From positions 1-64,000 of the forward strand of contig CAIWAH010000183.1 in the NCBI GenBank assembly GCA_903910585.1: a stretch of 64,000 nt of DNA. The letters are read 5' to 3'. The number at the start of each line of letters is the position of its first letter. The stretch's first letter is position 1. The DNA is from an uncultured Verrucomicrobiota bacterium. Lineage in GTDB: Bacteria > Verrucomicrobiota > Verrucomicrobiia > Limisphaerales > UBA9464. A model generated the notes under the pieces. That model searched no databases, was not told where the DNA came from, and worked only from the letters and a program-made list of their open reading frames with translations. Of this stretch, positions 1-64,000 are shown piece by piece. Both the position numbers and the translations under genes were made by a program.

Positions 1-108
1 ATTTACCGTTTAGGTCTTCTCGTTGTCCGACCTTTCGTCGAAGCGCGGAAAGAAATACTTTCAGGCCCCCAACCTGTAAAGCCCTTTCCAAAAGTTTTTG
101 AAGACTGG

Positions 109-2175
109 TCAGTGAACCTTTGCTTGGGTCACTTCAGCTTCGAGCTCTGTTGGCATCTTTTCGTAGTGATCGATGACTTCTGCATGAACGCCTTGGCCGC
201 TAGTCAATGCGCGCACGACCGTGGCGTATTTGTGGAGTTCCCGCTGGGGCACCAACGCCTTGAGGACTTGCAATGCGCCTTCGGCCTCCATCGTGACGAT
301 CCGACCACGACGTCCAGATAGGTCGCCAACGATCTTCCCGACATACTCCTCGGGTATTCGAACCTCGACCGCCATGATTGGCTCAAGAATACATGGCTGC
401 GCAGCAGCAACGGCTTCACGAAAGGCCTGAAATCCGGCCGTTTGGAATGCGATGTCCTTTGAGTCGACTGGGTGCATTTTCCCATCGAAGAAGTCTACCT
501 TCACATCCACCACGCGGTAGCCGGCAACAACCCCTCCAGCAGCCGCCGCAAGAACCCCCTTCTCAACAGACGGGACAAAGCTTCGGTCCACGTTCTGTCC
601 GATCAGCGATTCTGAAAAGAGAAGTCCGGAGTCCCTCTCCGCTGGCTCCACTCTCAGCCAAACCTCCGCAAACTGGCCCGCGCCTCCCGTTTGCTTTTTG
701 TGCCGGTATCTGGACTCGGCCTTTGCACGAATCGTTTCCCGGTAGGGAATTCTCGGCTCGGTCAATTGGACGTGCACGCCGAACCTGCGGCGCAACCGGT
801 CCGCAACGACCTCCAGGTGGAGGTCTCCCTGAGCAGACAGCACTGTCTGGTGAAGCTCTCCGTCGTATGCGTAGCCAAATGTCGGATCCTCTTCGTGAAG
901 GGCGGCCAGTCCTGCGGCGATTTTCTGTTCTTCCCCCATTGCTTCGCAAACGAGCGCCGCATGAATGTTGGGCTTTGGATACTCTATGCGAGCAAGCAGC
1001 ACCGGTTGTTTCGGGCTGCACAGCGTGTTGCCAGTATGCGTGTCCTTTAGTTTCACAGTCGCGCCAATATCGCCGGGTCCCAATTCGTTCACCATTTCTC
1101 GACTGCGCCCATTGAGCACGAACATTTGCCCGATTCGCTCGGTCGTTCGTCGCTCCGAATTCAGCAAATCATCGCCGGTCCGCGCCGTTCCGGAGTAGAC
1201 CCTGAAGAACGACAACTCGCCGAAGTGTTCTTCGGACATGGTCTTGAACACATATAGGGTGGGCCGAGTATCATCCAAATTGACTGCTACCGGTTGGCCC
1301 TCATCTCCGAGGCCGACCACCTGCTTTCGATCCACTGGTGATGAGCCGTATTTCGCAATGAAGTCCATGAGCCGCGCCACGCCAATGTTCCTCGTCGCGC
1401 AGGTGCAGAAAACCGGAATGAACAGTTCGCGCTGAACCGCGGAGTGAATCCCAGACCGAAACTCTTCTTCCGAAAGGGAGCCTTGCTCGAAGAAGTGATC
1501 CATCAAGGTGTCATCGGACTCCGCAATGTGCTCGATCAATTCCCGATGAAGCTCCTTAACCCGATCGGCAAGTTCGCCAGAAGCGGGCTCCTCTACATAC
1601 TTGCCGGTCCCGTCGGTGGAATAGGTTACCACTTCGCTCCGCAACACATCCAAGACCCTGACAAGTTCGGGACCGGCATCAATCGGCAACGACAGCGGGA
1701 ACACGTGTCGGCCATAGTGCTGGCGGGCCTGCTCGAGCACCCGATCAAAACTGGCGTTCGGTTTGTCCACCGCGTTGATGACCACAACCTTTGGCAGACC
1801 GAAATGGCTGGCATAATCCCACACCCGCTCCGTTCCGATCCCGAAGCCGTGGACCGCATGAAGGACGACCAATGCAAAGTCTCCCACCCTCAGCGGACCG
1901 ATGGTTTCGCCGACAAAGTCCGGATAGCCCGGTGTGTCCATGATGTTGAACTTCTTGTCGCGCCACTCGCAGTGCAGCAGCGACGTTTGGGTCGAAATCT
2001 GACGTTGGCGTTCGCTGGTATGGTAGTCGGAAACGATGGTCCCGGCCTCAATCGAGCCCATCCGCGGAATCACTCCCGCACACGCCAGCATGGCTTCCGT
2101 CAGCATGGTTTTTCCGGCCGACGCATGGCCGACCACAGCGAAGTTTCTGATCTGGGAGGGGGTGTAGGTCTTCAT
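109..2175 (-). CDS. Elongation factor G-like translational GTPase (paralogue)
   Basis: This 688-residue protein has the full EF-G layout: GTPase domain, then domains II to V. The G1 loop is at residues 16-23 (GHASAGKT) and G3 at 80-83 (DTPG). Domain IV/V motifs include EPIMAVEVRIPEE and GDLSGRRGRI. The G4 motif is NAVD at 134-137 instead of NKxD, and the usual GHVDH/AHIDAGKT form of G1 is altered. This fits an EF-G-like paralogue rather than the housekeeping FusA, and no ribosomal protein or tuf genes lie beside it. The ATG at 2175 was chosen because it begins right before the conserved RNFAVVGH block and has a GAGAAAG-like ribosome site. A start 24 codons upstream is open but lacks homology-like sequence. 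Role in translation or ribosome rescue is inferred from the family. Confidence 0.85.
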   Translation of the reverse strand: MKTYTPSQIRNFAVVGHASAGKTMLTEAMLACAGVIPRMGSIEAGTIVSDYHTSERQRQISTQTSLLHCEWRDKKFNIMDTPGYPDFVGETIGPLRVGDFALVVLHAVHGFGIGTERVWDYASHFGLPKVVVINAVDKPNASFDRVLEQARQHYGRHVFPLSLPIDAGPELVRVLDVLRSEVVTYSTDGTGKYVEEPASGELADRVKELHRELIEHIAESDDTLMDHFFEQGSLSEEEFRSGIHSAVQRELFIPVFCTCATRNIGVARLMDFIAKYGSSPVDRKQVVGLGDEGQPVAVNLDDTRPTLYVFKTMSEEHFGELSFFRVYSGTARTGDDLLNSERRTTERIGQMFVLNGRSREMVNELGPGDIGATVKLKDTHTGNTLCSPKQPVLLARIEYPKPNIHAALVCEAMGEEQKIAAGLAALHEEDPTFGYAYDGELHQTVLSAQGDLHLEVVADRLRRRFGVHVQLTEPRIPYRETIRAKAESRYRHKKQTGGAGQFAEVWLRVEPAERDSGLLFSESLIGQNVDRSFVPSVEKGVLAAAAGGVVAGYRVVDVKVDFFDGKMHPVDSKDIAFQTAGFQAFREAVAAAQPCILEPIMAVEVRIPEEYVGKIVGDLSGRRGRIVTMEAEGALQVLKALVPQRELHKYATVVRALTSGQGVHAEVIDHYEKMPTELEAEVTQAKVH

Positions 2176-2438
2176 ATCACAAATTCTTTCTCGGCCAAAG
2201 GCGCCGGATGGAAGCCGCGAGTCACAGCTTTGATTCAAGCGCAGCATTGAGGCGAAGTTTCCAAGCGGTCCAGCAGATCAAGCGGCTGGGTAAGCCTTCG
2301 CCAAAATATGCCGAGGCCGGCTCGCTAACGTCCGCCATGGTGACGGTCGACAACCACCTTACACGTGGCGCGCTTGGTCTTTGTCCACGCCGGACCGGTT
2401 GCACCCAGGTCGGCGCCCCGTCATCATCTTGAGATTCC

Positions 2439-3728
2439 ATGACGCGAATTTCCCGCATGACGGTGGAGGACATCCGGTTCCCGACATCGCAGCACTTGGA
2501 CGGATCGGATGCGATGAACCTCGATCCCGATTATTCCTCGGCCTACGTGGTTCTTCACACAGACAACTCCCAGGGCCTAGCAGGCCACGGATCGGCGTTT
2601 ACCATCGGCCGGGGAAACAACGTGGTATGTGAAGCCATCCGGGCCCACGAGCACCTCGTCGTCGGCCGCACGCTCGAAGAGTTCATCTGCTCACCCGGTG
2701 AATTCTGGCGTTCACTCAACGGCGACTCACAACTTCGCTGGATTGGTCCTGACAAGGGAGCCGTTCACATGGCTCTCGCCGCCGTCGTAAACGCCCTCTG
2801 GGACCTTTACGCCAAGGCAGCCGGACTGCCCTTGTGGCAACTGATCAGTGGTTTCACGCCGGAACAGTTCGTGCGCTGCATTGATTTTCGCTACCTAGCC
2901 GATGCGTTGACCGCGGAGGAGGCGCTCGACCTGTTGGCCCGCTGCGAGTCAGGCAAATCCGACCGCATCGAACGACTTCAACGCGAAGGTTATCCGGCCT
3001 ACACCACCAGTGCCGGTTGGTTGGGCTATCCCGACGACAAGATCCGTCGGCTCTGTCGGCAGGCCGTCGCCGAAGGATGGACCCATATCAAAATCAAAGT
3101 TGGGCGGGATCTTCAGGACGACTTGCGCCGGTTGCAGATCATCCGCGAGGAGATCGGTTGGGATCGAAAGCTGATGGTGGACGCCAACCAAGTCTGGGAT
3201 GTCCCGCAGGCGATTCGCTGGATGCAGGAACTTGCCCCCTTCAAGCCTTGGTGGATCGAGGAGCCTACCTCGCCGGATGATGTCCTCGGACACGCGGCCA
3301 TTGCGCGGGCTCTCGATCCGCTTGGGATTGGAGTGGCCACGGGCGAACACGGGATGAACCGGGTGCTTTTCAAGCAACTGCTTCAGGCCCGGGCCATTTC
3401 GTTCTGCCAGATCGATTCCTGCCGGGTTGGCGGTGTGAACGAGAATCTCGCGATCATGCTGATGGCCGCGAAGTTTGGCGTCCCCGTGTGTCCGCATGCC
3501 GGGGGGGTGGGTCTTTGCGAATTCGTCCAGCACCTGTCGATGGTGGATTACGTCGCCATCAGCGGCACATGGGACAACCGCGTCTGCGAATTCGTTGACC
3601 ATCTTCACGAGCATTTCGTGGATCCATGCCGCATTCGGCAGGGGCGATACCTTGCCCCGCAACTGCCCGGACACAGCACGGAGATGCGCCTCGAGAGCAG
3701 ACGGCAGTTCGCCTTCCAACGCGGCTGA
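2439..3728 (+). CDS. L-fuconate dehydratase-like enolase superfamily enzyme
   Basis: This 429-residue protein belongs to the mandelate-racemase branch of the enolase superfamily and most resembles L-fuconate dehydratase, which removes water from L-fuconate to give 2-keto-3-deoxy-L-fuconate in fucose breakdown. The N-terminal capping domain carries the block RFPTS...LDGSDAMN typical of FucD/ENOSF1. In the barrel the KxK motif is at 218-220, metal ligands are Asp248, Glu274 and Glu303, and the Asp326/His353 acid-base dyad is present (VCPHAGGVG). All catalytic residues expected for the family are visible. The gene stands alone, with no fucose transporter or aldolase next to it, so the substrate is assigned only by motif similarity. 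An internal ATG at 2457 is an alternative start. Confidence 0.85.
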   Translation: MTRISRMTVEDIRFPTSQHLDGSDAMNLDPDYSSAYVVLHTDNSQGLAGHGSAFTIGRGNNVVCEAIRAHEHLVVGRTLEEFICSPGEFWRSLNGDSQLRWIGPDKGAVHMALAAVVNALWDLYAKAAGLPLWQLISGFTPEQFVRCIDFRYLADALTAEEALDLLARCESGKSDRIERLQREGYPAYTTSAGWLGYPDDKIRRLCRQAVAEGWTHIKIKVGRDLQDDLRRLQIIREEIGWDRKLMVDANQVWDVPQAIRWMQELAPFKPWWIEEPTSPDDVLGHAAIARALDPLGIGVATGEHGMNRVLFKQLLQARAISFCQIDSCRVGGVNENLAIMLMAAKFGVPVCPHAGGVGLCEFVQHLSMVDYVAISGTWDNRVCEFVDHLHEHFVDPCRIRQGRYLAPQLPGHSTEMRLESRRQFAFQRG

Positions 3729-3998
3729 GCCGATGTCCACGTCGGGCGTCCGACCCCTTGGCTATTCTGCCTCGAAGAATTCAACGAACCGGCTTCCACC
3801 TGGCGGAACCGCAATCTCGACCGTTTTTCCTCCGGCAATATTTTCAACGGTTTCCCACTCTTCGGCTGCTCCCCTGCGGAATCTGGGGGCAAGCGTCACC
3901 CGCGCCGAGCGACGAATTCATCCGAGACCTGCTGAAACAATCCTGCCCTGCCGCGGGTGTTCGTGGCACGCTGGCCCCGTCCGCGGACGGGCAATCGG

Positions 3999-4544
3999 AT
4001 GAACGACCCGGCCCAGTTCGAACAAATGGTCCTGGCCTACCAGGATATGGTCTTCACCACGGCTCTGCGCATCCTCGGCAACGAAACCGAAGCGCAGGAC
4101 GTGGCGCAGGAGGCTTTTGTCCGGGCTTGGAACCACTGGCACGAATTGTCCGGAAGCCAAACCATCGGGGGCTGGCTAAAAACCGTCACCCGTAACCTAT
4201 GCCTCAATCATCTTGAGCGTTACCGTTCACGATGGAAGATGTTCAGCGATCTGAGCTCCGAAGACGAAGAAGGCGACACCCGTGAGGTCGATTTTGCCGC
4301 GCCGGAAACGCTGGATCAGACCCTGCTGACTGCCGATCAACAGGAGCTGATCGAAGAAGCATTGGCCAAACTCCCTGCCGATCAGCGGGTTGCCTTGGCT
4401 CTCTACCACTTCGAAGACATGGACTACGCCGACATCGCGAAACAGCTCGGCGTTTCGCTCGGCAAGGTGAAGACCGACATTTTTCGGGCCCGCGAGGCCC
4501 TGCGAAAAAAACTGCAACCATCCCGCGACTCAGTGGGTGTATGA
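3999..4544 (+). CDS. ECF-type RNA polymerase sigma factor
   Basis: This 181-residue sigma-70 family protein has only regions 2 and 4. Region 2 is seen in the block from AYQDMVFTTALRILGN to AQEAFVRAW, and region 4 in LPADQRVALALYHFEDMDY followed by the helix-turn-helix ADIAKQLGVSLGKVKTDIFRARE. An acidic linker (SSEDEEGD) joins them. The ATG at 3999 starts just before region 2; an upstream in-frame ATG at 3957 would add 14 residues with no sigma similarity. It heads a compact operon: its stop overlaps the start of a 39-codon ORF, which overlaps a membrane protein gene. That arrangement is typical of a sigma factor with its membrane-bound regulator. Confidence 0.92.
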   Translation: MNDPAQFEQMVLAYQDMVFTTALRILGNETEAQDVAQEAFVRAWNHWHELSGSQTIGGWLKTVTRNLCLNHLERYRSRWKMFSDLSSEDEEGDTREVDFAAPETLDQTLLTADQQELIEEALAKLPADQRVALALYHFEDMDYADIAKQLGVSLGKVKTDIFRAREALRKKLQPSRDSVGV

Positions 4545-4660
4545 AGATGACGACGATGAATTCGCCACAAAAACCAAGGGAGGCGGGAAGCAGCCTTCAG
4601 AGGGAAGCTCTCCTTCAGAAGCCTGCTTCGGGCGTCCCGGCGCGAAAGGAACTCGAATGA
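4541..4660 (+). CDS. 39-residue ORF coupled between sigma factor and membrane gene
   Basis: A 39-codon ORF begins at an ATG that overlaps the sigma factor stop (ATGA at 4541-4544). Its TGA at 4658-4660 overlaps the ATG of the next gene in the same way. The peptide is polar and basic, starting MKMTTMNSPQKPREAGSS and ending in ARKELE. I do not recognise a family. The two exact 4-base overlaps, in an operon otherwise spaced the same way, are the main argument that it is translated; it could serve mainly to couple translation of its neighbours. It overlaps a possible longer start (4537) of the downstream gene in another frame. Confidence 0.5.
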   Translation: MKMTTMNSPQKPREAGSSLQREALLQKPASGVPARKELE

Positions 4661-5145
4661 AATCGAACCGCGAACCCAACGACCCGCTCGCACGCTGGAC
4701 CGACCAAACGCTCCGTCAGCTTCCCGGCCGGCGTGCACCCGGAACCCTGCTGCCTCAAGTCATGGCAGCGATCGCCCGCCAACGGGCCTTGCCGTGGTAT
4801 CAGCAACCGTGGTTCCGCTGGCCGCGTCATTTCCAGATGCTGGCGTTCGCGCTGTCGCTTGGGTTGGTCGCGGGATTGGCGTGGCTGGTGATTCCGCATG
4901 GCGACATCGCCACACTGGCCGCCGCCAAACAGGCCGCCCTTCAGTCGGAGATGATCAAACCGGTGGTCTCCACAGTCAGCACCACGTCGGATTTTTTGGG
5001 CACCCTTGGACACGCCGGACGACTTTTGGTTGGCACGCTTCCCAATTGGACGGCCGCGGCGCTGTTGGGCGGCCTCGCGTTCCTATGGTGCTCCACCTTG
5101 GGCTTGGGAACCGCCGCGTGGCGCCTCGCCTCCCCTCAGCGCTGA
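4657..5145 (+). CDS. Two-helix membrane protein, possible anti-sigma regulator
   Basis: This 162-residue protein starts with a polar N-terminal region (MKSNREPNDPLARWTDQTL), has a first membrane helix (MLAFALSLGLVAGLAWLVI, about residues 66-84), an outer loop, and a second helix near the C-terminus (AAALLGGLAFLWCSTLGLG). The ATG at 4657 has a good ribosome site (AAGGA, 7 bases upstream) and overlaps the stop of the preceding 39-codon ORF. A start at 4537 would add 40 low-complexity residues and is less likely. Its position directly after an ECF sigma factor suggests it is the cognate anti-sigma factor or stress sensor. No zinc-binding anti-sigma motif (HxxxCxxC) is present, so this role is inferred from context only. 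Confidence 0.7.
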   Translation: MKSNREPNDPLARWTDQTLRQLPGRRAPGTLLPQVMAAIARQRALPWYQQPWFRWPRHFQMLAFALSLGLVAGLAWLVIPHGDIATLAAAKQAALQSEMIKPVVSTVSTTSDFLGTLGHAGRLLVGTLPNWTAAALLGGLAFLWCSTLGLGTAAWRLASPQR

Positions 5146-5163
5146 CCTCTTCGCAAACGACCG

Positions 5164-6924
5164 ATGAAATCAATCTTAAGAACTGGACCAGCCACCGCGC
5201 TCACCGTGGCGATTGCGTTGTGCGCGCTGATCTCCCGACCGTATCCCGCAGTGGGAGCGGAACCTGACCGCATTGCGGCAGCCGCCGACGCGGCGGCGGA
5301 GAAGGCCTTGGCCCAGGTCGAATCCGCGCTCGACCTCGTGGAACAACCGCCCGAAGAAATGGACGCGGAAATCCCCGAGGAGGATCTCGCCGACTGGGGT
5401 GACCGGCCCGAGGAAACCGGCAAAGGCATTCAGGCGACCGGCCATTCCGTTCGAGTGAAGGCAGGCCAGGTGGTTCCTGAGGTCGTCGTCACCAAAGGTT
5501 CCGCAACCATTGATGGTGAAGTGACCGGTGACGTCGTCGTCGTTCTGGGCAAAGCCCAAATAAACGGCCGGGTTTGGGGATCGGTGGTCAATGTCGGTCA
5601 TGGAATCATTCTGGGCCCGGGAGCGAAGATCAGAGGGGACGCTGTCGGCGTGCTGGGTGGCGTCCACATGAAGACCAATTCCCTGATTGCCGGCCAAGCG
5701 GTCGGAATCATTGGTGGGATTACCAAACAGGAAGGTGCAACCGTAGGCGGGGATGAAATTCCAGTCGGCAGCTTTTCGGGGCCGGACGGATTGCCCGAGC
5801 CGATCAAGCGGGCCTTGGAATTGAACCTTAGGGAACTGGTGCTGTTGGGGCGCCCGCTTTCGCTCAATGTCAGTTGGGTATGGGTCGTATTCGCCATCTT
5901 CACGGGAATCTACCTGCTCTTGGGGCTGATCTTCCCATCAGCCTGCGAATTGACCGCGGATGTGCTTCGCAATCGCGCGCTTACGTCGGCCGTCGTCGGC
6001 CTGTTGATGGTGCCCTTGGTTCCGCTCGTGTTGATCCTGATGTCGGTCACGGGGGTGTTGCTCATCGCTGTGCCATTCGTGGCGGCCGCGCTGTTTCTGG
6101 GTGGGTTGGTCGGAAAAGCGGCCCTCCTTTTGGGGCTCGGTCTGGCGGTTGGCCGCGGATTTAAGACTCAGTTTCCGGTCTTGGTGGCAATCCTGGTGGG
6201 CGCGGCGGTGCTGGCGCTGCTGTATTTGATTCCCTTCCTCGGCTTGGTGGTCATGAAGTTCACCGATGTCTGGGCTTTGGGGGCAGCCACGGTGGCACTG
6301 TTCATCGGTTTTCGCCGGGAACGCCCGCTGGCAGCGGCGGCCGCAGAAGCTTCCGCGACGGCACCAATTCCGAACCCGACCGGGTTTGCGCCTGCTCCGG
6401 AGGCCTCCGCCTCTTCCGCCTTCGCTTCAAGCTCTTCCGCTTCTTCCGGACCAATCTCAACAACCCCAACTGAACCGCTGAGCGCTCCGGCCGCCGGGCC
6501 CGAAATCAGCAGTGCTTCACCACTCATTCCAGCCGCTCCAGAGGCGCTGACCTTGCCCCGGGTGGGCTTCAAGGATCGTTTCTGGGCGACCTGCATAGAC
6601 TGGCTGGTCTTGGCCATCGTGTGCGGTCCCACCGGGCTGATGGGGTTCTTCATGTTCGTGTTCCCGCTCTACTTCGCCGCGATGTGGGTTTGGAAGGGAA
6701 CGACCATTGGCGGCATCGTGCTCCGGTTGCGGGTGGTCCGGTTGGACGGCCGCCGGATGGACTGGCCCACCGCGGGAGTCCGCGCTGTCGGCGCCTTGGT
6801 GGGATCGATGGCGGGCGGCTTGGGATATTTCTGGGCGGGCTGGGACTCTGAAAAACAGGGCTGGCACGACAAGATTGCCGGCACCGTCGTGGTGAAGTCC
6901 GCCACCGTGCAACCGCTCATCTGA
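5164..6924 (+). CDS. Bactofilin-like repeat and RDD-domain membrane protein
   Basis: This 586-residue protein has four parts. A signal peptide occupies about residues 1-32 (ends YPAVGA). A beta-helix-like stretch at about 100-190 has short glycine-valine repeats of the polymer-forming (bactofilin) type, such as ATIDGEVTGDVVVVLG and GRVWGSVVNVG. A block of four or more hydrophobic helices covers about 235-380. After an Ala/Ser/Pro-rich linker, an RDD domain forms the C-terminus: GFKDRFWATCIDWL, then GTTIGGIVLRLRVVRLDG and KQGWHDKIAGTVVV. It lies 18 bases after the membrane gene of the sigma operon and is probably its last gene. Similar proteins may act in envelope stress or ion homeostasis, but no function is established here. 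Confidence 0.75.
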   Translation: MKSILRTGPATALTVAIALCALISRPYPAVGAEPDRIAAAADAAAEKALAQVESALDLVEQPPEEMDAEIPEEDLADWGDRPEETGKGIQATGHSVRVKAGQVVPEVVVTKGSATIDGEVTGDVVVVLGKAQINGRVWGSVVNVGHGIILGPGAKIRGDAVGVLGGVHMKTNSLIAGQAVGIIGGITKQEGATVGGDEIPVGSFSGPDGLPEPIKRALELNLRELVLLGRPLSLNVSWVWVVFAIFTGIYLLLGLIFPSACELTADVLRNRALTSAVVGLLMVPLVPLVLILMSVTGVLLIAVPFVAAALFLGGLVGKAALLLGLGLAVGRGFKTQFPVLVAILVGAAVLALLYLIPFLGLVVMKFTDVWALGAATVALFIGFRRERPLAAAAAEASATAPIPNPTGFAPAPEASASSAFASSSSASSGPISTTPTEPLSAPAAGPEISSASPLIPAAPEALTLPRVGFKDRFWATCIDWLVLAIVCGPTGLMGFFMFVFPLYFAAMWVWKGTTIGGIVLRLRVVRLDGRRMDWPTAGVRAVGALVGSMAGGLGYFWAGWDSEKQGWHDKIAGTVVVKSATVQPLI

Positions 6925-7024
6925 TACCGGCGTCCAAAGCGGAAGGCCGCGATCAGCGGCAATTTGGACTTGCCCCGTCCGTAGCGAATGGCGAAGCACT
7001 TGGGCGCCCCCCCTCGCCCTGAGC

Positions 7025-7384
7025 ATGAAGCCGTTTGCCGCGCTCTCCAACCGCAGCAAAGCGTCCACATGGACGTTGCTGGCCCGGAAATGCCGCTTCC
7101 AGGCGGCCGCGATGGCGACGGCAGCCGACCTGAGCCTCGGCCACCTCCGTCGGCTCTGTCAGGAAGTGTTTGGTGAGTCGTTGGGAGAGTGGCTGCGCCG
7201 CGAACGCATGGTGGCCGCCCGTCAACTGCTGCGGGAGAACCGGTCCGTCAAGGAAACCATGGAAACGCTCGGTTACCGGCACCGTCGCCAATTCATAAGG
7301 GATTTTCGGAGCGCCTACGACGTATTGCCAACCGATTGGCTCCGGGCGCATTTCCCCTCGGCCCGCCGGGAAAGTGGCGGCTAG
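7025..7384 (+). CDS. Short AraC-type DNA-binding protein
   Basis: This 119-residue protein consists almost entirely of an AraC/XylS helix-turn-helix domain (about residues 30-110). The first HTH is seen in AADLSLGHLRRLCQEVFG and the second in RSVKETMETLGYRHRRQFIRDFR. The usual N-terminal sensor or dimerisation domain is missing, so it is either a stand-alone regulator or the surviving end of a longer one. The ATG at 7025 was taken as the start; the region before it gives no AraC-like sequence in any frame. It follows the RDD gene by 100 bases on the same strand, and its target is unknown. Confidence 0.7.
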   Translation: MKPFAALSNRSKASTWTLLARKCRFQAAAMATAADLSLGHLRRLCQEVFGESLGEWLRRERMVAARQLLRENRSVKETMETLGYRHRRQFIRDFRSAYDVLPTDWLRAHFPSARRESGG

Positions 7385-7507
7385 GAAGAGAATCGGCCGA
7401 TAATTTCCACGAAATGTTCAGCCGAGTAACATCTTTGCCCTAGGCAAATGCAGTTTCCGTGAGAAACTCAACCAGAAGTAAATTTCGCTGAACCTCCCCC
7501 AACAAAG

Positions 7508-7562
7508 ACCCCTCTCTGTCGTGGCTTCCCCCGAGTGCGATGGAGAGGGGTTCCTCGTTTTT
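7508..7562 (+). terminator. Possible intrinsic terminator
   Basis: A 9-base stem (ACCCCTCTC at 7508-7516 pairing with GAGAGGGGT at 7543-7551) is followed by TCCTCGTTTTT. The loop of about 26 bases is long, so folding is less certain. It sits between the AraC-like gene and the next ORF and would end the upstream transcript. Confidence 0.4.
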
Positions 7563-7648
7563 GCCGCCCGTCGATCGATGCACAACGTCCCATTGTCGCC
7601 TTGCGCCCGCCATCGTTCCACCATTCAATCTCGCCACTTCCCGCAGTT

Positions 7649-8473
7649 ATGAAACAAATCCGCCGATTCTCTGCTCTCTTCGCCGCCGCTTTGACCTGGG
7701 CTGGCGTCCATGCCGCCGACCTCAACCAGCAGCTGGGGCTCCAAACTTGGACCCTTCGCAACCTGAAGTTCGACCAAGTGGTCGAGTTCGCGAAAAAGCA
7801 CGGCATCAAGAACCTGCAGATGATCGGCAACCACATGGATCCGAAGGCGCCGATCGAGGAAACCAAGCGCAAGAAGGCCGTCCTCGATGCCGCCGGACTG
7901 AAGGTTTACACCTTTGGAGTGGCCGGCACCTCGCTCGACAAGGAGGAGAATCGCAAGCTGTTCGAGTTCGCCAAACTGTTGGACATCAAGGTCATCGTGG
8001 TTGAGCCCGGTGATTTCAAGATTTTCGACAACCTGGAAGAGCTGGTGAAGGAATACGACATCAAGATCGCCATCCACAACCACGGCATTCGGTCGCTTTA
8101 CGGAAATCCCGCCGTTGTCCGTGCGTTACTCAAACACCGCGACCCCCGGATGGGCGTCTGCATGGACGCTGGTTGGATCGCCTCCACGGGCATGGATCCC
8201 ACCCGGATCTTCAAGGAATACGATGGCCGCGTGTTTGACATCCACCTGAAGGACAAGCGCGTCGAGAAAACCCAGGGCGACGACGTCGCTTTTGACACCA
8301 ACATTGGTGAAGGTCAGGGAAAATTGGCCAACCTGCTGGCCGAGCTCAAGAAGACCGGCTGGTCCGGTGTGATGGCCATCGAAACCGATAGCAACGAGTT
8401 CGCCAAGAATCCGGACGACTTCGTCGCCAAGGCAAAAGCGTTCGTCGAAAAGACTGCCGCCGGCCTCAACTGA
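7649..8473 (+). CDS. Secreted TIM-barrel sugar-isomerase/AP-endonuclease-family-2 protein
   Basis: This 274-residue protein has a signal peptide (MKQIRRFSALFAAALTWAGVHAAD, cleavage near residue 22) followed by a xylose-isomerase-like TIM barrel. Likely metal ligands are visible at strand ends: Glu in VVEPGD, His in IHNHG, Asp in CMDAGW, His in DIHLKDKR and Glu in AIETDS. This set is typical of the AP endonuclease family 2 fold used by sugar isomerases and epimerases. Export by Sec suggests it acts on a sugar in the periplasm. The ATG at 7649 is the start because it begins the signal peptide; the open frame reaches back to 7535 without one. The substrate cannot be told from sequence. Confidence 0.82.
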   Translation: MKQIRRFSALFAAALTWAGVHAADLNQQLGLQTWTLRNLKFDQVVEFAKKHGIKNLQMIGNHMDPKAPIEETKRKKAVLDAAGLKVYTFGVAGTSLDKEENRKLFEFAKLLDIKVIVVEPGDFKIFDNLEELVKEYDIKIAIHNHGIRSLYGNPAVVRALLKHRDPRMGVCMDAGWIASTGMDPTRIFKEYDGRVFDIHLKDKRVEKTQGDDVAFDTNIGEGQGKLANLLAELKKTGWSGVMAIETDSNEFAKNPDDFVAKAKAFVEKTAAGLN

Positions 8474-8593
8474 CACCCTCGGCAGGCCTGAACCGACTCG
8501 CCGCCGGGGATGAAGCGCCCGGAAAACGCGAATTGCGTCCGTCCCCTGCCCTTCTCTAGGCTGGCAGGAGTCAGCAAGTTCGTTGCTGCTGCG

Positions 8594-9571
8594 ATGAAGC
8601 ATTACCTCGAATTCGAGAAGCCAATTGTTGAACTCCAGAAGAAGCTGGAGGAACTGAAGCTCCATCCGGAGCAGCATTCCCTGGGCATCAGCTGGGAAGA
8701 GGAAATCCGGCTTCTGGAGCGGAAGATCGAGGACGCCCGACGAATCATCTTCACGAATCTCACACCTTGGCAGCGGGTCCAACTCGCCCGCCACCCCAAG
8801 CGCCCCTATTCGCTGGATTACCTTCGGCTGGCCTTCTCCGAATTTGAGGAACTTCACGGCGACCGGATGTATTCGGATGACCGCGCCTTTGTCGGGGGAT
8901 TCGCCAAACTCGGCGACCAGAAGGTCGTGGTGATCGGCACCCAAAAGGGCCGCGAAACCAAGGAAAACATCCTCCGGAATTTCGGCTCCGGCCATCCGGA
9001 AGGTTACCGAAAAGCGCTGCGCCTGATGAAACTGGCCGACAAATTCGGCCTGCCCATCATCACCCTGATCGACACGGCCGGCGCCTATCCAGGGGTTGGG
9101 TCTGAGGAACGGCACATTGGCGAGGCGATCGCCGTCAACCTGCGGGAAATGATGTTGCTCGAAGTGCCCATAATCGCGGCGGTGATTGGCGAAGGCGGCT
9201 CCGGAGGCGCGTTGGGCATCGGCGTGGCTGACCGGGTTCTGATTCTCGAAAACGCCTACTATTCGGTGATCAGTCCGGAAGGTTGTGCGGCCATTCTTTG
9301 GAAGGATCGGTCGGCATCTCCAAAAGCCGCTGAAGCCCTCAAGATCACAGCCAACCATCTCCGCGAACTCAAGCTTGTGGACGATGTGGTGGCCGAACCG
9401 CTGGGTGGCGCACACAACGATCCGGCTGCGACCGCCGCTTCCCTCGGATCCGCGCTGCTCCGCCATTTATCCGAACTCCAGTCCGCCCCCACCGCCGACC
9501 GGCTGCGGGCCCGCTACGGAAAATTCAGGGCCTTTGGGCACGTCCGTGAACCCGCCGCCGTCGCGGCCTAG
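8594..9571 (+). CDS. accA: Acetyl-CoA carboxylase carboxyltransferase subunit alpha
   Basis: This 325-residue protein is the alpha subunit of acetyl-CoA carboxyltransferase, which with AccD moves the carboxyl group from carboxybiotin to acetyl-CoA to make malonyl-CoA for fatty acid synthesis. Length matches the family (about 320). Recognisable blocks are the N-terminal coiled region (LEFEKPIVELQKKLEEL), LTPWQRVQLARHPKRPY, ELHGDRMYSDD, GRETKEN, and the oxyanion-hole/CoA region with GEGGSGGALGIGVADRV and YYSVISPEGCAAILWKD. The ATG at 8594 starts directly before the conserved MKHYLEFEKP. It leads an accA-manA-TPR run with tight spacing. No accD is in the window. Confidence 0.96.
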   Translation: MKHYLEFEKPIVELQKKLEELKLHPEQHSLGISWEEEIRLLERKIEDARRIIFTNLTPWQRVQLARHPKRPYSLDYLRLAFSEFEELHGDRMYSDDRAFVGGFAKLGDQKVVVIGTQKGRETKENILRNFGSGHPEGYRKALRLMKLADKFGLPIITLIDTAGAYPGVGSEERHIGEAIAVNLREMMLLEVPIIAAVIGEGGSGGALGIGVADRVLILENAYYSVISPEGCAAILWKDRSASPKAAEALKITANHLRELKLVDDVVAEPLGGAHNDPAATAASLGSALLRHLSELQSAPTADRLRARYGKFRAFGHVREPAAVAA

Positions 9572-9582
9572 TCCCGTTCGCC

Positions 9583-10581
9583 GTGCTGTATCCGCTCACC
9601 TTTGAACCCATCTTCAAGGAGCGCGTCTGGGGCGGCCGAAGACTGGCGGAGCTCTACGGAAAACCGCTGCCTTCGGGAAAAGTCGTCGGTGAATCCTGGG
9701 AAATCACGGACCGCCCCGAGGGAGTTTCGGTAGTCTCCAACGGCCCTTTGGCGGGTAAGGATTTGCGCTGGCTGATGACGAACCATGCCGCCGACCTACT
9801 CGGTGATCTCGTGGCTCCTGGCAGCAGGTTTCCTTGGCTGATAAAGATTCTCGACTGCGAGGACGACCTGTCACTTCAGGTTCATCCGCCCGCTGCGCTG
9901 GCGCAGCGCTTGGGCGGCGAGCCGAAGACCGAAATGTGGTTCGTCGCAGAGGCGCGCCCCGGTTCAAAACTCTACGTCGGACTGCGGCGAGGCACGACCC
10001 GGGCCGGGTTTGAAGCGGCATTGGCCAACGGGACCGTGGCCGACTGTTTTCACGTCGTGCCCGTCGGTTCCGGGGACACGATGTTCGTTCCCAGCGGCCG
10101 AGTGCATGCGCTTGGCCGGGGCAACGTGATTTTCGAAATCCAGCAGAACTCGGACACCACGTATCGTGTTTTCGACTGGAACCGCCTTGGGTTGGACGGA
10201 AAACCGCGAGAACTCCACGTGGAGCAGTCGCTGGCTTCCATCGATTTCACCGATTTTGAGCCCCAGTTGGTGGATTCCGGGTGGCAACAGACCAGCACGG
10301 GGCCGGCGCGTTCCCTCGTCAGCGATCCGCTCTTCAACGTTTCGCATCACCACTTGGTCGAATCGGACCATTTCGAAGTCAGTTTCGATCAGGGTGGACC
10401 GGTGGTCGTCGGAGTTCATCGGGGGGAAATCGAAGTGATTTCCAACACCGGCTCCACCCGCAGGAGGGCAGGAGAATTCGCGCTCCTCCCTGCCTGCCTT
10501 CGGCATTGCGAGCTCAGGACGGCGGACAAGGCGGACTTCCTGCTTGTCTCAGCCCCGACAAAACATTTGCGACCAACATGA
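9583..10581 (+). CDS. manA: Mannose-6-phosphate isomerase, type I
   Basis: This 332-residue cupin enzyme interconverts mannose 6-phosphate and fructose 6-phosphate and supplies mannose for surface sugars. Zinc ligands of type I PMI are visible: Gln and His in LSLQVHPPAAL, Glu in PKTEMWF, and His in GRVHALGRGN. The Arg of the QQNSDTTYRVFDWNR block is also present. The start is a GTG 11 bases after accA, in frame with LYPLTFEPIFKERVWGG, the usual N-terminus of the short bacterial type. Its stop overlaps the ATG of the following TPR gene. The polysaccharide operon at 18.6-24.1 kb is a possible user of its product. Confidence 0.93.
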   Translation: MLYPLTFEPIFKERVWGGRRLAELYGKPLPSGKVVGESWEITDRPEGVSVVSNGPLAGKDLRWLMTNHAADLLGDLVAPGSRFPWLIKILDCEDDLSLQVHPPAALAQRLGGEPKTEMWFVAEARPGSKLYVGLRRGTTRAGFEAALANGTVADCFHVVPVGSGDTMFVPSGRVHALGRGNVIFEIQQNSDTTYRVFDWNRLGLDGKPRELHVEQSLASIDFTDFEPQLVDSGWQQTSTGPARSLVSDPLFNVSHHHLVESDHFEVSFDQGGPVVVGVHRGEIEVISNTGSTRRRAGEFALLPACLRHCELRTADKADFLLVSAPTKHLRPT

Positions 10582-12464
10582 GTGAAACCGGAAAACCCGC
10601 GGACAACTCGCCGGACGAACCCCTTGATGGAAACCTTCCCTCGGAATTCGTCGAAGGTTCGCCGCTGCTGAGGCAGGTATTCTTCGAGCGCTACTTCCGG
10701 GCAGCGGCGTTGCTTCTCCTGCTGTTCCTCGCCTTCCTCGGCCTTTTCCTCCCGAAAATCTACAACTCGACCGCGGAAGGCATCACCCCCGCCTTCAAGA
10801 TGAGCGGTCTCGACGTCGTTCAGGCTTGGTCTCTCGCACGAACGGCACGCAAGCAGGAGTCCGCCGGCAACTTCGGTGACGCGCTGCTTTCCTGGCGAGC
10901 CGCCATCATCAACAATCCCGGCAACCCCGAATATGCGGAGGGGCTGGTTCGGATGGTCGTCAATTTCCCCGCGACGCGGCGTGATTTCCTTGGCGCCGGT
11001 GCATCGTATTCGATGTGGCTCCTGCAACTTCTTCGGACCAACGATGTATCGCTGGAACTCGCCGCCAAACTTTACTCCAAATACTCATTGGATGACTACG
11101 CGGCCGGATTGCTGAGCTCCCGGGCGACGAACCTGCCGCCCAATTTGGCGGCCATTTACCTGAAGTCCCTGTTCCAACTCGACCGCATGGACCAATTCGG
11201 TGACATCTGGTCGCGCTACAGCAACGCCCTTGCTGGCGACCCGGAGATCCAAGTGGTGCGGGCAGCTTGGCAATCGGGTTGGGGTCCGCCCGGCCAAATC
11301 CGACTCGGCCGCGAAACATTGGAATCTGCCCGCGGCAACCCTGCCACCCGCGATCTCGCCCATCGGCTGAGCCTGCCGATCGCGGTCTCCCTCAGCGATC
11401 CCTCCGCCTACGAAAAGAGCCTGAATGCACTGGTCGACCACCACTCGGACCGGGTCCGCGACCATGTCATTTACTGGCGCCTGCTCATTCACGCAGGGCT
11501 TACCGCCAAGGCGGCGGAACTTGCCCGCGGATTCTCCCGTCCTCCCGAGACACCCATCGACCTGCGCGAAATGGCGGAAACACTGGTCCAACTGGGCTTC
11601 AAGGAATACGCCGCCAAACTCCTCGACCAGCATTTGCCGGCGTTCGCGTTCCGGCCCGACCTTTGGGAACAGCTCGCCAAGCTGCTGGTTGATTTGAAGC
11701 AATGGACAGAGCTGCGAGAGCTCGCCGTGAACATGCGCCAGAACCAAATGCTTCGCGAAGACATGGCCGGCTACGCTTGGTTTTTGGAAGGTCTTTCGGC
11801 GCTTCGGACCGAACGCCGTGAAGCGGCACTGGAGGCATTCACCCGGTCTGCCGAAGTCCCGACCACCAATCCGCTGCTGAGCTTCTCAGTCGCCCAACAG
11901 CTGACGGCACTTGGCTATCCTGTGCTCGCCACCCAGCTGCTCTCGAAAGTCGAGAAAGCCTACGGCGACAAGGCCATGTATTGGTTTGCGGTGGTCGGCG
12001 CCGCCTACGAGGCCCGACAGTTTGACACGATGCGGGAAGCGGCCGCCCGCGGATACCTGCTCAACACCAACGAACCCGTGTTTGTCAGCAACTACGCCGC
12101 GATGCTGCTGATTGAGCGGACCAACGCAGCCAAGGCGGCCCAACTCACCCTGCAGGCCCTGACCGGCCGGCCGGATGATCCGGGAATGCAGATCAATCAT
12201 GCCCAGGCGCTGGTGCTCAACGGTCGGCTGGACGAAGCCGAGGAGCTCCTGTCCAAGATCAAGATCGACGAAGTGGACTCCTACCTGATCACTGAGCGCA
12301 ATTTCGCCCTCTTCGACCTGTGGGCGACCCGCAGAAACAAGGAAAAAGCCGTCGCCGCCTATCGGGGAATTGAGACCCGGTTCCTCTTCTTGCCGCAGCT
12401 GCGTTGGTTGGACAAAGCCTACCTCGAACTGACCGGTGAAAAGCGCCCTGCTCCCTCGGACTGA
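10578..12464 (+). CDS. Membrane-anchored TPR-repeat protein
   Basis: This 628-residue protein has a polar N-terminus, one membrane helix (AAALLLLLFLAFLGLFLPKIY, about residues 39-59) and then a long all-helical part with tetratricopeptide-type repeats (for example SARKQESAGNFGDALLSWRAAIINNPGNPEYAEG and FDTMREAAARGYLLNTNEPVF, read in pieces). The ATG overlaps the manA stop (ATGA). The open frame runs further upstream inside manA, but that part is antisense-free overlap with a conserved gene and was rejected. The helices predict a soluble scaffold outside or inside the inner membrane, with unknown partners. It is likely co-transcribed with accA and manA, though a shared function is not evident. 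Confidence 0.8.
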   Translation: MSETGKPADNSPDEPLDGNLPSEFVEGSPLLRQVFFERYFRAAALLLLLFLAFLGLFLPKIYNSTAEGITPAFKMSGLDVVQAWSLARTARKQESAGNFGDALLSWRAAIINNPGNPEYAEGLVRMVVNFPATRRDFLGAGASYSMWLLQLLRTNDVSLELAAKLYSKYSLDDYAAGLLSSRATNLPPNLAAIYLKSLFQLDRMDQFGDIWSRYSNALAGDPEIQVVRAAWQSGWGPPGQIRLGRETLESARGNPATRDLAHRLSLPIAVSLSDPSAYEKSLNALVDHHSDRVRDHVIYWRLLIHAGLTAKAAELARGFSRPPETPIDLREMAETLVQLGFKEYAAKLLDQHLPAFAFRPDLWEQLAKLLVDLKQWTELRELAVNMRQNQMLREDMAGYAWFLEGLSALRTERREAALEAFTRSAEVPTTNPLLSFSVAQQLTALGYPVLATQLLSKVEKAYGDKAMYWFAVVGAAYEARQFDTMREAAARGYLLNTNEPVFVSNYAAMLLIERTNAAKAAQLTLQALTGRPDDPGMQINHAQALVLNGRLDEAEELLSKIKIDEVDSYLITERNFALFDLWATRRNKEKAVAAYRGIETRFLFLPQLRWLDKAYLELTGEKRPAPSD

Positions 12465-12469
12465 TTCCC

Positions 12470-13543
12470 TCAGGGAAAACAGTCACCAGCCGGGGTAAGC
12501 CGGCCCTCCGGCCATACCAGATAGACGGTCCGCAGCGAGTGCGTCCACGCGCGCTCGAAATCCGCCCGAGGAACCGTCCGCTGCACCCGCGAGCGTCGCA
12601 CTCCGGGATCATTGATCGCGACCTCGCCCTGCGAGGTGAAACCTCGCACCACCACCAAGTGGCCATCGCCGCGAGTGGGCTGGGCGCCACCTTTGAGCAG
12701 GGCGTAGCTCACCGAAGCGGCCACCGGCAGGCCGGAGCCCACCCAGCGTTCCAAGTCGGTCAAGTCGTTGAAACGGCTGACGCAGCTCAGCATGCCCGGC
12801 CGCGAGCCGGCAAACGCGGCATTGAATGGCCAATTCCCGGTTCCACCCCAGCCGGGATCAAAAACGGCCGCGGCCACGTACGGCACCGGGAGATTCCAGT
12901 CAGCCCGCCCAGATTCTTTTGCCCAAAACTCCATCAACATGCTCGTGCTGGTGGGACTGCACCATTTGTTCACCCCCTCCGGGAATTCCGCCTGGGATCG
13001 CACGGGAACCTCCAAGACCTTTCCCCACGCCTGCCGGTCGGGAGTCCGGGACGGCCCAACGGCCTGCCGGTTGACGCAGGCCAAAGTCACCAGCTTCAGC
13101 GACGAACGCGGGCCGTTCAGGGTGAACCGCACCCGCGCTCCGGCGGCGGGTCGGGCCAACCGCAAGACATCCGTATCCACCACTCCGTCGTCATCTTTGA
13201 ACGCCGCTGGCGAACTTCGCGGGCCGTCCGCCGACCAGGTGCCGAGCGAATACCAGCGGCTGACCACTCCGTTGGTGTAACCCGCTTGAGCCTCAATCGT
13301 GAGCGCAAGATTGGTCCCGGCATTCCAAGACACGACCAATTCGTCCCAACCCGCCGCCGGCAAAAACGGAACGGATTCCAAGACTGCGTCGCCCAGCAGG
13401 TTGGTTCCCGACCGGAAATCGCGCGCCAGGTCGAACCGTTTCAGGCTCGCCACCCCTGCTGCAGATACCGTCAGCGGCAGAACCGCGGCGGCCAGCGCCC
13501 GAGCCCAATTGCCCCATCGCACGGGCCAGAGATTCCAGCTCAT
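12470..13543 (-). CDS. Secreted C39-like cysteine peptidase
   Basis: This 357-residue protein has a signal peptide (cleavage near residue 29, SAAGVA), an N-terminal beta-rich region, and a C-terminal peptidase C39-like domain (about 165-350). The catalytic Cys is in NKWCSPTSTSM, the His in GDGHLVVVRGF and the Asp in INDPG. This is the papain-like fold of the Peptidase_C39_2 group, which cleaves peptides or double-glycine leaders in related families. Its start lies 2 bases after the folA stop, so the two genes are co-transcribed, an odd pairing with no obvious shared pathway. It ends 5 bases from the convergent TPR gene. The substrate is unknown. Confidence 0.82.
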   Translation of the reverse strand: MSWNLWPVRWGNWARALAAAVLPLTVSAAGVASLKRFDLARDFRSGTNLLGDAVLESVPFLPAAGWDELVVSWNAGTNLALTIEAQAGYTNGVVSRWYSLGTWSADGPRSSPAAFKDDDGVVDTDVLRLARPAAGARVRFTLNGPRSSLKLVTLACVNRQAVGPSRTPDRQAWGKVLEVPVRSQAEFPEGVNKWCSPTSTSMLMEFWAKESGRADWNLPVPYVAAAVFDPGWGGTGNWPFNAAFAGSRPGMLSCVSRFNDLTDLERWVGSGLPVAASVSYALLKGGAQPTRGDGHLVVVRGFTSQGEVAINDPGVRRSRVQRTVPRADFERAWTHSLRTVYLVWPEGRLTPAGDCFP

Positions 13544-13545
13544 CT

Positions 13546-14016
13546 TCAGTGCCTCCTTTGGTAACGGGTGACCGAAAAGTCAGGCCCATCGAGCACAAGC
13601 TCAGCCGGGTCGAACTCGTTCTCGAACGGCGGAAAGAGGGCATCACCGACCACCGCCCGTTTGACGCGGGAAAGGAAAATCGTGTCACAACGGTGGAGCA
13701 ATTGGCGGTAAATCTCCGATCCGCCCGCAATCCAAACCACGCGGGTTTCCCCATCCAGCAACCGGTCCAGCGCAGCCTCATCCGCCACGGTCCGCGTGCC
13801 AGGCGCGGTGAAACCGGAACGGCTGAGAATGATCGTCTCCCGCCCCGGCAATGGGCGGCCGATGGATTCAAAGGTTTTGCGCCCCATCACCAGAATTCCC
13901 CCCATCGTCGCCTGCTTGAACCAACGGAAGTCCTCCGGCAAATGCCACGGAATCTTCCCGCGATCACCGATCACCCGGTTCTCCGCCATGGCGGCAATGG
14001 CTTGGAATGGCTTCAT
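13546..14016 (-). CDS. folA: Dihydrofolate reductase
   Basis: This 156-residue enzyme reduces dihydrofolate to tetrahydrofolate with NADPH. It has the usual length and the usual landmarks: FQAIAAMAENRVIGDRGKIPWHLPEDFRWF near the N-terminus with the catalytic acid in LPED, MGRKTFESIGRPLPGR for NADPH binding, and VVWIAGGSEIYRQLL. The N-terminal MKPF leads straight into the first beta strand, which supports the ATG at 14016. The downstream C39-like peptidase gene follows after 2 bases. No thyA is present nearby. Confidence 0.95.
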   Translation of the reverse strand: MKPFQAIAAMAENRVIGDRGKIPWHLPEDFRWFKQATMGGILVMGRKTFESIGRPLPGRETIILSRSGFTAPGTRTVADEAALDRLLDGETRVVWIAGGSEIYRQLLHRCDTIFLSRVKRAVVGDALFPPFENEFDPAELVLDGPDFSVTRYQRRH

Positions 14017-14132
14017 GGCACTTCGTCGGACTTGTCTGGAACAGCTTTCCCCAACCTCCCCAGTTTCGCCAGCCCGAGGTCACCTAGTTATAACGATTGA
14101 AACAACCCCTTGGGCTCGCGGGTGCTCCAATC

Positions 14133-14351
14133 ATGAAGTTCGCACTTTGCCTCGTCGCCCGGTTTCTCCTCCTTTCGATCTGCTGGCCCTTGGCTTTGCT
14201 GGTCCTCATCGCATTGCCGGTCCTCTGGCTCCTGAGTTTGCCCTTCCGTCTTGTTTTCCATGCGGCTGAAGGCGCCTTGGCGTTGCTTCGGGCGCTGTTC
14301 CTCCTTCCGGCCCGGATTCTCGGTGGCGGTCGCCCGGCCAAGCCGGCCTGA
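14133..14351 (+). CDS. Small hydrophobic membrane protein
   Basis: This 72-residue protein has two predicted membrane-spanning stretches (FLLLSICWPLALLVLIALPV and LLSLPFRLVFHAAEGALALL) and a short Pro/Arg-rich tail. The ATG at 14133 was chosen; a TTG at 14097 would add 12 residues. I do not recognise a family. It stands between folA (divergent) and the first copy of the inverted-repeat element, with no operon partner. It may be a real small membrane protein or a chance open frame in GC-rich DNA; the hydrophobic pattern favours the first. Confidence 0.5.
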   Translation: MKFALCLVARFLLLSICWPLALLVLIALPVLWLLSLPFRLVFHAAEGALALLRALFLLPARILGGGRPAKPA

Positions 14352-14380
14352 ACTGCGGACCGCACGCCAATCTGGACGGG

Positions 14381-14663
14381 GCGCATCTGGACACCGTGTG
14401 CGCGGGGGCGAGCAGGAAAGTGCTGCCGGTATCCTACCGGCAGACCCCGTGAATCGGCGCCGACGACTCACGGTGAACGCCCGTTGCGGGCTTCAGCCCT
14501 GGCCGGAGGCCACGGCACCGCGTGTGGGCTGTCGCCCCGAAGCCTTCGGCCCGCTCCGTCAGCCGGAATCAATTCGCAGCCCGCCAACACCGCCGCTGCC
14601 GGTTGGAAACCGGCCGCACTTTCGGGCCGGCCCAGGGCGGACGCACACGGTTCCCAGATGCGC
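14381..14663. repeat. Dispersed inverted-repeat element, copy A (283 bp)
   Basis: This stretch matches 30457-30734 along its whole length with few indels. Both copies end in 22-bp inverted repeats: here GCGCATCTGGACACCGTGTGCG at the left, taken in two halves GCGCATCTGG and ACACCGTGTGCG, and its complement with two mismatches at 14642-14663. Inside are nested hairpins: CTGCCGGTATCCTACCGGCAG near the left (read as a 21-base palindrome from 14418), and an AAAGTGCTGCCGGT-type arm matched by a complementary ACTTT arm near the right. No coding potential is convincing. It fills most of the 381-bp space between the small membrane protein and the GntP gene and could be a MITE or structured repeat family. 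Confidence 0.8.
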
Positions 14664-14732
14664 CCATCTGAACGAATCTCCGCTCGCGAAGCTTTCCTTG
14701 GACCCGCCGCCCATGCGACGATGCGGCGTCCC

Positions 14733-16142
14733 ATGAATCCCATCGATTGGAAGCTGATCGTGCTCGCGCTGTGCGCCATCGGCGTGCTCGTGCTGTTGGT
14801 CACCCGGCTGAAGGTCAACGCCTTCATCTCGCTCGTCATCGCCTCCCTGCTGGTGGGCGGCGGCGCGGTGCTTATGGAAGTCCCTTTCAAGGACGCCGCG
14901 GGGAAGACCGCCCCTTACACCATGCTGGGAGTTGCGAAGTCCATCCAGGATGGCCTCGGAGCCACTCTGGGCGGCATTGCCGCTGTGCTTGGTCTCGGAG
15001 CGATGCTGGGCAAGCTGCTGGCCGAATCCGGCGGCGCCGAGGTGCTGGCCAAGCGGTTCGCGGCGATGTTCGGCCCGCAGCGCATCCAGTGGTGCATCAT
15101 GGCCCTCGCCCTTGCCGTCGGCCTAACCACCTGGTTCGCAGTGGGACTGGTCCTGCTGCTGCCCATCCTGCTCACGCTCACCCATGAAACCAAACAGCCG
15201 TTCCTCAAGCTGACGCTCCCGCTGCTTTCCTGCCTGTCGGTGATGCACGGCGTCATGCCTCCGCATCCGGGTCCCGTGGTGGCGGTCGAGGCGCTCAACG
15301 CCAACATGGGGCTCGTGCTTTTCTGGGGCTTTGTCATCGGAATCCCCACCGCGGCGGTCGCGGGACCGTTCTTCGCCCGTATCGCCGTTAAGCGGGTCGA
15401 GGCAAACCCGCCGGCCGTCGCCCAGAAGTCCAACCAGGATCCGAACCTCCGGGCGCCCGGATTCGGCCTCACGCTGCTGTCCATTCTGCTCCCAGTGGTG
15501 CTGATGCTGATCGCGACGCTGGCGGAACTCACGCTGCCCAAGGGCGACCACACCCGGGAAGTGGCCACGTTCATTGGCAATCCCAGCATTGCTCTGCTGG
15601 TCTCGGTGGTGTTTGCCACCTGGTCGCTCGGCACCAACTGCGGCTATCGGCTGCCGCAGCTGCTCAAATTCACCGAATCGAGCGTCGCCGCGATTGGCAT
15701 GACCATCCTGGTCGTGGGCGGCGGCGGCGGGTTTGCCCGGGTATTGCGGGACAGCGGCGTGGCCGACGCCATCGGCCGGGTGGGCGAAATGGCCCACCTT
15801 CCGCCCCTGCTTTACGGCTGGCTGATTTCGGCGTTTATCCGGGTCGCCACCGGCTCGGCCACGGTCGCCATTGTCACAGCATCCGGATTGCTGGTCCCAG
15901 TGCTCGCCGCCCATCCGGAGCTGTCGCCTCATCAGGTCGCTCTGATCATCTGCGCCATCGGCTGCGGCTCGCTCTTCCTGTCGCACCTCAACGATGCCGG
16001 CTTCTGGATCGTGAAGGACTGCCTTGGGCTGTCCGTCGGGCAGACGCTTCGCACGTGGACGGTTTGCGAAACCATCGTCGGCCTGGCTGGAATGCTCTTT
16101 TCGCTCGTCGCCTATTACCTGGTGGGAACTGCCGCAAAATGA
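14733..16142 (+). CDS. GntP-family gluconate/sugar-acid:H+ symporter
   Basis: This 469-residue integral membrane protein has about 12 hydrophobic helices and the GntP hallmarks: LGGIAAVLGLGAMLGKLLAESGGAEVLA near the front, the loop MHGVMPPHPGPVVAVE in the middle, and RVATGSATVAIVTASGL and FLSHLNDAGFWIVKD near the end. GntP proteins import gluconate or related sugar acids with protons. The ATG at 14733 begins the first helix; open frame further upstream lies within the repeat element. Its stop overlaps the ATG of the next gene, a Tat-exported sugar-isomerase-like protein, so the pair probably handles one sugar acid. Confidence 0.92.
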   Translation: MNPIDWKLIVLALCAIGVLVLLVTRLKVNAFISLVIASLLVGGGAVLMEVPFKDAAGKTAPYTMLGVAKSIQDGLGATLGGIAAVLGLGAMLGKLLAESGGAEVLAKRFAAMFGPQRIQWCIMALALAVGLTTWFAVGLVLLLPILLTLTHETKQPFLKLTLPLLSCLSVMHGVMPPHPGPVVAVEALNANMGLVLFWGFVIGIPTAAVAGPFFARIAVKRVEANPPAVAQKSNQDPNLRAPGFGLTLLSILLPVVLMLIATLAELTLPKGDHTREVATFIGNPSIALLVSVVFATWSLGTNCGYRLPQLLKFTESSVAAIGMTILVVGGGGGFARVLRDSGVADAIGRVGEMAHLPPLLYGWLISAFIRVATGSATVAIVTASGLLVPVLAAHPELSPHQVALIICAIGCGSLFLSHLNDAGFWIVKDCLGLSVGQTLRTWTVCETIVGLAGMLFSLVAYYLVGTAAK

Positions 16143-17041
16143 ACTCCCTGATGCACACTTCTCGCCGCGGTTTTTTGGCTGCCGCCCCGGCAACTGCGGC
16201 CGGCATCCTGGCTTCGACCGCCGCCGAAAGGGCAGCCAGCACGGTAGCGGATTCGTCAAAACCCGCTGCGTCCCCGCTCAAGCTGGGACTCGTAACCTAC
16301 AACCTCGCGAAGGACTGGGATTTGCCCACCCTCATCCGGAATTGCACCGCGGCCCGGTTTGACGGGGTGGAATTGCGCACGACCCACAAGCACGGGGTCG
16401 AGGTGACTTTGAACCAGGTGCAGCGGTCGGAAATCCGGAAGCGATTTGCCGACTCGCCAGTCGAACTGATGGGGCTGGGCAGCGCCTTCGACTTCCACAC
16501 ACCCGACGCGGCAAAACTCCGGGCAGACATTGCCGCCACCAAGGAATATCTGGTTCTCGCGCATGATGTCGGCGCGACCGGAGTCAAGGTGCGGCCGAAC
16601 GGCCTGCCAAAGGAGGTCCCGGTGGAAAGGACCCTTGAACAGATCGGGCGATCCCTGCTCGAACTCGGCACGTTCGCCCAGAACCTTGGTCAGACAATCC
16701 GGCTGGAGGTTCACGGCGGCGGCACCTCCCAACTGCCCCACATCAGGACCATCATGGACCACGCCCGGCATCCCCAGGTCGGGGTTTGCTGGAATTCAAA
16801 CCAGACCGACCTCGAAGGCGCCGGTTTCGAGGCCAATTTTGACCTGGTCAAGGACCGTATCGTGTCCGTCCACCTTCGGGACCTTTTCCTCCAAGAGTAT
16901 CCGTGGAGAAAACTGTTCGCCCGACTTGTTGCCTCTGGATTCCGTGGTTACACGATGGCCGAGGTCCCGGAGAGCGCCGACGGATTGCGGGTGATGAAGT
17001 ATTTCCGGGGTCTTTGGCTGGCCCAGCAGGGTCTGGACTGA
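16139..17041 (+). CDS. Tat-exported TIM-barrel sugar isomerase/epimerase-like protein
   Basis: This 300-residue protein begins with a twin-arginine signal (TSRRGFLAAAPATAAGILAS) and continues as a xylose-isomerase-like TIM barrel. Strand-end residues that could bind metal include Glu in GVELRT, His in EVHGG and SVHLRD, and Glu in MAEVPE, though the set is less complete than in the protein at 7.6 kb. The ATG overlaps the GntP stop (ATGA), which shows translational coupling to the transporter. Export by the Tat route suggests it folds in the cytoplasm, possibly with a metal cofactor. It may convert a sugar acid before uptake; the substrate is not known. Confidence 0.82.
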   Translation: MNSLMHTSRRGFLAAAPATAAGILASTAAERAASTVADSSKPAASPLKLGLVTYNLAKDWDLPTLIRNCTAARFDGVELRTTHKHGVEVTLNQVQRSEIRKRFADSPVELMGLGSAFDFHTPDAAKLRADIAATKEYLVLAHDVGATGVKVRPNGLPKEVPVERTLEQIGRSLLELGTFAQNLGQTIRLEVHGGGTSQLPHIRTIMDHARHPQVGVCWNSNQTDLEGAGFEANFDLVKDRIVSVHLRDLFLQEYPWRKLFARLVASGFRGYTMAEVPESADGLRVMKYFRGLWLAQQGLD

Positions 17042-17086
17042 GCGGGGCGCGTCCAAAGGTCCTAAATCGGCGACCATTTTTTGCCG

Positions 17087-17758
17087 ATGAAGTCTGCGGC
17101 GGAAGGACTTTCAGCTCCTGACAAGCCGGTCGTCACTCCCACCGGTGCAGGAACCCTTCGCCGCATTCAGATGTCGAATCGTTGGAACCAGCGGGAAAAG
17201 CACGTCGGCAACGGCAACAGCGCGGTGCCACCCGTGCGCCATTGCAGACGCCCGATGTCCCGGGCGCCAAAGCCCGTCGGAGAACCGCCGTCCCCCGTCG
17301 CCAGCTCGGGACCGGTGGAGCCGTGGCTCGCGATGGATGAGGATTTCTTTGTGCGACGGGTCAGCGGGCATTTTTCCCGCCTCGCCCGACGGCCGGCGGA
17401 AGAATGCGTCGGCCAGTCCCTGTTCGCCGTGCTCGCGTCCTTTGGCGTCGGTTCCCGGACCTTGGACGAGGTTTTCGACCGGGCCATCGGCGGCCAAACC
17501 TGCTTTGTTGACCTCCCCAAAGGCGCATTGGGTCGTCGGCACGAACAGTATTCCCTGGAAATCCGCCCCATTCCCACCCAAGCCGGCTGGGTAATCCGGT
17601 TCGTCGCCATCGCGTGGCGCACTGATCGCGCTTCGCCTTCCGCAAAGGCCCCTTCCTCGCCAACAGCTTCCCCGCTTGAAATCCCCGATTTCAACAGCTC
17701 ACCTTCGCGTAACGAACGCCCCGCACCCGGCCGCTTCCGCAGGCCGGGCGGAGGCTGA
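17087..17758 (+). CDS. PAS-like domain protein
   Basis: This protein of about 223 residues has one recognisable part, a PAS-like fold over its middle (from EPWLAMDEDFFVRRVSGHF through ECVGQSLFAVL to GWVIRFVAIAWR). The flanks are low-complexity and rich in Pro, Arg and Ser. No histidine kinase, HAMP or output domain follows. The start is uncertain: ATG at 17087 is used, but ATGs at 17171 and 17255 also lie before the PAS part and none has a clear ribosome site. The next gene, 14 bases on, encodes a REC-HPt protein, so the two look like pieces of a sensor relay that lacks its own kinase core. Confidence 0.6.
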   Translation: MKSAAEGLSAPDKPVVTPTGAGTLRRIQMSNRWNQREKHVGNGNSAVPPVRHCRRPMSRAPKPVGEPPSPVASSGPVEPWLAMDEDFFVRRVSGHFSRLARRPAEECVGQSLFAVLASFGVGSRTLDEVFDRAIGGQTCFVDLPKGALGRRHEQYSLEIRPIPTQAGWVIRFVAIAWRTDRASPSAKAPSSPTASPLEIPDFNSSPSRNERPAPGRFRRPGGG

Positions 17759-17772
17759 TCCCAAACAAGCCC

Positions 17773-18573
17773 ATGGCCGCTCCCGCCTCCAGCTATTCCC
17801 CCCTTCGTATCCTCATCGCCGAAGACAATGAAGTGAACCGGCGTCTGGCGTTGCTGTTGCTCAATCGGCTCGGCTACACCGCCGATGTGGTGGTCAACGG
17901 GCGAGAGGCCGTGGAGGCGATTCGTGCCCGCCCCTACGACGTGGTGCTGATGGATTGCCACATGCCAGAACTGGACGGTTACGCGGCGACGGGAGAAATA
18001 CGCGCTTTCACCAAGGATGTCGTTGACCGGCCCCGGCCCCGCATCATCGCGGTCACCGCGGCCGCCATGAGTGGCGACCGCGAAAAGTGCCTCGCGGCCG
18101 GCATGGACGATTACGTGACGAAGCCGGTCAAGGCCGACGCCCTTCGTGCTGCCCTGGAACTTGCCACCGTCCCTCCGCCAAGCGTCCCAACGACAGCCAC
18201 CCCCGAGGTGGAAACGGACAGCGAGCGGGAACTCCGCGAAACCACGGACACCTTGGCGGCGGAGCTCGGTCCCGATTCGGTCAGGGAACTGGTGGACGCT
18301 TACCTCGCAGACACACCGGAGCGGCTGAAAGAGATGGCGGCGTTGGCCGGAGGCGACGACCAAGTCACGCTTCGGCGTCTCGCCCATTCATTGAAGGGAA
18401 CTTCAACCCTGTTCGGCCTGAACCGCACCGGCACCGTGGCGGCGACGCTCGAAAAGCTCGCCGCCGCCGGGGAGAAAACCGAACAGGTTCGGATGGTCCA
18501 GGACCTCGATCGGCTGTTTCAGTCCTCCTGCCCGCTGTTGCAGCACCGGGTGCGCGAACTGATCCCGGCCTGA
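17773..18573 (+). CDS. Response regulator with C-terminal HPt domain
   Basis: This 266-residue protein has an N-terminal receiver domain (about 10-135) and a C-terminal histidine phosphotransfer domain (about 155-260). Receiver residues are intact: acidic pair in IAEDNEVNR, phospho-acceptor Asp in LMDCHMPELDGY, Thr in AVTAAAMSGD and Lys in DYVTKPV. The HPt domain has its acceptor His in RRLAHSLKGTSTLFGL. This REC-HPt order is common at the end of hybrid histidine kinases, but here there is no HK core on the same chain. It directly follows the PAS gene and is probably co-transcribed. It should pass phosphate between a kinase and a second regulator encoded elsewhere. Confidence 0.9.
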   Translation: MAAPASSYSPLRILIAEDNEVNRRLALLLLNRLGYTADVVVNGREAVEAIRARPYDVVLMDCHMPELDGYAATGEIRAFTKDVVDRPRPRIIAVTAAAMSGDREKCLAAGMDDYVTKPVKADALRAALELATVPPPSVPTTATPEVETDSERELRETTDTLAAELGPDSVRELVDAYLADTPERLKEMAALAGGDDQVTLRRLAHSLKGTSTLFGLNRTGTVAATLEKLAAAGEKTEQVRMVQDLDRLFQSSCPLLQHRVRELIPA

Positions 18574-18588
18574 GCAACTTCCGGCCCC

Positions 18589-19683
18589 TCAGCCCAAGCT
18601 GGCCAGCAGGTTCACCAGTTGCTGGCTGAGCACCGAATAATCGAAGAGGGTCCGCGCCAAACAGGGCATCGCCCGTCGAACCTCCAGCAGTTCCCGCCGC
18701 TGGCATAGCAAACGCACCCGTTCTGCTACCCGCGCCGGATAGTGGCGATCCACTTCCCCCTCGTAATCCAGCAGCATCAGTTCAGGCAGCAACAACGACG
18801 CTTCGCCCACCCGGCTCGCCAGGATGAATCGGCCCGCAGCCATGTATTCGGGTAACTTTCCGGTGGTGCGGACTTGTCCCGGCAGGTTGTTGGTCTGAGT
18901 GGACATTGCCACGTCCATCAGGCGCAAGTATGCCGGCACTTCCGCGTAAGGAATCCGGCCGGCAAACACGACACGATCGGCAACCCCCAGTTCGATTGCC
19001 CGCCGCCGGAGCCATTCCAAGCCATTGCCGTCACCGATGATCAATCCCCGCACCGGCAAGTCTTTCAGCCCCGCCAAGGCCTGAAGCAAATCCCAGCCAT
19101 AACAGATGCCCAACCGCGGACTCCAGACCGTGGAACCCATGACGCCGAGCACGAAGTGTTCGTCCAAACCCAACCGATGCCGGAGCCTGGCCACGTCCTC
19201 CGGCGTGCATCCAACCTGGTCGCCAAACCCATCGCGGATCACCTCGACCCGACGTATCCCGCGGGCGAGCAACAGTTCCCGGTGCTTCGTTCCCCGCACC
19301 ACGACTGCGGAAGCCCGCCGTTGCGCCGCCTGCTCGAACAACCAGAGCAACGGCAGCTTCAGCCCTGCTCCCACTCCCGACTGGCGGGCCATTTCATAGA
19401 CCGCATCGCCGGTATCGAGCACGAAGCGCCGCCCCCGAAACAGCGACCAATACGGAGCCAGGACTGCGCCGGGCAACGCCGTGTTCAGCACGTAGAGCAA
19501 CCCTTCCGGATCGCTTCCAAGCACCCGCAACCACTCGGCTGCGGACACCCGCCGGGAAGATCCTCGAAAACAAAATCTCACCTGCTCAGGCGCCAGCGTC
19601 CGAGCCAAACCCCGTGCACGTATCGCTTCGATGCTGTTCGCTCCGCCATGCACAAGAAAGGTCACTGGTCGCTGATCGCTCAT
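18589..19683 (-). CDS. GT4-type glycosyltransferase
   Basis: This 364-residue protein has the GT-B fold. The N-terminal acceptor half starts VTFLVHGGANSIEAIRARGLA; the donor half has the sugar-nucleotide region LGVMGSTVWSPRLG, GLIIGDGNGLEWL, and GRIPYAEVPAYLRLMDVAMS. The late block KLPEYMAAGRFILAS corresponds to the E-x7-E-like loop of GT4 enzymes. The start overlaps the stop of the upstream glycosyltransferase by 4 bases. It is the last gene of the minus-strand polysaccharide operon and presumably adds one sugar to the growing chain. Donor and acceptor are unknown. Confidence 0.83.
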   Translation of the reverse strand: MSDQRPVTFLVHGGANSIEAIRARGLARTLAPEQVRFCFRGSSRRVSAAEWLRVLGSDPEGLLYVLNTALPGAVLAPYWSLFRGRRFVLDTGDAVYEMARQSGVGAGLKLPLLWLFEQAAQRRASAVVVRGTKHRELLLARGIRRVEVIRDGFGDQVGCTPEDVARLRHRLGLDEHFVLGVMGSTVWSPRLGICYGWDLLQALAGLKDLPVRGLIIGDGNGLEWLRRRAIELGVADRVVFAGRIPYAEVPAYLRLMDVAMSTQTNNLPGQVRTTGKLPEYMAAGRFILASRVGEASLLLPELMLLDYEGEVDRHYPARVAERVRLLCQRRELLEVRRAMPCLARTLFDYSVLSQQLVNLLASLG

Positions 19684-20816
19684 TGTCCGGTGACTGTCCG
19701 TTTCTCCGAGAGCACCTCTTCATACACCTTCGCCGTTGCTTCCGCGCACTCTGCCCAGGTGTTCTTTTCGATTGCTTGTCTGGCAGACGTTCCGAACTGC
19801 CGCGCGCGCGCGGGGTCGCCATTCAACTGCCTGAGAGCCGCCGTCAATGACCGTTCTGAATCCGGGTCGCACAGCAAGCCATTCACCCCATCGATGATCA
19901 ACTCGGCCGCTCCGACATTCTTGCCGACGACCACGGGAACTCCGGTGGCCATCGCTTCGGTCACCACCAAGCCAAACGTATCATAGCGGCTCGGATAAAC
20001 GAACACGTCGGCCACCCTATGACAAAGCTCTGGCCGGGGTTCCGGTCCGTGAAACACGACTCGATCGACAACGGCCAGATCGGCAGCCAGACGGCGAAAT
20101 GGCTCCATCCTTGACCGAGTCACAACCATCAGGCGGGCGTTCGGAAAGTCAGGCATCCGGCGAAGCGTCTCGGCAAGCCCCTTCTCCGCCTCCCCCATGA
20201 AGAGCCAAAGCCAGTCGTTGTCACGGATCCCATACTTCCGCCGCAACGCTCCCCTCTCTCCACCATCTCCTGGCCGGAATCGGGTCGTATCCGTGCCATG
20301 AGGAATGATCGCCATAGGACCACGCCAGTAGCCGTGAACGCGAACCTCCTCCGCCACCACCTGGGATATCGCGATCACCCGGCGAACGCCCGCCTGCCGA
20401 AAATAGGCACGCTCGAAGGGAACCACAAGCCGCGTAAAAAGCGCCGAGCGCCATGCACTGTTTCCGAGCTGTTTCAACCGGGCGGCATTGCAGACGTGGG
20501 CTGTAACAACGTCAGGGACGCCGCCGGTCATTCCCTGAGAGTGAACCAAATCGCATGAAATCGGCGCCAAATAGCGTCGGACATTGCGGCGAAACGAAAA
20601 GACAGTGGTCAGCGCACTTCGCCGCCATGCTGGGACCTTGACCCAATTCACCCCGGCGATGATTGAGGTGTCCGCGCTTGCGGAGATTACAGTAAACGAG
20701 AACCGCTCGCCTAACCGCCGGATCAGCTCAATACAATACCGGCCCTGCCCGAAGCCTTCCGACAGGTCGTGAACAACCAAGGAAATCTTGGGCCGTTGAT
20801 ATCCGCAAACCGCCAT
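19680..20816 (-). CDS. GT4-type glycosyltransferase
   Basis: This 378-residue GT-B glycosyltransferase has the glycine-rich N-terminal loop (LSEGFGQGRYCIELIRRL), the block RVIAISQVVAEEV, and the donor-site pattern VFVYPSRYDTFGLVVTEAMATGVPVVVG, with the E-x7-E of GT4 (shown here as DTFGLVVTEAM). The N-terminus ICLVVHDLSEG-like start matches the WaaG/PimA type. The gene overlaps the next one downstream by 4 bases and begins 4 bases after the O-antigen-ligase-like gene. It works in surface polysaccharide assembly on the cytoplasmic face. The sugar used is unknown. Confidence 0.88.
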   Translation of the reverse strand: MAVCGYQRPKISLVVHDLSEGFGQGRYCIELIRRLGERFSFTVISASADTSIIAGVNWVKVPAWRRSALTTVFSFRRNVRRYLAPISCDLVHSQGMTGGVPDVVTAHVCNAARLKQLGNSAWRSALFTRLVVPFERAYFRQAGVRRVIAISQVVAEEVRVHGYWRGPMAIIPHGTDTTRFRPGDGGERGALRRKYGIRDNDWLWLFMGEAEKGLAETLRRMPDFPNARLMVVTRSRMEPFRRLAADLAVVDRVVFHGPEPRPELCHRVADVFVYPSRYDTFGLVVTEAMATGVPVVVGKNVGAAELIIDGVNGLLCDPDSERSLTAALRQLNGDPARARQFGTSARQAIEKNTWAECAEATAKVYEEVLSEKRTVTGQ

Positions 20817-20819
20817 ATC

Positions 20820-22451
20820 CTAGTCGGAAGATTCCCCCCCAAACAACCGTCGATACGACTTCCGCCTCCCAGGTGACCGAACGGGACCGGCAGCAGGCAA
20901 CTCTGACCCAGCAGCCGCGTATAGTCGCCGGAATTCGCGCTTTGGCGGCAGGGAGCTCCGATCGGGAATGTCGGTAAGCAATTCCGCTTGCACGTCGGAA
21001 CTGGCGAACGCCACCTGTCCGAACGCGACAAATCGAGGGTCGACGGTCGCCGCCCCAGCTCCCTGACTTTGAGTCTGACCATGCAGGTCGGCCAATCGAT
21101 TAATGGCCCCTAGCAGGAACCAAGTTAGAGCCCCTCCCGGGATTCCAAGATATGGCGAGCCGGTGCCGATAGTGGCTGCGGACAGGATAAACACCGCTCC
21201 TGAAACCGCCGCAACTGTGTGCATGCCAGAGCCGCGCAACTGAACCATCCAAGTCAAACAGGCTTTGATTCCGTGAAAAAGAAAGACGCCAAAAGCAATC
21301 AATCCGGGCACTCCAAATTCAACTGCGATACGTCCCAAATCCCCATCCACCGGAAAGACATCCCAAGGTGGAAGGATTCTTCCAAGAACGTAGGGAACAC
21401 CGTGACCAGAACGTCCCAAACCTCCACCCAACGGCGAGGCCATAATTCCCTGCATTCCCGGACCCACCACGATGGATAGGCGTCCCCAAAGTTCCGCAGG
21501 GGCCAGCAGGGCCGAAAACCTCGCCAACCTGGCCGGATCGACCAACGCGCCAACACCCAAAACAGCCAAAACCCCTGCTGGCACGACAACGTATGCCACC
21601 AGCCGCTGGCGGCTCCAGGCGACCAGGGCAATTCCCATCGCAAGCATCGCCACAGCGGTCCGCGCACCCGACAGGTTGATGCCGTAGGCGCACAACCCGA
21701 GCGCCACGGCAAATACCGCCCGTCGAATCCAAGTCTGCCCAGGTTGGGACAGGAAGGCGAACGCGCAGACTCCACCGGTCGAAAGAGTTCCACCGAAAGC
21801 GCCGGCACTTACGAACGTGGAAAAGGCCCTTAGGCCGCCACCGCCATCAGCGTTAGCGAAAAACGTCCCCTGAAGGCGTAACGCGAGGTCCGGATTCGCA
21901 GCCATCATGGCGCGAATCTCCTCAGGCGTCTGTCGCGCCCCTAAGTAGACGGTGATACAGCATAGCCCAATGACCAAGAGCAACAAAAGCTCCACCTGCC
22001 GCACGCTTCGTGTGACATGGAATCCCAGAAGAAAGATCAAAGGAATGACAACCCATGCGCGGAACGCCGCCAATCCGGCCAAAAGGGGAACACCAAATGG
22101 CAAAACGACGTATAACACCGCCAGCCCGGTTACGATCTTGAGCCCATTGGCGATGGGGTTCTCCTGTGGAAACCAAGAACCGGTCGCCCCCGCCTTAGTC
22201 AGCGCCAGCACCAACGCCAAGGTCAGGGGCATATCGAAAGCAAAGGTCGAGACGAGACCAGTGTATCTGTATTTTATCCATCCGTGAAAAAAGCCGATCA
22301 CAATGGCGGCAAGGAATAGAACGTTGGCGGCGGCCGCCCCGCCCAAAAGTGCACGCATTCGGTCCGCCAATGGCACCTTTGCCGTCAGCGCAATCACCCA
22401 AGCAGGCTGGTGGGCTGGCCAGTGCTCGGCGGTTTTGGGAGGAAGTGGCAC
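20820..22451 (-). CDS. O-antigen ligase-like polysaccharide membrane protein
   Basis: This 543-residue protein has about 11 hydrophobic helices and a soluble C-terminal tail of about 80 residues. A large outer loop between helices carries LQGTFFANADGGGGLRAFS and later SPLGGGLGRSGHGVPY and FPVDGDLGRIAVEFGVPG, a pattern like Wzy/WaaL (O-antigen ligase) family proteins, which polymerise or ligate lipid-linked glycans at the outer face of the inner membrane. The conserved Arg/His residues of that loop cannot be assigned with certainty. It is flanked on both sides by glycosyltransferase genes in one operon, which supports a polymerase or ligase role. Confidence 0.8.
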   Translation of the reverse strand: MPLPPKTAEHWPAHQPAWVIALTAKVPLADRMRALLGGAAAANVLFLAAIVIGFFHGWIKYRYTGLVSTFAFDMPLTLALVLALTKAGATGSWFPQENPIANGLKIVTGLAVLYVVLPFGVPLLAGLAAFRAWVVIPLIFLLGFHVTRSVRQVELLLLLVIGLCCITVYLGARQTPEEIRAMMAANPDLALRLQGTFFANADGGGGLRAFSTFVSAGAFGGTLSTGGVCAFAFLSQPGQTWIRRAVFAVALGLCAYGINLSGARTAVAMLAMGIALVAWSRQRLVAYVVVPAGVLAVLGVGALVDPARLARFSALLAPAELWGRLSIVVGPGMQGIMASPLGGGLGRSGHGVPYVLGRILPPWDVFPVDGDLGRIAVEFGVPGLIAFGVFLFHGIKACLTWMVQLRGSGMHTVAAVSGAVFILSAATIGTGSPYLGIPGGALTWFLLGAINRLADLHGQTQSQGAGAATVDPRFVAFGQVAFASSDVQAELLTDIPDRSSLPPKREFRRLYAAAGSELPAAGPVRSPGRRKSYRRLFGGESSD

Positions 22452-22495
22452 AAGCAGGTTGTTTGATTGTCATCAACGAGGCGGCGCAAGGTGCG

Positions 22496-23626
22496 TCAAA
22501 TTCGACCTTTTCCGAGGATCGCTCGTCGATAGATATCCATCGTCTTCCGCACATGTTCCTGAATCCCGAATCGTCGCCGACAAGACTCCCGGGCATTGCC
22601 CCCCCTCCGGGCGGTCTCATCAGAATTCACCAACGCCTCGCCAAGGCAGCGATTCAATCCTCCTTGGTCGCCCACCGGCACCAACCAACCGGTCTCCCCG
22701 TCGACGACAATGGCAGCCGGACCGACAGCAGCGAAAGCAATCGTGGCCACCCCAAGCGCCTGGGCTTCCGCAACTGCCAATCCAAAATCCTCATCATGCG
22801 CCGGATGAAGGGTCACGTAGCTGGCTTTAAACAGTCCAGCCACGTCTGCATCGGGAATGAATCCCGTGAAAGTCACCCGTTCCCGAAGCCCCAATGCAAC
22901 CGCCAGTTCCCGCAGCTCGCGCTGGTAATCTGATTCCTGACCAAATAGCGATCCGCCTATCACGACCCCGTGCAGATTGCCCCCCCTCACTGCCGCAAGC
23001 GCCTGCAGAAACTCAGCCTGCCCCTTGTAACGCTGGAGGCGACCTCCGATTGAAACCCACCTGGCCGAGGGAGGTAGGCCGTAGGTCAGGACCAATTGCT
23101 CCCGAGAAGGCGCCCGTTCCAAAACATCAGGATTGACCGCCGGCCAGACCAGTTCGACGGGCGCATTAACCCGCCCTTTAAAAAACTCTGCCGTCCGGGG
23201 GCAGTTGGCCAGCACTCCGTCTGTTGGAATCGCCAAAATCGCAGACGTGGACAAACCGGCCCGCTCAACGGTGTGGGTGGTCCACACCTCCGGAATACCG
23301 CTTACCGCGGCGCCGATTCCTCCATACACGTGCGCACGGAAACCGTTGCTATGAAGCAGGGCCAACTTTTCGGATTGGACCAGCCTCCGGATGGCGGCGA
23401 TGGCTCCAGCAACCTTGCCCACCTGCCTCATGCGGTGTTCTGCCAATACGTGGACCCTGACTCCAATGTCCCGCAGCATCCCCTCCAGAGGTCCAGGGCG
23501 CAGTTGGATCACATGTGGCTCGAAAGCATCCCTGTCCAGTGCGCGCAGGCATTCGATCATCAGCGTCTCTGCACCGCCTTTTTCCCCGACACACGAAATC
23601 CACGCGATGGGAATAGGCGTCTTCAT
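22496..23626 (-). CDS. GT4-type glycosyltransferase
   Basis: This 376-residue GT-B enzyme starts IPIAWISCVGEKGGAETLMIE, the usual GGAE loop, and carries SIGGRLQRYKGQAEFLQAL, VVIGGSLFGQES, VTFTGFIPDADVAGLF and the GT4 donor motif DEDFGLAVAEAQALGVATIAF. The donor motif has Glu at the first and last catalytic places. The ATG overlaps the stop of the STAS gene upstream. It is the first glycosyltransferase of the operon and may act early in chain building. Substrate is unknown. Confidence 0.9.
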   Translation of the reverse strand: MKTPIPIAWISCVGEKGGAETLMIECLRALDRDAFEPHVIQLRPGPLEGMLRDIGVRVHVLAEHRMRQVGKVAGAIAAIRRLVQSEKLALLHSNGFRAHVYGGIGAAVSGIPEVWTTHTVERAGLSTSAILAIPTDGVLANCPRTAEFFKGRVNAPVELVWPAVNPDVLERAPSREQLVLTYGLPPSARWVSIGGRLQRYKGQAEFLQALAAVRGGNLHGVVIGGSLFGQESDYQRELRELAVALGLRERVTFTGFIPDADVAGLFKASYVTLHPAHDEDFGLAVAEAQALGVATIAFAAVGPAAIVVDGETGWLVPVGDQGGLNRCLGEALVNSDETARRGGNARESCRRRFGIQEHVRKTMDIYRRAILGKGRI

Positions 23627-24144
23627 TCGTGCGACTGTTCCCCCAGCTGCTGCTCAAGCATGCGGGTGAGCTCGCTGAATCTCGCCACATTCTCGGGCCG
23701 CAGCGCCATCAGCAGGCGGTGCGCTTCGAGACAGCATTGCGCGGTGTCCGTTCGGCTGCCTCCCGCTGGAACCAATGTTGCCTCGGATTCAGTCTGGATT
23801 TGTGGCGATTCTGGCAACACGCCAACCAACGGAAGCACTCCGAGACTGTCCAAGAGATCCTTAACCCGCTCATTCGGACGAAAGAGCACGAGGGTCGGGT
23901 TTGATTGGGTGCGTCCCGACACGGACCGACATGAGGCCAGATGGGCTAGAACACCGGAAAAAGTGCTGTCCATCAACAGACATGCGGACAGATCAAGGCA
24001 GATTTGCTGAGCGCCATCGGCCAGGAGGCGTTCCACCAAAATCTTGAAATCGCGTGCCCCTTCCACCGCAGCCCGGCCGACTATTCGAATATAGCCGGTC
24101 GGCGGTTCGGAGAAGTAACTTAGTTGGCAGCCGGGCAATGGCAT
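23623..24144 (-). CDS. STAS-domain protein at the head of the polysaccharide operon
   Basis: This 173-residue protein has an N-terminal STAS domain of anti-sigma-factor-antagonist type (about 10-110): GYIRIVGRAAVEGARDF, then the strand and loop CLDLSACLLMDSTFSGVLAHLA, where the Ser of MDST is at the phosphorylation site of SpoIIAA-type proteins. The C-terminal 60 residues are helical. It begins the operon and its stop overlaps the first glycosyltransferase by 4 bases. STAS proteins in such places often control exopolysaccharide production through partner switching with a kinase and phosphatase; no such partner is next to it here. Confidence 0.8.
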   Translation of the reverse strand: MPLPGCQLSYFSEPPTGYIRIVGRAAVEGARDFKILVERLLADGAQQICLDLSACLLMDSTFSGVLAHLASCRSVSGRTQSNPTLVLFRPNERVKDLLDSLGVLPLVGVLPESPQIQTESEATLVPAGGSRTDTAQCCLEAHRLLMALRPENVARFSELTRMLEQQLGEQSHE

Positions 24145-24187
24145 CTGTTGCGAAACATGCGGAGGGTCAACCGAGGGTCAAGCGCCT

Positions 24188-24667
24188 TTAGGGTGTCACG
24201 GCCAACCGCTCGTCCTCATCGGCTCGTTTCATGAGCACCCCCTGCTCTTTGTAGGCGCGGAGAACGAAATGAGTGGCCGTCGAAAGCACCCCTTGCAGCG
24301 TGCTGAGTTTCTCGGAAACAAAACTTGCCACCTCACGCAGATTGGAACCCTCAACCTCCACCAGCAGATCGTATCCCCCGGACATCAGGTGGCATGAACG
24401 AACCTCGGCATACTTGGCGATCCGTTCCGCCAATTTGTCGAACCCGCCACCGCGTTCCGGCGTGATACGGACTTCGATGACGGCACGAACCAAATCCCGA
24501 CCCAGCTTGTCTTCATTCAGGACCGCCCGGTAGCCCAGGATTACCTGGTCGGCACTCAACAACTTTAGGCGGGATCGGACTTCCGCCTCGGACAACCCCA
24601 GCATTCCGGCCAGTTCGTCGGGTGCAAGCGAGGCGTTTGAGGAGATGAGCTTAAGCAGCGGATCCAT
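24188..24667 (-). CDS. Lrp/AsnC-family transcription regulator
   Basis: This 159-residue protein has the N-terminal winged helix-turn-helix (LAPDELAGMLGLSEAEVRSRLKLL, read in parts) and the C-terminal RAM ligand-binding domain (AVIEVRITPERGGGF, YDLLVEVEGSNLREVASFV, THFVLRAYKEQGV). Lrp/AsnC proteins bind amino acids and control genes for their use. It is divergent from the lysine 2,3-aminomutase gene; with that gene starting at 24790, the shared promoter space is about 120 bases. Regulation of the aminomutase in response to an amino acid is a fair inference from this layout. Confidence 0.9.
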   Translation of the reverse strand: MDPLLKLISSNASLAPDELAGMLGLSEAEVRSRLKLLSADQVILGYRAVLNEDKLGRDLVRAVIEVRITPERGGGFDKLAERIAKYAEVRSCHLMSGGYDLLVEVEGSNLREVASFVSEKLSTLQGVLSTATHFVLRAYKEQGVLMKRADEDERLAVTP

Positions 24668-24789
24668 TTCGGCGCGATTGAATTGGGATGGTCACGTCAA
24701 CGAAAGCGCAAACTTGGGTATTGCGCGCCAGCCAAGGCTCCCGGTTGCTTGACGCAAACCCGCTCCCGCCTAACGTCCCCATCATCTCA

Positions 24790-26073
24790 ATGGACTCGCT
24801 GTCTTGCCCCGCCAAATCCGTGAGCGATTGGAGTCCCTCAGCCACATCCCTGAAGTCGTTCATTTCCAGTGGCCGTGGGAAGTGGAGTTCAGTCCCTGAT
24901 GCCGACTGGAACGATTGGCGGTGGCAACTGAAGCACCGCGTCACGTCGTTGGATCAGTTGGAGTCGCTGCTCCCCACCCTGACCCGGGAGGAACGGGCGG
25001 GAGCGGTGCTGGCGCGCTCAAAGCTGGCGGTCGCGATCACGCCGCACTTTTTCAGCCTCATTGACCCGGCAAATCCGAATTGCCCCATCCGCCGCCAAGT
25101 CATCCCCCGAATCGAAGAAGGGAACACAGCCCCGTGGGAAACGGACGACCCGGTTGGCGAAGATTCTCATTCACCGGTGCCGGGGCTGGTCCACCGTTAT
25201 CCCGACCGCGTGCTGTTTTTGGTCACGGACCGCTGTGCCGCCTATTGCCGTTATTGCACCCGTTCCCGCCTGGTAAGCAATGCCGCCGGATATGACTTCC
25301 ATCCGGAGTTCGACCGGCAGATCGCCTACATTGAGCAGCACCCGGAAATCCGCGATGTGCTCCTCAGCGGCGGGGACGCGCTGCTGCTCAGCGACGACAA
25401 ACTGGAGCATCTGCTCGCCCGGCTCCGTCGCATCCCGCACATCGAGTTTCTCCGCATCGGCTCGCGCATCCCCATATTTTTGCCGCAGCGAATCACGCCG
25501 GAACTGTGCGCCATGCTGAAGCGTTATCATCCGCTGTTCATGAGTGTGCATGTGAATCACCCCAATGAACTCACGACCGAGGTCCGTGATGCCTTGGGAC
25601 GGCTCGCCGACGCGGGAATCCCCCTCGGCAACCAGTCGGTGCTGCTCAGGCACGTCAACGACAGCGTGGACGTCATGAAGGCTCTGACGCACAAGCTGCT
25701 GATGTGCCGGGTGCGGCCCTACTACCTTTACCAGTGTGACCTGATTCAGGGCTCGGCGCACTTGCGGGCCAGCGTGCGCAAGGGCTTGGAGATCATCCGG
25801 GGGCTGCGCGGTCACACGACAGGATATGCCGTTCCCCAATACGTCATTGATGCTCCGGGCGGCGGCGGGAAAGTGCCGGTCAATCCGGAATACGTTCTCA
25901 GCCACAACCACGACCGGGTGGTGATCCGCAACTACGAAGGCAAGGTGTTCGAATATCCCGAAGCCGCCGATGGAACCCCCATCATCCTTCCAGCGAGGGA
26001 AGGCCTGCCCAACTTCGGCTTTGTCCCCACGCCCGCGTCCCGCCGGTCCAGGTATTTCCCCAAGTTTGCGTGA
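24790..26073 (+). CDS. kamA: Lysine 2,3-aminomutase (radical SAM, PLP)
   Basis: This 427-residue radical SAM enzyme converts L-lysine to L-beta-lysine using SAM, a 4Fe-4S cluster and PLP. The cluster motif is CAAYCRYC. PLP-binding Lys is in the block DAPGGGGKVPV; the Asp of CDLIQG and the Asp of VIDAPGG match the two aspartates that bind the lysine side chain in the clostridial enzyme (Asp293 and Asp330 there). This favours lysine over the EpmB-type or glutamate mutases. The ATG at 24790 leaves room for a divergent promoter; the ATG at 24688 would leave only 20 bases to the lrp start. The usual partner, beta-lysine N-acetyltransferase (ablB), is not next to it. Confidence 0.9.
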   Translation: MDSLSCPAKSVSDWSPSATSLKSFISSGRGKWSSVPDADWNDWRWQLKHRVTSLDQLESLLPTLTREERAGAVLARSKLAVAITPHFFSLIDPANPNCPIRRQVIPRIEEGNTAPWETDDPVGEDSHSPVPGLVHRYPDRVLFLVTDRCAAYCRYCTRSRLVSNAAGYDFHPEFDRQIAYIEQHPEIRDVLLSGGDALLLSDDKLEHLLARLRRIPHIEFLRIGSRIPIFLPQRITPELCAMLKRYHPLFMSVHVNHPNELTTEVRDALGRLADAGIPLGNQSVLLRHVNDSVDVMKALTHKLLMCRVRPYYLYQCDLIQGSAHLRASVRKGLEIIRGLRGHTTGYAVPQYVIDAPGGGGKVPVNPEYVLSHNHDRVVIRNYEGKVFEYPEAADGTPIILPAREGLPNFGFVPTPASRRSRYFPKFA

Positions 26074-26104
26074 AAACGGACCGGCCGATCCTCCGGACCG
26101 TCAG

Positions 26105-27727
26105 CTAGACGACGGCCAGAGGCTGATGGTGCTGCCGCTGATGGGCGGCCGCGATGAATCCCTTGAACAGCGGATGCGGCTTGTTCGGCTTGCTGAGAAA
26201 CTCCGGATGGAACTGTGACGCGATGTAGAACGGGTGCGCGGGCAGTTCGACGATCTCGACGAGCGCATTGTCCGGCGTCGTGCCGCTGAAAACGAACCCG
26301 GCAGCCTCGTATCGGGCCCGGTAGGCATTGTTGAACTCGTAACGATGCCGGTGCCGTTCGCTGATGAAGAAGGCACCGTAGAGCTTCAGCGCCAACGATC
26401 CCTCCTTCAACTGGCATTCCTGGGCACCCAGGCGCATGGAACCACCCTTGCGCTTCACATGCCGCTGGGTTTCCTGGAGGTGAATGACCGGATCCGGACT
26501 TTGCGCGTTGAATTCGGTGGAATGCGCCTCGGGCAAACCCAGGACGTTGCGGGCGAATTCGATGGATGCGATTTGCATGCCCAAGCACAGGCCGAGATAG
26601 GGAATCTTGTTTTCCCGGGCATACTGCGCCGCCCTGATCTTGCCTTCGACTCCGCGCTCACCGAAGCCGCCGGGAACGAGGATCCCGCCCAAGTCCTTGA
26701 GGAGCTTTTCGCCGCCGGGCTTCTCCACGTCTTCCGCCTCGATGTGCTCGATCTGGACACCGCAGTCGTTGGCGACTCCGCCGTGCTTGAGCGCCTCATA
26801 GACGGATTTGTAGGCATCCTGCAGCTCGATGTATTTGCCTACCACGCCGATGCGGACGCGGTGCTGCGGGGCGACCAGCCGCCGAATGATGTCCTGCCAA
26901 TGCCCCATGTTCGCGGACGGCACCTCCAGCTGAAGCTGCCGGCACACGAGGTCATCCATGCGCTCCCGCTGAAGCATGAGCGGCACCTCGTAGATCGAGT
27001 GGTCCACGTCCTTTTCCTCGATCACCGCCTCGAACGGGACATTGCAGAACATGCTCAGCTTTTGCCGCAGCTCCTTGTTCAGGGCGTGCTCGGTGCGACA
27101 GACCAGCAGGTTCGGGGCAAGGCCGATTTCCCGCAGCTTGGCGACACTCTGCTGGCTGGGCTTGGTCTTCAGTTCGCCCGCCGCCTTGATGTAGGGGATG
27201 TAGGTGACGTGGATGAAGCACACGTTGTGCGGGCCGACCTCGAGGGCAAATTCCCGGATCGCCTCCAGGAACGGCAACCCCTCGATGTCGCCCACGGTGC
27301 CGCCGATTTCGGTGATCAGCACGTCCGCCTTCGTGTCGTCGGCGAGCAACGTGATGCGCCGCTGGATCTCGTCGGTGACGTGGGGAATCACCTGAACCGT
27401 TTTGCCCAGGTAAACGCCGTCGCGCTCATTGTCGAGCACCTGCTGATACACCTGGCCGCTGGTGGTGGCGTTTTTACGGCTGAGCTTGGTGTTCGTGAAA
27501 CGCTCGTAGTGTCCGAGATCCAGGTCGGTCTCCGCGCCGTCATCGAGCACATACACCTCGCCGTGCTGGTAGGGAGACATCGTGCCCGGATCCAGGTTCA
27601 GGTAGGGATCGAACTTCTGGAGCGTGACCTTCAGCCCGCGGTTCTCCAGCAGCGTGCCCAGCGCCGCCGCCGTCAGGCCCTTGCCCAGCGAACTGACCAC
27701 ACCGCCCGTGACGAACACATACTTCAT
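26105..27727 (-). CDS. pyrG: CTP synthase
   Basis: This 540-residue enzyme makes CTP from UTP, ATP and glutamine. The N-terminal amidoligase domain (1 to about 270) opens with [17 protein letters not shown] and contains [19 protein letters not shown], while the C-terminal class I glutamine amidotransferase (about 295-540) has the nucleophile Cys in LGLCLGMQ and His/Glu in FHPEF. The ATG at 27727 is fixed by this N-terminus; the open frame upstream has no family match. It is convergent with kamA (31 bases between the stops) and divergent from the glucoamylase-like gene. Confidence 0.97.
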
Positions 27728-27798
27728 GGGCTTGCACGTTCTCCGGGCGGCCAGCTCGGTGGCCAGCAGAAATTCTTGCCGTCCCTGCGAAATTCTCA

Positions 27799-29187
27799 TT
27801 GCAGCCCTTGCCTGAACGGGCAACGCCTTACCCCACCTTGAGTATCCCCTTCCCCTTTCAGATCAGTCGTCGTGAGGCACTCCGCCGGCTGATGGTTCTG
27901 GGCGCGCCCCTGCTGATTGGCAATGGGTGCCACGTGAACCCCGGCCCCGCCACCGCACTTCTGCCCCTACACGGAAGCCACCGATTCTCCACCGAGGAAG
28001 CGCGCCTGCTGGACGCGCTGGAACGGACCGCCGTGCGTTTCTTCCAGGAAGCCGCCCATCCGACTACGGGGTTGGTGATGGACCGGAAGCTCGCGGACGG
28101 CCAACCCGATGCCCGCACGATCGGCAGCATCGCGGCCACCGGCTTCGGCCTTTCGGTGCTGTGCCTTGGCCACGCCCGTGGCCACGCGGCCCGGGATGAA
28201 CTGAAATCCCAAGTCCGCCGCACGCTCCGCTGGCTGCACGACCAACAACCGCACGAGCACGGCTTCTTTTACCACTTCTTCCACTTCGGCACCGGCGAGC
28301 GCATCTGGAAATGCGAGCTCTCGTCCGTGGATTCCGCCCTGCTTTTCTGCGGCGCCCTGCACGCCCGAAACCATTTCCACGACGACGCCGAAATCGTCCA
28401 GCTGGCGACCGCAATCTACGAGCGGGCGGACTGGAACTGGTTCCTCAACGGCAAGCTCACGCTGTCGATGGGCTGGAAGCCGGAGTCCGGCTTTCTCGCG
28501 TCGCACTGGGATCACTTTTGCGAACTGATGCTCATCAACCTGCTCGGCCTTGGGTCGCCGACTCACCCGTTGAAGCCGGAGACCTGGCGCGCCTGGAGCC
28601 GGCCGGTTCGGGAGATTGGCGCGGAGAAGTTCGTGTGGTCCCCTGCCCCGCTGTTTGTGCATCAGTTCTCGCACGCCTGGTTCGATTTCCGCGGCCGCAC
28701 GGACGCCGGCACCGACTGGTTTGCCAATTCCGTCGGCGCCACCCGGGCGCACTTGCAGTGGAGCCTGCAACAGAAGCACCGCTTCCCGCGCTGGTCCGAA
28801 GACCTCTGGGGCGTCACCTCCAGCGATTCGGCGAAGGGCTACGTCGGTTGGGGCGGACCGCCCGATAGCGGGCCACTTGATGGCACCATTGTGCCCTGCG
28901 CCGCGGCCGGGTCTCTGCCGTTCCTCCCGGAGCCCTGCCTCCGCACCCTGCGTCACCAGCGCGAGGTCCACGGCGCCCAGGTCTGGAAACGCTACGGCTT
29001 TGTGGATGCGTGGAATCCGCACACCAACTGGGTCAATCCCGACGTCATCGGCATTGATGTCGGCATCACTGCACTGATGGCCGCCAATCTGCGCGATGAA
29101 TTCATCTGGCGCAGTTTCGGCACGGACCCGGCGGTGACTGCCGGCTTTCAGCGGGCCGGATTTGTCCCGTCACCGGTCAAAGCGTAG
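27799..29187 (+). CDS. Glucoamylase-like (PF10091-type) exported protein
   Basis: This protein of about 462 residues has an N-terminal export signal with a twin arginine ([18 protein letters not shown]) ending in a possible lipobox Cys (LLIGNGC), then an alpha/alpha-toroid domain of the glucoamylase-like family. Family blocks seen include [35 protein letters not shown], the [13 protein letters not shown] stretch, [14 protein letters not shown] and [12 protein letters not shown]. Related proteins act on beta-1,2- or other glucans at the cell surface. The start is uncertain: the frame opens at a TTG (27799), another TTG is at 27838, and neither has a clear ribosome site. It is divergent from pyrG. 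Confidence 0.82.
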
Positions 29188-29217
29188 GCAGAGTCCGTCG
29201 GCGCTGCCGCCACGCCG

Positions 29218-29616
29218 TCATGGCTTCGAGGCGTCACCCCGGATGTATTTGTGGCAGGCGACACAACTGGTCGTGAGCTGGCCGTTGGCGGCATTGGCCC
29301 CCTCCACATCCTTGGCTTTCGCCGCCGTCACCAATTCACCCGCCGCCCGCTGGAACTCGGTCAGGAACAGGGCGTATTCGGGCGTCTGCCGCGCGAGCCA
29401 GCCACTGCCGCCACTCAGTTCCACCAACTTGACCGCATTGCCTTCCAGCCGGCCGAAGTCCTGCGTCACCAAGCCGGACAGCAGGCGATCGGCATACTTC
29501 AGCTTACGCCGCATGGCTGCCGCGGTGGCATCGTCCCGGCCCGACGGCGCCGGGGCTGCGAGCACCACTGCCGCCAGAAGCATCCAGCGGAGTCCGGACC
29601 GAGCTTTCAGTTTCAT
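29218..29616 (-). CDS. Cytochrome c-prime/c556-like single-haem protein
   Basis: This 132-residue protein has a signal peptide (LRWMLLAAVVLAAPAPS, cleavage near residue 24), a four-helix-type body and one haem-binding motif near the C-terminus (SCVACHKYIRG). A C-terminal CxxCH is the pattern of cytochrome c-prime and c556. The ATG at 29616 has a good ribosome site (AAAGGA); the frame extends 21 codons further without a signal sequence. It should be a periplasmic electron carrier or gas-binding protein. No partner oxidoreductase gene is next to it; its stop lies 30 bases from the convergent glucoamylase-like gene. Confidence 0.85.
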   Translation of the reverse strand: MKLKARSGLRWMLLAAVVLAAPAPSGRDDATAAAMRRKLKYADRLLSGLVTQDFGRLEGNAVKLVELSGGSGWLARQTPEYALFLTEFQRAAGELVTAAKAKDVEGANAANGQLTTSCVACHKYIRGDASKP

Positions 29617-29795
29617 GGTGGCGTCCTTTCGGTTCGGATTCACAGTCGGCCGGGACGCGAGGCGACGCTGTCCGGTCATTGCCGAATCGTGACCGGAAGT
29701 TGCGAACCCGGTTCGGGAAAATCGGTTTGCGCCCCCGGTGACCGGGAAACTAGCCTCCCGGCCGATTCATCTCCGCAGTCGAGATCACTTTTACC

Positions 29796-30242
29796 ATGAG
29801 CGATACCTACGTTCCTCTCATCAGCTCCGGCGTGGCCGGCCCGCTGGGCGTCCTCCACCTCCCGCGCCTCTGGCAGAAGGCTTCCCTCGAAGCCCGCGGC
29901 AAGCTCGCCGCCGGTTATCCCGGCATCGGCCAGGGCTACGACATGATGGTGATCAACGCCCTCGGCCTGAACGCCGACGCCGTGCGCGCCTTCATCACCG
30001 AGAGCAAGCCGACCTATCCGCAGTTCGAGGCGTGGATCAAGGCCCAGCCCGGCGTGAAGCTGGCGAAGGCCAACATCCACAAGCTCAACGTGAGCATTGC
30101 CGGCTACATCCACAACGACGAGACCCGCAAGGGCATCCTCGCCGCCAACGGCCTGAACGACGACGGCTCGGTGCTGCCGGACGCCATCAACCTCAACAAC
30201 CTCGACGACTGGTTCGAGTTCCACCAGGCGGTGCTGAAGTAA
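29796..30242 (+). CDS. DUF5069-type protein
   Basis: This 148-residue protein matches the DUF5069 pattern: LPRLWQKASLEARGKLAAGYP, GQGYDMMVINALGLNADAV, then a helical middle and a C-terminal stretch ending NNLDDWFEFHQAVL. No signal peptide or membrane helix is present, so it is probably cytoplasmic. Codon use is strongly biased toward C- and G-ending codons, more than in its neighbours, which hints at high expression. It is a single-gene unit with its own strong terminator 30 bases after the stop. No function is established for this family. Confidence 0.82.
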   Translation: MSDTYVPLISSGVAGPLGVLHLPRLWQKASLEARGKLAAGYPGIGQGYDMMVINALGLNADAVRAFITESKPTYPQFEAWIKAQPGVKLAKANIHKLNVSIAGYIHNDETRKGILAANGLNDDGSVLPDAINLNNLDDWFEFHQAVLK

Positions 30243-30271
30243 GCTTCGGCCAATCCTTCTCCTCTTCCACA

Positions 30272-30303
30272 CGGCGCGGGCTCAAATCCGCGCCGTTTTT
30301 CTT
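30272..30303 (+). terminator. Intrinsic terminator after the DUF5069 gene
   Basis: A perfect 9-bp stem (ACGGCGCGG at 30272-30280 with CCGCGCCGT at 30289-30297) and an 8-base loop are followed by a T run. It lies 30 bases after the DUF5069 stop and is a standard rho-independent terminator. Confidence 0.88.
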
Positions 30304-30456
30304 CGGGAGACGGTTTTCGACGAGCCGCTGCGGCAATTCACCGAGGCTTAGCGCCAACCGCCAACGCCACCACCGCGAGCGAGAGAGTCTTGGAGATCAT
30401 GGTTTTCAGCTACCGGAAGCAGCGGTCGCCGGCAATTCCGGATTCCAAGCCCGCGG

Positions 30457-30734
30457 GTGCATCTGGACATCGTGTGCGCGCGGGCGGGCAGCAAAGTGCT
30501 GCCGGTAGCTTACCGGCAGACCCCGTGAATCGGGGCCCACGACTTACGGTGAATGCCCGTTGCGGGCTTCAGCTCTGGCCGGAGGCCACGGCACCGCATG
30601 TGGGCCGTCGCCCAGAAGCCTTCGGCCAGCTCCGTCAGCCACGCTCAATTCGTGGCTACACCGCCGCTGCCGGTTGGAAACCGACAGCACTTTCGGGCCG
30701 GCCTAGGGCGGACGCACTCGGTGTCCAGATGCAC
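30457..30734. repeat. Dispersed inverted-repeat element, copy B (278 bp)
   Basis: This is the second copy of the element at 14381-14663, in the same orientation and alignable end to end. The ends are 22-bp inverted repeats: GTGCATCTGG ACATCGTGTGCG at 30457 and its complement with two mismatches at 30713-30734. The internal hairpin CTGCCGGTAGCTTACCGGCAG and the AAAGTGCTGCCGGT / ACCGACAGCACTTT arm pair are kept. Differences from copy A often preserve pairing. With the terminator before it, the element accounts for most of the 594-bp space between the DUF5069 gene and the DUF2490-like gene; the rest shows nothing recognisable. Confidence 0.8.
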
Positions 30735-30836
30735 CCCAAGCCCGCCCCAATGCGACGCGGCCATTGACACCGTCGCATCGCCGGCCGTGAAGTGCGGTCC
30801 GCGACGCCGCTCGTTCCACAGCGGTGTCCCGTCCTG

Positions 30837-31490
30837 ATGTTGTCCTCCCGCTGGATTCTGCTGCTGCTGGCAGTTTGCGCCATGGCCCGGCTTTCAGCCG
30901 ACGAATGGTGGGCTTGGGCCACCGTGGACATGTGGCGGTCGGCTCCGTTCACCGGTTCGGTCTTCCTCGGCAACCGGTTCGACTTCGAGGATGGCGCCGT
31001 GGTCCAGATCGTTTCGCCCCGGCTGAAATACGAGGTGGCTTCCTGGCTGGATACCGGTCTCGGCCTTTCGCTGCTGAACATTGACACGCCGGTTGCCCAC
31101 GATGAGCACCTCCAGGGCCGACCGGAGTTGGAGCTGAACCCCAAGTTCCGGCTCACCGAGCATCTGCGGCTCGACTGGCGAAACCGCATGGAGTGGCGCT
31201 GGAATGAGGGTGACGCGCCCACCAGCCATCGCAGCCGGCATCGGTTGCAACTGGCCTACACGTTTCCCAGTCCGCTGGGCCCGATCACCCGCGTCTTCGC
31301 GAACAACGAATGGCTCATTGATCTGCATGGCCACGGCTGGAGTGAGAATCGCCTGGTGCCTGCGGGCGTCACGTTCCGCCTCTCAAAGCAGGCCGACCTC
31401 GACGTGTTTTACCTGCTGCTGTCCACCCGGCCCCGCGACGACTGGCAGGCGGAGTCAGTGATCGGCACCCATCTGCGCTGCCGGTTCTGA
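30837..31490 (+). CDS. DUF2490-like outer-membrane beta-barrel protein
   Basis: This 217-residue protein has a signal peptide (MLSSRWILLLLAVCAMARLSA) and an all-beta body with alternating strands rich in Trp, Arg and Leu. Recognisable blocks are DEWWAWATVDMW near the front, LTEHLRLDWRNRMEWRW in the middle, HRSRHRLQLAYTF, and a C-terminal strand ending in Phe (GTHLRCRF), as outer-membrane barrels do. This fits the DUF2490 family of small barrels. An upstream in-frame ATG at 30792 would add 15 residues before the signal. Its function is unknown, and it lies 46 bases before the AAA gene. Confidence 0.72.
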   Translation: MLSSRWILLLLAVCAMARLSADEWWAWATVDMWRSAPFTGSVFLGNRFDFEDGAVVQIVSPRLKYEVASWLDTGLGLSLLNIDTPVAHDEHLQGRPELELNPKFRLTEHLRLDWRNRMEWRWNEGDAPTSHRSRHRLQLAYTFPSPLGPITRVFANNEWLIDLHGHGWSENRLVPAGVTFRLSKQADLDVFYLLLSTRPRDDWQAESVIGTHLRCRF

Positions 31491-31536
31491 ACGGAGGCGC
31501 ATTGACCCGGCGGCGCCCGCCACGACAGCCTCCGCC

Positions 31537-32928
31537 ATGGCCAGTCCCGATTCCGAAGCCATCGCGCAGCTCCGCGAAGCCGTCCAGCTTTCACCCAAGA
31601 ACCTGCCGCTCCGCCAGGCGCTCGCCGATGCGTTGCTCGCCGCCAGCCGGCCAGCCGAGGCCGAAACCGAATACCGCGCCGGCCTCGCCCTCGCCGCCGA
31701 GCACGCGGGACTGAAGCTCGGACTGGCCCGCGCCTTTCACGCGCAGGGCAAGCACAGCCACGCCCTGGTCGTCTGCGAAGACCTGGTGAAACGGCCCGAT
31801 TGCCCGCCCCGGGCCTTCGTGCTGCACGCTCGCATCCTCGCCGGCATCGGCGAGGTCGAGCAGGCCGTCGAGCAATACAAACGCGGCGTCGAAAAGGACC
31901 GTGCGGTCGCCGACGAGGAGTTCGCCCAACGCCTCGGCATCCGGATCGAACCGGAGGCCCAGGAAGACGAGGATGACGACGATCCCTTCGGCACCGACGA
32001 CGATGAATTGGTGGATGGCAAACTGCGCGCCTCCCGGCAGGGCGAGGAGGAATCCGAGGCTCCCGCAGAAGTGGAGCGCCCCAAGATCCGCTTCGATGAC
32101 GTCGGCGGCATGGACGCGCTGAAGGAGGAAATCCGCCTCAAGATCATCTACCCGCTCACCCATGCCGAAATGTATCGCGCCTACGGCAAGAGCATCGGCG
32201 GCGGCATCCTGCTCTACGGCCCGCCCGGCTGCGGCAAGACCCACCTCGCCCGCGCCACCGCCGGCGAGATCAAGGCTGGCTTCATCAGCATCGGCATCCA
32301 CGACGTGCTCGACATGTGGATCGGCCAGAGCGAACGCCGCCTGCACGAGATCTTCGAGCAGGCCCGTCGCAACCAGCCCTGCGTGCTGTTCTTCGACGAG
32401 GTGGACGCCCTCGGCGCCAGCCGCACCGACATGAAGCAGTCTGCCGGCCGCCACCTGATCAACCAGTTCCTCAGCGAACTCGACGGTGTGAAATCCAGCA
32501 ACGACGGCCTGCTGATCCTCGGCGCGACCAATGCCCCGTGGCATCTCGACTCCGCGTTCCGCCGGCCCGGCCGCTTTGACCGCATCCTCTTCGTCCCGCC
32601 GCCCGACGCTGCGGCCCGCGCTGCCGTGCTCCGGCTGCATCTCAAGGGCAAGCCCTCCGAGGATGTGGACTACGACCACGTCGCGAAGAAGACCGACGGC
32701 TTCTCCGGCGCGGACCTCAAGGCGGTGATGGACGTGACCATCGAGAACAAGCTGCGCGAGGCGATGAAGTCCGGCGTGCCCGCGCCCATCCGCACCAAGG
32801 ACCTGGTGAACGCCGCCGGCACGCTGAAGCCGACCACGCGCGAATGGTTTGCCACGGCGCGCAACTACGCGCTCTACGCCAACCAAGGCGGCGCGTATGA
32901 CGACATTTTGAAGTTCATCGAACGGTGA
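31537..32928 (+). CDS. TPR-AAA ATPase fusion protein
   Basis: This 463-residue protein has three parts: N-terminal TPR-like helices (about 1-125), a very acidic linker (EAQEDEDDDDPFGTDDDE), and a C-terminal AAA module of the FtsH/VCP type (about 180-440). Walker A is GPPGCGKTHLA, Walker B is CVLFFDEVDALG, sensor and arginine-finger region is FRRPGRFDRILFVPPP. No peptidase or membrane helix is present. It should use ATP to remodel a protein partner chosen by the TPR part. It is the first gene of a run with two TPR membrane proteins and a ferritin-like/ATP-grasp protein, with its stop overlapping the next start. Confidence 0.88.
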   Translation: MASPDSEAIAQLREAVQLSPKNLPLRQALADALLAASRPAEAETEYRAGLALAAEHAGLKLGLARAFHAQGKHSHALVVCEDLVKRPDCPPRAFVLHARILAGIGEVEQAVEQYKRGVEKDRAVADEEFAQRLGIRIEPEAQEDEDDDDPFGTDDDELVDGKLRASRQGEEESEAPAEVERPKIRFDDVGGMDALKEEIRLKIIYPLTHAEMYRAYGKSIGGGILLYGPPGCGKTHLARATAGEIKAGFISIGIHDVLDMWIGQSERRLHEIFEQARRNQPCVLFFDEVDALGASRTDMKQSAGRHLINQFLSELDGVKSSNDGLLILGATNAPWHLDSAFRRPGRFDRILFVPPPDAAARAAVLRLHLKGKPSEDVDYDHVAKKTDGFSGADLKAVMDVTIENKLREAMKSGVPAPIRTKDLVNAAGTLKPTTREWFATARNYALYANQGGAYDDILKFIER

Positions 32929-34316
32929 TGAGTGCGAGAACGGCACGGGCAATCCTTTGGTTTGATCGTGGCTCCGTCATTGAAGCGGAGGCGGAACTGC
33001 GCGCCGCCCTGGCCGAAGGCGAGGATACGGCGGAAACCCGGGCCATGCTTGCGCTCTGCTTGCTCCGGTCCGGTCTGCCTGAGCCGGCGGCCCAAGAGAT
33101 CAAATCAGGCTTGGCCAAGGACCCGGGCTGCGCCTTCGTGCATTACGCCAATTCTTACGTCGAAGAGGCGGAATTGGAGTTCGTGCAGATTCCGTTTCTG
33201 GGGCTCAGTCCACTGGATGGAGCCAAGGCGCGAGCCTGCCTTAAAAGCATCGTCCGCGCCGTGGAATTGGAGCCCGACGAAGTTCGCTTCCTGCTTCGCC
33301 TGGCAGAGGTTCAACGAGTGCTATTCAACCGTTGGCGGGAGGCTCTGAGCGCGGCGGAGCAGGCTCTCGCATTGGAGCCGAATCATCCGGGAGCGGCCAT
33401 TGAACGGGCCACAGCGTTGAGTCATTTGCGTAGGAAAGCCGAAGCCCGCGAGACACTGGCCTCGGCGCTGGCAGCTAATCCGGACTCATCCGGAGCCCAT
33501 GCCGGCGTAGGTTGGGCTCTTCTGCACGCCGGTGACCATGCGAAGGCGAAAGCACTCTTCGACGAGGCGTTGCGCCTGAATGCCGTCAGTGATTGGGCTC
33601 AGGCGGGCGCCTTGGAGGCGGCCAAGCATCGCTATCGAAGCTACCGGGTGATTGCGACCGTGAAATATTGGTTCATCCACCAACCCGTCCTACTTCGCCT
33701 CATTTACGGATTGTCCGCGGTCGTGGGTGCTGGCGCTTTGCTTGTGGGAATCATGAAGGCGTTCGATCCGGTTGTGCGTCCACGGCTGGGAAATGAAGGC
33801 ACCGCACTAGTGATGGTTCCGCTCATGTTTGCAGTGATCCTTTCAGTGATGTTTCACGACGCCATCTTTGCCTGGCTTGTCCGTCGGCAACCAGCCGGGC
33901 AAACCAGTTCGGCAGCAGTTCAACGAACCGCCGTTTCCGAACAACTCGGCATTCTAATCCCAGGCTTGATAGGAGCCACCGTGTTGGGGCTCCTAAAGTG
34001 GCGAGCACCGAGTTCGCTGCCGGTTCTCTTTGGGCTGCTGCCTGGAGTCTGGTCGCTGTGGCTTGCCTTCGCCAAAACCCCACCTGGAAACCTGCGACTG
34101 TGGCTCACGGCCTACGCAGTGCTGTTGCTCATCATCGGGCCGCTGACAGCGACTTCATGGCGAGAATGGTTTGCCGCACACGATAGGATGTGGAGTTTCG
34201 TGGCCATGATCGCCCCGATCGTGCCGCCGGGCATAGTCCATGAATTCGCTGAACGCGCCCGGAGACAGCAAGCTCATGACGATGCAGTGGCCGCAGTTAG
34301 CAGAGAACCACATTAA
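32928..34316 (+). CDS. TPR protein with C-terminal membrane helices
   Basis: This 462-residue protein has TPR repeats over about residues 8-230 (for example AEAELRAALAEGEDTAETRAM and ALSAAEQALALEPNHPGAA) and five or six hydrophobic helices after that (IYGLSAVVGAGALLVGIMKAF, MVPLMFAVILSVMFHDAIF, LWLTAYAVLLLIIGPLT). The ATG overlaps the AAA stop (TGATG); a GTG one codon earlier is possible. It shares layout with the next gene, so the pair looks like an old duplication. Codon use is noticeably less GC-skewed than in the neighbours on both sides. The likely task is to hold cytoplasmic partners at the membrane together with the AAA protein. Confidence 0.82.
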   Translation: MSARTARAILWFDRGSVIEAEAELRAALAEGEDTAETRAMLALCLLRSGLPEPAAQEIKSGLAKDPGCAFVHYANSYVEEAELEFVQIPFLGLSPLDGAKARACLKSIVRAVELEPDEVRFLLRLAEVQRVLFNRWREALSAAEQALALEPNHPGAAIERATALSHLRRKAEARETLASALAANPDSSGAHAGVGWALLHAGDHAKAKALFDEALRLNAVSDWAQAGALEAAKHRYRSYRVIATVKYWFIHQPVLLRLIYGLSAVVGAGALLVGIMKAFDPVVRPRLGNEGTALVMVPLMFAVILSVMFHDAIFAWLVRRQPAGQTSSAAVQRTAVSEQLGILIPGLIGATVLGLLKWRAPSSLPVLFGLLPGVWSLWLAFAKTPPGNLRLWLTAYAVLLLIIGPLTATSWREWFAAHDRMWSFVAMIAPIVPPGIVHEFAERARRQQAHDDAVAAVSREPH

Positions 34317-34323
34317 CTTTTCC

Positions 34324-35598
34324 ATGTCCGCCAACTCCCTCGAAGCCCGGTTCGCCCGCGCCGAGCTGCTCTACCAGCAGTCGCGGCACGAACTGGCCGC
34401 CCACGAATTGCGCCAGATCCTGGCGGTCGCCCCGGAGAATCCGCCGGCGCACGCGCTGCTGGCGCTCTGTTTCGTCGAACAGAAGCAGTTCGCCGAGGCC
34501 CAGCGCGAGGCGGAGATCGCGGTCGGTCAGGGGCCGGATTTCGCCTTTGCGCACTATGCCCGGGCCCGGGTGCTGGAGGAGCGGAATGACTTCGACGGCG
34601 CGGCGGCCGCCATCGGCGAGGCCATCCGGCTGGAACCGACCGATGCGGATTTCCACGCGATGCACGCGCAGATCCGGTTCAACCGGAAGGAATGGCCGCT
34701 CGCGTTGGCCGCCGCGGAGACCGGACTCCAGTTCGACCCGGAACACGTCGCCGCGAACAACCTGCGGGCAATGGCTCTGGTGAAGCTGGGCCGCCAGGCC
34801 GAAGCCGGACAGACCATTGACGCGACCCTGGCGCGCAGTCCGGAGAACTCCTTCACGCACGCGAACCGCGGCTGGACGTTGCTGGAGTCCGGCGACCGGA
34901 AAAAGGCACTGGAACACTTCCAGGAATCGCTCCGGCTGGATCCAACGAACGACTGGGCCCGCTCCGGCGTGGTCGAGGCGCTCAAGGCGGGCAACCCGAT
35001 CTACGCGTTGATGCTGCGCTACTTCCTGTGGATGCAGAAGCTGAGTCAGGGCATGCAGTGGGCGGTCATCATCGGGCTGTTCGTCGGCAACAAGCTGCTC
35101 GGGGCCTGGGCCGCCGCCAATCCGGCGATGAAGCAGTGGGTGCTGCCCATCCAGTTGGTTTATCTCGCCTTCGTGCTGCTCACCTGGCTGGCCCAGCCGA
35201 TTTTCAACCTGCTGCTGCGGCTCAACCGCTACGGACGCCTGGCGCTTTCGGAGGAGCAGACCCGCTCGGCCAACCTCGTGGGAGCCTGCCTGTTCACCGG
35301 CTTGGCCGCCCTGGGAATCGCCCTCGCCACCGGTTTCCCGCCCTGGCTGTTCGTGCTGATGCTGATTTCCTTCGGCCTGGCGCTGCCGATTTCCGCGGTG
35401 TTCGACTGCCACCGGGGCTGGCCACGCAACGTGATGATGACCTACGCCGGGGCGATGGGCTTGGCCGGCTTGGGGGCCGTGGTGCTGGTCGCGGCAGACA
35501 AACCGCTTGGCATGGGGCTGCTCGGGCTCTTTTTCATGGGGATCTTCATCAACGGATTCCTCGCCAACATCCTGATGAGCCAGCGGCCTAGGCGCTGA
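34324..35598 (+). CDS. TPR protein with C-terminal membrane helices (paralogue)
   Basis: This 424-residue protein repeats the layout of the gene before it: TPR units over about 1-220 (HELAAHELRQILAVAPENP, AAAAIGEAIRLEPTDADFH, ALEHFQESLRLDPTNDWAR) and four to five membrane helices after that (WAVIIGLFVGNKLLGAWAA, LPIQLVYLAFVLLTWLAQP, MGLAGLGAVVLVAADKPLG). The pair both end the TPR part with a similar sequence around NDWARSG / SDWAQAG, which supports duplication. The ATG at 34324 lies 7 bases after the previous stop; a start at 34240 would overlap it. Function is unknown. Confidence 0.85.
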   Translation: MSANSLEARFARAELLYQQSRHELAAHELRQILAVAPENPPAHALLALCFVEQKQFAEAQREAEIAVGQGPDFAFAHYARARVLEERNDFDGAAAAIGEAIRLEPTDADFHAMHAQIRFNRKEWPLALAAAETGLQFDPEHVAANNLRAMALVKLGRQAEAGQTIDATLARSPENSFTHANRGWTLLESGDRKKALEHFQESLRLDPTNDWARSGVVEALKAGNPIYALMLRYFLWMQKLSQGMQWAVIIGLFVGNKLLGAWAAANPAMKQWVLPIQLVYLAFVLLTWLAQPIFNLLLRLNRYGRLALSEEQTRSANLVGACLFTGLAALGIALATGFPPWLFVLMLISFGLALPISAVFDCHRGWPRNVMMTYAGAMGLAGLGAVVLVAADKPLGMGLLGLFFMGIFINGFLANILMSQRPRR

Positions 35599-35619
35599 AC
35601 CTCCAAGTCCAGGCTTCCC

Positions 35620-37734
35620 GTGGAACTTCGTGACTTTGCCGAGCAGGTGCTGTTCGCGACGACGCTCGCGGACAAGCTCGCCTGCCCCGAAGTCATCACC
35701 GACGAGCGCCCCGGACCAGCCCTCGCGACACCAACGATGCCGGGACGGCCAGCCGAACTGAGCTTCAAGGCCCAGGGCGCCGGCAAAGGCGAGTTCCCCG
35801 GCACCCACCAGCTCGAAAACCCCACCGAGCGCGGCCGCCTGCTGCATTTCTTCGCGAACCACGAACTGCTCGCGACCGAACTCATGGCGCTGGTGCTGCT
35901 GAAGTTTCCCGACGCGCCGACCGCCTTCCGCCGCGGGGTGCTCCAGACCCTGCGCGACGAACAGGAACACACGCGCCTCTACGTGGAGCGGATGCGGGCG
36001 TGCGGACTGGCGTTCGGCGACCTGCCCGTCAGCGGATTTTTCTGGCGGGCCGTATCCGGCATGGAAAGCCCGATGGATTATGTCGCCGGGCTGAGCCTGA
36101 CGTTCGAGCAGGCGAATCTCGACTTTGCGCGCCACTTTTCGCAGGGCTTTGCCACGGTCGGCGATGCGGAATCGGCGGCGCTGCTGGAGCGAATTTACCG
36201 CGACGAAATCGGCCACGTCGCCTACGGCCTCAAGTGGTTCCGCCGCTGGAAGAATCCGACGGAAACCGATTGGGACGCCTTCTGCCGGCAACTGAAGTTC
36301 CCGCTCACGCCCCGACGCGCCAAGGGCTTCTCGGTGAATTTCGCCGGCCGTCAGGCAGCCGGTCTGGAGCCGGACTTCATCGCCCAGCTCGAAGTCTATT
36401 CGCAGTCCAAAGGCCGCACGCCGAACGTGTTCTGGTTCAATCCGCTTTCCGAGGCCGGCCTCGCGCAGGGCGGGCCGTTCGTGCCGTCCAAGCCACAGGC
36501 CCAGCTCGTGCACGATCTGGCGACGTTGCCGCAGTTTCTTGCCCGGGAAGACGACGTGGTGCTCGTGCCCCGGCGGCCATCGGTTGAATTCCTGAGCGGA
36601 CTCAAGCGGGCCGGTTTCCTGCTGCCGGAGTTCGTCGAGCTCGAAGGCGGACGGCTGCCCCGCACGCTCACCGGGCGAAAGCTGGGTGAACTGCGCCCGT
36701 GGGCATGGGGGCCGGACAGCGCGGAGCTTCTCGCTCCCCTGTTCAGCCAATGCGCGACACCGCCCCAACCGGCCGTGGAAAGCAGCCATCTCGCCTTGGC
36801 GGAGCTGTATTCCAAAGCCTGGAGCGCCGATTTCCTGCGCGAGTGGTCCGCCGGGATTCGGAGCGCGGAGGACGAATTTCCCGGGCAATTTCTCTGCCCG
36901 CCGGAAGACATCGGCGTCGCCGTTCGGAGCGGTTCCGAAGCCCTGGAGGCGATCCAGTCCATCCGGTGTCGCGGACACCATCGGGTGGTCGCCAAGCAGG
37001 CTCTCGGACTCGCCGGACAAAATGCGCTGCGTCTGTGGGAACCCGAGTTGCTGCCCAACCAGATTCGCTGGCTGGAAGGGCTCTTCGCAGCCGGTCGCAC
37101 GGTCATCATCGAACCATGGCTGGATCGGCTCGCAGACTTTTCCGTGCAAACGGAGATGACTTCGCGCGGGCTCGAACTGCTCGGCTATGCCGGCCTGATC
37201 AACGATCAACGTGGGCAGTTTCAGGCCAACACGGCGGCCCCGGACTTTTCCCGGCGGTTGCCGACCGCGGTGACAGAAGTGTTCCGTGGCCAATCCGAAG
37301 TCGCCCGGCGCCTGCCACGGCTCTATCCCGAAACCCTTCTGCCCCGGCTGGAATCGCGGCTGAAGGCCGCCGGATTCCTTGGGCCGCTGGGAATTGACGC
37401 CTTCGTTTATCGCGACCGCGAGGGTGGCGTTCGCCTCAAAGCCGTCGTGGAGATCAATCCCCGCTACACGATGGGGCGCCTTGCACTGGAGCTGATGCGT
37501 TTTGTCGCCCCCGGCAGTTCGGGGGAATTCCGGCTCGTGAATCGCGCCGCGCTGCGCGCCTGGGGAGCCGCTGACTTCCCCGCATTCGCCCGGCAGCTTC
37601 AGGACACGGAACCGGTGCTCCTCGAGGGCGTTCCCCATCCGCGCCTCCGCCGCGGAACCGTCTGCCTCACGGACCCGCGCACTGCCGCGGCTTGCCTTGC
37701 CATCTGGCGGGCTTCCGCCCGCGTCGAGACTTGA
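35620..37734 (+). CDS. DUF455 ferritin-like domain fused to ATP-grasp-like domain
   Basis: This 704-residue protein appears to be a fusion. The N-terminal 270 residues match the DUF455 ferritin-like group, with paired metal-binding patterns NHELLATELMALV, DEQEHTRLYVERM and YRDEIGHVAYGLKWF. The C-terminal 400 residues look like a ligase of the ATP-grasp type, with VVAKQALGLAGQNAL (nucleotide-binding Lys), VIIEPWLDRLADFSVQ and the metal-binding strand AVVEINPRYTMGRLALEL. The start is a GTG 21 bases after the TPR gene. If both parts are active, the protein would pair a di-iron oxidation with an ATP-driven bond-forming step. The substrate is unknown. Confidence 0.75.
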   Translation: MELRDFAEQVLFATTLADKLACPEVITDERPGPALATPTMPGRPAELSFKAQGAGKGEFPGTHQLENPTERGRLLHFFANHELLATELMALVLLKFPDAPTAFRRGVLQTLRDEQEHTRLYVERMRACGLAFGDLPVSGFFWRAVSGMESPMDYVAGLSLTFEQANLDFARHFSQGFATVGDAESAALLERIYRDEIGHVAYGLKWFRRWKNPTETDWDAFCRQLKFPLTPRRAKGFSVNFAGRQAAGLEPDFIAQLEVYSQSKGRTPNVFWFNPLSEAGLAQGGPFVPSKPQAQLVHDLATLPQFLAREDDVVLVPRRPSVEFLSGLKRAGFLLPEFVELEGGRLPRTLTGRKLGELRPWAWGPDSAELLAPLFSQCATPPQPAVESSHLALAELYSKAWSADFLREWSAGIRSAEDEFPGQFLCPPEDIGVAVRSGSEALEAIQSIRCRGHHRVVAKQALGLAGQNALRLWEPELLPNQIRWLEGLFAAGRTVIIEPWLDRLADFSVQTEMTSRGLELLGYAGLINDQRGQFQANTAAPDFSRRLPTAVTEVFRGQSEVARRLPRLYPETLLPRLESRLKAAGFLGPLGIDAFVYRDREGGVRLKAVVEINPRYTMGRLALELMRFVAPGSSGEFRLVNRAALRAWGAADFPAFARQLQDTEPVLLEGVPHPRLRRGTVCLTDPRTAAACLAIWRASARVET

Positions 37735-37938
37735 GCCGGTTCGCGCTTCGCGGCCGGCAAGAATCCCCAGTTCCATTCATGCACCGACCTCCCAGCGGTG
37801 GGTCTGTTTCATTTCGGCAGGGTGGACAAAAAGCAACAGCGTCCCGACGGCCGGAAACTTAACTGAAAAATTTTTCAGCAAACGATGACCCCGATTTTGA
37901 AGGGGTTGCGGCTACCGGGCCGGCCGGACCCCGGGGCG

Positions 37939-37954
37939 TGGCACCACCGGTGCT
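37939..37954 (+). promoter_or_regulatory. Sigma-54-type -24/-12 promoter motif before glnB
   Basis: The 312-bp space before glnB contains TGGCAC-N5-GTGCT (37939-37954). The GG (37940-37941) and GC (37952-37953) are exactly 12 bases apart, as sigma-54 promoters require, and only one consensus position (T to G in TTGC) differs. Transcription would start near 37965, leaving an 80-base leader. The rest of the space shows nothing clear; a GAAAAATTTTTC palindrome lies at about 37864. The motif also reads as a short dyad (GCAC-N5-GTGC), so an operator is an alternative. Confidence 0.55.
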
Positions 37955-37986
37955 TAAAGGGCGTCAGTCCGGTCCGTGTGTCGTAA

Positions 37987-38385
<399 letters not shown>

Positions 38386-38419
38386 AACCCACTTTCAACC
38401 CTTCACTGCAATCACTCCC

Positions 38420-39823
38420 ATGAAGAAACTGCTATTCCTGTTTGCCTGCCTGCTCCTGGCGTTCACCGCCGTGGATGTCCGCGCTGCGGATCCCAGCGTC
38501 GAGGAACGACTCGCCGACATCGAGGCCTACATCAACAACGGCGCCCGCGCCACGGCTGGCAATACCAACGTGACCACCAAGATTTCCGGCCCCGGCCCCG
38601 GTCACAATGCCTGGCAGATGACCTCCACGGCCCTGGTGCTGTTCATGACGCTGCCCGGTTTGGCACTGTTCTACGGCGGCCTGGTGCGCAAGAAGAACAT
38701 CCTCTCCGTCCTCGCCCAGTGCATGGGCATCGCTGGCCTGGTGACCATCCTCTGGTGGGCCTGCGGCTACAGCCTGTCATTTGGCGCCGGCAACGCCTTC
38801 ATCGGTGACCTGGCCTACAAGTTCCTCGATGGCGTGAATCCGGGCGCAGTGGGCGCGGGCTACCACTGGATCAGCGACTCCATGTGGGCGATGTTCCAGC
38901 TGACCTTCGCGATCATCACGCCGGCGCTGATCCTCGGCGCGATTGCGGAACGCATGAAGTTCCTCGCGGTGCTGGTATTCGTCGGCCTCTGGATGTTCGC
39001 GGTCTACTTCCCGTTCGCCCACATGGTGTGGTCCACGACCGGTTTCATGTGCGGTCCGCTGAACCCGGGCGCCACGATCAAGGCGATCGACTTCGCCGGC
39101 GGCACCGTGGTGCACATGACCTCCGGTTGGTCGGCACTCGTCCTCTGCATCATCCTCGGCAAGCGCAAGGGCTTCGGCAAGGAACCCATGACCCCGCACT
39201 CGATGACGCTCTGCATGGTCGGCACCGGCATGCTATGGGTCGGCTGGTATGGCTTCAACGCCGGCTCGGCACTGGGCGCTGATGCGATCGCTTCGAACGC
39301 CTTCACCACGACGACACTGGCCGCCGCCACCGCCGGTTTCGTGTGGGCGGTTCTGGAATGGATCCTCCGTGGCAAGCCCAGTGTGCTCGGTTTCTGCTCC
39401 GGCATCGTTGCCGGTCTGGTTGTCATCACTCCCGGCTGCGGCTTCGTGACCGCCACCTCCTCGGTAATCATCGGCGTGCTCGCCGGTCTGGTTCCGTTCC
39501 TCGCCTGCTCTTACCTGAAGAAGATGCTCGGCTATGACGACGCGCTCGACACCTTCGGTGTGCACGGTGTCGGCGGCACGATGGGCGCCATCCTCACCGG
39601 CGTCTTTGCCGACGAGAAGGCCAACTCGGTGGTGGCAGGGCTCAAGCAGGGCCTGCTCGGCGCGCAGCTCAAGGCGGTCGTCCTGACCATCGTCTGGAGC
39701 GTGGTGGCGACCGTGGTGATCGCCTACATCGTCAAGGCGGTCATCGGCCTCCGCCCGTCCGAAGAAGTGGAAGTGTCCGGCCTCGACCTCGCCGAGCATG
39801 GCGAGGAAGGCTACCACGGCTGA
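38420..39823 (+). CDS. amtB: Ammonium transporter
   Basis: This 467-residue Amt protein has a signal peptide (about 1-22), a short periplasmic segment and about 11 helices. Family marks include LFYGGLVRKKNILS, the first pore His region FPFAHMVWSTTGFM, GTVVHMTSGWSALV, and the second pore region DTFGVHGVGGTMGA. It forms a trimeric channel for ammonium or ammonia, closed by PII when nitrogen is plentiful. It is paired with glnB upstream and ends in a strong terminator, so the two make one transcript. Confidence 0.96.
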   Translation: MKKLLFLFACLLLAFTAVDVRAADPSVEERLADIEAYINNGARATAGNTNVTTKISGPGPGHNAWQMTSTALVLFMTLPGLALFYGGLVRKKNILSVLAQCMGIAGLVTILWWACGYSLSFGAGNAFIGDLAYKFLDGVNPGAVGAGYHWISDSMWAMFQLTFAIITPALILGAIAERMKFLAVLVFVGLWMFAVYFPFAHMVWSTTGFMCGPLNPGATIKAIDFAGGTVVHMTSGWSALVLCIILGKRKGFGKEPMTPHSMTLCMVGTGMLWVGWYGFNAGSALGADAIASNAFTTTTLAAATAGFVWAVLEWILRGKPSVLGFCSGIVAGLVVITPGCGFVTATSSVIIGVLAGLVPFLACSYLKKMLGYDDALDTFGVHGVGGTMGAILTGVFADEKANSVVAGLKQGLLGAQLKAVVLTIVWSVVATVVIAYIVKAVIGLRPSEEVEVSGLDLAEHGEEGYHG

Positions 39824-39847
39824 TTTCTGGCAGTGTGTGTAAACGAG

Positions 39848-39876
39848 CCGCGTCCGGGTGTCCGGACGCGGTTTTT
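39848..39876 (+). terminator. Intrinsic terminator after amtB
   Basis: A GC-rich stem (CCGCGTCCGG with TCCGGACGCGG, loop GTG) is followed by TTTTT, 24 bases after the amtB stop. It may also act for the convergent PP2C gene, whose stop lies about 34 bases away. Confidence 0.85.
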
Positions 39877-39909
39877 GCTTCTCCGGGACTCCGAAAACGA
39901 AGCCGATAA

Positions 39910-40761
39910 TCACCGGACTTCGATGACCAGGGCCGTGGTGTTGTCCCGCCCGCTGGCCGCCACCGAATCCAGCACCAACCGCTGCGCGGGATTGGTTCCG
40001 TCCGCGCTGGTCGGGTTTCTGAAAACATCCTCAATGGCGTGGTTGTAGAGTCCATCCGTCAGACCGTCGGAGCACAGCAGGAACCGGTCACCAGGCTCCA
40101 GACCCACGGCGCCCAGTTGCGGGTCCACGAACTGGTTGGAACCGCCCAAGGATTTCTGGAGCACGTGTCGCCGGGGGTGCGTCCGGGCCTCCCGTTCGTT
40201 GATCTGGCCATTCCGGAACAACCAGCCCACGTAGGTATCGTCGTGACTCAGCTGGCGAATGCCGCCGGCGGCGGGGAGGTAGTAAAGGCGGCTGTCGCCG
40301 ACATGGGCGAAATAGAGCCATTTCGGCGAGAACCAGCCCAGGGTCATCGTGGTTTCCATGCCCCGGCATTCCTCGTAGCTGTTGCCGACGTAGGCGAGCG
40401 CCTTGTGGACCTGCGTGAACAGTTCGGTCAGCACGTCGCCGGCACCGGCATCCAGTCCTTTGGCCGACTGCTGGAAGGAGCGGGGCAGCAGGGTGGTGAT
40501 CTTTTCCACCGCAATCCGACTGGCAAACTCGCCCGCCTTGGCTCCCCCCATGCCGTCGCAGACCGCGAAGGCGAAATCCGTGGTCGCAAGCGGGGCCTCG
40601 CCCAACCGCCCCAGACGGTGGACTTCCTGGGCGTCAAACCGCAGGGCAAGGAACGAATCCTCGTTGTTGGCGCGGACCCGGCCCTTGTCGGTCCAACCGA
40701 ACCAGCGGAGTTCCCTCGCAACAGGATCAGGAACCGGGAGTTTTTTGGCGTTTTTCTTCAA
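39910..40761 (-). CDS. PP2C-type Ser/Thr protein phosphatase
   Basis: This 283-residue protein is a soluble PP2C-type phosphatase. Metal-binding and motif residues are visible: NNEDSFLAL near the front, VCDGMGGAKAGEFAS, HVGDSRLYYL, LLCSDGLTDGLYNHAIEDV and GRDNTTALVIEVR at the end. These cover the Asp residues that hold two metal ions. It is encoded after a small kinase-like gene on the same strand, with a 35-base overlap, so both are made together. In cyanobacteria a PP2C enzyme (PphA) removes phosphate from PII Ser49; the position beside glnB here allows the same role. Confidence 0.93.
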   Translation of the reverse strand: MKKNAKKLPVPDPVARELRWFGWTDKGRVRANNEDSFLALRFDAQEVHRLGRLGEAPLATTDFAFAVCDGMGGAKAGEFASRIAVEKITTLLPRSFQQSAKGLDAGAGDVLTELFTQVHKALAYVGNSYEECRGMETTMTLGWFSPKWLYFAHVGDSRLYYLPAAGGIRQLSHDDTYVGWLFRNGQINEREARTHPRRHVLQKSLGGSNQFVDPQLGAVGLEPGDRFLLCSDGLTDGLYNHAIEDVFRNPTSADGTNPAQRLVLDSVAASGRDNTTALVIEVR

Positions 40762-41137
40762 AGCCGGGAAGCAGGGTCGCGAACTCGAAATCGATCAGGC
40801 AGAACCGTCCGTCCGCGGGCCGGTAAGTAACATTGCGCATGTCCGGATCGTCGTGACGCACCCCGAACTGCTCCAGTTCCGCGAACAGTTCCTGGCGGCG
40901 GGGTTCATCCAGATGCTGGACCCGGGAGCCGCAGTTGGTGGTCACGATCTGGAGCCTGTCCCGGTCCGCCGCCAGCAGTTTGGGAACAAACTTGCAGCCG
41001 CGCTCGTCGAGCGCCTGCAACACCCTGACCTCATTCTCGAACCGGGTCTGGGCGTCCGGGCCGAGATAGTTCTTCACCACCCGGCCATCGAAGCCGAGAT
41101 AAACGGTCGCCCGCAGCGTGTCCTTGACCTTGAGCAT
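40727..41137 (-). CDS. Very small protein-kinase-like protein
   Basis: This 136-residue protein keeps the core marks of a kinase fold in a very short chain: VVKNYLG (candidate VAIK Lys), FENEVRVLQALDE (candidate helix C Glu), the catalytic loop RHDDPDMRNV (H-x-D-x4-N type) and LIDFEFA (DFE in place of DFG). It is shorter than Bud32/RIO-like minimal kinases (about 200 residues). The ATG at 41137 was chosen; a TTG at 41233 would add 32 residues. It overlaps the PP2C gene by 35 bases, so the two form a kinase/phosphatase unit between amtB and glnA. Activity and target are unproven. Confidence 0.65.
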   Translation of the reverse strand: MLKVKDTLRATVYLGFDGRVVKNYLGPDAQTRFENEVRVLQALDERGCKFVPKLLAADRDRLQIVTTNCGSRVQHLDEPRRQELFAELEQFGVRHDDPDMRNVTYRPADGRFCLIDFEFATLLPGFEEKRQKTPGS

Positions 41138-41382
41138 GCCGAGAATTGGTGCGGCGGAATTGTGCCGCGGGCAAACCGGCGACTTCAACGTCAGGATCAG
41201 GCTTGTTGGCTCTTTTTTAGCAGCCCTGCTCAATTCGCGACAGAGTGCCCAAGCGAATGCAACGGATTGGAGGTCATCGTCGAATCCATGAAAACTTTTG
41301 CAGGTTGGAAATGACCGGGTTAACGCCTTTCGGAGGCCGTTCTTGCGTCAGCAGAGCCCCCGTGCATGCTTCGGCCGCGGGG

Positions 41383-41398
41383 CGGCATCGTGCGTGCT
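41383..41398 (+). promoter_or_regulatory. Candidate sigma-54-type motif before glnA
   Basis: The 310-bp divergent space before glnA contains CGGCAT-N5-GTGCT (41383-41398), with GG (41384-41385) and GC (41396-41397) 12 bases apart, and the same GTGCT half as the glnB motif. It misses the consensus at three positions, so support is moderate. Transcription would start near 41409, 40 bases before the ATG. Nothing else is recognisable in this space. Confidence 0.35.
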
Positions 41399-41447
41399 AC
41401 CCCAGTTCCTGACAGAGGAACGCATCAAAATTCCTCCATTCACATCC

Positions 41448-42497
41448 ATGGCCAAATACAAATTAGAATACATCTGGCTGGACGGCTATGAGCCGACGGC
41501 GAATCTGCGCAGCAAGACCCAGATCAAGGAGTTCAAGAGCTTCCCGAAACTGGAAGAGCTTCCGTGGTGGGGCTTCGACGGCAGCTCGACCCGCCAGGCC
41601 GAAGGCCGCAGTTCGGACTGCATGCTCAAGCCGGTTGCCGTGTTCCCTGACGGCGCCCGCAAGAACGGCGCGCTGGTGATGTGCGAAGTTTACATGCCGG
41701 ACAAGAAGACGCCCCATCCGAGCAACGGGCGGGCGACCATTCCCGATGATCCGGGTGCCTGGTTTGGCTTTGAGCAGGAATATTTCCTCTACAAGAACGG
41801 CCGTCCCCTCGGATTCCCCGAAGGCAGCGCGAATTTCCCCTATCCGCAGGGCCTCTACTACACTGGTGTCGGCTACGACGCGGTGGGCTGCATCGCCCGG
41901 GAGATCGTCGAGGAGCATCTCGACCTGTGCCTTGAGGCCGGCATCAACCACGAAGGCATCAATGCCGAAGTGGCGAAGGGCCAGTGGGAGTTCCAGATCT
42001 TCGGCAAGGGCTCACGCTCCGCAGCCGACCAGGTCTGGGTCGCCCGCTACCTGATGATGCGCCTCTGCGAAAGCTACGGCGTGGACGTCAACTGGCACTG
42101 CAAGCCGCTGGGCAAGGACGTGGATTGGAACGGCTCCGGCATGCACTCCAATTTCTCGACGACTTACATGCGCGAAGTCGGCGGCAAGGAATACTTCGAG
42201 GCCCTCATGGCGGCGTTCGACAAATACAAGAACGAGCACATCGCGGTGTATGGTCCGGACAACCACCTGCGGCTCACCGGCCTCCACGAGACCCAGTCGA
42301 TCGACAAGTTCAACTACGGCATCGCCAACCGCGGCGCCTCGATTCGCGTCCCGCACAGCTTCGTGGACAACGGCTACCGGGGCTACCTGGAAGACCGCCG
42401 CCCGAACTCCCAGGGCGATCCCTACAAGATTGCCGGACGCATCCTGCAGACCATTCAGACCGTGCCCACGCCGGCCGTGAAAAAGGGCAAGAAGTAA
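41448..42497 (+). CDS. glnA: Glutamine synthetase, type II (GSII)
   Basis: This 349-residue enzyme makes glutamine from glutamate, ammonia and ATP. It is the short, eukaryote-like GSII form: KLEYIWLDGYEPTANLRSKT near the front, WGFDGSSTRQAEGRSSDC, the glutamate/ammonia site GFEQEYFLYK, NAEVAKGQWEFQI and the ATP-binding GSGMHSNFS, then SIRVPHSFVDNGYRGYLEDRRP. The Tyr adenylylation motif of GSI is not expected in this type, so control is more likely transcriptional. The ATG at 41448 begins the conserved MAKYKLEYIW; the open frame to 41298 has no match. It follows a candidate sigma-54 motif and ends in a strong terminator. Confidence 0.95.
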   Translation: MAKYKLEYIWLDGYEPTANLRSKTQIKEFKSFPKLEELPWWGFDGSSTRQAEGRSSDCMLKPVAVFPDGARKNGALVMCEVYMPDKKTPHPSNGRATIPDDPGAWFGFEQEYFLYKNGRPLGFPEGSANFPYPQGLYYTGVGYDAVGCIAREIVEEHLDLCLEAGINHEGINAEVAKGQWEFQIFGKGSRSAADQVWVARYLMMRLCESYGVDVNWHCKPLGKDVDWNGSGMHSNFSTTYMREVGGKEYFEALMAAFDKYKNEHIAVYGPDNHLRLTGLHETQSIDKFNYGIANRGASIRVPHSFVDNGYRGYLEDRRPNSQGDPYKIAGRILQTIQTVPTPAVKKGKK

Positions 42498-42522
42498 CCC
42501 GAGGAACCGTTACTCAAAACCG

Positions 42523-42554
42523 AAACGGCGCAGGTTTTCGCCTGCGCCGTTTTT
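42523..42554 (+). terminator. Intrinsic terminator after glnA
   Basis: A stem of 11 bp (ACGGCGCAGG with CCTGCGCCGT, loop TTTTCG) flanked by AAA and TTTTT lies 26 bases after the glnA stop. Because A and T runs flank both sides, it can end transcription from either strand, including the convergent DUF1501 gene. Confidence 0.88.
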
Positions 42555-42580
42555 CTTTGCTGCCGCCGGTATCCGCCCCC

Positions 42581-44257
42581 TCAGACGAAGTCCGGCTCGC
42601 CCACCACGGTGGTATTGTCCCTCGTCTGCACGCCCTTGTTCTTGAGGCTTTCCGCTGCGACCGCGTATCCGGGGATGATCCGATCAAGCTGTTCCTGCGT
42701 CGCTCCAAGGTGGTTCCGGATGAGCTTGCCGAGGACCGAGCGGTAATCCGTGTTCCGCTGCAGATAACGCCCCGTGGCCTTGAAGAACGTGCCGTTGGGG
42801 CCGGTTTGCCAAGGCACCGACTGGTCCCCGGAGCCACCGCAATTGAACACGCCCGAGCGAATCACCTCGCCGAGCGGGCCGGCCTCAAAGCCCTTGATGC
42901 CGCCGCCGGCCACAAACATGACGCTGGCCTCCGCGTGGTCGGTGCCATTGTCCGAGTTTTCAACGGACGTGCGGCCGAACTCGGACAGGGTGACCACGGC
43001 AACGTCATCCCACCGGCACTTGTCGGCGTAGCGGGTGAAATACTTGTTGAGGGCGTAAACGGCCCAGCCGACCCGCCGCAGGAGATTGGCATGGGAGCCG
43101 GTGTGGGAGCCGCGCAAACCGTCGGCCGACGGTTGGTCCGCCTGCTCGCTGTGGGTGTCCCAGCCGTCAATCGAGACGCCGGCAACGAGTGCGTCGGTCT
43201 TGTTCAGCACCATCGCCGCCGCCTTGAGCCGCGTGAAGAAGTCGTAGCTGCTCGTGGGCACCACGTATTTGTCGGCCCGCGTGGCCGTCGAGCTTCGTCG
43301 CCAGCCTCCGTTCTTCTCGTTGGTCGTCGGGAACAGGTAGTAACCGCCCCCGTTGGCGTTGGCGTAGTCGGTGTCGCCGTCGGTGGCGATGTCGTCCCGA
43401 TACGTGTTGCCGGCCTCCGAGAAATCCATGCTGGCGAAGATCTCGAGCGAACTGGCGAGGTTGCCATACTGCAGCCGGAGAAACTCCCGTTCCCGCTTGT
43501 TCGCGAACTCCGCCTGGTTGGCTGCAGCCAGAAACGCATCGGCCTTGGCATTTCCCTGGGTGGTATTGGGAATCGCCAGAAGATTGAAGCGGGTCGGATC
43601 GCTGACGTTGGTCATCGCCGCCTTGGAGCCACGCAGGATCAGCGGCAACGACGAACCGATGCTGACGCCGGTCAGCGGAGCCGTGTAAGCCAACCCCGAC
43701 TCCACCATGGCACGATAAAGGATGCCGTCCTTGGTGTTGTTGTCGTTCGGCGCCCCGGTCTCCCAGTAATTCTGCGAGTCGAAATGGGACCGGCTCTGCC
43801 GCGGATAGCCGACCCGGTGGATGGCGGCCAGGTCACCTGAGTTATACACCGGCGAAAGGAACTTCAGCGACGGGTGGAGCGCCGCGAAACCGTTGCCGAG
43901 GCTGAGGCCGTAGGGATGCGCGTAGGTGCCCGCAACCGAACCGGCCTCCGGAAACACCGCCCGGCCAAGCGCGGTGTAGAGCTGCACCGGATCCTTTTTG
44001 ATCTCCAAGTCCACCCGGTTAGGCGGGCCGTAGGCGGAATCGCCAAAGGGAATCAGCGTGTTCAGGCCGTCATTGGCGCCGCGCAGGAAGATGAACAGCA
44101 GCTTCTTCACCCGGCCATTGGATCCGGGCAAACCGATCGAGCCCTCGGCCAAGGCCCGTTTCATGACAAACGGGACATCGGTCAGCGACGCCAGCGCGGT
44201 GCCCAGACCGAGCTTGGCCGAGTGCGACAAGAAAGAGCGGCGAGAGAGGATGTTCAT
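42581..44257 (-). CDS. Tat-exported DUF1501 protein
   Basis: This 558-residue protein starts with a twin-arginine signal (SRRSFLSHSAKLGLGTALA) and has the DUF1501 layout: FIFLRGANDGLNTLIPFGD near the front, LHPSLKFLSPVYNSGDLAAIHRVGYP, DGWDTHSEQ in the middle and VVTLSEFGRTSVENSDNGTDHAEASVMF near the end. The His/Asp-rich blocks resemble the alkaline phosphatase/sulfatase fold. DUF1501 genes nearly always sit beside DUF1800, as here, 37 bases after it. The pair is common in Planctomycetes and Verrucomicrobia; its biochemical role is unknown, possibly in surface-polymer handling. Confidence 0.9.
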   Translation of the reverse strand: MNILSRRSFLSHSAKLGLGTALASLTDVPFVMKRALAEGSIGLPGSNGRVKKLLFIFLRGANDGLNTLIPFGDSAYGPPNRVDLEIKKDPVQLYTALGRAVFPEAGSVAGTYAHPYGLSLGNGFAALHPSLKFLSPVYNSGDLAAIHRVGYPRQSRSHFDSQNYWETGAPNDNNTKDGILYRAMVESGLAYTAPLTGVSIGSSLPLILRGSKAAMTNVSDPTRFNLLAIPNTTQGNAKADAFLAAANQAEFANKREREFLRLQYGNLASSLEIFASMDFSEAGNTYRDDIATDGDTDYANANGGGYYLFPTTNEKNGGWRRSSTATRADKYVVPTSSYDFFTRLKAAAMVLNKTDALVAGVSIDGWDTHSEQADQPSADGLRGSHTGSHANLLRRVGWAVYALNKYFTRYADKCRWDDVAVVTLSEFGRTSVENSDNGTDHAEASVMFVAGGGIKGFEAGPLGEVIRSGVFNCGGSGDQSVPWQTGPNGTFFKATGRYLQRNTDYRSVLGKLIRNHLGATQEQLDRIIPGYAVAAESLKNKGVQTRDNTTVVGEPDFV

Positions 44258-44294
44258 GGAATCTCAGGGCAGAAGTTGCAGGGCTCGAATCGGG

Positions 44295-46829
44295 TCACTG
44301 TTCGTGGAATCGCTGCGTGGACATCAGAAAGGCCACCATCCCGCGGACCCGCAGGTCGTAGGCCGACGTGCCCACCGCCAGGCCGCTGAAAGGCGAGGCC
44401 GACACACCATCGTCCGCGGTGTTGAGGAATTGCGCGGCCAACGTCCGGAAGCCGTCGAGATTGGCCGAGCCCTCCGCGGGATAGAGCAGGCTGGAAAAAT
44501 ACCCGGCCACCGCTTCGGCATCCGACAGTTTGTCTGCGGGCACCTTTTTGCGCAGCAATCCGACCGGATCGATCACCGTCGCCGTGCCGGCATCAGATTT
44601 TCCAGTCATGCTCACGGGCATCAGTGCCGACTGCACGAAACGGATGCGCTCGGTCAAAGTGCCGGCGCTGATCCACGCCGGAGCATCCTCCGGGTAACCG
44701 TCCGGCTCGGCCCGATCAAACAGCCGGAGGCGGCCGGCGCGGTTGATGATTCCGGCCAACGCGTAGCCGTCGCTGTCCGAGGTATAGGAGCCGTCCTCGT
44801 TCTGGGAGCGGAGCGACCGGACCGTGCTCACCGCGAACTCGAACGGCGTTTTGACCTTCTGCAGCGTGCCCGCCTGCGAACGGAACAGGTCCGAGTTGAG
44901 GATTACCCGGAGCACGTCGCGAATCTGGCCTTTGGGACTGCCGGAATCCCAGGCCAACATGCACTGATACACCAGGTCTTCCTCGGGAGTGTGCAGGTCG
45001 TCTGCAAAATCGTATCCGAGCGCGAAGCCGTCGTGGACGAGCAACCGGCAGAGCTTCACGGAGATGAACTCCATCGTGAACGGCTGGTTCGCCATGTGAG
45101 TGATGATGGCGTAACCCTCCCGGATGCCGTTGGTGCCCGACTGCCCGGCCGCGAGGACCAAGCCGTAGGGTTTGCCGGCCCATCGCGATCCAAACCGCGC
45201 CGGAATCAATTTCGGCTGGGCGGTGTCCACCGTTCCGTCCGCCTTGGTCTGATGGAAAATGTATTTGGCGGCCACGTTGTGCCGGGCGCCCTTGTAGTTG
45301 AACGCCCATAGGCCCTGCAGGTTCGGGCTGGCGTTCAGTTCGGTCGTGTTGGTGAGCGTTGCGTCGATGTAGTTGGTGGAACGGACCGCAAACGGGTTGA
45401 ACTCGTCGTTCGTGCTGACCAACTCGATCGTCCAGCCGGTCCAAGCCCGGGAAATCTGCACGATGTCCTGCTGGTCGTAGCCGTTGTCCACGCCAAAGCA
45501 GAACAGCTCGCAGAGCTCGCGGGCGTAGTTCTCGTTGGCGATCCGGGTGCCATTTCCAAGGGAGCCGACCGTGTCCAGATAAATGATCATTGCCGGGCTT
45601 TCGGCGCTGATCCGCAACAGGTCGAGGAATGACGTGGTCGGGCGGAGCAGCGCTTCCTGCCACCGGAGGTTTTCAACGAGTTCCGCCCGCGTGGAGATGG
45701 GATCGGATTGGGTGGAGTCGTAACCGCGGTTGTCAAAATAGTCCCGGGTCTTGGAGATCTGCGTGACAAAGTGGTTCTCCAGAAACTGCCGCAGCACCTC
45801 GACGAGTTGCCGCTTTGCCTGAACCGCGTGGAGAATGTGCCACGCCCGGAGGTCGGTCAGCGTTCCCGTGCCCGCTTGGAGGGAGGAAAAAATCGGCGCC
45901 GGCGAGTTGTTCTGGCCGGATAGCGGAACGCTCGTCGTCACCCCGCTACCTCCCATTCGCACCACCAGTTCCGAATCCTCGTTGGAGGTCCGATACCAGA
46001 AGCTCAGCGTCACCGGTGTGCCCCGGGCAATGGTGGGTGATATGGTTTGCGCGATCGCTGTGCTCTGGCTTTCCCCAGCCGCGGAGGCCACGACATGGAG
46101 GCAGGAGCCACCGCTTTGGGCAAAGTCCGCGGTCACGGCTGACGCCTCCAAGTTCGCGGCCACCGTCCACGAACCGGCCAGCCCGGTCTCAAAGTCGCCG
46201 TTGGTCAGAAGATTGGTCTGGCTGCCATTGTCGGTGGCGCCAACGACAAACCGGACGTTGTCCACATAGGCGTCACCCGGACCATCCATGAAGATGTAGA
46301 TGCGGGTCTGACCGCCGGATGTTGTCGCGGCGCCGGTCACCGTCACCTTTTTCCATTTCGGGGCCGAATCGAGCACGTCGAGTGTCTCGGCGATGTTTTC
46401 CGGCGCCAGCTGTTCGGCGATGAAAGCATCCGGCCCGATTGCGCGAACCCGGTCCAGTTCATCCGGCGTCGGTCCGTAGGCGATCCGATGAAGCAGGTTG
46501 ACCACCGCAGCATCGTTCGACGGCATCGGCACGGAATCCACCCGGAAGAACCCCTGCGCATAGGTCAGATCGCCGCCCGTCAAGCTGAGGCCCGCCCGGG
46601 TGGCGTCGGTCGGCGCGAACGGTCCCAGCACATCTGGTCCGGACAGGAGCCGATAATCGGCCGCGCCTGGCGCGGGGCTGAACCCCACCTTGGCCTTTTC
46701 CCCGACCGCCTCGATGGATTGGATGACGGGCGAATCCGGATTCTGTCCGCTGCACAAAAAAGAGACACCGAGGGTCAGGGCGCCCACGGCGAGGGATTCC
46801 ACCCATGCAGACAACCAGCGGGTTTTCAT
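44295..46829 (-). CDS. DUF1800 protein with carbohydrate-binding-like insert
   Basis: This 844-residue protein has a signal peptide (about 1-30, ending FLCSGQNP), a short beta domain, and the DUF1800 body. DUF1800 marks include LLHRIAYGPTPDELDRVRAIG, RFFLENHFVTQ-like helices (QFLENHFVTQISK), ENYARELCELFCFGVDNGY, QISRAWTGWTI and VKLCRLLVHDGF. Between the first helices and the body, at about residues 150-320, lies a beta-rich insert with TNLLTNGDFETGLAGSWTV, a pattern of CBM4/9-type carbohydrate-binding domains. It is first in the two-gene unit with DUF1501. The ATG at 46829 begins the signal; the frame extends 16 codons further. Confidence 0.88.
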   Translation of the reverse strand: MKTRWLSAWVESLAVGALTLGVSFLCSGQNPDSPVIQSIEAVGEKAKVGFSPAPGAADYRLLSGPDVLGPFAPTDATRAGLSLTGGDLTYAQGFFRVDSVPMPSNDAAVVNLLHRIAYGPTPDELDRVRAIGPDAFIAEQLAPENIAETLDVLDSAPKWKKVTVTGAATTSGGQTRIYIFMDGPGDAYVDNVRFVVGATDNGSQTNLLTNGDFETGLAGSWTVAANLEASAVTADFAQSGGSCLHVVASAAGESQSTAIAQTISPTIARGTPVTLSFWYRTSNEDSELVVRMGGSGVTTSVPLSGQNNSPAPIFSSLQAGTGTLTDLRAWHILHAVQAKRQLVEVLRQFLENHFVTQISKTRDYFDNRGYDSTQSDPISTRAELVENLRWQEALLRPTTSFLDLLRISAESPAMIIYLDTVGSLGNGTRIANENYARELCELFCFGVDNGYDQQDIVQISRAWTGWTIELVSTNDEFNPFAVRSTNYIDATLTNTTELNASPNLQGLWAFNYKGARHNVAAKYIFHQTKADGTVDTAQPKLIPARFGSRWAGKPYGLVLAAGQSGTNGIREGYAIITHMANQPFTMEFISVKLCRLLVHDGFALGYDFADDLHTPEEDLVYQCMLAWDSGSPKGQIRDVLRVILNSDLFRSQAGTLQKVKTPFEFAVSTVRSLRSQNEDGSYTSDSDGYALAGIINRAGRLRLFDRAEPDGYPEDAPAWISAGTLTERIRFVQSALMPVSMTGKSDAGTATVIDPVGLLRKKVPADKLSDAEAVAGYFSSLLYPAEGSANLDGFRTLAAQFLNTADDGVSASPFSGLAVGTSAYDLRVRGMVAFLMSTQRFHEQ

Positions 46830-47049
46830 AGTTCTTACGCGCAACACTCCTAGCAACCGCGGGGCCGGGGCAATCACAGTTGGTGAATTCCCTGGTCGTA
46901 GTGGCTAAGTTGCCCTGGGTGATCAATGACGGTCAGCGTGAGCCGGACACTGGCCGTTGGCACGTCCCCAAAAGTAATTATCTGCCGCAATCCGCGCGGC
47001 CCCTCCCAATCGCGGGCAGTTGGGTCAGGTGGACATCGGCCGGAACCGC

Positions 47050-47997
47050 TTAGGTCCCAGCCACTTCTCCGCTACGTCCACCGTTCAGCAGAAACAGGAC
47101 CGCCATACGCACCGCCAAGCCGTTGGTGACCTGTTCCAAGATCACCGATTGATCTCCATCGGCTATGTCGCTCTCGATCTCGACGCCGCGGTTGATCGGC
47201 CCGGGATGCATGATCAGGGCGTCCGGCTTCACCCACTTCATCCGGGCGGGATTCAGCCCAAAGAGTGCGGCGTATTCCCCAATGCTCGGGAACATGGTCA
47301 CACGCTGGCGTTCGTGCTGGATCCGCAGAAGATTGACCACATCGGCGTCCCGCAGGGCTTCTTCAAGGTTCCATGTCACCCGGATGTTGGGGTCCAGCGA
47401 CTCCAACTGCCGGGGAACCAGCGTGGGCGGACCGCACAAAGTGACCTTGGCCCCCAATCGGACCAGTGCCCAGATGTTCGACCGGGCCACCCGGCTGTAG
47501 AGAATGTCACCGAGGATGGTGACGTTCAGCCCGGCCAGCCGGCCCTTCTTTTCCCGAATCGTGAAGGTGTCGAGCAACCCTTGGGTGGGATGCTCATGGG
47601 CGCCGTCGCCGGCATTGACGACGTGGGCCCGGGCGAATCGCGAAAGGAAATGGGGGGCTCCGCTCGCGCTGTGGCGCAGGATTACAAAGTCCGCCTGCAA
47701 CGCCTCCAGATTGCGCACGGTGTCCTTCAGGGTTTCCCCCTTTTTCAGCGAACTCGCTTCCGCCGTGAAATTGATCACATCCGCGCTCAGACGGACCGCC
47801 GCGAGCTCGAAGCTAATGCGGGTTCGCGTGCTGGGTTCGACGAACAGGTTGACGACCGTCTTGCCCAGCAAGGCCGGAAACTTCTTCTTCGGGCGTTCCC
47901 CGAGCGACTTGAAGTGGCGGGCCGTGTCGAGGATCAGCGTCAGTTCCTCGGCCGAAAGCGATTGCAGGTCGAGCAGATGGCGGCGGTTCCAGTTCAT
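47050..47997 (-). CDS. pyrB: Aspartate carbamoyltransferase catalytic subunit
   Basis: This 315-residue enzyme joins carbamoyl phosphate and aspartate, the committed step of pyrimidine synthesis. The carbamoyl-phosphate loop is EPSTRTRISFELA, followed by FTAEASSLKKGETLKDT, ILRHSASGAPHFL, AGDGAHEHPTQGLLD and the aspartate-side block MHPGPINRGVEIES. Its ATG overlaps the pyrR stop by 4 bases. The pyrR-pyrB unit lies behind a PyrR-type leader, so pyrimidine control by attenuation is likely. No pyrC or pyrI gene follows; the sequence beyond the stop to the DUF1800 start (220 bases) shows nothing clear. Confidence 0.96.
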   Translation of the reverse strand: MNWNRRHLLDLQSLSAEELTLILDTARHFKSLGERPKKKFPALLGKTVVNLFVEPSTRTRISFELAAVRLSADVINFTAEASSLKKGETLKDTVRNLEALQADFVILRHSASGAPHFLSRFARAHVVNAGDGAHEHPTQGLLDTFTIREKKGRLAGLNVTILGDILYSRVARSNIWALVRLGAKVTLCGPPTLVPRQLESLDPNIRVTWNLEEALRDADVVNLLRIQHERQRVTMFPSIGEYAALFGLNPARMKWVKPDALIMHPGPINRGVEIESDIADGDQSVILEQVTNGLAVRMAVLFLLNGGRSGEVAGT

Positions 47998-48527
47998 GAT
48001 TTCAGCTCCTGCAGGGTGACCGTATCGTTGCCACCGTCCTCGGTCAGGGACACCTCGACGCGTTGCGAGCGTGAAGTGGGCACATTCTTGCCGACGAAAT
48101 CGGCCCGGACCGGCAACTCGCGGTGACCGCGGTCCACCAGCACTGCCAATTGCACCCGGTTGGGGCGTCCGAAATCGTGCAGCGCATCCAGCGCCGCCCG
48201 TGTGGTCCGCCCGCTGTAGAGCACGTCGTCCACCAGCACCACCGTCCGGCCGTTCACGTCAAACGGAAGTTCGGTCGGCCGCAACATCGGCGCGGACCGG
48301 CGATCGAGGTCGTCCCGATGCAGGGCGACATCCAGAAACCCGGCCGGCACCGCATGGCCGTAGATTGTGCTGAGCTGGGCGGCGAGCCGGCGGGCAAGGA
48401 ACACGCCGCCGGTCTGGATGCCGACCAAAACCAGATCGGTCCCGGCCGGATTACGTTCGGCGATCTCATGGGCCATGCGGGCGATCGTTCGTCCGAGGGC
48501 GGTGGAATCGAGCAAAAGGGCACTCAT
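47994..48527 (-). CDS. pyrR: Bifunctional PyrR regulator/uracil phosphoribosyltransferase
   Basis: This 177-residue PRTase-fold protein has the PRPP loop VVLVDDVLYSGRTTRAALDAL and the typical PyrR blocks LVLVGIQTGGVFLARRLA, VALHRDDLDRRSAPMLRPTELPFDV (in parts), VDRGHRELPVRADFVGKNVPTS. PyrR binds pyr mRNA leaders when UMP is high and so causes early termination; many also have UPRT activity. The ATG at 48527 begins SALLLDSTALGRTIARMA. A PyrR-box hairpin and a terminator lie just upstream, and pyrB follows with a 4-base overlap. Confidence 0.94.
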   Translation of the reverse strand: MSALLLDSTALGRTIARMAHEIAERNPAGTDLVLVGIQTGGVFLARRLAAQLSTIYGHAVPAGFLDVALHRDDLDRRSAPMLRPTELPFDVNGRTVVLVDDVLYSGRTTRAALDALHDFGRPNRVQLAVLVDRGHRELPVRADFVGKNVPTSRSQRVEVSLTEDGGNDTVTLQELKS

Positions 48528-48530
48528 TGC

Positions 48531-48630
48531 GCAAAAATGAAAGGCCGGCCCCACTCGGGGAGCCGGCCGGCAAACGTTGCTTTCAGTTTCAGTTTCATGT
48601 GCGCCTTCGGGGCCTCGCAGGACCCCGTTA
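48531..48630 (-). promoter_or_regulatory. PyrR-type attenuation leader of pyrR-pyrB
   Basis: On the minus strand, 48626-48609 reads GGGGTCCTGCGAGGCCCC, a hairpin whose loop side fits the PyrR-binding consensus (A-R-UCC-N-G-N-GAGG-Y-U) at 12 of 14 positions, including the invariant UCC and GAGG. Further on, 48568-48543 forms a GC-rich stem (GGCCGG-CT-CCCC with GGGGCCGGCC) followed by TTTCATTTTT, which is a terminator ending just before the pyrR ATG. The GGCCCC arm of the PyrR hairpin can pair with GGGGCC of the terminator, so the two structures could exclude each other. That is the layout of pyr attenuators in Gram-positive bacteria. Confidence 0.7.
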
Positions 48631-48652
48631 AAGGTGCATTCAGTGAGCTGCT

Positions 48653-48871
48653 TCAGTGCCCGACCAACTGCCGGGCCCGCCGCCAATCGGCGCGATATTT
48701 GGTGATCCAATCCACCAGGGCACGTTCAAAGCCGATGTCGTGCCCCGCCTTTTCCGACTCGATCCACTTGTGCTTCAGGATCTCCTCCCGCTCTGCCTGG
48801 AACTCCCGGTAGAGCGTGGTGTTGACCAGCAGCGACTGCGCTGAGCGTCGCGGTTCAGATTCATTGCCCAT
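48653..48871 (-). CDS. Small hypothetical protein upstream of pyrR
   Basis: This 72-residue protein is charged and helical, with the block REEILKHKWIESEKAGHDIG followed by FERALVDWITKYRADWRRAR. I do not recognise a named family, though the HKW-x-SE-x-AG pattern followed by DIG looks conserved rather than random. The ATG at 48871 was chosen; an open frame extends to 48979. The gene ends 26 bases before the PyrR hairpin on the same strand, so it is the first gene of the unit or its own short transcript that runs into the pyr leader. Confidence 0.6.
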   Translation of the reverse strand: MGNESEPRRSAQSLLVNTTLYREFQAEREEILKHKWIESEKAGHDIGFERALVDWITKYRADWRRARQLVGH

Positions 48872-49023
48872 AGCACTACTCCAACCCTTCGCGGTAACGA
48901 AACCGTAACGCGGGTGACCCGGGAGTAAACGGGAAATTCCGGGGATGCCCCGCCCCGAACACGTCGGCATCAAAGGCACAATCCTCCCGTGACGACCGGC
49001 GAAGGGTTCGCCTCAATCGGGCC

Positions 49024-50229
49024 GTGGCCGGCGAGTCGGAACACCAGGTCAGGGGAAGGATCCGGGAAGTCTTCTGGGCTTTCCTGCGCCTTGGCCTGAC
49101 CAGCTTCGGCGGACCGAGCGCCCACATCGGCTACTTCCACGACGAATTCGTGAAACGCCGCCATTGGTTGGACGAGGCCGCCTATGCCGATCTGGTGGCG
49201 CTTTGCCAGTTCCTGCCCGGACCGGCCAGCAGCCAGCTCGGATTTGCCATGGGAAAGGCCCGCGCAGGTTGGGGCGGTGCCATCGCTGCCTGGGCCGGTT
49301 TCACCCTGCCGTCCGCGGCAATCATGATCTGCCTGGCAATGGGGCTGGCCCGGGTGCAGCCCACCGCATTGGCTCCATGGCTGCACGGGTTGAAGCTGGC
49401 CGCCGTCGCGGTGGTGGCGCAGGCGGTGGGGACCATGGCCGGCAAGCTCTCGCGGGGAAAAACTCGTCTGCCCATCACCCTCGCAGCCGGAGCATTGGTG
49501 CTGATGTGGGACTCCGCCGCAGCCCAATTGGTGGCCTTGGTTCTTGCGGCCGCCATCGCGTCCCGTTGGAACGACGATTCGACCTCCACGCTCTCCATTC
49601 CGGGTTCCCATCCCAAACCGGGTCCCCTCCCCGGACTCACGCTGCTGGCGCTATTCGGCGCGCTGCTGGTCGGACTTCCGTTCCTCGCCTTCATTACGGG
49701 TTCCCGGGATTTGCAACTCCTTGACCGGTTTTATCGGGCTGGCGCCTTGGTATTCGGCGGAGGCCACGTCGTGTTGCCTTTCCTCCAATCAGCCGTTGTG
49801 ACTCCAGGTTGGGTCAGTCCGGACGAATTCCTGGCCGGCTACGGATTCGCGCAGGCACTCCCCGGTCCGCTGTTCACCTTTGCCGCTTACCTTGGAGTCG
49901 CCTCCCATCCCGGACCCGGCTCGGTGTTCGCAGGCCTTGCGGCGTTATCGGCCGTCTTTTTGCCGGGCCTCCTCCTGGTCGCGGGGGTGTTGCCTTCGTG
50001 GGATCGCTGGCGCGGCGACCGGAGGCTGCGGGCGGCCTTGGACGGCGCCAACGCCGCGGTGGTCGGCGTGCTGTTCGCAACTTTGGTCACCCCCCTTGCG
50101 ACCACGACGCTGCGCCGGCCGGCCGATTGGCTTGTTGCTTTGGGCGGAACCGCGCTCCTCGGATTGAAGCTCCCTTCGTGGGCCGTGGTTCCGTTGTGCG
50201 CTACGGCCAGTTGGCTCGTCGGACGCTGA
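49024..50229 (+). CDS. chrA: Chromate transporter-type protein
   Basis: This 401-residue membrane protein is a two-domain (long-chain) CHR protein. Each half starts with the CHR signature: LRLGLTSFGGPSAHIGYFHDEFV and FLPGPASSQLGFAMGKA in the first, GALVFGGGHVVLPFLQSAV and GFAQALPGPLFTFAAYLG in the second. About ten to twelve helices are predicted. Family members export chromate, sometimes in exchange for sulfate. The start is a GTG at 49024, in frame with RGRIREVFWAFLRLG. It is divergent from the small gene upstream of pyrR; no chrB or other metal-resistance gene is near. Confidence 0.92.
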   Translation: MAGESEHQVRGRIREVFWAFLRLGLTSFGGPSAHIGYFHDEFVKRRHWLDEAAYADLVALCQFLPGPASSQLGFAMGKARAGWGGAIAAWAGFTLPSAAIMICLAMGLARVQPTALAPWLHGLKLAAVAVVAQAVGTMAGKLSRGKTRLPITLAAGALVLMWDSAAAQLVALVLAAAIASRWNDDSTSTLSIPGSHPKPGPLPGLTLLALFGALLVGLPFLAFITGSRDLQLLDRFYRAGALVFGGGHVVLPFLQSAVVTPGWVSPDEFLAGYGFAQALPGPLFTFAAYLGVASHPGPGSVFAGLAALSAVFLPGLLLVAGVLPSWDRWRGDRRLRAALDGANAAVVGVLFATLVTPLATTTLRRPADWLVALGGTALLGLKLPSWAVVPLCATASWLVGR

Positions 50230-50348
50230 CGCCGGCTTGCTATGGCCGCGGGAACTACCGTGTCCCGTTTCCGCAACCATGCCCGCTGGTTCCATCGGCC
50301 AAGGATTTCCCCCTTTCACCCGGACCGTCGGTCAGCCATTTCTCCCGT

Positions 50349-51320
50349 ATGTCGCATCTCGCCCGCGCCCGGGAAGTCTTCGCCATTGAGATCGCCGCCT
50401 TGAGATCCGTGGCAAAGTCGCTCGACGCCCACTTTGATCGGGCCGTCGGACTGGTCGTCGACGCCATGTCCCGGGGCCGCAAACTCGTGGTCGTCGGGAT
50501 CGGCAAATCCGGAAACATCGGGCGGAAAATCGCCGCCACCCTCAGCAGCACGGGCACCACGGCCGTGGTGTTGAACTCGGTGGACGCGCTCCACGGCGAT
50601 CTGGGCATCGTCAACGAAGGCGACGTCATCCTCGCACTGAGCTATTCCGGCGAATCGGAGGAACTCGTGCATCTGCTCCCGGCACTGAAGCGATTCGGAG
50701 TTTGCCTGATCGCACTGACCGGTTCCCCCAAGAGCACGCTGGGCAGCCACGCGGACGTCGTCCTGAACTGCCGGGTGCCCAAGGAAGCATGCCCGTTCAA
50801 CCTGGCCCCCACGTCGAGCACCACGGCGACGCTGGTGCTCGGCGACGCCCTCGCCATGGCGGTGATGGCCGCCCGCGGCTTCAAGGTGAAGGACTTTGCC
50901 CAGCGTCACCCCGCCGGCGCCATTGGCCGGGCCATGCTGTTGAAAGTCGGCGAAATCATGCGCCGGGGCGAACGCAACGCGGTGGCGCCGGCGGGCCTGA
51001 CGGTCAAGGAAGCGCTCCTCGTCATGACCCGGGCCAAGTCCGGTTCGGTGGCGGTGGTGAATTCCCGCGGCAAACTCATCGGCGTGTTCACGGATGGCGA
51101 CCTGCGCCGGCGCATGGCGGACGACGAGCACGCCCTGAGCCGGGTGCTCCGGGACGTGATGACTCCGAAACCCGTCTGCATTCGTGACGACGCGCTGGCA
51201 GCCGAGGCGGTGCGCCTGTTCAACGAGCGGAACATCGACGACCTGATCGTGGTGAACGCCAAACGCGAACCGGTCGGCCTGGTGGATTCCCAAGACCTGC
51301 CGAAACTCAAGCTGATGTAG
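50349..51320 (+). CDS. kdsD: Arabinose-5-phosphate isomerase (KdsD/KpsF family)
   Basis: This 323-residue enzyme interconverts ribulose 5-phosphate and arabinose 5-phosphate, the first step of KDO synthesis for lipopolysaccharide. It has a SIS domain (about 30-165: VVGIGKSGNIGRKIAATLSSTG, GDVILALSYSGESEEL, PTSSTTATLVLGDALAMA) and two CBS domains (about 200-320: VKEALLVMTRAKSGSVAVV and RNIDDLIVVNAKREPVGLVD). Length and order match the family. The ATG at 50349 begins the usual N-terminus before the SIS domain. Its presence shows that the organism makes a KDO-type outer-membrane lipid. It is 119 bases after chrA. Confidence 0.94.
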   Translation: MSHLARAREVFAIEIAALRSVAKSLDAHFDRAVGLVVDAMSRGRKLVVVGIGKSGNIGRKIAATLSSTGTTAVVLNSVDALHGDLGIVNEGDVILALSYSGESEELVHLLPALKRFGVCLIALTGSPKSTLGSHADVVLNCRVPKEACPFNLAPTSSTTATLVLGDALAMAVMAARGFKVKDFAQRHPAGAIGRAMLLKVGEIMRRGERNAVAPAGLTVKEALLVMTRAKSGSVAVVNSRGKLIGVFTDGDLRRRMADDEHALSRVLRDVMTPKPVCIRDDALAAEAVRLFNERNIDDLIVVNAKREPVGLVDSQDLPKLKLM

Positions 51321-51371
51321 TCCTTGGCTCGGGACGTTTCGGGGCCGTCCGCTTCAGTGCGCCAACACCGG

Positions 51372-52199
51372 CTATTCGGCCCGCCGGATGTCCACGGTCA
51401 CTTCCATTCGCCGGTCAAGGGTGCCCTTGTAATGCCCGCTCACCGGCGTCACGTCGGCGTAATCCCGGCCGACCGCGATCTTCACGTAGTTTTCGTCCAC
51501 GGCACAATTATGGGTCGGATCCAGGCCGCGCCAGCCGACGTCCGGCACGAAGACTTCAATCCAGGCATGGGTCGCACTGGCCGATTCGGTGGCCAGATAG
51601 CCGCTGACATAGAGCGCCGGAATCTTCAGCGACCGGCAGAGCCCAAGCATCACATGGGCGAAGTCCTGGCAGACGCCCTGCCGTTGCTGGATGACCTGGC
51701 GCATGTGGGTGTGGACATGGGTGCTCAGGGGCGTGTAGCGGAAACTGCCATGGATGAAGCGCATGACCGCCACAGCCGCCTGCCAGATGTCCGCCGTGCC
51801 CTGGGTGGAATCCACCGCGAGACGCCACGCTTCCGGATCCCACTCCACGTAGCGGCTGGGCAGGAGGTAATCGAAGCAGCGCTCCGTCCGGTCGCATTCC
51901 GGCAGCCGGCTCAGCGCGGCCGGCGTGGCGTCGAGCGGCAACGCGATGGAACGGGTGCTGACGGTCGTGAGCGCCTCCACCAGCACCGACGTGTGCGGTT
52001 CGGGAATCTCAAAGTGGTGCACGACGTTCTTGTAGAAATCCTCGTAGTGCCGCAGCCGGCTCGGCGGGAGAATCTTCAGCAGGAACGACTCCACCGTCTG
52101 GTGCTCGTTTGTCACCGGCTTCAGCCGGATCTCATTGAAACTCTCCCGCACCGGAGAGGCATAGGCGTAGCGGGTGCGGTGGACGATCTGGAAACGCAT
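51372..52199 (-). CDS. Transglutaminase-like protein
   Basis: This 275-residue protein has an N-terminal beta domain typical of bacterial transglutaminase-like proteins (FQIVHRTRYAYASPVRESF) and a papain-like transglutaminase core. The triad is visible: Cys in RQGVCQDFAHVMLG, His in ATHAWIEVFV and Asp in GLDPTHNCAVDENYVKIAVG. It is the third gene of a cluster with a second transglutaminase and a CP-ATP-grasp/alpha-E protein. Such clusters are predicted to build or modify a peptide tag or amide link in the cytoplasm. Its start lies 84 bases after the other transglutaminase gene. Confidence 0.9.
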   Translation of the reverse strand: MRFQIVHRTRYAYASPVRESFNEIRLKPVTNEHQTVESFLLKILPPSRLRHYEDFYKNVVHHFEIPEPHTSVLVEALTTVSTRSIALPLDATPAALSRLPECDRTERCFDYLLPSRYVEWDPEAWRLAVDSTQGTADIWQAAVAVMRFIHGSFRYTPLSTHVHTHMRQVIQQRQGVCQDFAHVMLGLCRSLKIPALYVSGYLATESASATHAWIEVFVPDVGWRGLDPTHNCAVDENYVKIAVGRDYADVTPVSGHYKGTLDRRMEVTVDIRRAE

Positions 52200-52283
52200 G
52201 CAGTTGACCGAAAAGCTGGGGCCGATTCTGGAGAAGGCGCCGCGGGACCGAAGCGGATTATTCGCCGCGACGGTGAAATTCCA

Positions 52284-53207
52284 TCATTGGTCCATCGCCT
52301 CCCGGAGCTCGGCGTCGTCGTCTTCCGGAATTTCGCCGAGCGGCTCGACATCCACGCTCACCTTCACGTCATGGTGCCCGCCGCCGGTGATGATGCCGCT
52401 GACCGGGCTCACATCGCTGAAGTCGCGGCCGTAGGCGACGGTGATGTGCTCTTCGGCCGGGAGCAGATTGTTGGTCGGATCGAAGTCCACCCAGCCCACG
52501 CTCGGGCAATAGACGGAGAACCACGCATGCGACGCATCCGCGCCCACCAGCCGCTCCTTGCCCGGTGGCGCGTGGGTCCGCAGATAGCCGCTGACATAGC
52601 GGGCCGGCAGCCCCAGGGAGCGGATCGAGGCGATCGCGAGGTGGGCGAAATCCTGACACACGCCCCGCCGCCGGGCCCATACCTCCTCCAACGGCGTCGC
52701 CACGCTCGTGGCCACCGGATCGTATTTGAAATCGCGGAAGATCCGCTGGTTCAGATGGGCCACTCCGACGAGCAGCGGAGTTCCGGCGGGAAAACTCTCC
52801 CGCGCATAGTCCGCCAGCTCCGGTGCGGTGCGCACCATCGGCGAGTCGAAGCAGAACTGGTAGGGGTCCACGACCTCCGGTGAAACCGGATCACGGAACA
52901 GTTCCGCGACCTCGGCCCACACCGGCGACAGCGTCAGCGCCGGCGGCGTGCTGGCGGTCATGCTGACCACGCTGACCGCCTCAACCTCAAGCCGGCTGTG
53001 GATTTCCTGGATCGCAAAGAAGCAAACCCGGTTGCCGAAGTAGTCGGTCCGGTTTTTCCGCACGGCCGGCTCGGGGCTGATGCGCAGACTGAACCGGCTC
53101 CGCGACTGCACCGCCGTGAAGCGCGGATTCACCCGGGCGGAGTGGTGCGAAACCGTCACCGGCTCGGAGTAGTCGTAGGTCGTGCGATGGACGATGCGGT
53201 AGGTCAT
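52284..53207 (-). CDS. Transglutaminase-like protein (paralogue)
   Basis: This 307-residue protein has the same layout as the gene after it: N-terminal beta domain (YRIVHRTTYDYSEPVTVSHH) and transglutaminase core with Cys in RRGVCQDFAHLAIASI, His in DASHAWFSVYCP and Asp in VDFDPTNNLLPAEEHITVAYG. A C-terminal acidic tail (EIPEDDDAELREAMDQ) sets it apart. It starts 7 bases after the stop of the CP-ATP-grasp/alpha-E gene, so the three genes form one operon. The two transglutaminases differ enough to suggest separate substrates. Confidence 0.9.
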   Translation of the reverse strand: MTYRIVHRTTYDYSEPVTVSHHSARVNPRFTAVQSRSRFSLRISPEPAVRKNRTDYFGNRVCFFAIQEIHSRLEVEAVSVVSMTASTPPALTLSPVWAEVAELFRDPVSPEVVDPYQFCFDSPMVRTAPELADYARESFPAGTPLLVGVAHLNQRIFRDFKYDPVATSVATPLEEVWARRRGVCQDFAHLAIASIRSLGLPARYVSGYLRTHAPPGKERLVGADASHAWFSVYCPSVGWVDFDPTNNLLPAEEHITVAYGRDFSDVSPVSGIITGGGHHDVKVSVDVEPLGEIPEDDDAELREAMDQ

Positions 53208-53214
53208 CGGAACT

Positions 53215-55821
53215 TCACCGGGAACGCGAGATGGTTGAATGGGCGAAGTAGTTCACGGCGATGGCGTCGGACAACCGCGGCAGATCCCGCAACGTTTCTG
53301 CCAGCACCCGTCCCACGTCGCTTTCGTGCCAGCGCGACCGGAGCCGGTTGATGGGCCGCGGATCGAGCAGGCGCAACCGGGTCACACATTCGATCAGCAC
53401 CCGCTGGCCCGCACTCGGAAGCGCGTTCTCGCGTTCGCGGGGGAGTTTCTCGAAGTGCTTCACGAGCTGGTTGAACTGGAACAGGAGCGAGCGCGGATTG
53501 GTGTCATCCAGCAGCACCAGATCATACACGGCCGCCATGTTGGGCATGAGGTTGTAGCGGGTCCGGTAGGTGATCGAGCTGTCGGCCACATCCAGCACCG
53601 CCTCCAGCACGCTCGGATTGTCCGCCTCCGGCGAATGCAATGCAGCATTCAGCAGCGAGCAAAGGTAGATCGCCCGTTCCAGCCGTCCGCCCATGTCGAG
53701 GAACCGCCAGCCCTGCGCGCGCGTCATGTTCTCCCGCGCCAAGCCGTGGAATGACGCCAGCTGAAGCAGGCTCTGGTTCAACACCCCGATGGCATCTCCG
53801 GCGAGCATCACCAGGCTGGAGGTAGGCGTGGCCAGCCGGTCGTCCAGTTGCCGGAGCACCCGCCACAGGTCATTGGAACTGCGGTCCCGCACCAGCATTC
53901 CCAGACGCTGAAGCTGTCCGGCCAGACTGCGCAGGCTGCCTGCCCGGGAAGGATCGAAGATTGCCGCCAGCAGCCCGGCCTCCAGCGCCTCGGCATTGGT
54001 GCGCAGTTCCGGCTGATCCTCGGTTGCCGGCAATTGCCCCTGCGCAACCAGCGTGTTCAGCAACGGCTCCAGCAGCGGGAATGCGTGCCCGGTGCTTTCC
54101 GGGCTGAACCGCAGCAACGTCGCCCGCAGCAGGCGCGCCGTCGCATCGGTCCGCTCCGCATAACGGCCGAGCCAAAAATAGTTGTCCGCCAGTCGCGACG
54201 GAAGGTTGTTGCCGACCCGCCGCAGTTCAACCTCCTGGCCGGCGACACTGAGCAGCGTCACGTCTTCCACCGGACCGTCCGACAGAATCCAAGTGTCCTT
54301 GGCCGCGCCGCCCCGTTGCATCGAGATGAATCGTCCGCCCGCATCCGGCGCCACCCTCGCCAGACCGCCCGGCATGACGCGGTAACCGTCCGGAGTCGCG
54401 ACGAGATAGACCCGCAAGGCGACCGGCCGGGAGACCAATCCTTCCCCGCTCCATGAAGGCGCGGCTGACAGCTCGACCTTCTCCTGGGCCACCCACCGGT
54501 GGGGCTGAAAGCGGATCTGCCGCAGCAGTTCCTCCCGTGCGGCGGCCGTGAGGGCCGCAGACGGATCCACTCCGCGTAGCCGCGAGCGGAAGGCGGGCTT
54601 CACGAACAGCTCGTCCAGATGCTCCGCCACATAGCTTTCCGCCGACTTCTGGCCGCACCACCACGTGGCGACCGACGGAAGTTTCATCTCCTCGCCCAGC
54701 ACATGCCGGCAAAGCCCCGGCAGGAACGCCATGAACGCCGGACTTTGGAAGAGGCCTCCCCCCAGCGCGTTGGCCACCGTGACGTTGCCGGCCCGCACCG
54801 CCTCGACCAAGCCCGGCACGCCGAGCATGGACTCGTTCCGCAGCTCCAGCGGATCGCAGAAATCGTCGTCCACGCGTCGCAGGATCACGTCCACCGGCTC
54901 GAGCCCGCTGAGGGTTTTCAGGAATACCCGGTCGTCCCGCACGGTGAGGTCCTGTCCTTCGCACAGGGAATAGCCGAGGTAGCGGGCAAGGTAGGCCTGC
55001 TCGAAATAGGTTTCGTTGAACGGCCCGGGCGTCAGCAGCACCACGCGCGGCCGGTCGGTCCTGCGCGGGGCCAATTCCGAAAGCATCGCCTGGGCATCCC
55101 GATAGAAGCCGGCCAGCCGGCGGACACCGCCTTCGCGGAACGCCTCCGGCAGGATGCGGGAAGTGACCAACCGGTCCGCGAGCGTGTAGCCGGTGCCGGT
55201 GGGAATCTGGGTCCGATCGGAAATGACCCACCAACGCCCGTCCGGCGAACGGGCCAGGTCCGCCGCGTAGAAATGCAGGAAACAGGTCTCTCCCGGCTGG
55301 CTGCCATGGAGCGGTCGCAGGAAGTCCGGCTGCGCGAACACCAGCGCGGGAGGCAGCCACGAACTGCGGATCAGCTCCTGCGGGCCGTAGCAGTCGGCCA
55401 TGATCCGGTTGAGCAACTGCGCCCGCTGGATCAGTCCCGCCTCGATCTTCCGCCACTCTTCCGCGCCGAGAATGAACGGCACGGGATCCAACTGCCACGG
55501 ACGTTCCATGCCCAGCGGATCACCATAGACATTGTAGGTGATGCCCTGCTCATGCACGAGGCGGCGGCAGGTTTCGGCCCGGCGTTTGAGCTCATCGGGA
55601 CCCAACTCCTCCAACCCCCGTATCAGGGTTTCGTAATTTGGGCGCACCCGGCCATCCGCCCCGAGCAACTCGTCATAGCTGCCGGGCTCGGTCCGATAGC
55701 GCTGCAGCAACGGGCGCCGTTGCTCCGCGGCGGAAGATTTGACCGTGGCCTCTGTCACGTGGGCGCCATTGTGCCGAGCGGAAGGGGCGGAATGCCAGCG
55801 GGTAAGCGGACTTTGCGTCAC
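53215..55821 (-). CDS. Circularly permuted ATP-grasp fused to alpha-E domain
   Basis: This 868-residue protein joins two domains usually encoded apart. The N-terminal half (about 60-500) is a circularly permuted ATP-grasp (DUF404/407 type), with GITYNVYGDPLGMERPWQLD (in parts), PRVVLLTPGPFNETYFEQAYLA, VDVILRRVDDDFCDPLELR, and NALGGGLFQSPAFMAFLPGL. The C-terminal part (about 540-868) is an alpha-E (DUF403) helical domain starting NLPSRLADNYFWLGRYAERT. Together with the two transglutaminase genes it makes the known ATP-grasp/alpha-E/transglutaminase set predicted to form amide bonds. The start is a GTG at 55821; GTG at 55758 is an alternative. Confidence 0.9.
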   Translation of the reverse strand: MTQSPLTRWHSAPSARHNGAHVTEATVKSSAAEQRRPLLQRYRTEPGSYDELLGADGRVRPNYETLIRGLEELGPDELKRRAETCRRLVHEQGITYNVYGDPLGMERPWQLDPVPFILGAEEWRKIEAGLIQRAQLLNRIMADCYGPQELIRSSWLPPALVFAQPDFLRPLHGSQPGETCFLHFYAADLARSPDGRWWVISDRTQIPTGTGYTLADRLVTSRILPEAFREGGVRRLAGFYRDAQAMLSELAPRRTDRPRVVLLTPGPFNETYFEQAYLARYLGYSLCEGQDLTVRDDRVFLKTLSGLEPVDVILRRVDDDFCDPLELRNESMLGVPGLVEAVRAGNVTVANALGGGLFQSPAFMAFLPGLCRHVLGEEMKLPSVATWWCGQKSAESYVAEHLDELFVKPAFRSRLRGVDPSAALTAAAREELLRQIRFQPHRWVAQEKVELSAAPSWSGEGLVSRPVALRVYLVATPDGYRVMPGGLARVAPDAGGRFISMQRGGAAKDTWILSDGPVEDVTLLSVAGQEVELRRVGNNLPSRLADNYFWLGRYAERTDATARLLRATLLRFSPESTGHAFPLLEPLLNTLVAQGQLPATEDQPELRTNAEALEAGLLAAIFDPSRAGSLRSLAGQLQRLGMLVRDRSSNDLWRVLRQLDDRLATPTSSLVMLAGDAIGVLNQSLLQLASFHGLARENMTRAQGWRFLDMGGRLERAIYLCSLLNAALHSPEADNPSVLEAVLDVADSSITYRTRYNLMPNMAAVYDLVLLDDTNPRSLLFQFNQLVKHFEKLPRERENALPSAGQRVLIECVTRLRLLDPRPINRLRSRWHESDVGRVLAETLRDLPRLSDAIAVNYFAHSTISRSR

Positions 55822-55906
55822 TCATTTTGGGGCACGAGGACGGAAATCCAGTTGCCTGGACCACCCGCCCGGCGTAATTACGCCGGCCGTCGTTAACGAC
55901 GCGGTG

Positions 55907-55981
55907 GCCAGCTTAGCTCAGCGGTAGAGCAACGGTTTTGTAAACCGTCGGTCGTCGGTTCAATCCCGACAGCTGGCTCCA
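55907..55981 (+). tRNA. tRNA-Thr (anticodon UGU)
   Basis: A complete cloverleaf is visible: acceptor stem GCCAGCT (55907-55913) with AGCTGGC (55971-55977), D arm GCTC...GAGC, anticodon stem ACGGT/ACCGT with loop TTTGTAA giving anticodon TGT (55939-55941), and T arm GTCGG-TTCAATC-CCGAC. CCA is encoded (55979-55981). The anticodon makes it threonine tRNA. A diverged copy of its 3' half lies at 60397-60446, so this gene is also the left attachment site of a small island. Confidence 0.96.
55932..55981 (+). repeat. Left direct repeat (attL-like), 3' half of tRNA-Thr
   Basis: The 50 bases from the anticodon stem to CCA recur at 60397-60446 with 7 mismatches. This is the usual target of tyrosine integrases at tRNA genes. 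Confidence 0.75.
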
Positions 55982-56030
55982 TTGATTATCAACGGGTTGA
56001 ATGGTTTTTGGGAAATGCCCGTTGACTGGC

Positions 56031-56049
56031 GCGCAACAACGGCGCAACA
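56031..56049 (+). repeat. Paired GCGCAACA octamers near the left island end
   Basis: GCGCAACA occurs twice with a 3-base gap (GCGCAACA-ACG-GCGCAACA), 50 bases inside the left end. The same pair with a 2-base gap is at 60288-60305, inside the right end. The placement fits arm-type integrase or excisionase sites. Confidence 0.5.
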
Positions 56050-56057
56050 TTCCATTA

Positions 56058-56338
56058 ATGCCCGCCCCGTCCCGCATTGATTCGCAATCGGCCGGCGGTC
56101 CCATCCTCGTCAAACTCGGGCGCACGACCGTGCGCATCTATCCCCGGGACGCGGAGCGGGGGCGCAGTGCGGGCTATTACGTCGCCAGCTGTGCCTCGGG
56201 CAAACGCCGGCTGCTGTGGTTCAACGATCCCCGGGCAAGCTGCGTCCGAAGGTTTACGGCGAGCGGCTCCAGCAGGAGATCACCGGCACCCTGACCATCG
56301 AGGAGGCGTTGCGGCAGCTGCCGCCGCCTACCGGTTAG
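56058..56338 (+). pseudogene. Remnant gene next to attL, possibly integrase N-terminus
   Basis: From an ATG at 56058 the frame reads about 58 residues (including VKLGRTTVRIYPRDAER and GYYVASCASGKRRLLWFNDP), then continues after a frame change near 56233 as GKLRPKVYGERLQQEITG and TIEEALRQLPPPTG to a TAG at 56336-56338. The first part resembles the short strand-rich N-terminus of tyrosine recombinases, and the place directly inside the tRNA end is where an integrase gene is expected. No catalytic domain (R..H-x-x-R..Y) is present. The similarity is weak and the call tentative; a degraded gene of another kind is possible. Confidence 0.4.
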
Positions 56339-56397
56339 GCCGTGGGGAGCGGCGCAATGCACTCCGGCACGTGGTTTTTCGGGCTGCCGACGAGGGC
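56335..56397. repeat. 63-bp duplicate of the SRAP gene 3' end (left copy)
   Basis: These 63 bases match 58680-58742, the last codons and stop of the SRAP gene, at 61 positions. Here they are not attached to an SRAP frame. The two copies flank the FGE-domain gene. The remaining bases to its stop at 56453 show nothing recognisable. Confidence 0.85.
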
Positions 56398-56452
56398 GGT
56401 TATGCGGCGCAACGATGCCCTCCTATCAATCATCTATTCCTGTCTTCGCAGT

Positions 56453-58636
56453 TCACCTAACGGGGGCGAGGGCGGGACGGAAACCAAGGTCAGCACCCCG
56501 CCCGACAGGCATTAGCTTACCCCTCCTCGCCGCCCGCGAATCCGATGCGCCGTCAAGCCAACCACCGCCACGGATCACGCGGTTGGAACCTAAACTAGGT
56601 CCCACTGGATCGGTGACCACCTCCCCTTCATAGTCCCCATACCAGTCTCCACACCATTCCCATACGTTCCCAATCATGTCGTGCAACCCCCACTCGTTGG
56701 GTTCTTTTCCCATTACTGTGTGGGTCTTACTCTCTGAGGTGCCTGAATGCCATGCAATAGCGCCCAATTCGCCGTAGCGTCCTTCCGTGGTCCCTGCCCT
56801 TGCCGCATACTCCCACTCTGCTTCTGTAGGCAGACGATAAGCTTGCTGGGTCGTTATTCGACCTACCGCTCGCCCAAGCTCCGTAAGCCTCTGGCAATAT
56901 GAAACAGCATCGCTCCAACTGACTTGTTCCACCGGTAGTTCTGCCCCGATGAAATAGGAGGGATTGCCCCCCATGACAGCCGCATACTCTGCCTGCGTCA
57001 CCTCATGATTCGACAGCCAGAATCCCTCCGACAGCGTCACTGTGCGCCGAGATTCAACCATGGATCGATCCGGTTCGTCATCAGGACTTCCCATGATAAA
57101 ACGTCCCGGTGGAATCCAAACAAAGCCCGCAGCCGAAAACACCTCCAACTTGGCTCCAACGCTAGCGACGCTTCCTGCGGCATTGCTCACCATTACCTTA
57201 TAGTCGCCCACATCAGTCGGCATCACCCGGTGAATTGTTAGCATTGGCGAGGTCGCCCCTGGCATATTTGTGCCATTCCGTTGCCACTGATAGTTCAATG
57301 GAGGGGTGCCCGAGGCAGAGATACGAAACGTTGCAGACTGCCCCGCCGCAACTGTGATGGCCTGCGGTTGAAATACAATTGATGGTCCAACGAACGAATT
57401 CAGTGCAGGGCGAAATCCGATGAAATTCAGCCGAAGTTCCGGCAGGAGCCAATTCCGCTCGGCCGATCGCGCGTCTCCTGCATCACGATACCACCCTCCT
57501 CCACGAAACATGCGAAACACACCAGAATCAGGCCCCAATGGATCGGTGACGGCGCCGGCTGGGTAGTCACCTTTCCAGTCGGCACACCACTCAAATACGT
57601 TGCCGATCATGTCATACAAACCCCACGCATTGGGTTGCATTCCTCTCACCACATGGGTCTTCGCGCCTGCATTGATGGCATACCACGCAATCGTATCCAA
57701 TTGTCCGTGCCGAGCCCCCTCCGTTTCCGCCCTCGCCGCATACTCCCATTCTGCCTCGGTTGGCAACCTGTAGGCCTGTTGCGGGCCGATTCGGCCGGCC
57801 GCTCGCTCAAGTTCCGTCAATCTCTGACAATATAATACAGCATCGTTCCAGCTCACCTGCTCCACCGGCAATTCCGATCCGACAAAATGGGATGGCTCGC
57901 GAGCCATCACACTTTTATACTCTGCCTGTGTTACTTCATGGTCTGACAGCCAAAATCCTTGCGTTAGTGTTACGGTGTGCCGCCCTTCGTCTGCATCACG
58001 GTCTGGTTCGTCAGGTGGGCTTCCCATCGAAAATGTTCCAGGTGGAACCCAGATAAAGCCGATGGGTCCGACTGCCGCGGAGTCTGGCAAAGCCCGGTAA
58101 TATCGAGCATTGGTTCCCGGCATCACTTTCAGCTGCGTCGTTTCGTCCGCACCCACCACGAGATTGTTCCAAGGCATCCACGGCCCGATCAAATCCGGTG
58201 CCCAGTCGACTCGGGTTGGCTTACCTACAGGTCCTGCCACTGTCAGTTTCGGAATCCCATCTGCCGGACTCAGATCCAGCTTCAGCACAAGCGGCTTCTC
58301 CGGCGGTGCAACAATCACCCGTGGAGGTTGGAGATAATTAGTCCCAGGACGGGTAACGACAATTCTTACGACGGCACCATTCGCAACTTCCGCTCGGGCG
58401 GCTGCTCCGGAGCCGCGAAACGGAAAACCCACCACTTGGAACCGAACTGTCGGTTCTGTGTGGTAGCCGGTTCCACCATTTATTACATTGATGGAGGTGA
58501 TTCGCCCTACGGCATCTATCGATGCGACCGCACTAGCCGTGATGGGTTCCGCGGCAGGGCAGCGCGCAAGCTGAACCCAAGCCAGCATGCTAAGCAGACA
58601 GCGCACGTTTATCACTGTCCTATTTCGGCATCGCAA
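56453..58636 (-). CDS. Exported protein with two FGE-sulfatase (SUMF1) domains and an Ig-like domain
   Basis: This 727-residue protein has a likely signal peptide (CLLSMLAWVQLARCPAAEP region), a beta-rich N-terminal part with a glycine-rich repeat, and then two FGE-sulfatase domains (about 190-410 and 505-727) around an Ig-like domain (about 415-500). Both FGE domains carry IWVPPGTF/IWIPPGRF-MGSP, LPTEAEWEYAARA, YDMIGNVFEWC or HDMIGNVWEWC and GFRPAL. The copper-binding cysteine pair of true formylglycine-generating enzymes is not seen, so binding or a different activity is more likely. DNA is visibly less GC-rich than its neighbours. The start may be a GTG at 58615. Confidence 0.85.
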   Translation of the reverse strand: MRCRNRTVINVRCLLSMLAWVQLARCPAAEPITASAVASIDAVGRITSINVINGGTGYHTEPTVRFQVVGFPFRGSGAAARAEVANGAVVRIVVTRPGTNYLQPPRVIVAPPEKPLVLKLDLSPADGIPKLTVAGPVGKPTRVDWAPDLIGPWMPWNNLVVGADETTQLKVMPGTNARYYRALPDSAAVGPIGFIWVPPGTFSMGSPPDEPDRDADEGRHTVTLTQGFWLSDHEVTQAEYKSVMAREPSHFVGSELPVEQVSWNDAVLYCQRLTELERAAGRIGPQQAYRLPTEAEWEYAARAETEGARHGQLDTIAWYAINAGAKTHVVRGMQPNAWGLYDMIGNVFEWCADWKGDYPAGAVTDPLGPDSGVFRMFRGGGWYRDAGDARSAERNWLLPELRLNFIGFRPALNSFVGPSIVFQPQAITVAAGQSATFRISASGTPPLNYQWQRNGTNMPGATSPMLTIHRVMPTDVGDYKVMVSNAAGSVASVGAKLEVFSAAGFVWIPPGRFIMGSPDDEPDRSMVESRRTVTLSEGFWLSNHEVTQAEYAAVMGGNPSYFIGAELPVEQVSWSDAVSYCQRLTELGRAVGRITTQQAYRLPTEAEWEYAARAGTTEGRYGELGAIAWHSGTSESKTHTVMGKEPNEWGLHDMIGNVWEWCGDWYGDYEGEVVTDPVGPSLGSNRVIRGGGWLDGASDSRAARRGKLMPVGRGADLGFRPALAPVR

Positions 58637-58679
58637 ACTCGCTTGTCAACGGAACGTCGCAGCGGAGGAAATGTAGCGA

Positions 58680-59363
58680 TTAGGCCGTGGGGAGCGGCGC
58701 AATGCACTCCGGCACGTCGTTCTTCGGGCTGCCGACGAGGGCTGGCACGGCGTAGCGGGTCAGGTGTTCGTCCGGATACGGCCGCAGGAGGCCGGCGAGG
58801 ACTTCCGCCGTGGTCGCCTCGTCCAGCCATTGTTGGCGGGCGTCCCCTTCGAGAATCACCGGCATCCGGTCGTGGATGGGGGCGGCCACGCGGTTCGGCG
58901 TCGTGGTCAGGATGGTGAACGTCTCCAGCGGCTCGGCGGTGGCGTCCTCGGGGTTGCGCCAGTGTTCCCACAGGCCGGCGAACAGGAACGGTTGCCGGTC
59001 CGGGCGCACAAACCGCCATGGCTGCTTCAGCTTCGGCCCGAGCGGCTGCCATTCGTAGAAGCCATCCGCGGGGACCAGGCAGCGCCGCTTCCTGAAGGCC
59101 GACCGGAAGGCCGGCTTCTCCGCCACGGTCTCGGAGCGGGCGTTGATCAGCGAATAGGCGATTTTCTCGTCCTTGGCCCACCAGGGCACCAGGCCCCAGC
59201 GCAGTTCGCTGATAACCGGCAGGCCATGCTCCAGCCGGATCACCGGCGCGCGCTGGGAAGGGGCAATGTTGTAGAGCGGCCGGCCCTTCCATTCGAGGCG
59301 GACGCCGGAAATCTCGTCGAAGGCGTAGCTCGTCCGGTCTGCGAGGGTGTAACGGCCGCACAT
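58680..59363 (-). CDS. SOS response-associated peptidase (SRAP, YedK/HMCES family)
   Basis: This 227-residue protein belongs to the SRAP family, which forms a stable link to abasic sites in single-stranded DNA and protects them. Catalytic Cys2 follows the initiator Met (MCGRYTLAD), and the other active residues are visible: Asn in NARSETVAEKPAFR, Glu in DGFYEWQPLG and His in PIHDRMPVIL. The ATG at 59363 is fixed by the need for Cys2; the frame upstream has no match. Its last 63 bases are duplicated at 56335-56397. It is divergent from the HigB gene and lies inside the tRNA-Thr island. Confidence 0.95.
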   Translation of the reverse strand: MCGRYTLADRTSYAFDEISGVRLEWKGRPLYNIAPSQRAPVIRLEHGLPVISELRWGLVPWWAKDEKIAYSLINARSETVAEKPAFRSAFRKRRCLVPADGFYEWQPLGPKLKQPWRFVRPDRQPFLFAGLWEHWRNPEDATAEPLETFTILTTTPNRVAAPIHDRMPVILEGDARQQWLDEATTAEVLAGLLRPYPDEHLTRYAVPALVGSPKNDVPECIAPLPTA

Positions 59364-59493
59364 GGGCTCAAGGGCAGGACTTCCGGCGTTCCCGGTCAAG
59401 CAGCGCGGTGAGGCCCGGCACAGAATGCTGCGGCGACCGGTTATTCGTCCGGCAAAGTCGCGGCTTTACACCGGCCCGGGTTGAACACAGCTT

Positions 59494-59808
59494 GTGTGCG
59501 TGCGTCTGATCAAGCCATCCACCCTGCGGCAGTGGGCGCGGCGACATGCCGACGCCGAAACCGCCCTGGCGGTGTGGCAGGCGCTGATCGAGGCCGGGGA
59601 TTTCCCGCACTTCACCGCGTTGCGGCGGGTGTTTCCCGCGGCCGATCAGGTGACGGTGGAAAGCGGGCGCACCGTGACGGTGTTCAACCTCCGGGGGAAC
59701 CGTTACCGCCTGGTGGCCGCCGTCCACTACAACCGCTCGCTGGTGTATGCGCTGCGGTTCCTGACGCACGCGGATTACAGCAAAGACCGATGGAAGGATG
59801 ACCTATGA
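59494..59808 (+). CDS. higB: HigB-type toxin (mRNA interferase)
   Basis: This 104-residue protein matches the HigB toxin group of the RelE fold: an N-terminal helix LRQWARRHADAETALAVWQAL, then HFTALRRVFPAADQVTV, VFNLRGNRYRLVAAVHYNRSLVYAL and a C-terminal HADYSKDRWKDDL. HigB toxins cut mRNA on ribosomes. The start is a GTG at 59494 (another at 59500). The stop overlaps the antitoxin ATG by 4 bases; toxin-first order is typical of higBA. The pair may help keep the island in the chromosome. Confidence 0.85.
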   Translation: MCVRLIKPSTLRQWARRHADAETALAVWQALIEAGDFPHFTALRRVFPAADQVTVESGRTVTVFNLRGNRYRLVAAVHYNRSLVYALRFLTHADYSKDRWKDDL

Positions 59809-60248
59809 GCATTGCCACCAAGCCCAGCCGCGAGCGCATCCGCTTCGCGAAGTTCGCCGACGTGCCGGAAGGTTACCGTGAACTGTGCGCGTTCTACCTG
59901 CCGCGCCCTGTTCACTCGGCCGCGGAGGCCAAGGAAGCCACGGCCATGCTGGAGGCGCTTGCCGGCTTTCCGCTGAACGAGGACCAGTCCGACTACCTTG
60001 AAGCGGTCGCCCACTTTCTCGACGAATACGACCGCGCCCGCAACCCGCCGCCCGCCAAGCCGGCGGCCGGTGACGTGCTCGCGAGTCTCCTGGAAGAGCG
60101 CGGACTGACGGCGGCCGACCTTTCGCGCATCCTGGGCACCAGCCGCAACGTCGGCGGGATGCTGCTCCGGGGGGAGCGCCGGCTGACCTTGGACCACATC
60201 CGCACGCTCGGCCGCCATTTCGGTGTCAGTCCAGCCGTGTTCATCTGA
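59805..60248 (+). CDS. higA: HigA-type antitoxin
   Basis: This 147-residue protein has an N-terminal helical part (CAFYLPRPVHSAAEAKEATAM, LEALAGFPLNEDQSDYLEAV) and a C-terminal Xre-type helix-turn-helix (LASLLEERGLTAADLSRILG, NVGGMLLRGERRLTLDHIRTLG). It is the larger HigA type with an N-terminal toxin-binding domain. It should neutralise HigB and repress the operon promoter between it and the SRAP gene. The ATG overlaps the toxin stop. Confidence 0.88.
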   Translation: MSIATKPSRERIRFAKFADVPEGYRELCAFYLPRPVHSAAEAKEATAMLEALAGFPLNEDQSDYLEAVAHFLDEYDRARNPPPAKPAAGDVLASLLEERGLTAADLSRILGTSRNVGGMLLRGERRLTLDHIRTLGRHFGVSPAVFI

Positions 60249-60287
60249 GGCTCCTAGGCCGGCCGGCACTGTTCTCATCTGTAATCC

Positions 60288-60305
60288 GCGCAACACGGCG
60301 CAACA
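60288..60305 (+). repeat. Paired GCGCAACA octamers near the right island end
   Basis: GCGCAACA-CG-GCGCAACA lies about 90 bases inside the right direct repeat, mirroring the pair at 56031-56049. The rest of the space between higA and nadD (60249-60524) holds only the att-like repeat. Confidence 0.5.
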
Positions 60306-60396
60306 GTGAAATCGTCCGAAGGTGCGAAACCGCGCGATTTCAGAACTTTGAAAACCCCATATTTGCTGGGGAATTCGCATGGTCCAGAAAGTTGCC

Positions 60397-60446
60397 GTGG
60401 TTTTGTAAACCGTGGGTCGTCGGTTCGACCCCGACTACTGGCTCCA
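60397..60446 (+). repeat. Right direct repeat (attR-like), diverged 3' half of tRNA-Thr
   Basis: These 50 bases match the tRNA-Thr 3' half (anticodon stem to CCA) at 43 positions. No 5' half is present, so it is not a tRNA gene. It marks the right end of the island. Confidence 0.75.
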
Positions 60447-60524
60447 CTTGTCGCTCAACTTCGCGTCGCGGCATCCCGTTTGGTTTCGCTGCCGCCGGAT
60501 CGTTTTCGCTGCTACGCTTCGGCC

Positions 60525-61112
60525 ATGCGGATCGGGCTCTATGGCGGATCATTTGATCCGGTGCATTGCGGACACCTGCTGGTGGCCCGGGCAGCGCTGG
60601 AAGAGTTGGCGCTCGACCGGCTGGTCTTCATCCCCGCCGCCCAATCACCGTTCAAACCGGGCCGAGTGCCGGCTCCGGACGCGTTGCGCCTGCGGATGCT
60701 TCGGACCGCGCTCGCCGGCGAGCCCCGCTATCGGGTCGATGACGTCGAACTTCGGCGCGGCGGTGTCAGCTACACGGTGGACACCGTGCGCCACTTCGCG
60801 CAGGCCCACCCGAACACCACCCTGTGCTGGCTCATCGGCGCGGATCACGTCCCCACCCTGCCCCAATGGCGTGAAGCGGATAACCTCGCCCAATTGGTCG
60901 AGTTCATCGTCATTCCCCGGCCGGGGGAGCCGGCGGCATCGCTTCCCGCTCCGTGGCGGCTCACCTATTTGAAGGGTTGGCCGCTCAAGGTTTCTTCTTC
61001 GGAGATCCGGATGCGGGCGGCTCGCGGTCTCCCCATCCACCACCTTGTTCCCGCCATTGCGGCGGACATCATCGCCGAAGAGGGACTCTATCGTTCCGAA
61101 GCCGCCACCTGA
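60525..61112 (+). CDS. nadD: Nicotinate-nucleotide adenylyltransferase
   Basis: This 195-residue enzyme joins nicotinate mononucleotide and ATP to make deamido-NAD. The nucleotide-binding loop is GLYGGSFDPVHCGHLLVA, and the other family blocks are FIPAAQSPFK, WLIGADHVPTLPQW and the C-terminal VSSSEIRMRAARGLPI, which matches the ISSTxIR signature. The ATG at 60525 begins this N-terminus; the open frame before it runs into the att repeat. It lies just outside the island. It is convergent with the PfkB kinase gene, with 13 bases between the stops. Confidence 0.95.
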   Translation: MRIGLYGGSFDPVHCGHLLVARAALEELALDRLVFIPAAQSPFKPGRVPAPDALRLRMLRTALAGEPRYRVDDVELRRGGVSYTVDTVRHFAQAHPNTTLCWLIGADHVPTLPQWREADNLAQLVEFIVIPRPGEPAASLPAPWRLTYLKGWPLKVSSSEIRMRAARGLPIHHLVPAIAADIIAEEGLYRSEAAT

Positions 61113-61125
61113 AGTCGCCGGCGGC

Positions 61126-62064
61126 TCACCGCTGCAGTTCGACCACCTGAACGGACGCCAGAAGTTCGCGCCAGCGTCGTCGCCGGGGCAGTTTGCCCGG
61201 AGCCACTTCGGTGGCCGCACAACCGGTCGCCACCGCCCACCGAAGCAATTCGGCGGGATCTTCCTTTGCGGCAGCCATAACAGCCCCGGCCAGCATGGCG
61301 TCGCCCGCTCCCACGGTGTTACGCACCACGACCGCCGGCGCGGCTGCCTGCAAATGAACTTCAGCGCGGGCATGCACCAACAAGGCGCCTTGGGCACCAC
61401 GAGAGAGCAGGACATATCCTCCGGTCTCCGTGGAAAGTTTTCTGGCAGCCGTCATTTGGGCACCCAAATCCGGCAGTGGTAGCCCGGCCCATTGAACCAG
61501 CTCGTGTTCGTTGGGCTTGACCAGATAAGGCCGGTGCTGAAGGGCCAACCGGAAGGGCTCTCGATCGCAGTCGAGGAACAACCTTCCTGAAGATTTGGCC
61601 ACGGCGGCAGCGATCCGGGCGTAGCTGTCGACGGGCGCGCCAAACGCGAGGGTTCCAGAGATCACCGCCAGATCCGACTGGACCGCAAGCTGACGTGCCC
61701 GGGCGACCAGCCGTTTGGAGATCCCGAGGTTGAACCGCGGCACAGTCTGGTTGAAGCGATACTGCGGACCGCGGTCCGGCGTGACGACGACATTGACCCG
61801 GTTGGCAGCCGCGATGGGAAACCGGGTGAAACGGATTCCCTCACGGCGGAGTCCCGCCGCCAGTTCGCGGCCGGTATCGCCGCCCAGCGGAAGAAACAGC
61901 CGGACCGGAAACCCCAGCCACCGAAGCCAGCGCGCGACATTGATCCCCTTTCCGCCCGGCCAGCGCACTTCGCCGGCAATTTCATTCTTCTCCTCGGCCC
62001 GGACCACCTCAACCCGCCATTCGCAATCCACCGCGGGGTTCAGGGCAATGACCAGCGCGCTCAC
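61126..62064 (-). CDS. PfkB-family sugar kinase (1-phosphofructokinase-like)
   Basis: This 312-residue kinase has the PfkB marks: ALNPAVDCEWRV at the N-terminus, the sugar loop GGKGINVARWLRWLGF, and the catalytic anion-hole block NTVGAGDAMLAGAVM with its Asp. The N-terminal NPAVD and the GGKGINVAR form are typical of the FruK/LacC group, which phosphorylates fructose 1-phosphate or tagatose 6-phosphate. No PTS genes are near, so the exact sugar is open. It begins 6 bases before the stop of the secreted PPC-domain gene upstream on the same strand, so the two may be co-transcribed. Confidence 0.88.
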   Translation of the reverse strand: MSALVIALNPAVDCEWRVEVVRAEEKNEIAGEVRWPGGKGINVARWLRWLGFPVRLFLPLGGDTGRELAAGLRREGIRFTRFPIAAANRVNVVVTPDRGPQYRFNQTVPRFNLGISKRLVARARQLAVQSDLAVISGTLAFGAPVDSYARIAAAVAKSSGRLFLDCDREPFRLALQHRPYLVKPNEHELVQWAGLPLPDLGAQMTAARKLSTETGGYVLLSRGAQGALLVHARAEVHLQAAAPAVVVRNTVGAGDAMLAGAVMAAAKEDPAELLRWAVATGCAATEVAPGKLPRRRRWRELLASVQVVELQR

Positions 62065-62070
62065 GGGCGA

Positions 62071-64000
62071 CTAGGGATTCGGAATCTGGATGACCCGGTA
62101 ATAGATCGTGCCGGACGACAGGTAGTTGGTGGTGACGTTCATCGGCGCGAACGGAATAAGGGCCAGACCGAAGTCGCCGGTCACCACCGCCGGCTGAACT
62201 TCCGGCCGCCACACCAGCGGCGTCGCACTCAGATCGGGAGTCGTCTGAACCTGATAGAGTTCACCCGGGACGGCATTCCACGTGATGAATGGCGTCTGGC
62301 CGGCAGCGGTGGGGAAGTTGTAGGTAATCACCGTGGGAATGTCGCTGACCAGCAGACCATTCTGGCGGGAAGCGGCGCGCACCGTAAAGGCAACCGCGTT
62401 GGTGGTCACCGCAGGCAACCGGACCTGCACAAACCACGTCCCTCCCATTTGCGGGAACTGGGCATCGGTGGCGACGATGACTTCGTTCTCCAACCCGGGC
62501 TTGAGGTTGCGCAGCACGGTTGCGCTCTGGTCCGGCGGGTTGTCCTTGGAAACGAACAGGTCGGCATCTCCATCCAGACCGTAGAGCTCGAACAGGATTC
62601 GCGAGGTAAAATCGAAGGGCACCTCGAAGCGGTAGAGCAGATTCGTCGGACCGCCCGAAACCAACTCCGGCTGTGGCACGGAATCGACGAGGAATCGGAT
62701 ATTGTTGTCCGGCAACGTGAAGTTCGCCACCACCGTGTAAGTGACCGGCAAGGGATCCCGAGGCACCACAGCGAGGAACCAGCGGCCCGGATTGAGCAAC
62801 TGGGGCGCGCGATCGCCGGAAAGGACGATTGTCTCATCCGCCGTGCCAGCGTTGGTGCTGGCGAATTCGAACGAGTCGGCCGTCGGCAACGGCAGCCCGG
62901 CACGGACGTAAAGGTCCACGTTGCCCGAGAGGTTGGTCAGGCCAAGCGCGAGGGACGACACCTGGTTGGTGATGTCGATGTAATAGTAGTCGATGACCCC
63001 GCTGTTGGTGATTCCGCCGTTGGCGGGAACGCCGTTGGTCAGGGCGGCCACATTGGCGAAAACCTCCAGCGCATAGATCGTGTAAACCAAGCGGTTGGTC
63101 GGATTGGGGTCCGACGGATAGACGCCCAGATACCAGGTTCCCGGTGACAGCGGCACGGGCACGCTCAGCGGATCAATCTCGATGGACTCACCGGTCAGTC
63201 CGACATTCGTGCTCGCATAGTCGAACGTGTTCCGACTCGGCAAGCTGGGGCCCTGGCGAACCACCAGATCCACGTCCCCGGTCAGATTGGAGATCGAGAA
63301 GCGGACACCCAACGCATCCGGAGACACGTCGAACGCATAGTAATCCATCATTCCCTGATTCGCGTTGGTCGCCGTCACCGCCACATCGTTGGTCAGCACG
63401 ACGATGGGCAGACCGAAGTCCACCCGGATGGTGAAGTCGTTGTTCTGGCCCGGCAGGGCGTTTTGGACGCCAAGGTAATAGCGCTGCCCGGGACGCAGTT
63501 GCGGCAGGACGTTGGTGAACAGCGTCGCTGATTGCTCCACATCCTGAACGCCGGTCAGCAGGTAGTAATCGTCGGTCTGCAGGCCGTCGGGCAATCCGGT
63601 TTGGCTGTAGAGAAGATTCAACGGTCCGCCGGAAACACTGACGAGCGAATTGGTGACCGCGTAAACCTCAGGCGGAACCTCCACGATGAAATAGGTAATC
63701 GCACTGCCGGAAACGTTCGTGGAGAAGGGAACTCCCTGGGTGAGCCGGTAAGCGGGCGGATTCGTCGGCGCAAAGGTCAGCTCCATCTGCCACTTCAGGA
63801 TCTCCCCCACCTCACCGGCTCGGCTATCCGTGACTTCCAGACGCCACTGCCCGACGGCCGATCCCTTGGCGAGCGGCCGGAGCGGTTCTTCGGGGACGTA
63901 AACCCCGGTGGGCTCCTCGACCAACCGGATTTCGTCCAGGAACGTCTCTGCTGGGCGCGGTGAAGCCGGGGGCGCCGCCACGATCACCCGGGGCGGTTGC
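62071..64000 (-). CDS. Secreted P-domain/PPC-domain protein, N-terminus outside the window
   Basis: The frame is open through the right edge, so at least 643 residues of a longer protein are seen. The first block is a proprotein-convertase P-domain (GSAVGQWRLEVTDSRAGEVG, LKWQMELTF). Then follow four or five PPC-type beta domains of about 110-120 residues, each with a pattern like YYAFDVSPDALGVRFSISN, LTGDVDLVVRQG and GTWYLGVYPSDPNPTNRLVY (three separate pieces of one unit). The C-terminus is Gln/Pro-rich with no sorting signal visible. It is an exported or surface protein, possibly a peptidase whose catalytic part lies beyond the edge. Confidence 0.8.
   Translation of the reverse strand, partial: QPPRVIVAAPPASPRPAETFLDEIRLVEEPTGVYVPEEPLRPLAKGSAVGQWRLEVTDSRAGEVGEILKWQMELTFAPTNPPAYRLTQGVPFSTNVSGSAITYFIVEVPPEVYAVTNSLVSVSGGPLNLLYSQTGLPDGLQTDDYYLLTGVQDVEQSATLFTNVLPQLRPGQRYYLGVQNALPGQNNDFTIRVDFGLPIVVLTNDVAVTATNANQGMMDYYAFDVSPDALGVRFSISNLTGDVDLVVRQGPSLPSRNTFDYASTNVGLTGESIEIDPLSVPVPLSPGTWYLGVYPSDPNPTNRLVYTIYALEVFANVAALTNGVPANGGITNSGVIDYYYIDITNQVSSLALGLTNLSGNVDLYVRAGLPLPTADSFEFASTNAGTADETIVLSGDRAPQLLNPGRWFLAVVPRDPLPVTYTVVANFTLPDNNIRFLVDSVPQPELVSGGPTNLLYRFEVPFDFTSRILFELYGLDGDADLFVSKDNPPDQSATVLRNLKPGLENEVIVATDAQFPQMGGTWFVQVRLPAVTTNAVAFTVRAASRQNGLLVSDIPTVITYNFPTAAGQTPFITWNAVPGELYQVQTTPDLSATPLVWRPEVQPAVVTGDFGLALIPFAPMNVTTNYLSSGTIYYRVIQIPNP

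Follow-up and report, generated by a model that had tools for sequence, protein, structure and literature searches.

The window considered here, the whole 64,000-nucleotide stretch of DNA from an uncultured Verrucomicrobiota bacterium, carries a pyrR-pyrB gene pair preceded by a hairpin and a terminator, all on the minus strand, and raises the question of how these genes are controlled through their leader RNA. A first-pass annotation had described a hairpin with the UCC-N-G-N-GAGG core bound by PyrR and a terminator ending right before pyrR, and both were found as described (Table 1): the hairpin contains this core, and the GC-rich stem of the terminator is followed by a U-tract ending at 48533, close to the pyrR ATG (48527-48525). 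What that reading missed is a short leader ORF that starts just past the hairpin and crosses the terminator. Judging from sequence comparison, this ORF is most likely the actual switch, and the leader is probably a PyrR-responsive attenuator switched by its translation.

Table 1. Coordinates of the pyrR-pyrB leader elements and genes within the window.
Feature	Position	Strand	Basis
PyrR-binding hairpin (predicted), CCTTTAACGGGGTCCTGCGAGGCCCCGAAGG (as RNA CCUUUAACGGGGUCCUGCGAGGCCCCGAAGG)	48634-48604	-	RF00515 match; covariation over 59 sequences
AAGG, lower-stem 3' strand; putative Shine-Dalgarno of the leader ORF	48604-48607	-	sequence
Intrinsic terminator stem-loop, GGCCGGCTCCCCGAGTGGGGCCGGCC, 10 pairs, within the leader ORF	48543-48568	-	
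U-rich tract of the terminator, TTTCATTTTT / UUUCAUUUUU	48533-48542	-	
Complete RF00515 (PyrR) match	48537-48638	-	42.2 bits, model positions 1-115
Leader ORF, 24 aa, MKLKLKATFAGRLPEWGRPFIFAQ	48524-48598	-	translation; equivalents in relatives
pyrR, 177 aa, regulator/uracil phosphoribosyltransferase	47994-48527	-	NF003549, 232.9 bits (cut-off 138)
pyrB, 315 aa, aspartate carbamoyltransferase	47050-47997	-	NF002032, 402 bits (cut-off 263)

The identity of the two genes, as previously read, was upheld: the pyrR product exceeds the curated PyrR equivalog cut-off, and the pyrB product exceeds the cut-off of its own profile. Relatives of the window PyrR in the PDB include 1non, 1ufr (listed as pyr mRNA-binding attenuation protein), and 1a3c. 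The protein has Ala16 at the position of Thr18 in B. subtilis PyrR, a residue that we take to be important in RNA binding; this difference is a point against PyrR control of the leader. PyrR proteins of the order to which the window belongs form one clade with those of three named Verrucomicrobiota genomes, apart from the Firmicutes (SH-aLRT 99, quick tree), in agreement with the earlier assignment to a Verrucomicrobiota-type genome. A recent transfer from Gram-positive bacteria was considered and is not indicated, the PyrR proteins of the order forming their own Verrucomicrobiota clade in that tree. In genus g8 of the window's family (G008, G014, G020, G023, G027, and others) weak phosphoribosyltransferase matches only, and no close PyrR match, were seen; pyrR seems to have been lost there.

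The hairpin is composed of a lower stem CCUU/AAGG, an internal loop UAA, an upper stem, and the hexaloop CUGCGA (48620-48615). The Rfam family RF00515 covers the element from end to end, including the UCC-N-G-N-GAGG core and the CCUU/AAGG stem, with E values of 3.8e-4 (all Rfam families against 1.2 kb) and 3.9e-4 (this single family against the whole 5.3-Mb genome, where it is the sole match), at a score below the Rfam gathering cut-off of 54 bits. A model built from relatives gave 49.9 bits at the leader (E 1.1e-6), again as the sole match in the genome; as the 59 rows of this model include the window sequence, the score is not independent. Neither RF00515 nor the relative-built model detected further PyrR sites in the whole genome.

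A blind RF00515 search of 58 genomes, the window's included, returned 19 matches at E ≤1 in 18 genomes of the order, and 17 of these matches directly precede pyrR. The family search proposed in the first-pass annotation thus placed the element where it was expected, both in the window and in relatives, at scores mostly under the Rfam threshold: only one of the 58 genomes had a match above it, so that this cut-off misses nearly all copies in the order. The hairpins were then compared by covariation. As the set had been collected with a pattern fixing parts of the loop and the AAGG, only covariation of the stem counts as evidence: over 59 sequences, 97.1% of the hairpin cells were paired, against 89.8% in shuffles, and 50 cells were double-changed, against 11.2, a signal destroyed by sliding the structure. 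The loop CNGNGA remains constant while the stem varies, one U-G pair being replaced by C-G, G-C, or U-A.

The core, whose conservation in relatives with pyrR had been anticipated, is kept in about 60 distinct leaders of the order; for 83 of the 143 distinct pyrR leaders, among them those of most genera in the family of the window, no hairpin was recognised by the pattern, and these may have lost it or carry a diverged form. Five leaders (L210, L211, L178, L218, and L158) show a terminator-like hairpin and a T-run directly before the pyrR start, with no recognisable PyrR hairpin, and possibly represent a different or decayed attenuator. The leader of another Verrucomicrobiota bacterium (L020) is nearly identical to that of G035, a member of the same order.

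In the window, the hairpin ends in AAGG, and the ATG of the leader ORF (48598) lies 5 nt 3' of these four bases. The frame traverses the terminator and its TGA stop overlaps the pyrR start as ATGA; the pyrB ATG overlaps the pyrR stop in the same manner, and the leader ORF, pyrR, and pyrB form a serial chain of ATGA overlaps. The start of the leader ORF and the terminator's end are 55 nt apart, a distance that would be within the span of a ribosome closely trailing RNA polymerase.

The frame was then sought in relatives. pyrR genes were gathered by protein profile and their upstream regions were taken regardless of RNA features; a strict test called for an ATG no more than 9 nt from AAGG and a frame open up to the pyrR start, with expectations derived from dinucleotide shuffles of the same segments. 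By this test, the leader ORF was present in 49 of the order's 55 distinct leaders that carry a strictly defined hairpin, against 3.0 expected, whereas in Firmicutes it was present in 1 of 35 leaders, against 0.96 expected. With a wider hairpin definition and GTG or TTG starts allowed, the count rose to 57 of 60 distinct leaders. These loci are not phylogenetically independent; the hairpin-bearing leaders span about 28 families, and with one leader taken per family about 26 pass (tables read by eye). The start codon is mostly found 3-7 nt past AAGG. Among the 60 leaders, the ORF stop is commonest at +5 (29 leaders, mostly with an overlap of the ATGCCTGA type), followed by +1 (8 leaders, ATGA); six frames have no stop within the sequence retrieved, of which at least one (L156) is in frame with pyrR. 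Exceptions are L010, L161, L197, and L199, which possess the hairpin and have no ATG or GTG ORF reaching pyrR.

The peptide itself differs even within a genus (MKLKLKATFAGRLPEWGRPFIFAQ versus MKNTAPSASSKPVSLGRPAFVFPA). Taken together, 18 pairs of closely related leader ORFs differed by 74, 95, and 72 substitutions at the first, second, and third codon positions, respectively, a rough count since pairs overlap and some changes fall in stems. There is no third-position excess, which indicates that the peptide is apparently not selected, and selection seems to act on translation rather than on its product. That the ORF encodes a functional small protein is thus scarcely credible, even though it is open and of similar length in many genomes.

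The first-pass annotation had also noted that one arm of the hairpin can pair with an arm of the terminator, implying a competition between arms of the type established for Firmicutes PyrR leaders. In a Bacillus-type attenuator, part of the PyrR hairpin is engaged with a terminator arm in an antiterminator as long as PyrR is absent; by stabilising the hairpin, PyrR acts as an anti-antiterminator and lets the terminator form, and leader translation is not needed. The order of hairpin and terminator in the window is that of Firmicutes, and its GC-rich arms are able to pair (GGCCCC/GGGGCC). Duplex energies of the hairpin 3' arm with the downstream leader were compared with those obtained with shuffled downstream sequence. 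The Firmicutes leaders gave a mean z of -1.47, with 12 of 35 at p ≤0.05, whereas the order showed no antiterminator signal for this arm (mean z 0.03, 2 of 55 leaders at p ≤0.05), and the 5' arm was likewise weak (mean z -0.38, 6 of 55 leaders). In the window, the 3' arm had a duplex z of 0.2. The pairing is therefore literally there, is no better than chance, and is not conserved; it is a by-product of GC-rich arms, and the competition implied by the earlier reading did not find support in the order. Moreover, a Bacillus-type mechanism would leave the conserved ORF unexplained, and its operation here is improbable.

A terminator with a U-run was recognised in 41 of the 60 distinct leaders of the order, inside the ORF and usually near the pyrR start. 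Where no terminator was recognised, the ORF was retained, as in L106, L110-L114, and L116 (from the window's own family) and in others. As the frame is kept with or without a terminator, translation into pyrR is the constant feature of these leaders. It could be argued that control is translational only, PyrR hiding the Shine-Dalgarno of the leader ORF and thereby shutting off the coupled translation of pyrR, with the terminator being incidental. The leaders with hairpin and ORF and no recognised terminator (L106, L110-L114) are consistent with such a scheme, as are L241-L243, from a different order of the class, in which the hairpin immediately precedes the pyrR start. This scheme is nevertheless unlikely for the window, where a stable terminator with a U-run lies inside the ORF, as it does in the 41 leaders mentioned above. 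In the window's family, L106, L107, L110, and L111 carry a stem variant GGCC-NGNGA-GCC, in which the U-G pair is changed to G-C; they have no recognised terminator and mostly keep the overlapping frame, with a GTG start.

A translated leader ORF overlapping a terminator is also the layout of the E. coli pyrBI operon, where the sensor is UTP-dependent pausing and the ribosome keeps the terminator open, no PyrR hairpin being involved. If the leader of the window were of this kind, UTP would be sensed through polymerase pausing and PyrR would not be the sensor. This is highly improbable, given a covarying PyrR hairpin at a fixed place 5' of the ORF and pyrR as the first gene, and no conspicuous U-rich tract occurs from the leader start to the terminator in the window.

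According to the favored mechanism, switching by leader translation, PyrR-UMP would bind the hairpin when UMP is plentiful, clamping CCUU onto AAGG. The Shine-Dalgarno of the leader ORF would then be hidden and ribosomes could not enter; with no ribosome on the leader, the terminator would fold and transcription would halt just before pyrR. Transcripts that read through would likewise deliver no ribosomes to the pyrR start. When UMP is low, PyrR would be off the RNA and a ribosome would initiate at 48598; following closely behind RNA polymerase, it would hold the terminator stem open, terminate at the TGA overlapping the pyrR ATG, and then reinitiate. RNAfold predicts AAGG to be largely paired without protein (median unpaired probability 0.04). 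The ribosome must thus melt the lower stem on its own, and all that PyrR can do is reinforce an occlusion already in place, which makes the degree of regulation unpredictable. The anti-Shine-Dalgarno sequence GGATCACCTCCTTT was present in three of six relatives searched; it was not found in the window's assembly, a MAG from which the 16S gene is probably missing.

PyrR attenuation in Thermus has been published. Van de Casteele and colleagues reportedly proposed in 1997, for Thermus ZO5, that PyrR prevents a leader ORF from being translated, the terminator then forming on the ribosome-free leader. Leaders of Thermus and other Thermaceae resemble that of the window in having a PyrR hairpin ending in AAGG, a leader ORF a few nucleotides on, a terminator inside this ORF, an ORF end overlapping pyrR, and pyrR as the first gene. 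The window leader thus has the features of this type, with the Shine-Dalgarno of the ORF within the PyrR hairpin, the terminator inside the ORF, and no antiterminator signal across the order. The two groups belong to different phyla; the Shine-Dalgarno is usually AAGGA or AAGGC in the order, as opposed to AAGGAG or AAGGGG in Thermaceae, and the order shows the frequent ATGCCTGA overlap, with some members having no terminator or a frame running into pyrR. The occurrence outside Gram-positive bacteria, considered notable by the first-pass annotation, is real as regards hairpin, terminator, and pyrR in Verrucomicrobiota and is not unprecedented, since Thermaceae share the layout.

The model built from the order also detects leaders of Firmicutes, Actinobacteria, and Thermaceae; of the 41 genomes searched from the Meiothermus rufus family, 40 had a match. 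Its negatives in a phylum-wide scan, in which 26 of the thousands of candidates per genome were scored, were set aside. By a script criterion, a frame opening close to AAGG and extending to the pyrR start was present in 32 of 33 distinct leaders (29 from the Meiothermus rufus family and four from other phyla), one of the 32 (L264) passing only formally with its hairpin 23 nt before pyrR. The leaders with this layout include nearly all those examined from Thermaceae and those of one Rokubacteria, one Nitrospirota, and one Actinomycetota genome. PyrR hairpins followed by leader ORFs that stop at the pyrR start or close to it were seen in L042, L048, L056, L064, L083, L090, and L091, from Thermodesulfobacteriota, Myxococcota, Nitrospirota, Rokubacteria, and an Actinomycetota MAG.

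Leaders of B. subtilis and other Firmicutes (RF00515) share with the order the hairpin core, the CCUU/AAGG lower stem, the downstream terminator, and the regulator; they differ by the antiterminator pairing, present there and not in the order, and by the leader ORF, present in the order and not there. Direct translational control by PyrR is known from the Mycobacterium smegmatis type. In this type, too, the PyrR hairpin hides a ribosome site, but it sits a short way 5' of the pyrR start itself (10-13 nt in several cases; 13 nt in several Streptomyces-type leaders) and there is no separate leader ORF, unlike the window, where 76 nt containing the leader ORF separate hairpin and pyrR. In L241-L243, the hairpin stands directly before the pyrR frame, and control there would be direct and translational.

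No report of PyrR leaders in Verrucomicrobiota was found in the open-licence literature searched. The order therefore appears to be a new lineage, and a widespread one, for the Thermus type of PyrR control, a mode that is known but has been neglected; its function is deduced from sequence. PyrR control, with a mechanism that is definite and can be tested, is thereby extended to a large order of Verrucomicrobiota whose members are mostly uncultured (about 28 families here). A single hairpin appears wired, depending on the lineage, to three outputs: an antiterminator, a leader ORF, and direct occlusion of a ribosome site, and the evolution of this RNA switch is thus directly testable by leader swaps. 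The leader-ORF layout appears in Verrucomicrobiota, Deinococcota, Nitrospirota, Rokubacteria, and deltaproteobacterial genomes. More speculatively, leader-ORF control might be the widespread, perhaps ancestral mode of PyrR action outside Firmicutes and the Bacillus antiterminator a Firmicutes innovation, with leaders changing from one mode to another (attenuation, pure translational coupling, direct control) around a hairpin that stays the same.

A simple sigma-70 scan revealed no promoter at the locus, and no pyrC was seen beside pyrB in the window. A small gene with a weak DUF4032 match (48653-48979, minus strand, likely start near 48871) ends 18 nt before the PyrR hairpin; transcription of the pyr operon may start from a promoter within this gene or 5' of it. 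In many of the relatives from the order, a stretch resembling its C terminus (DWI-KHR--WR) ends shortly 5' of pyrR. A chromate-transporter family gene (49024-50229, plus strand) is divergent from the pyr operon, and a DUF1800 protein with a carbohydrate-binding-like domain is encoded immediately 3' of pyrB (44295-46877, minus strand).
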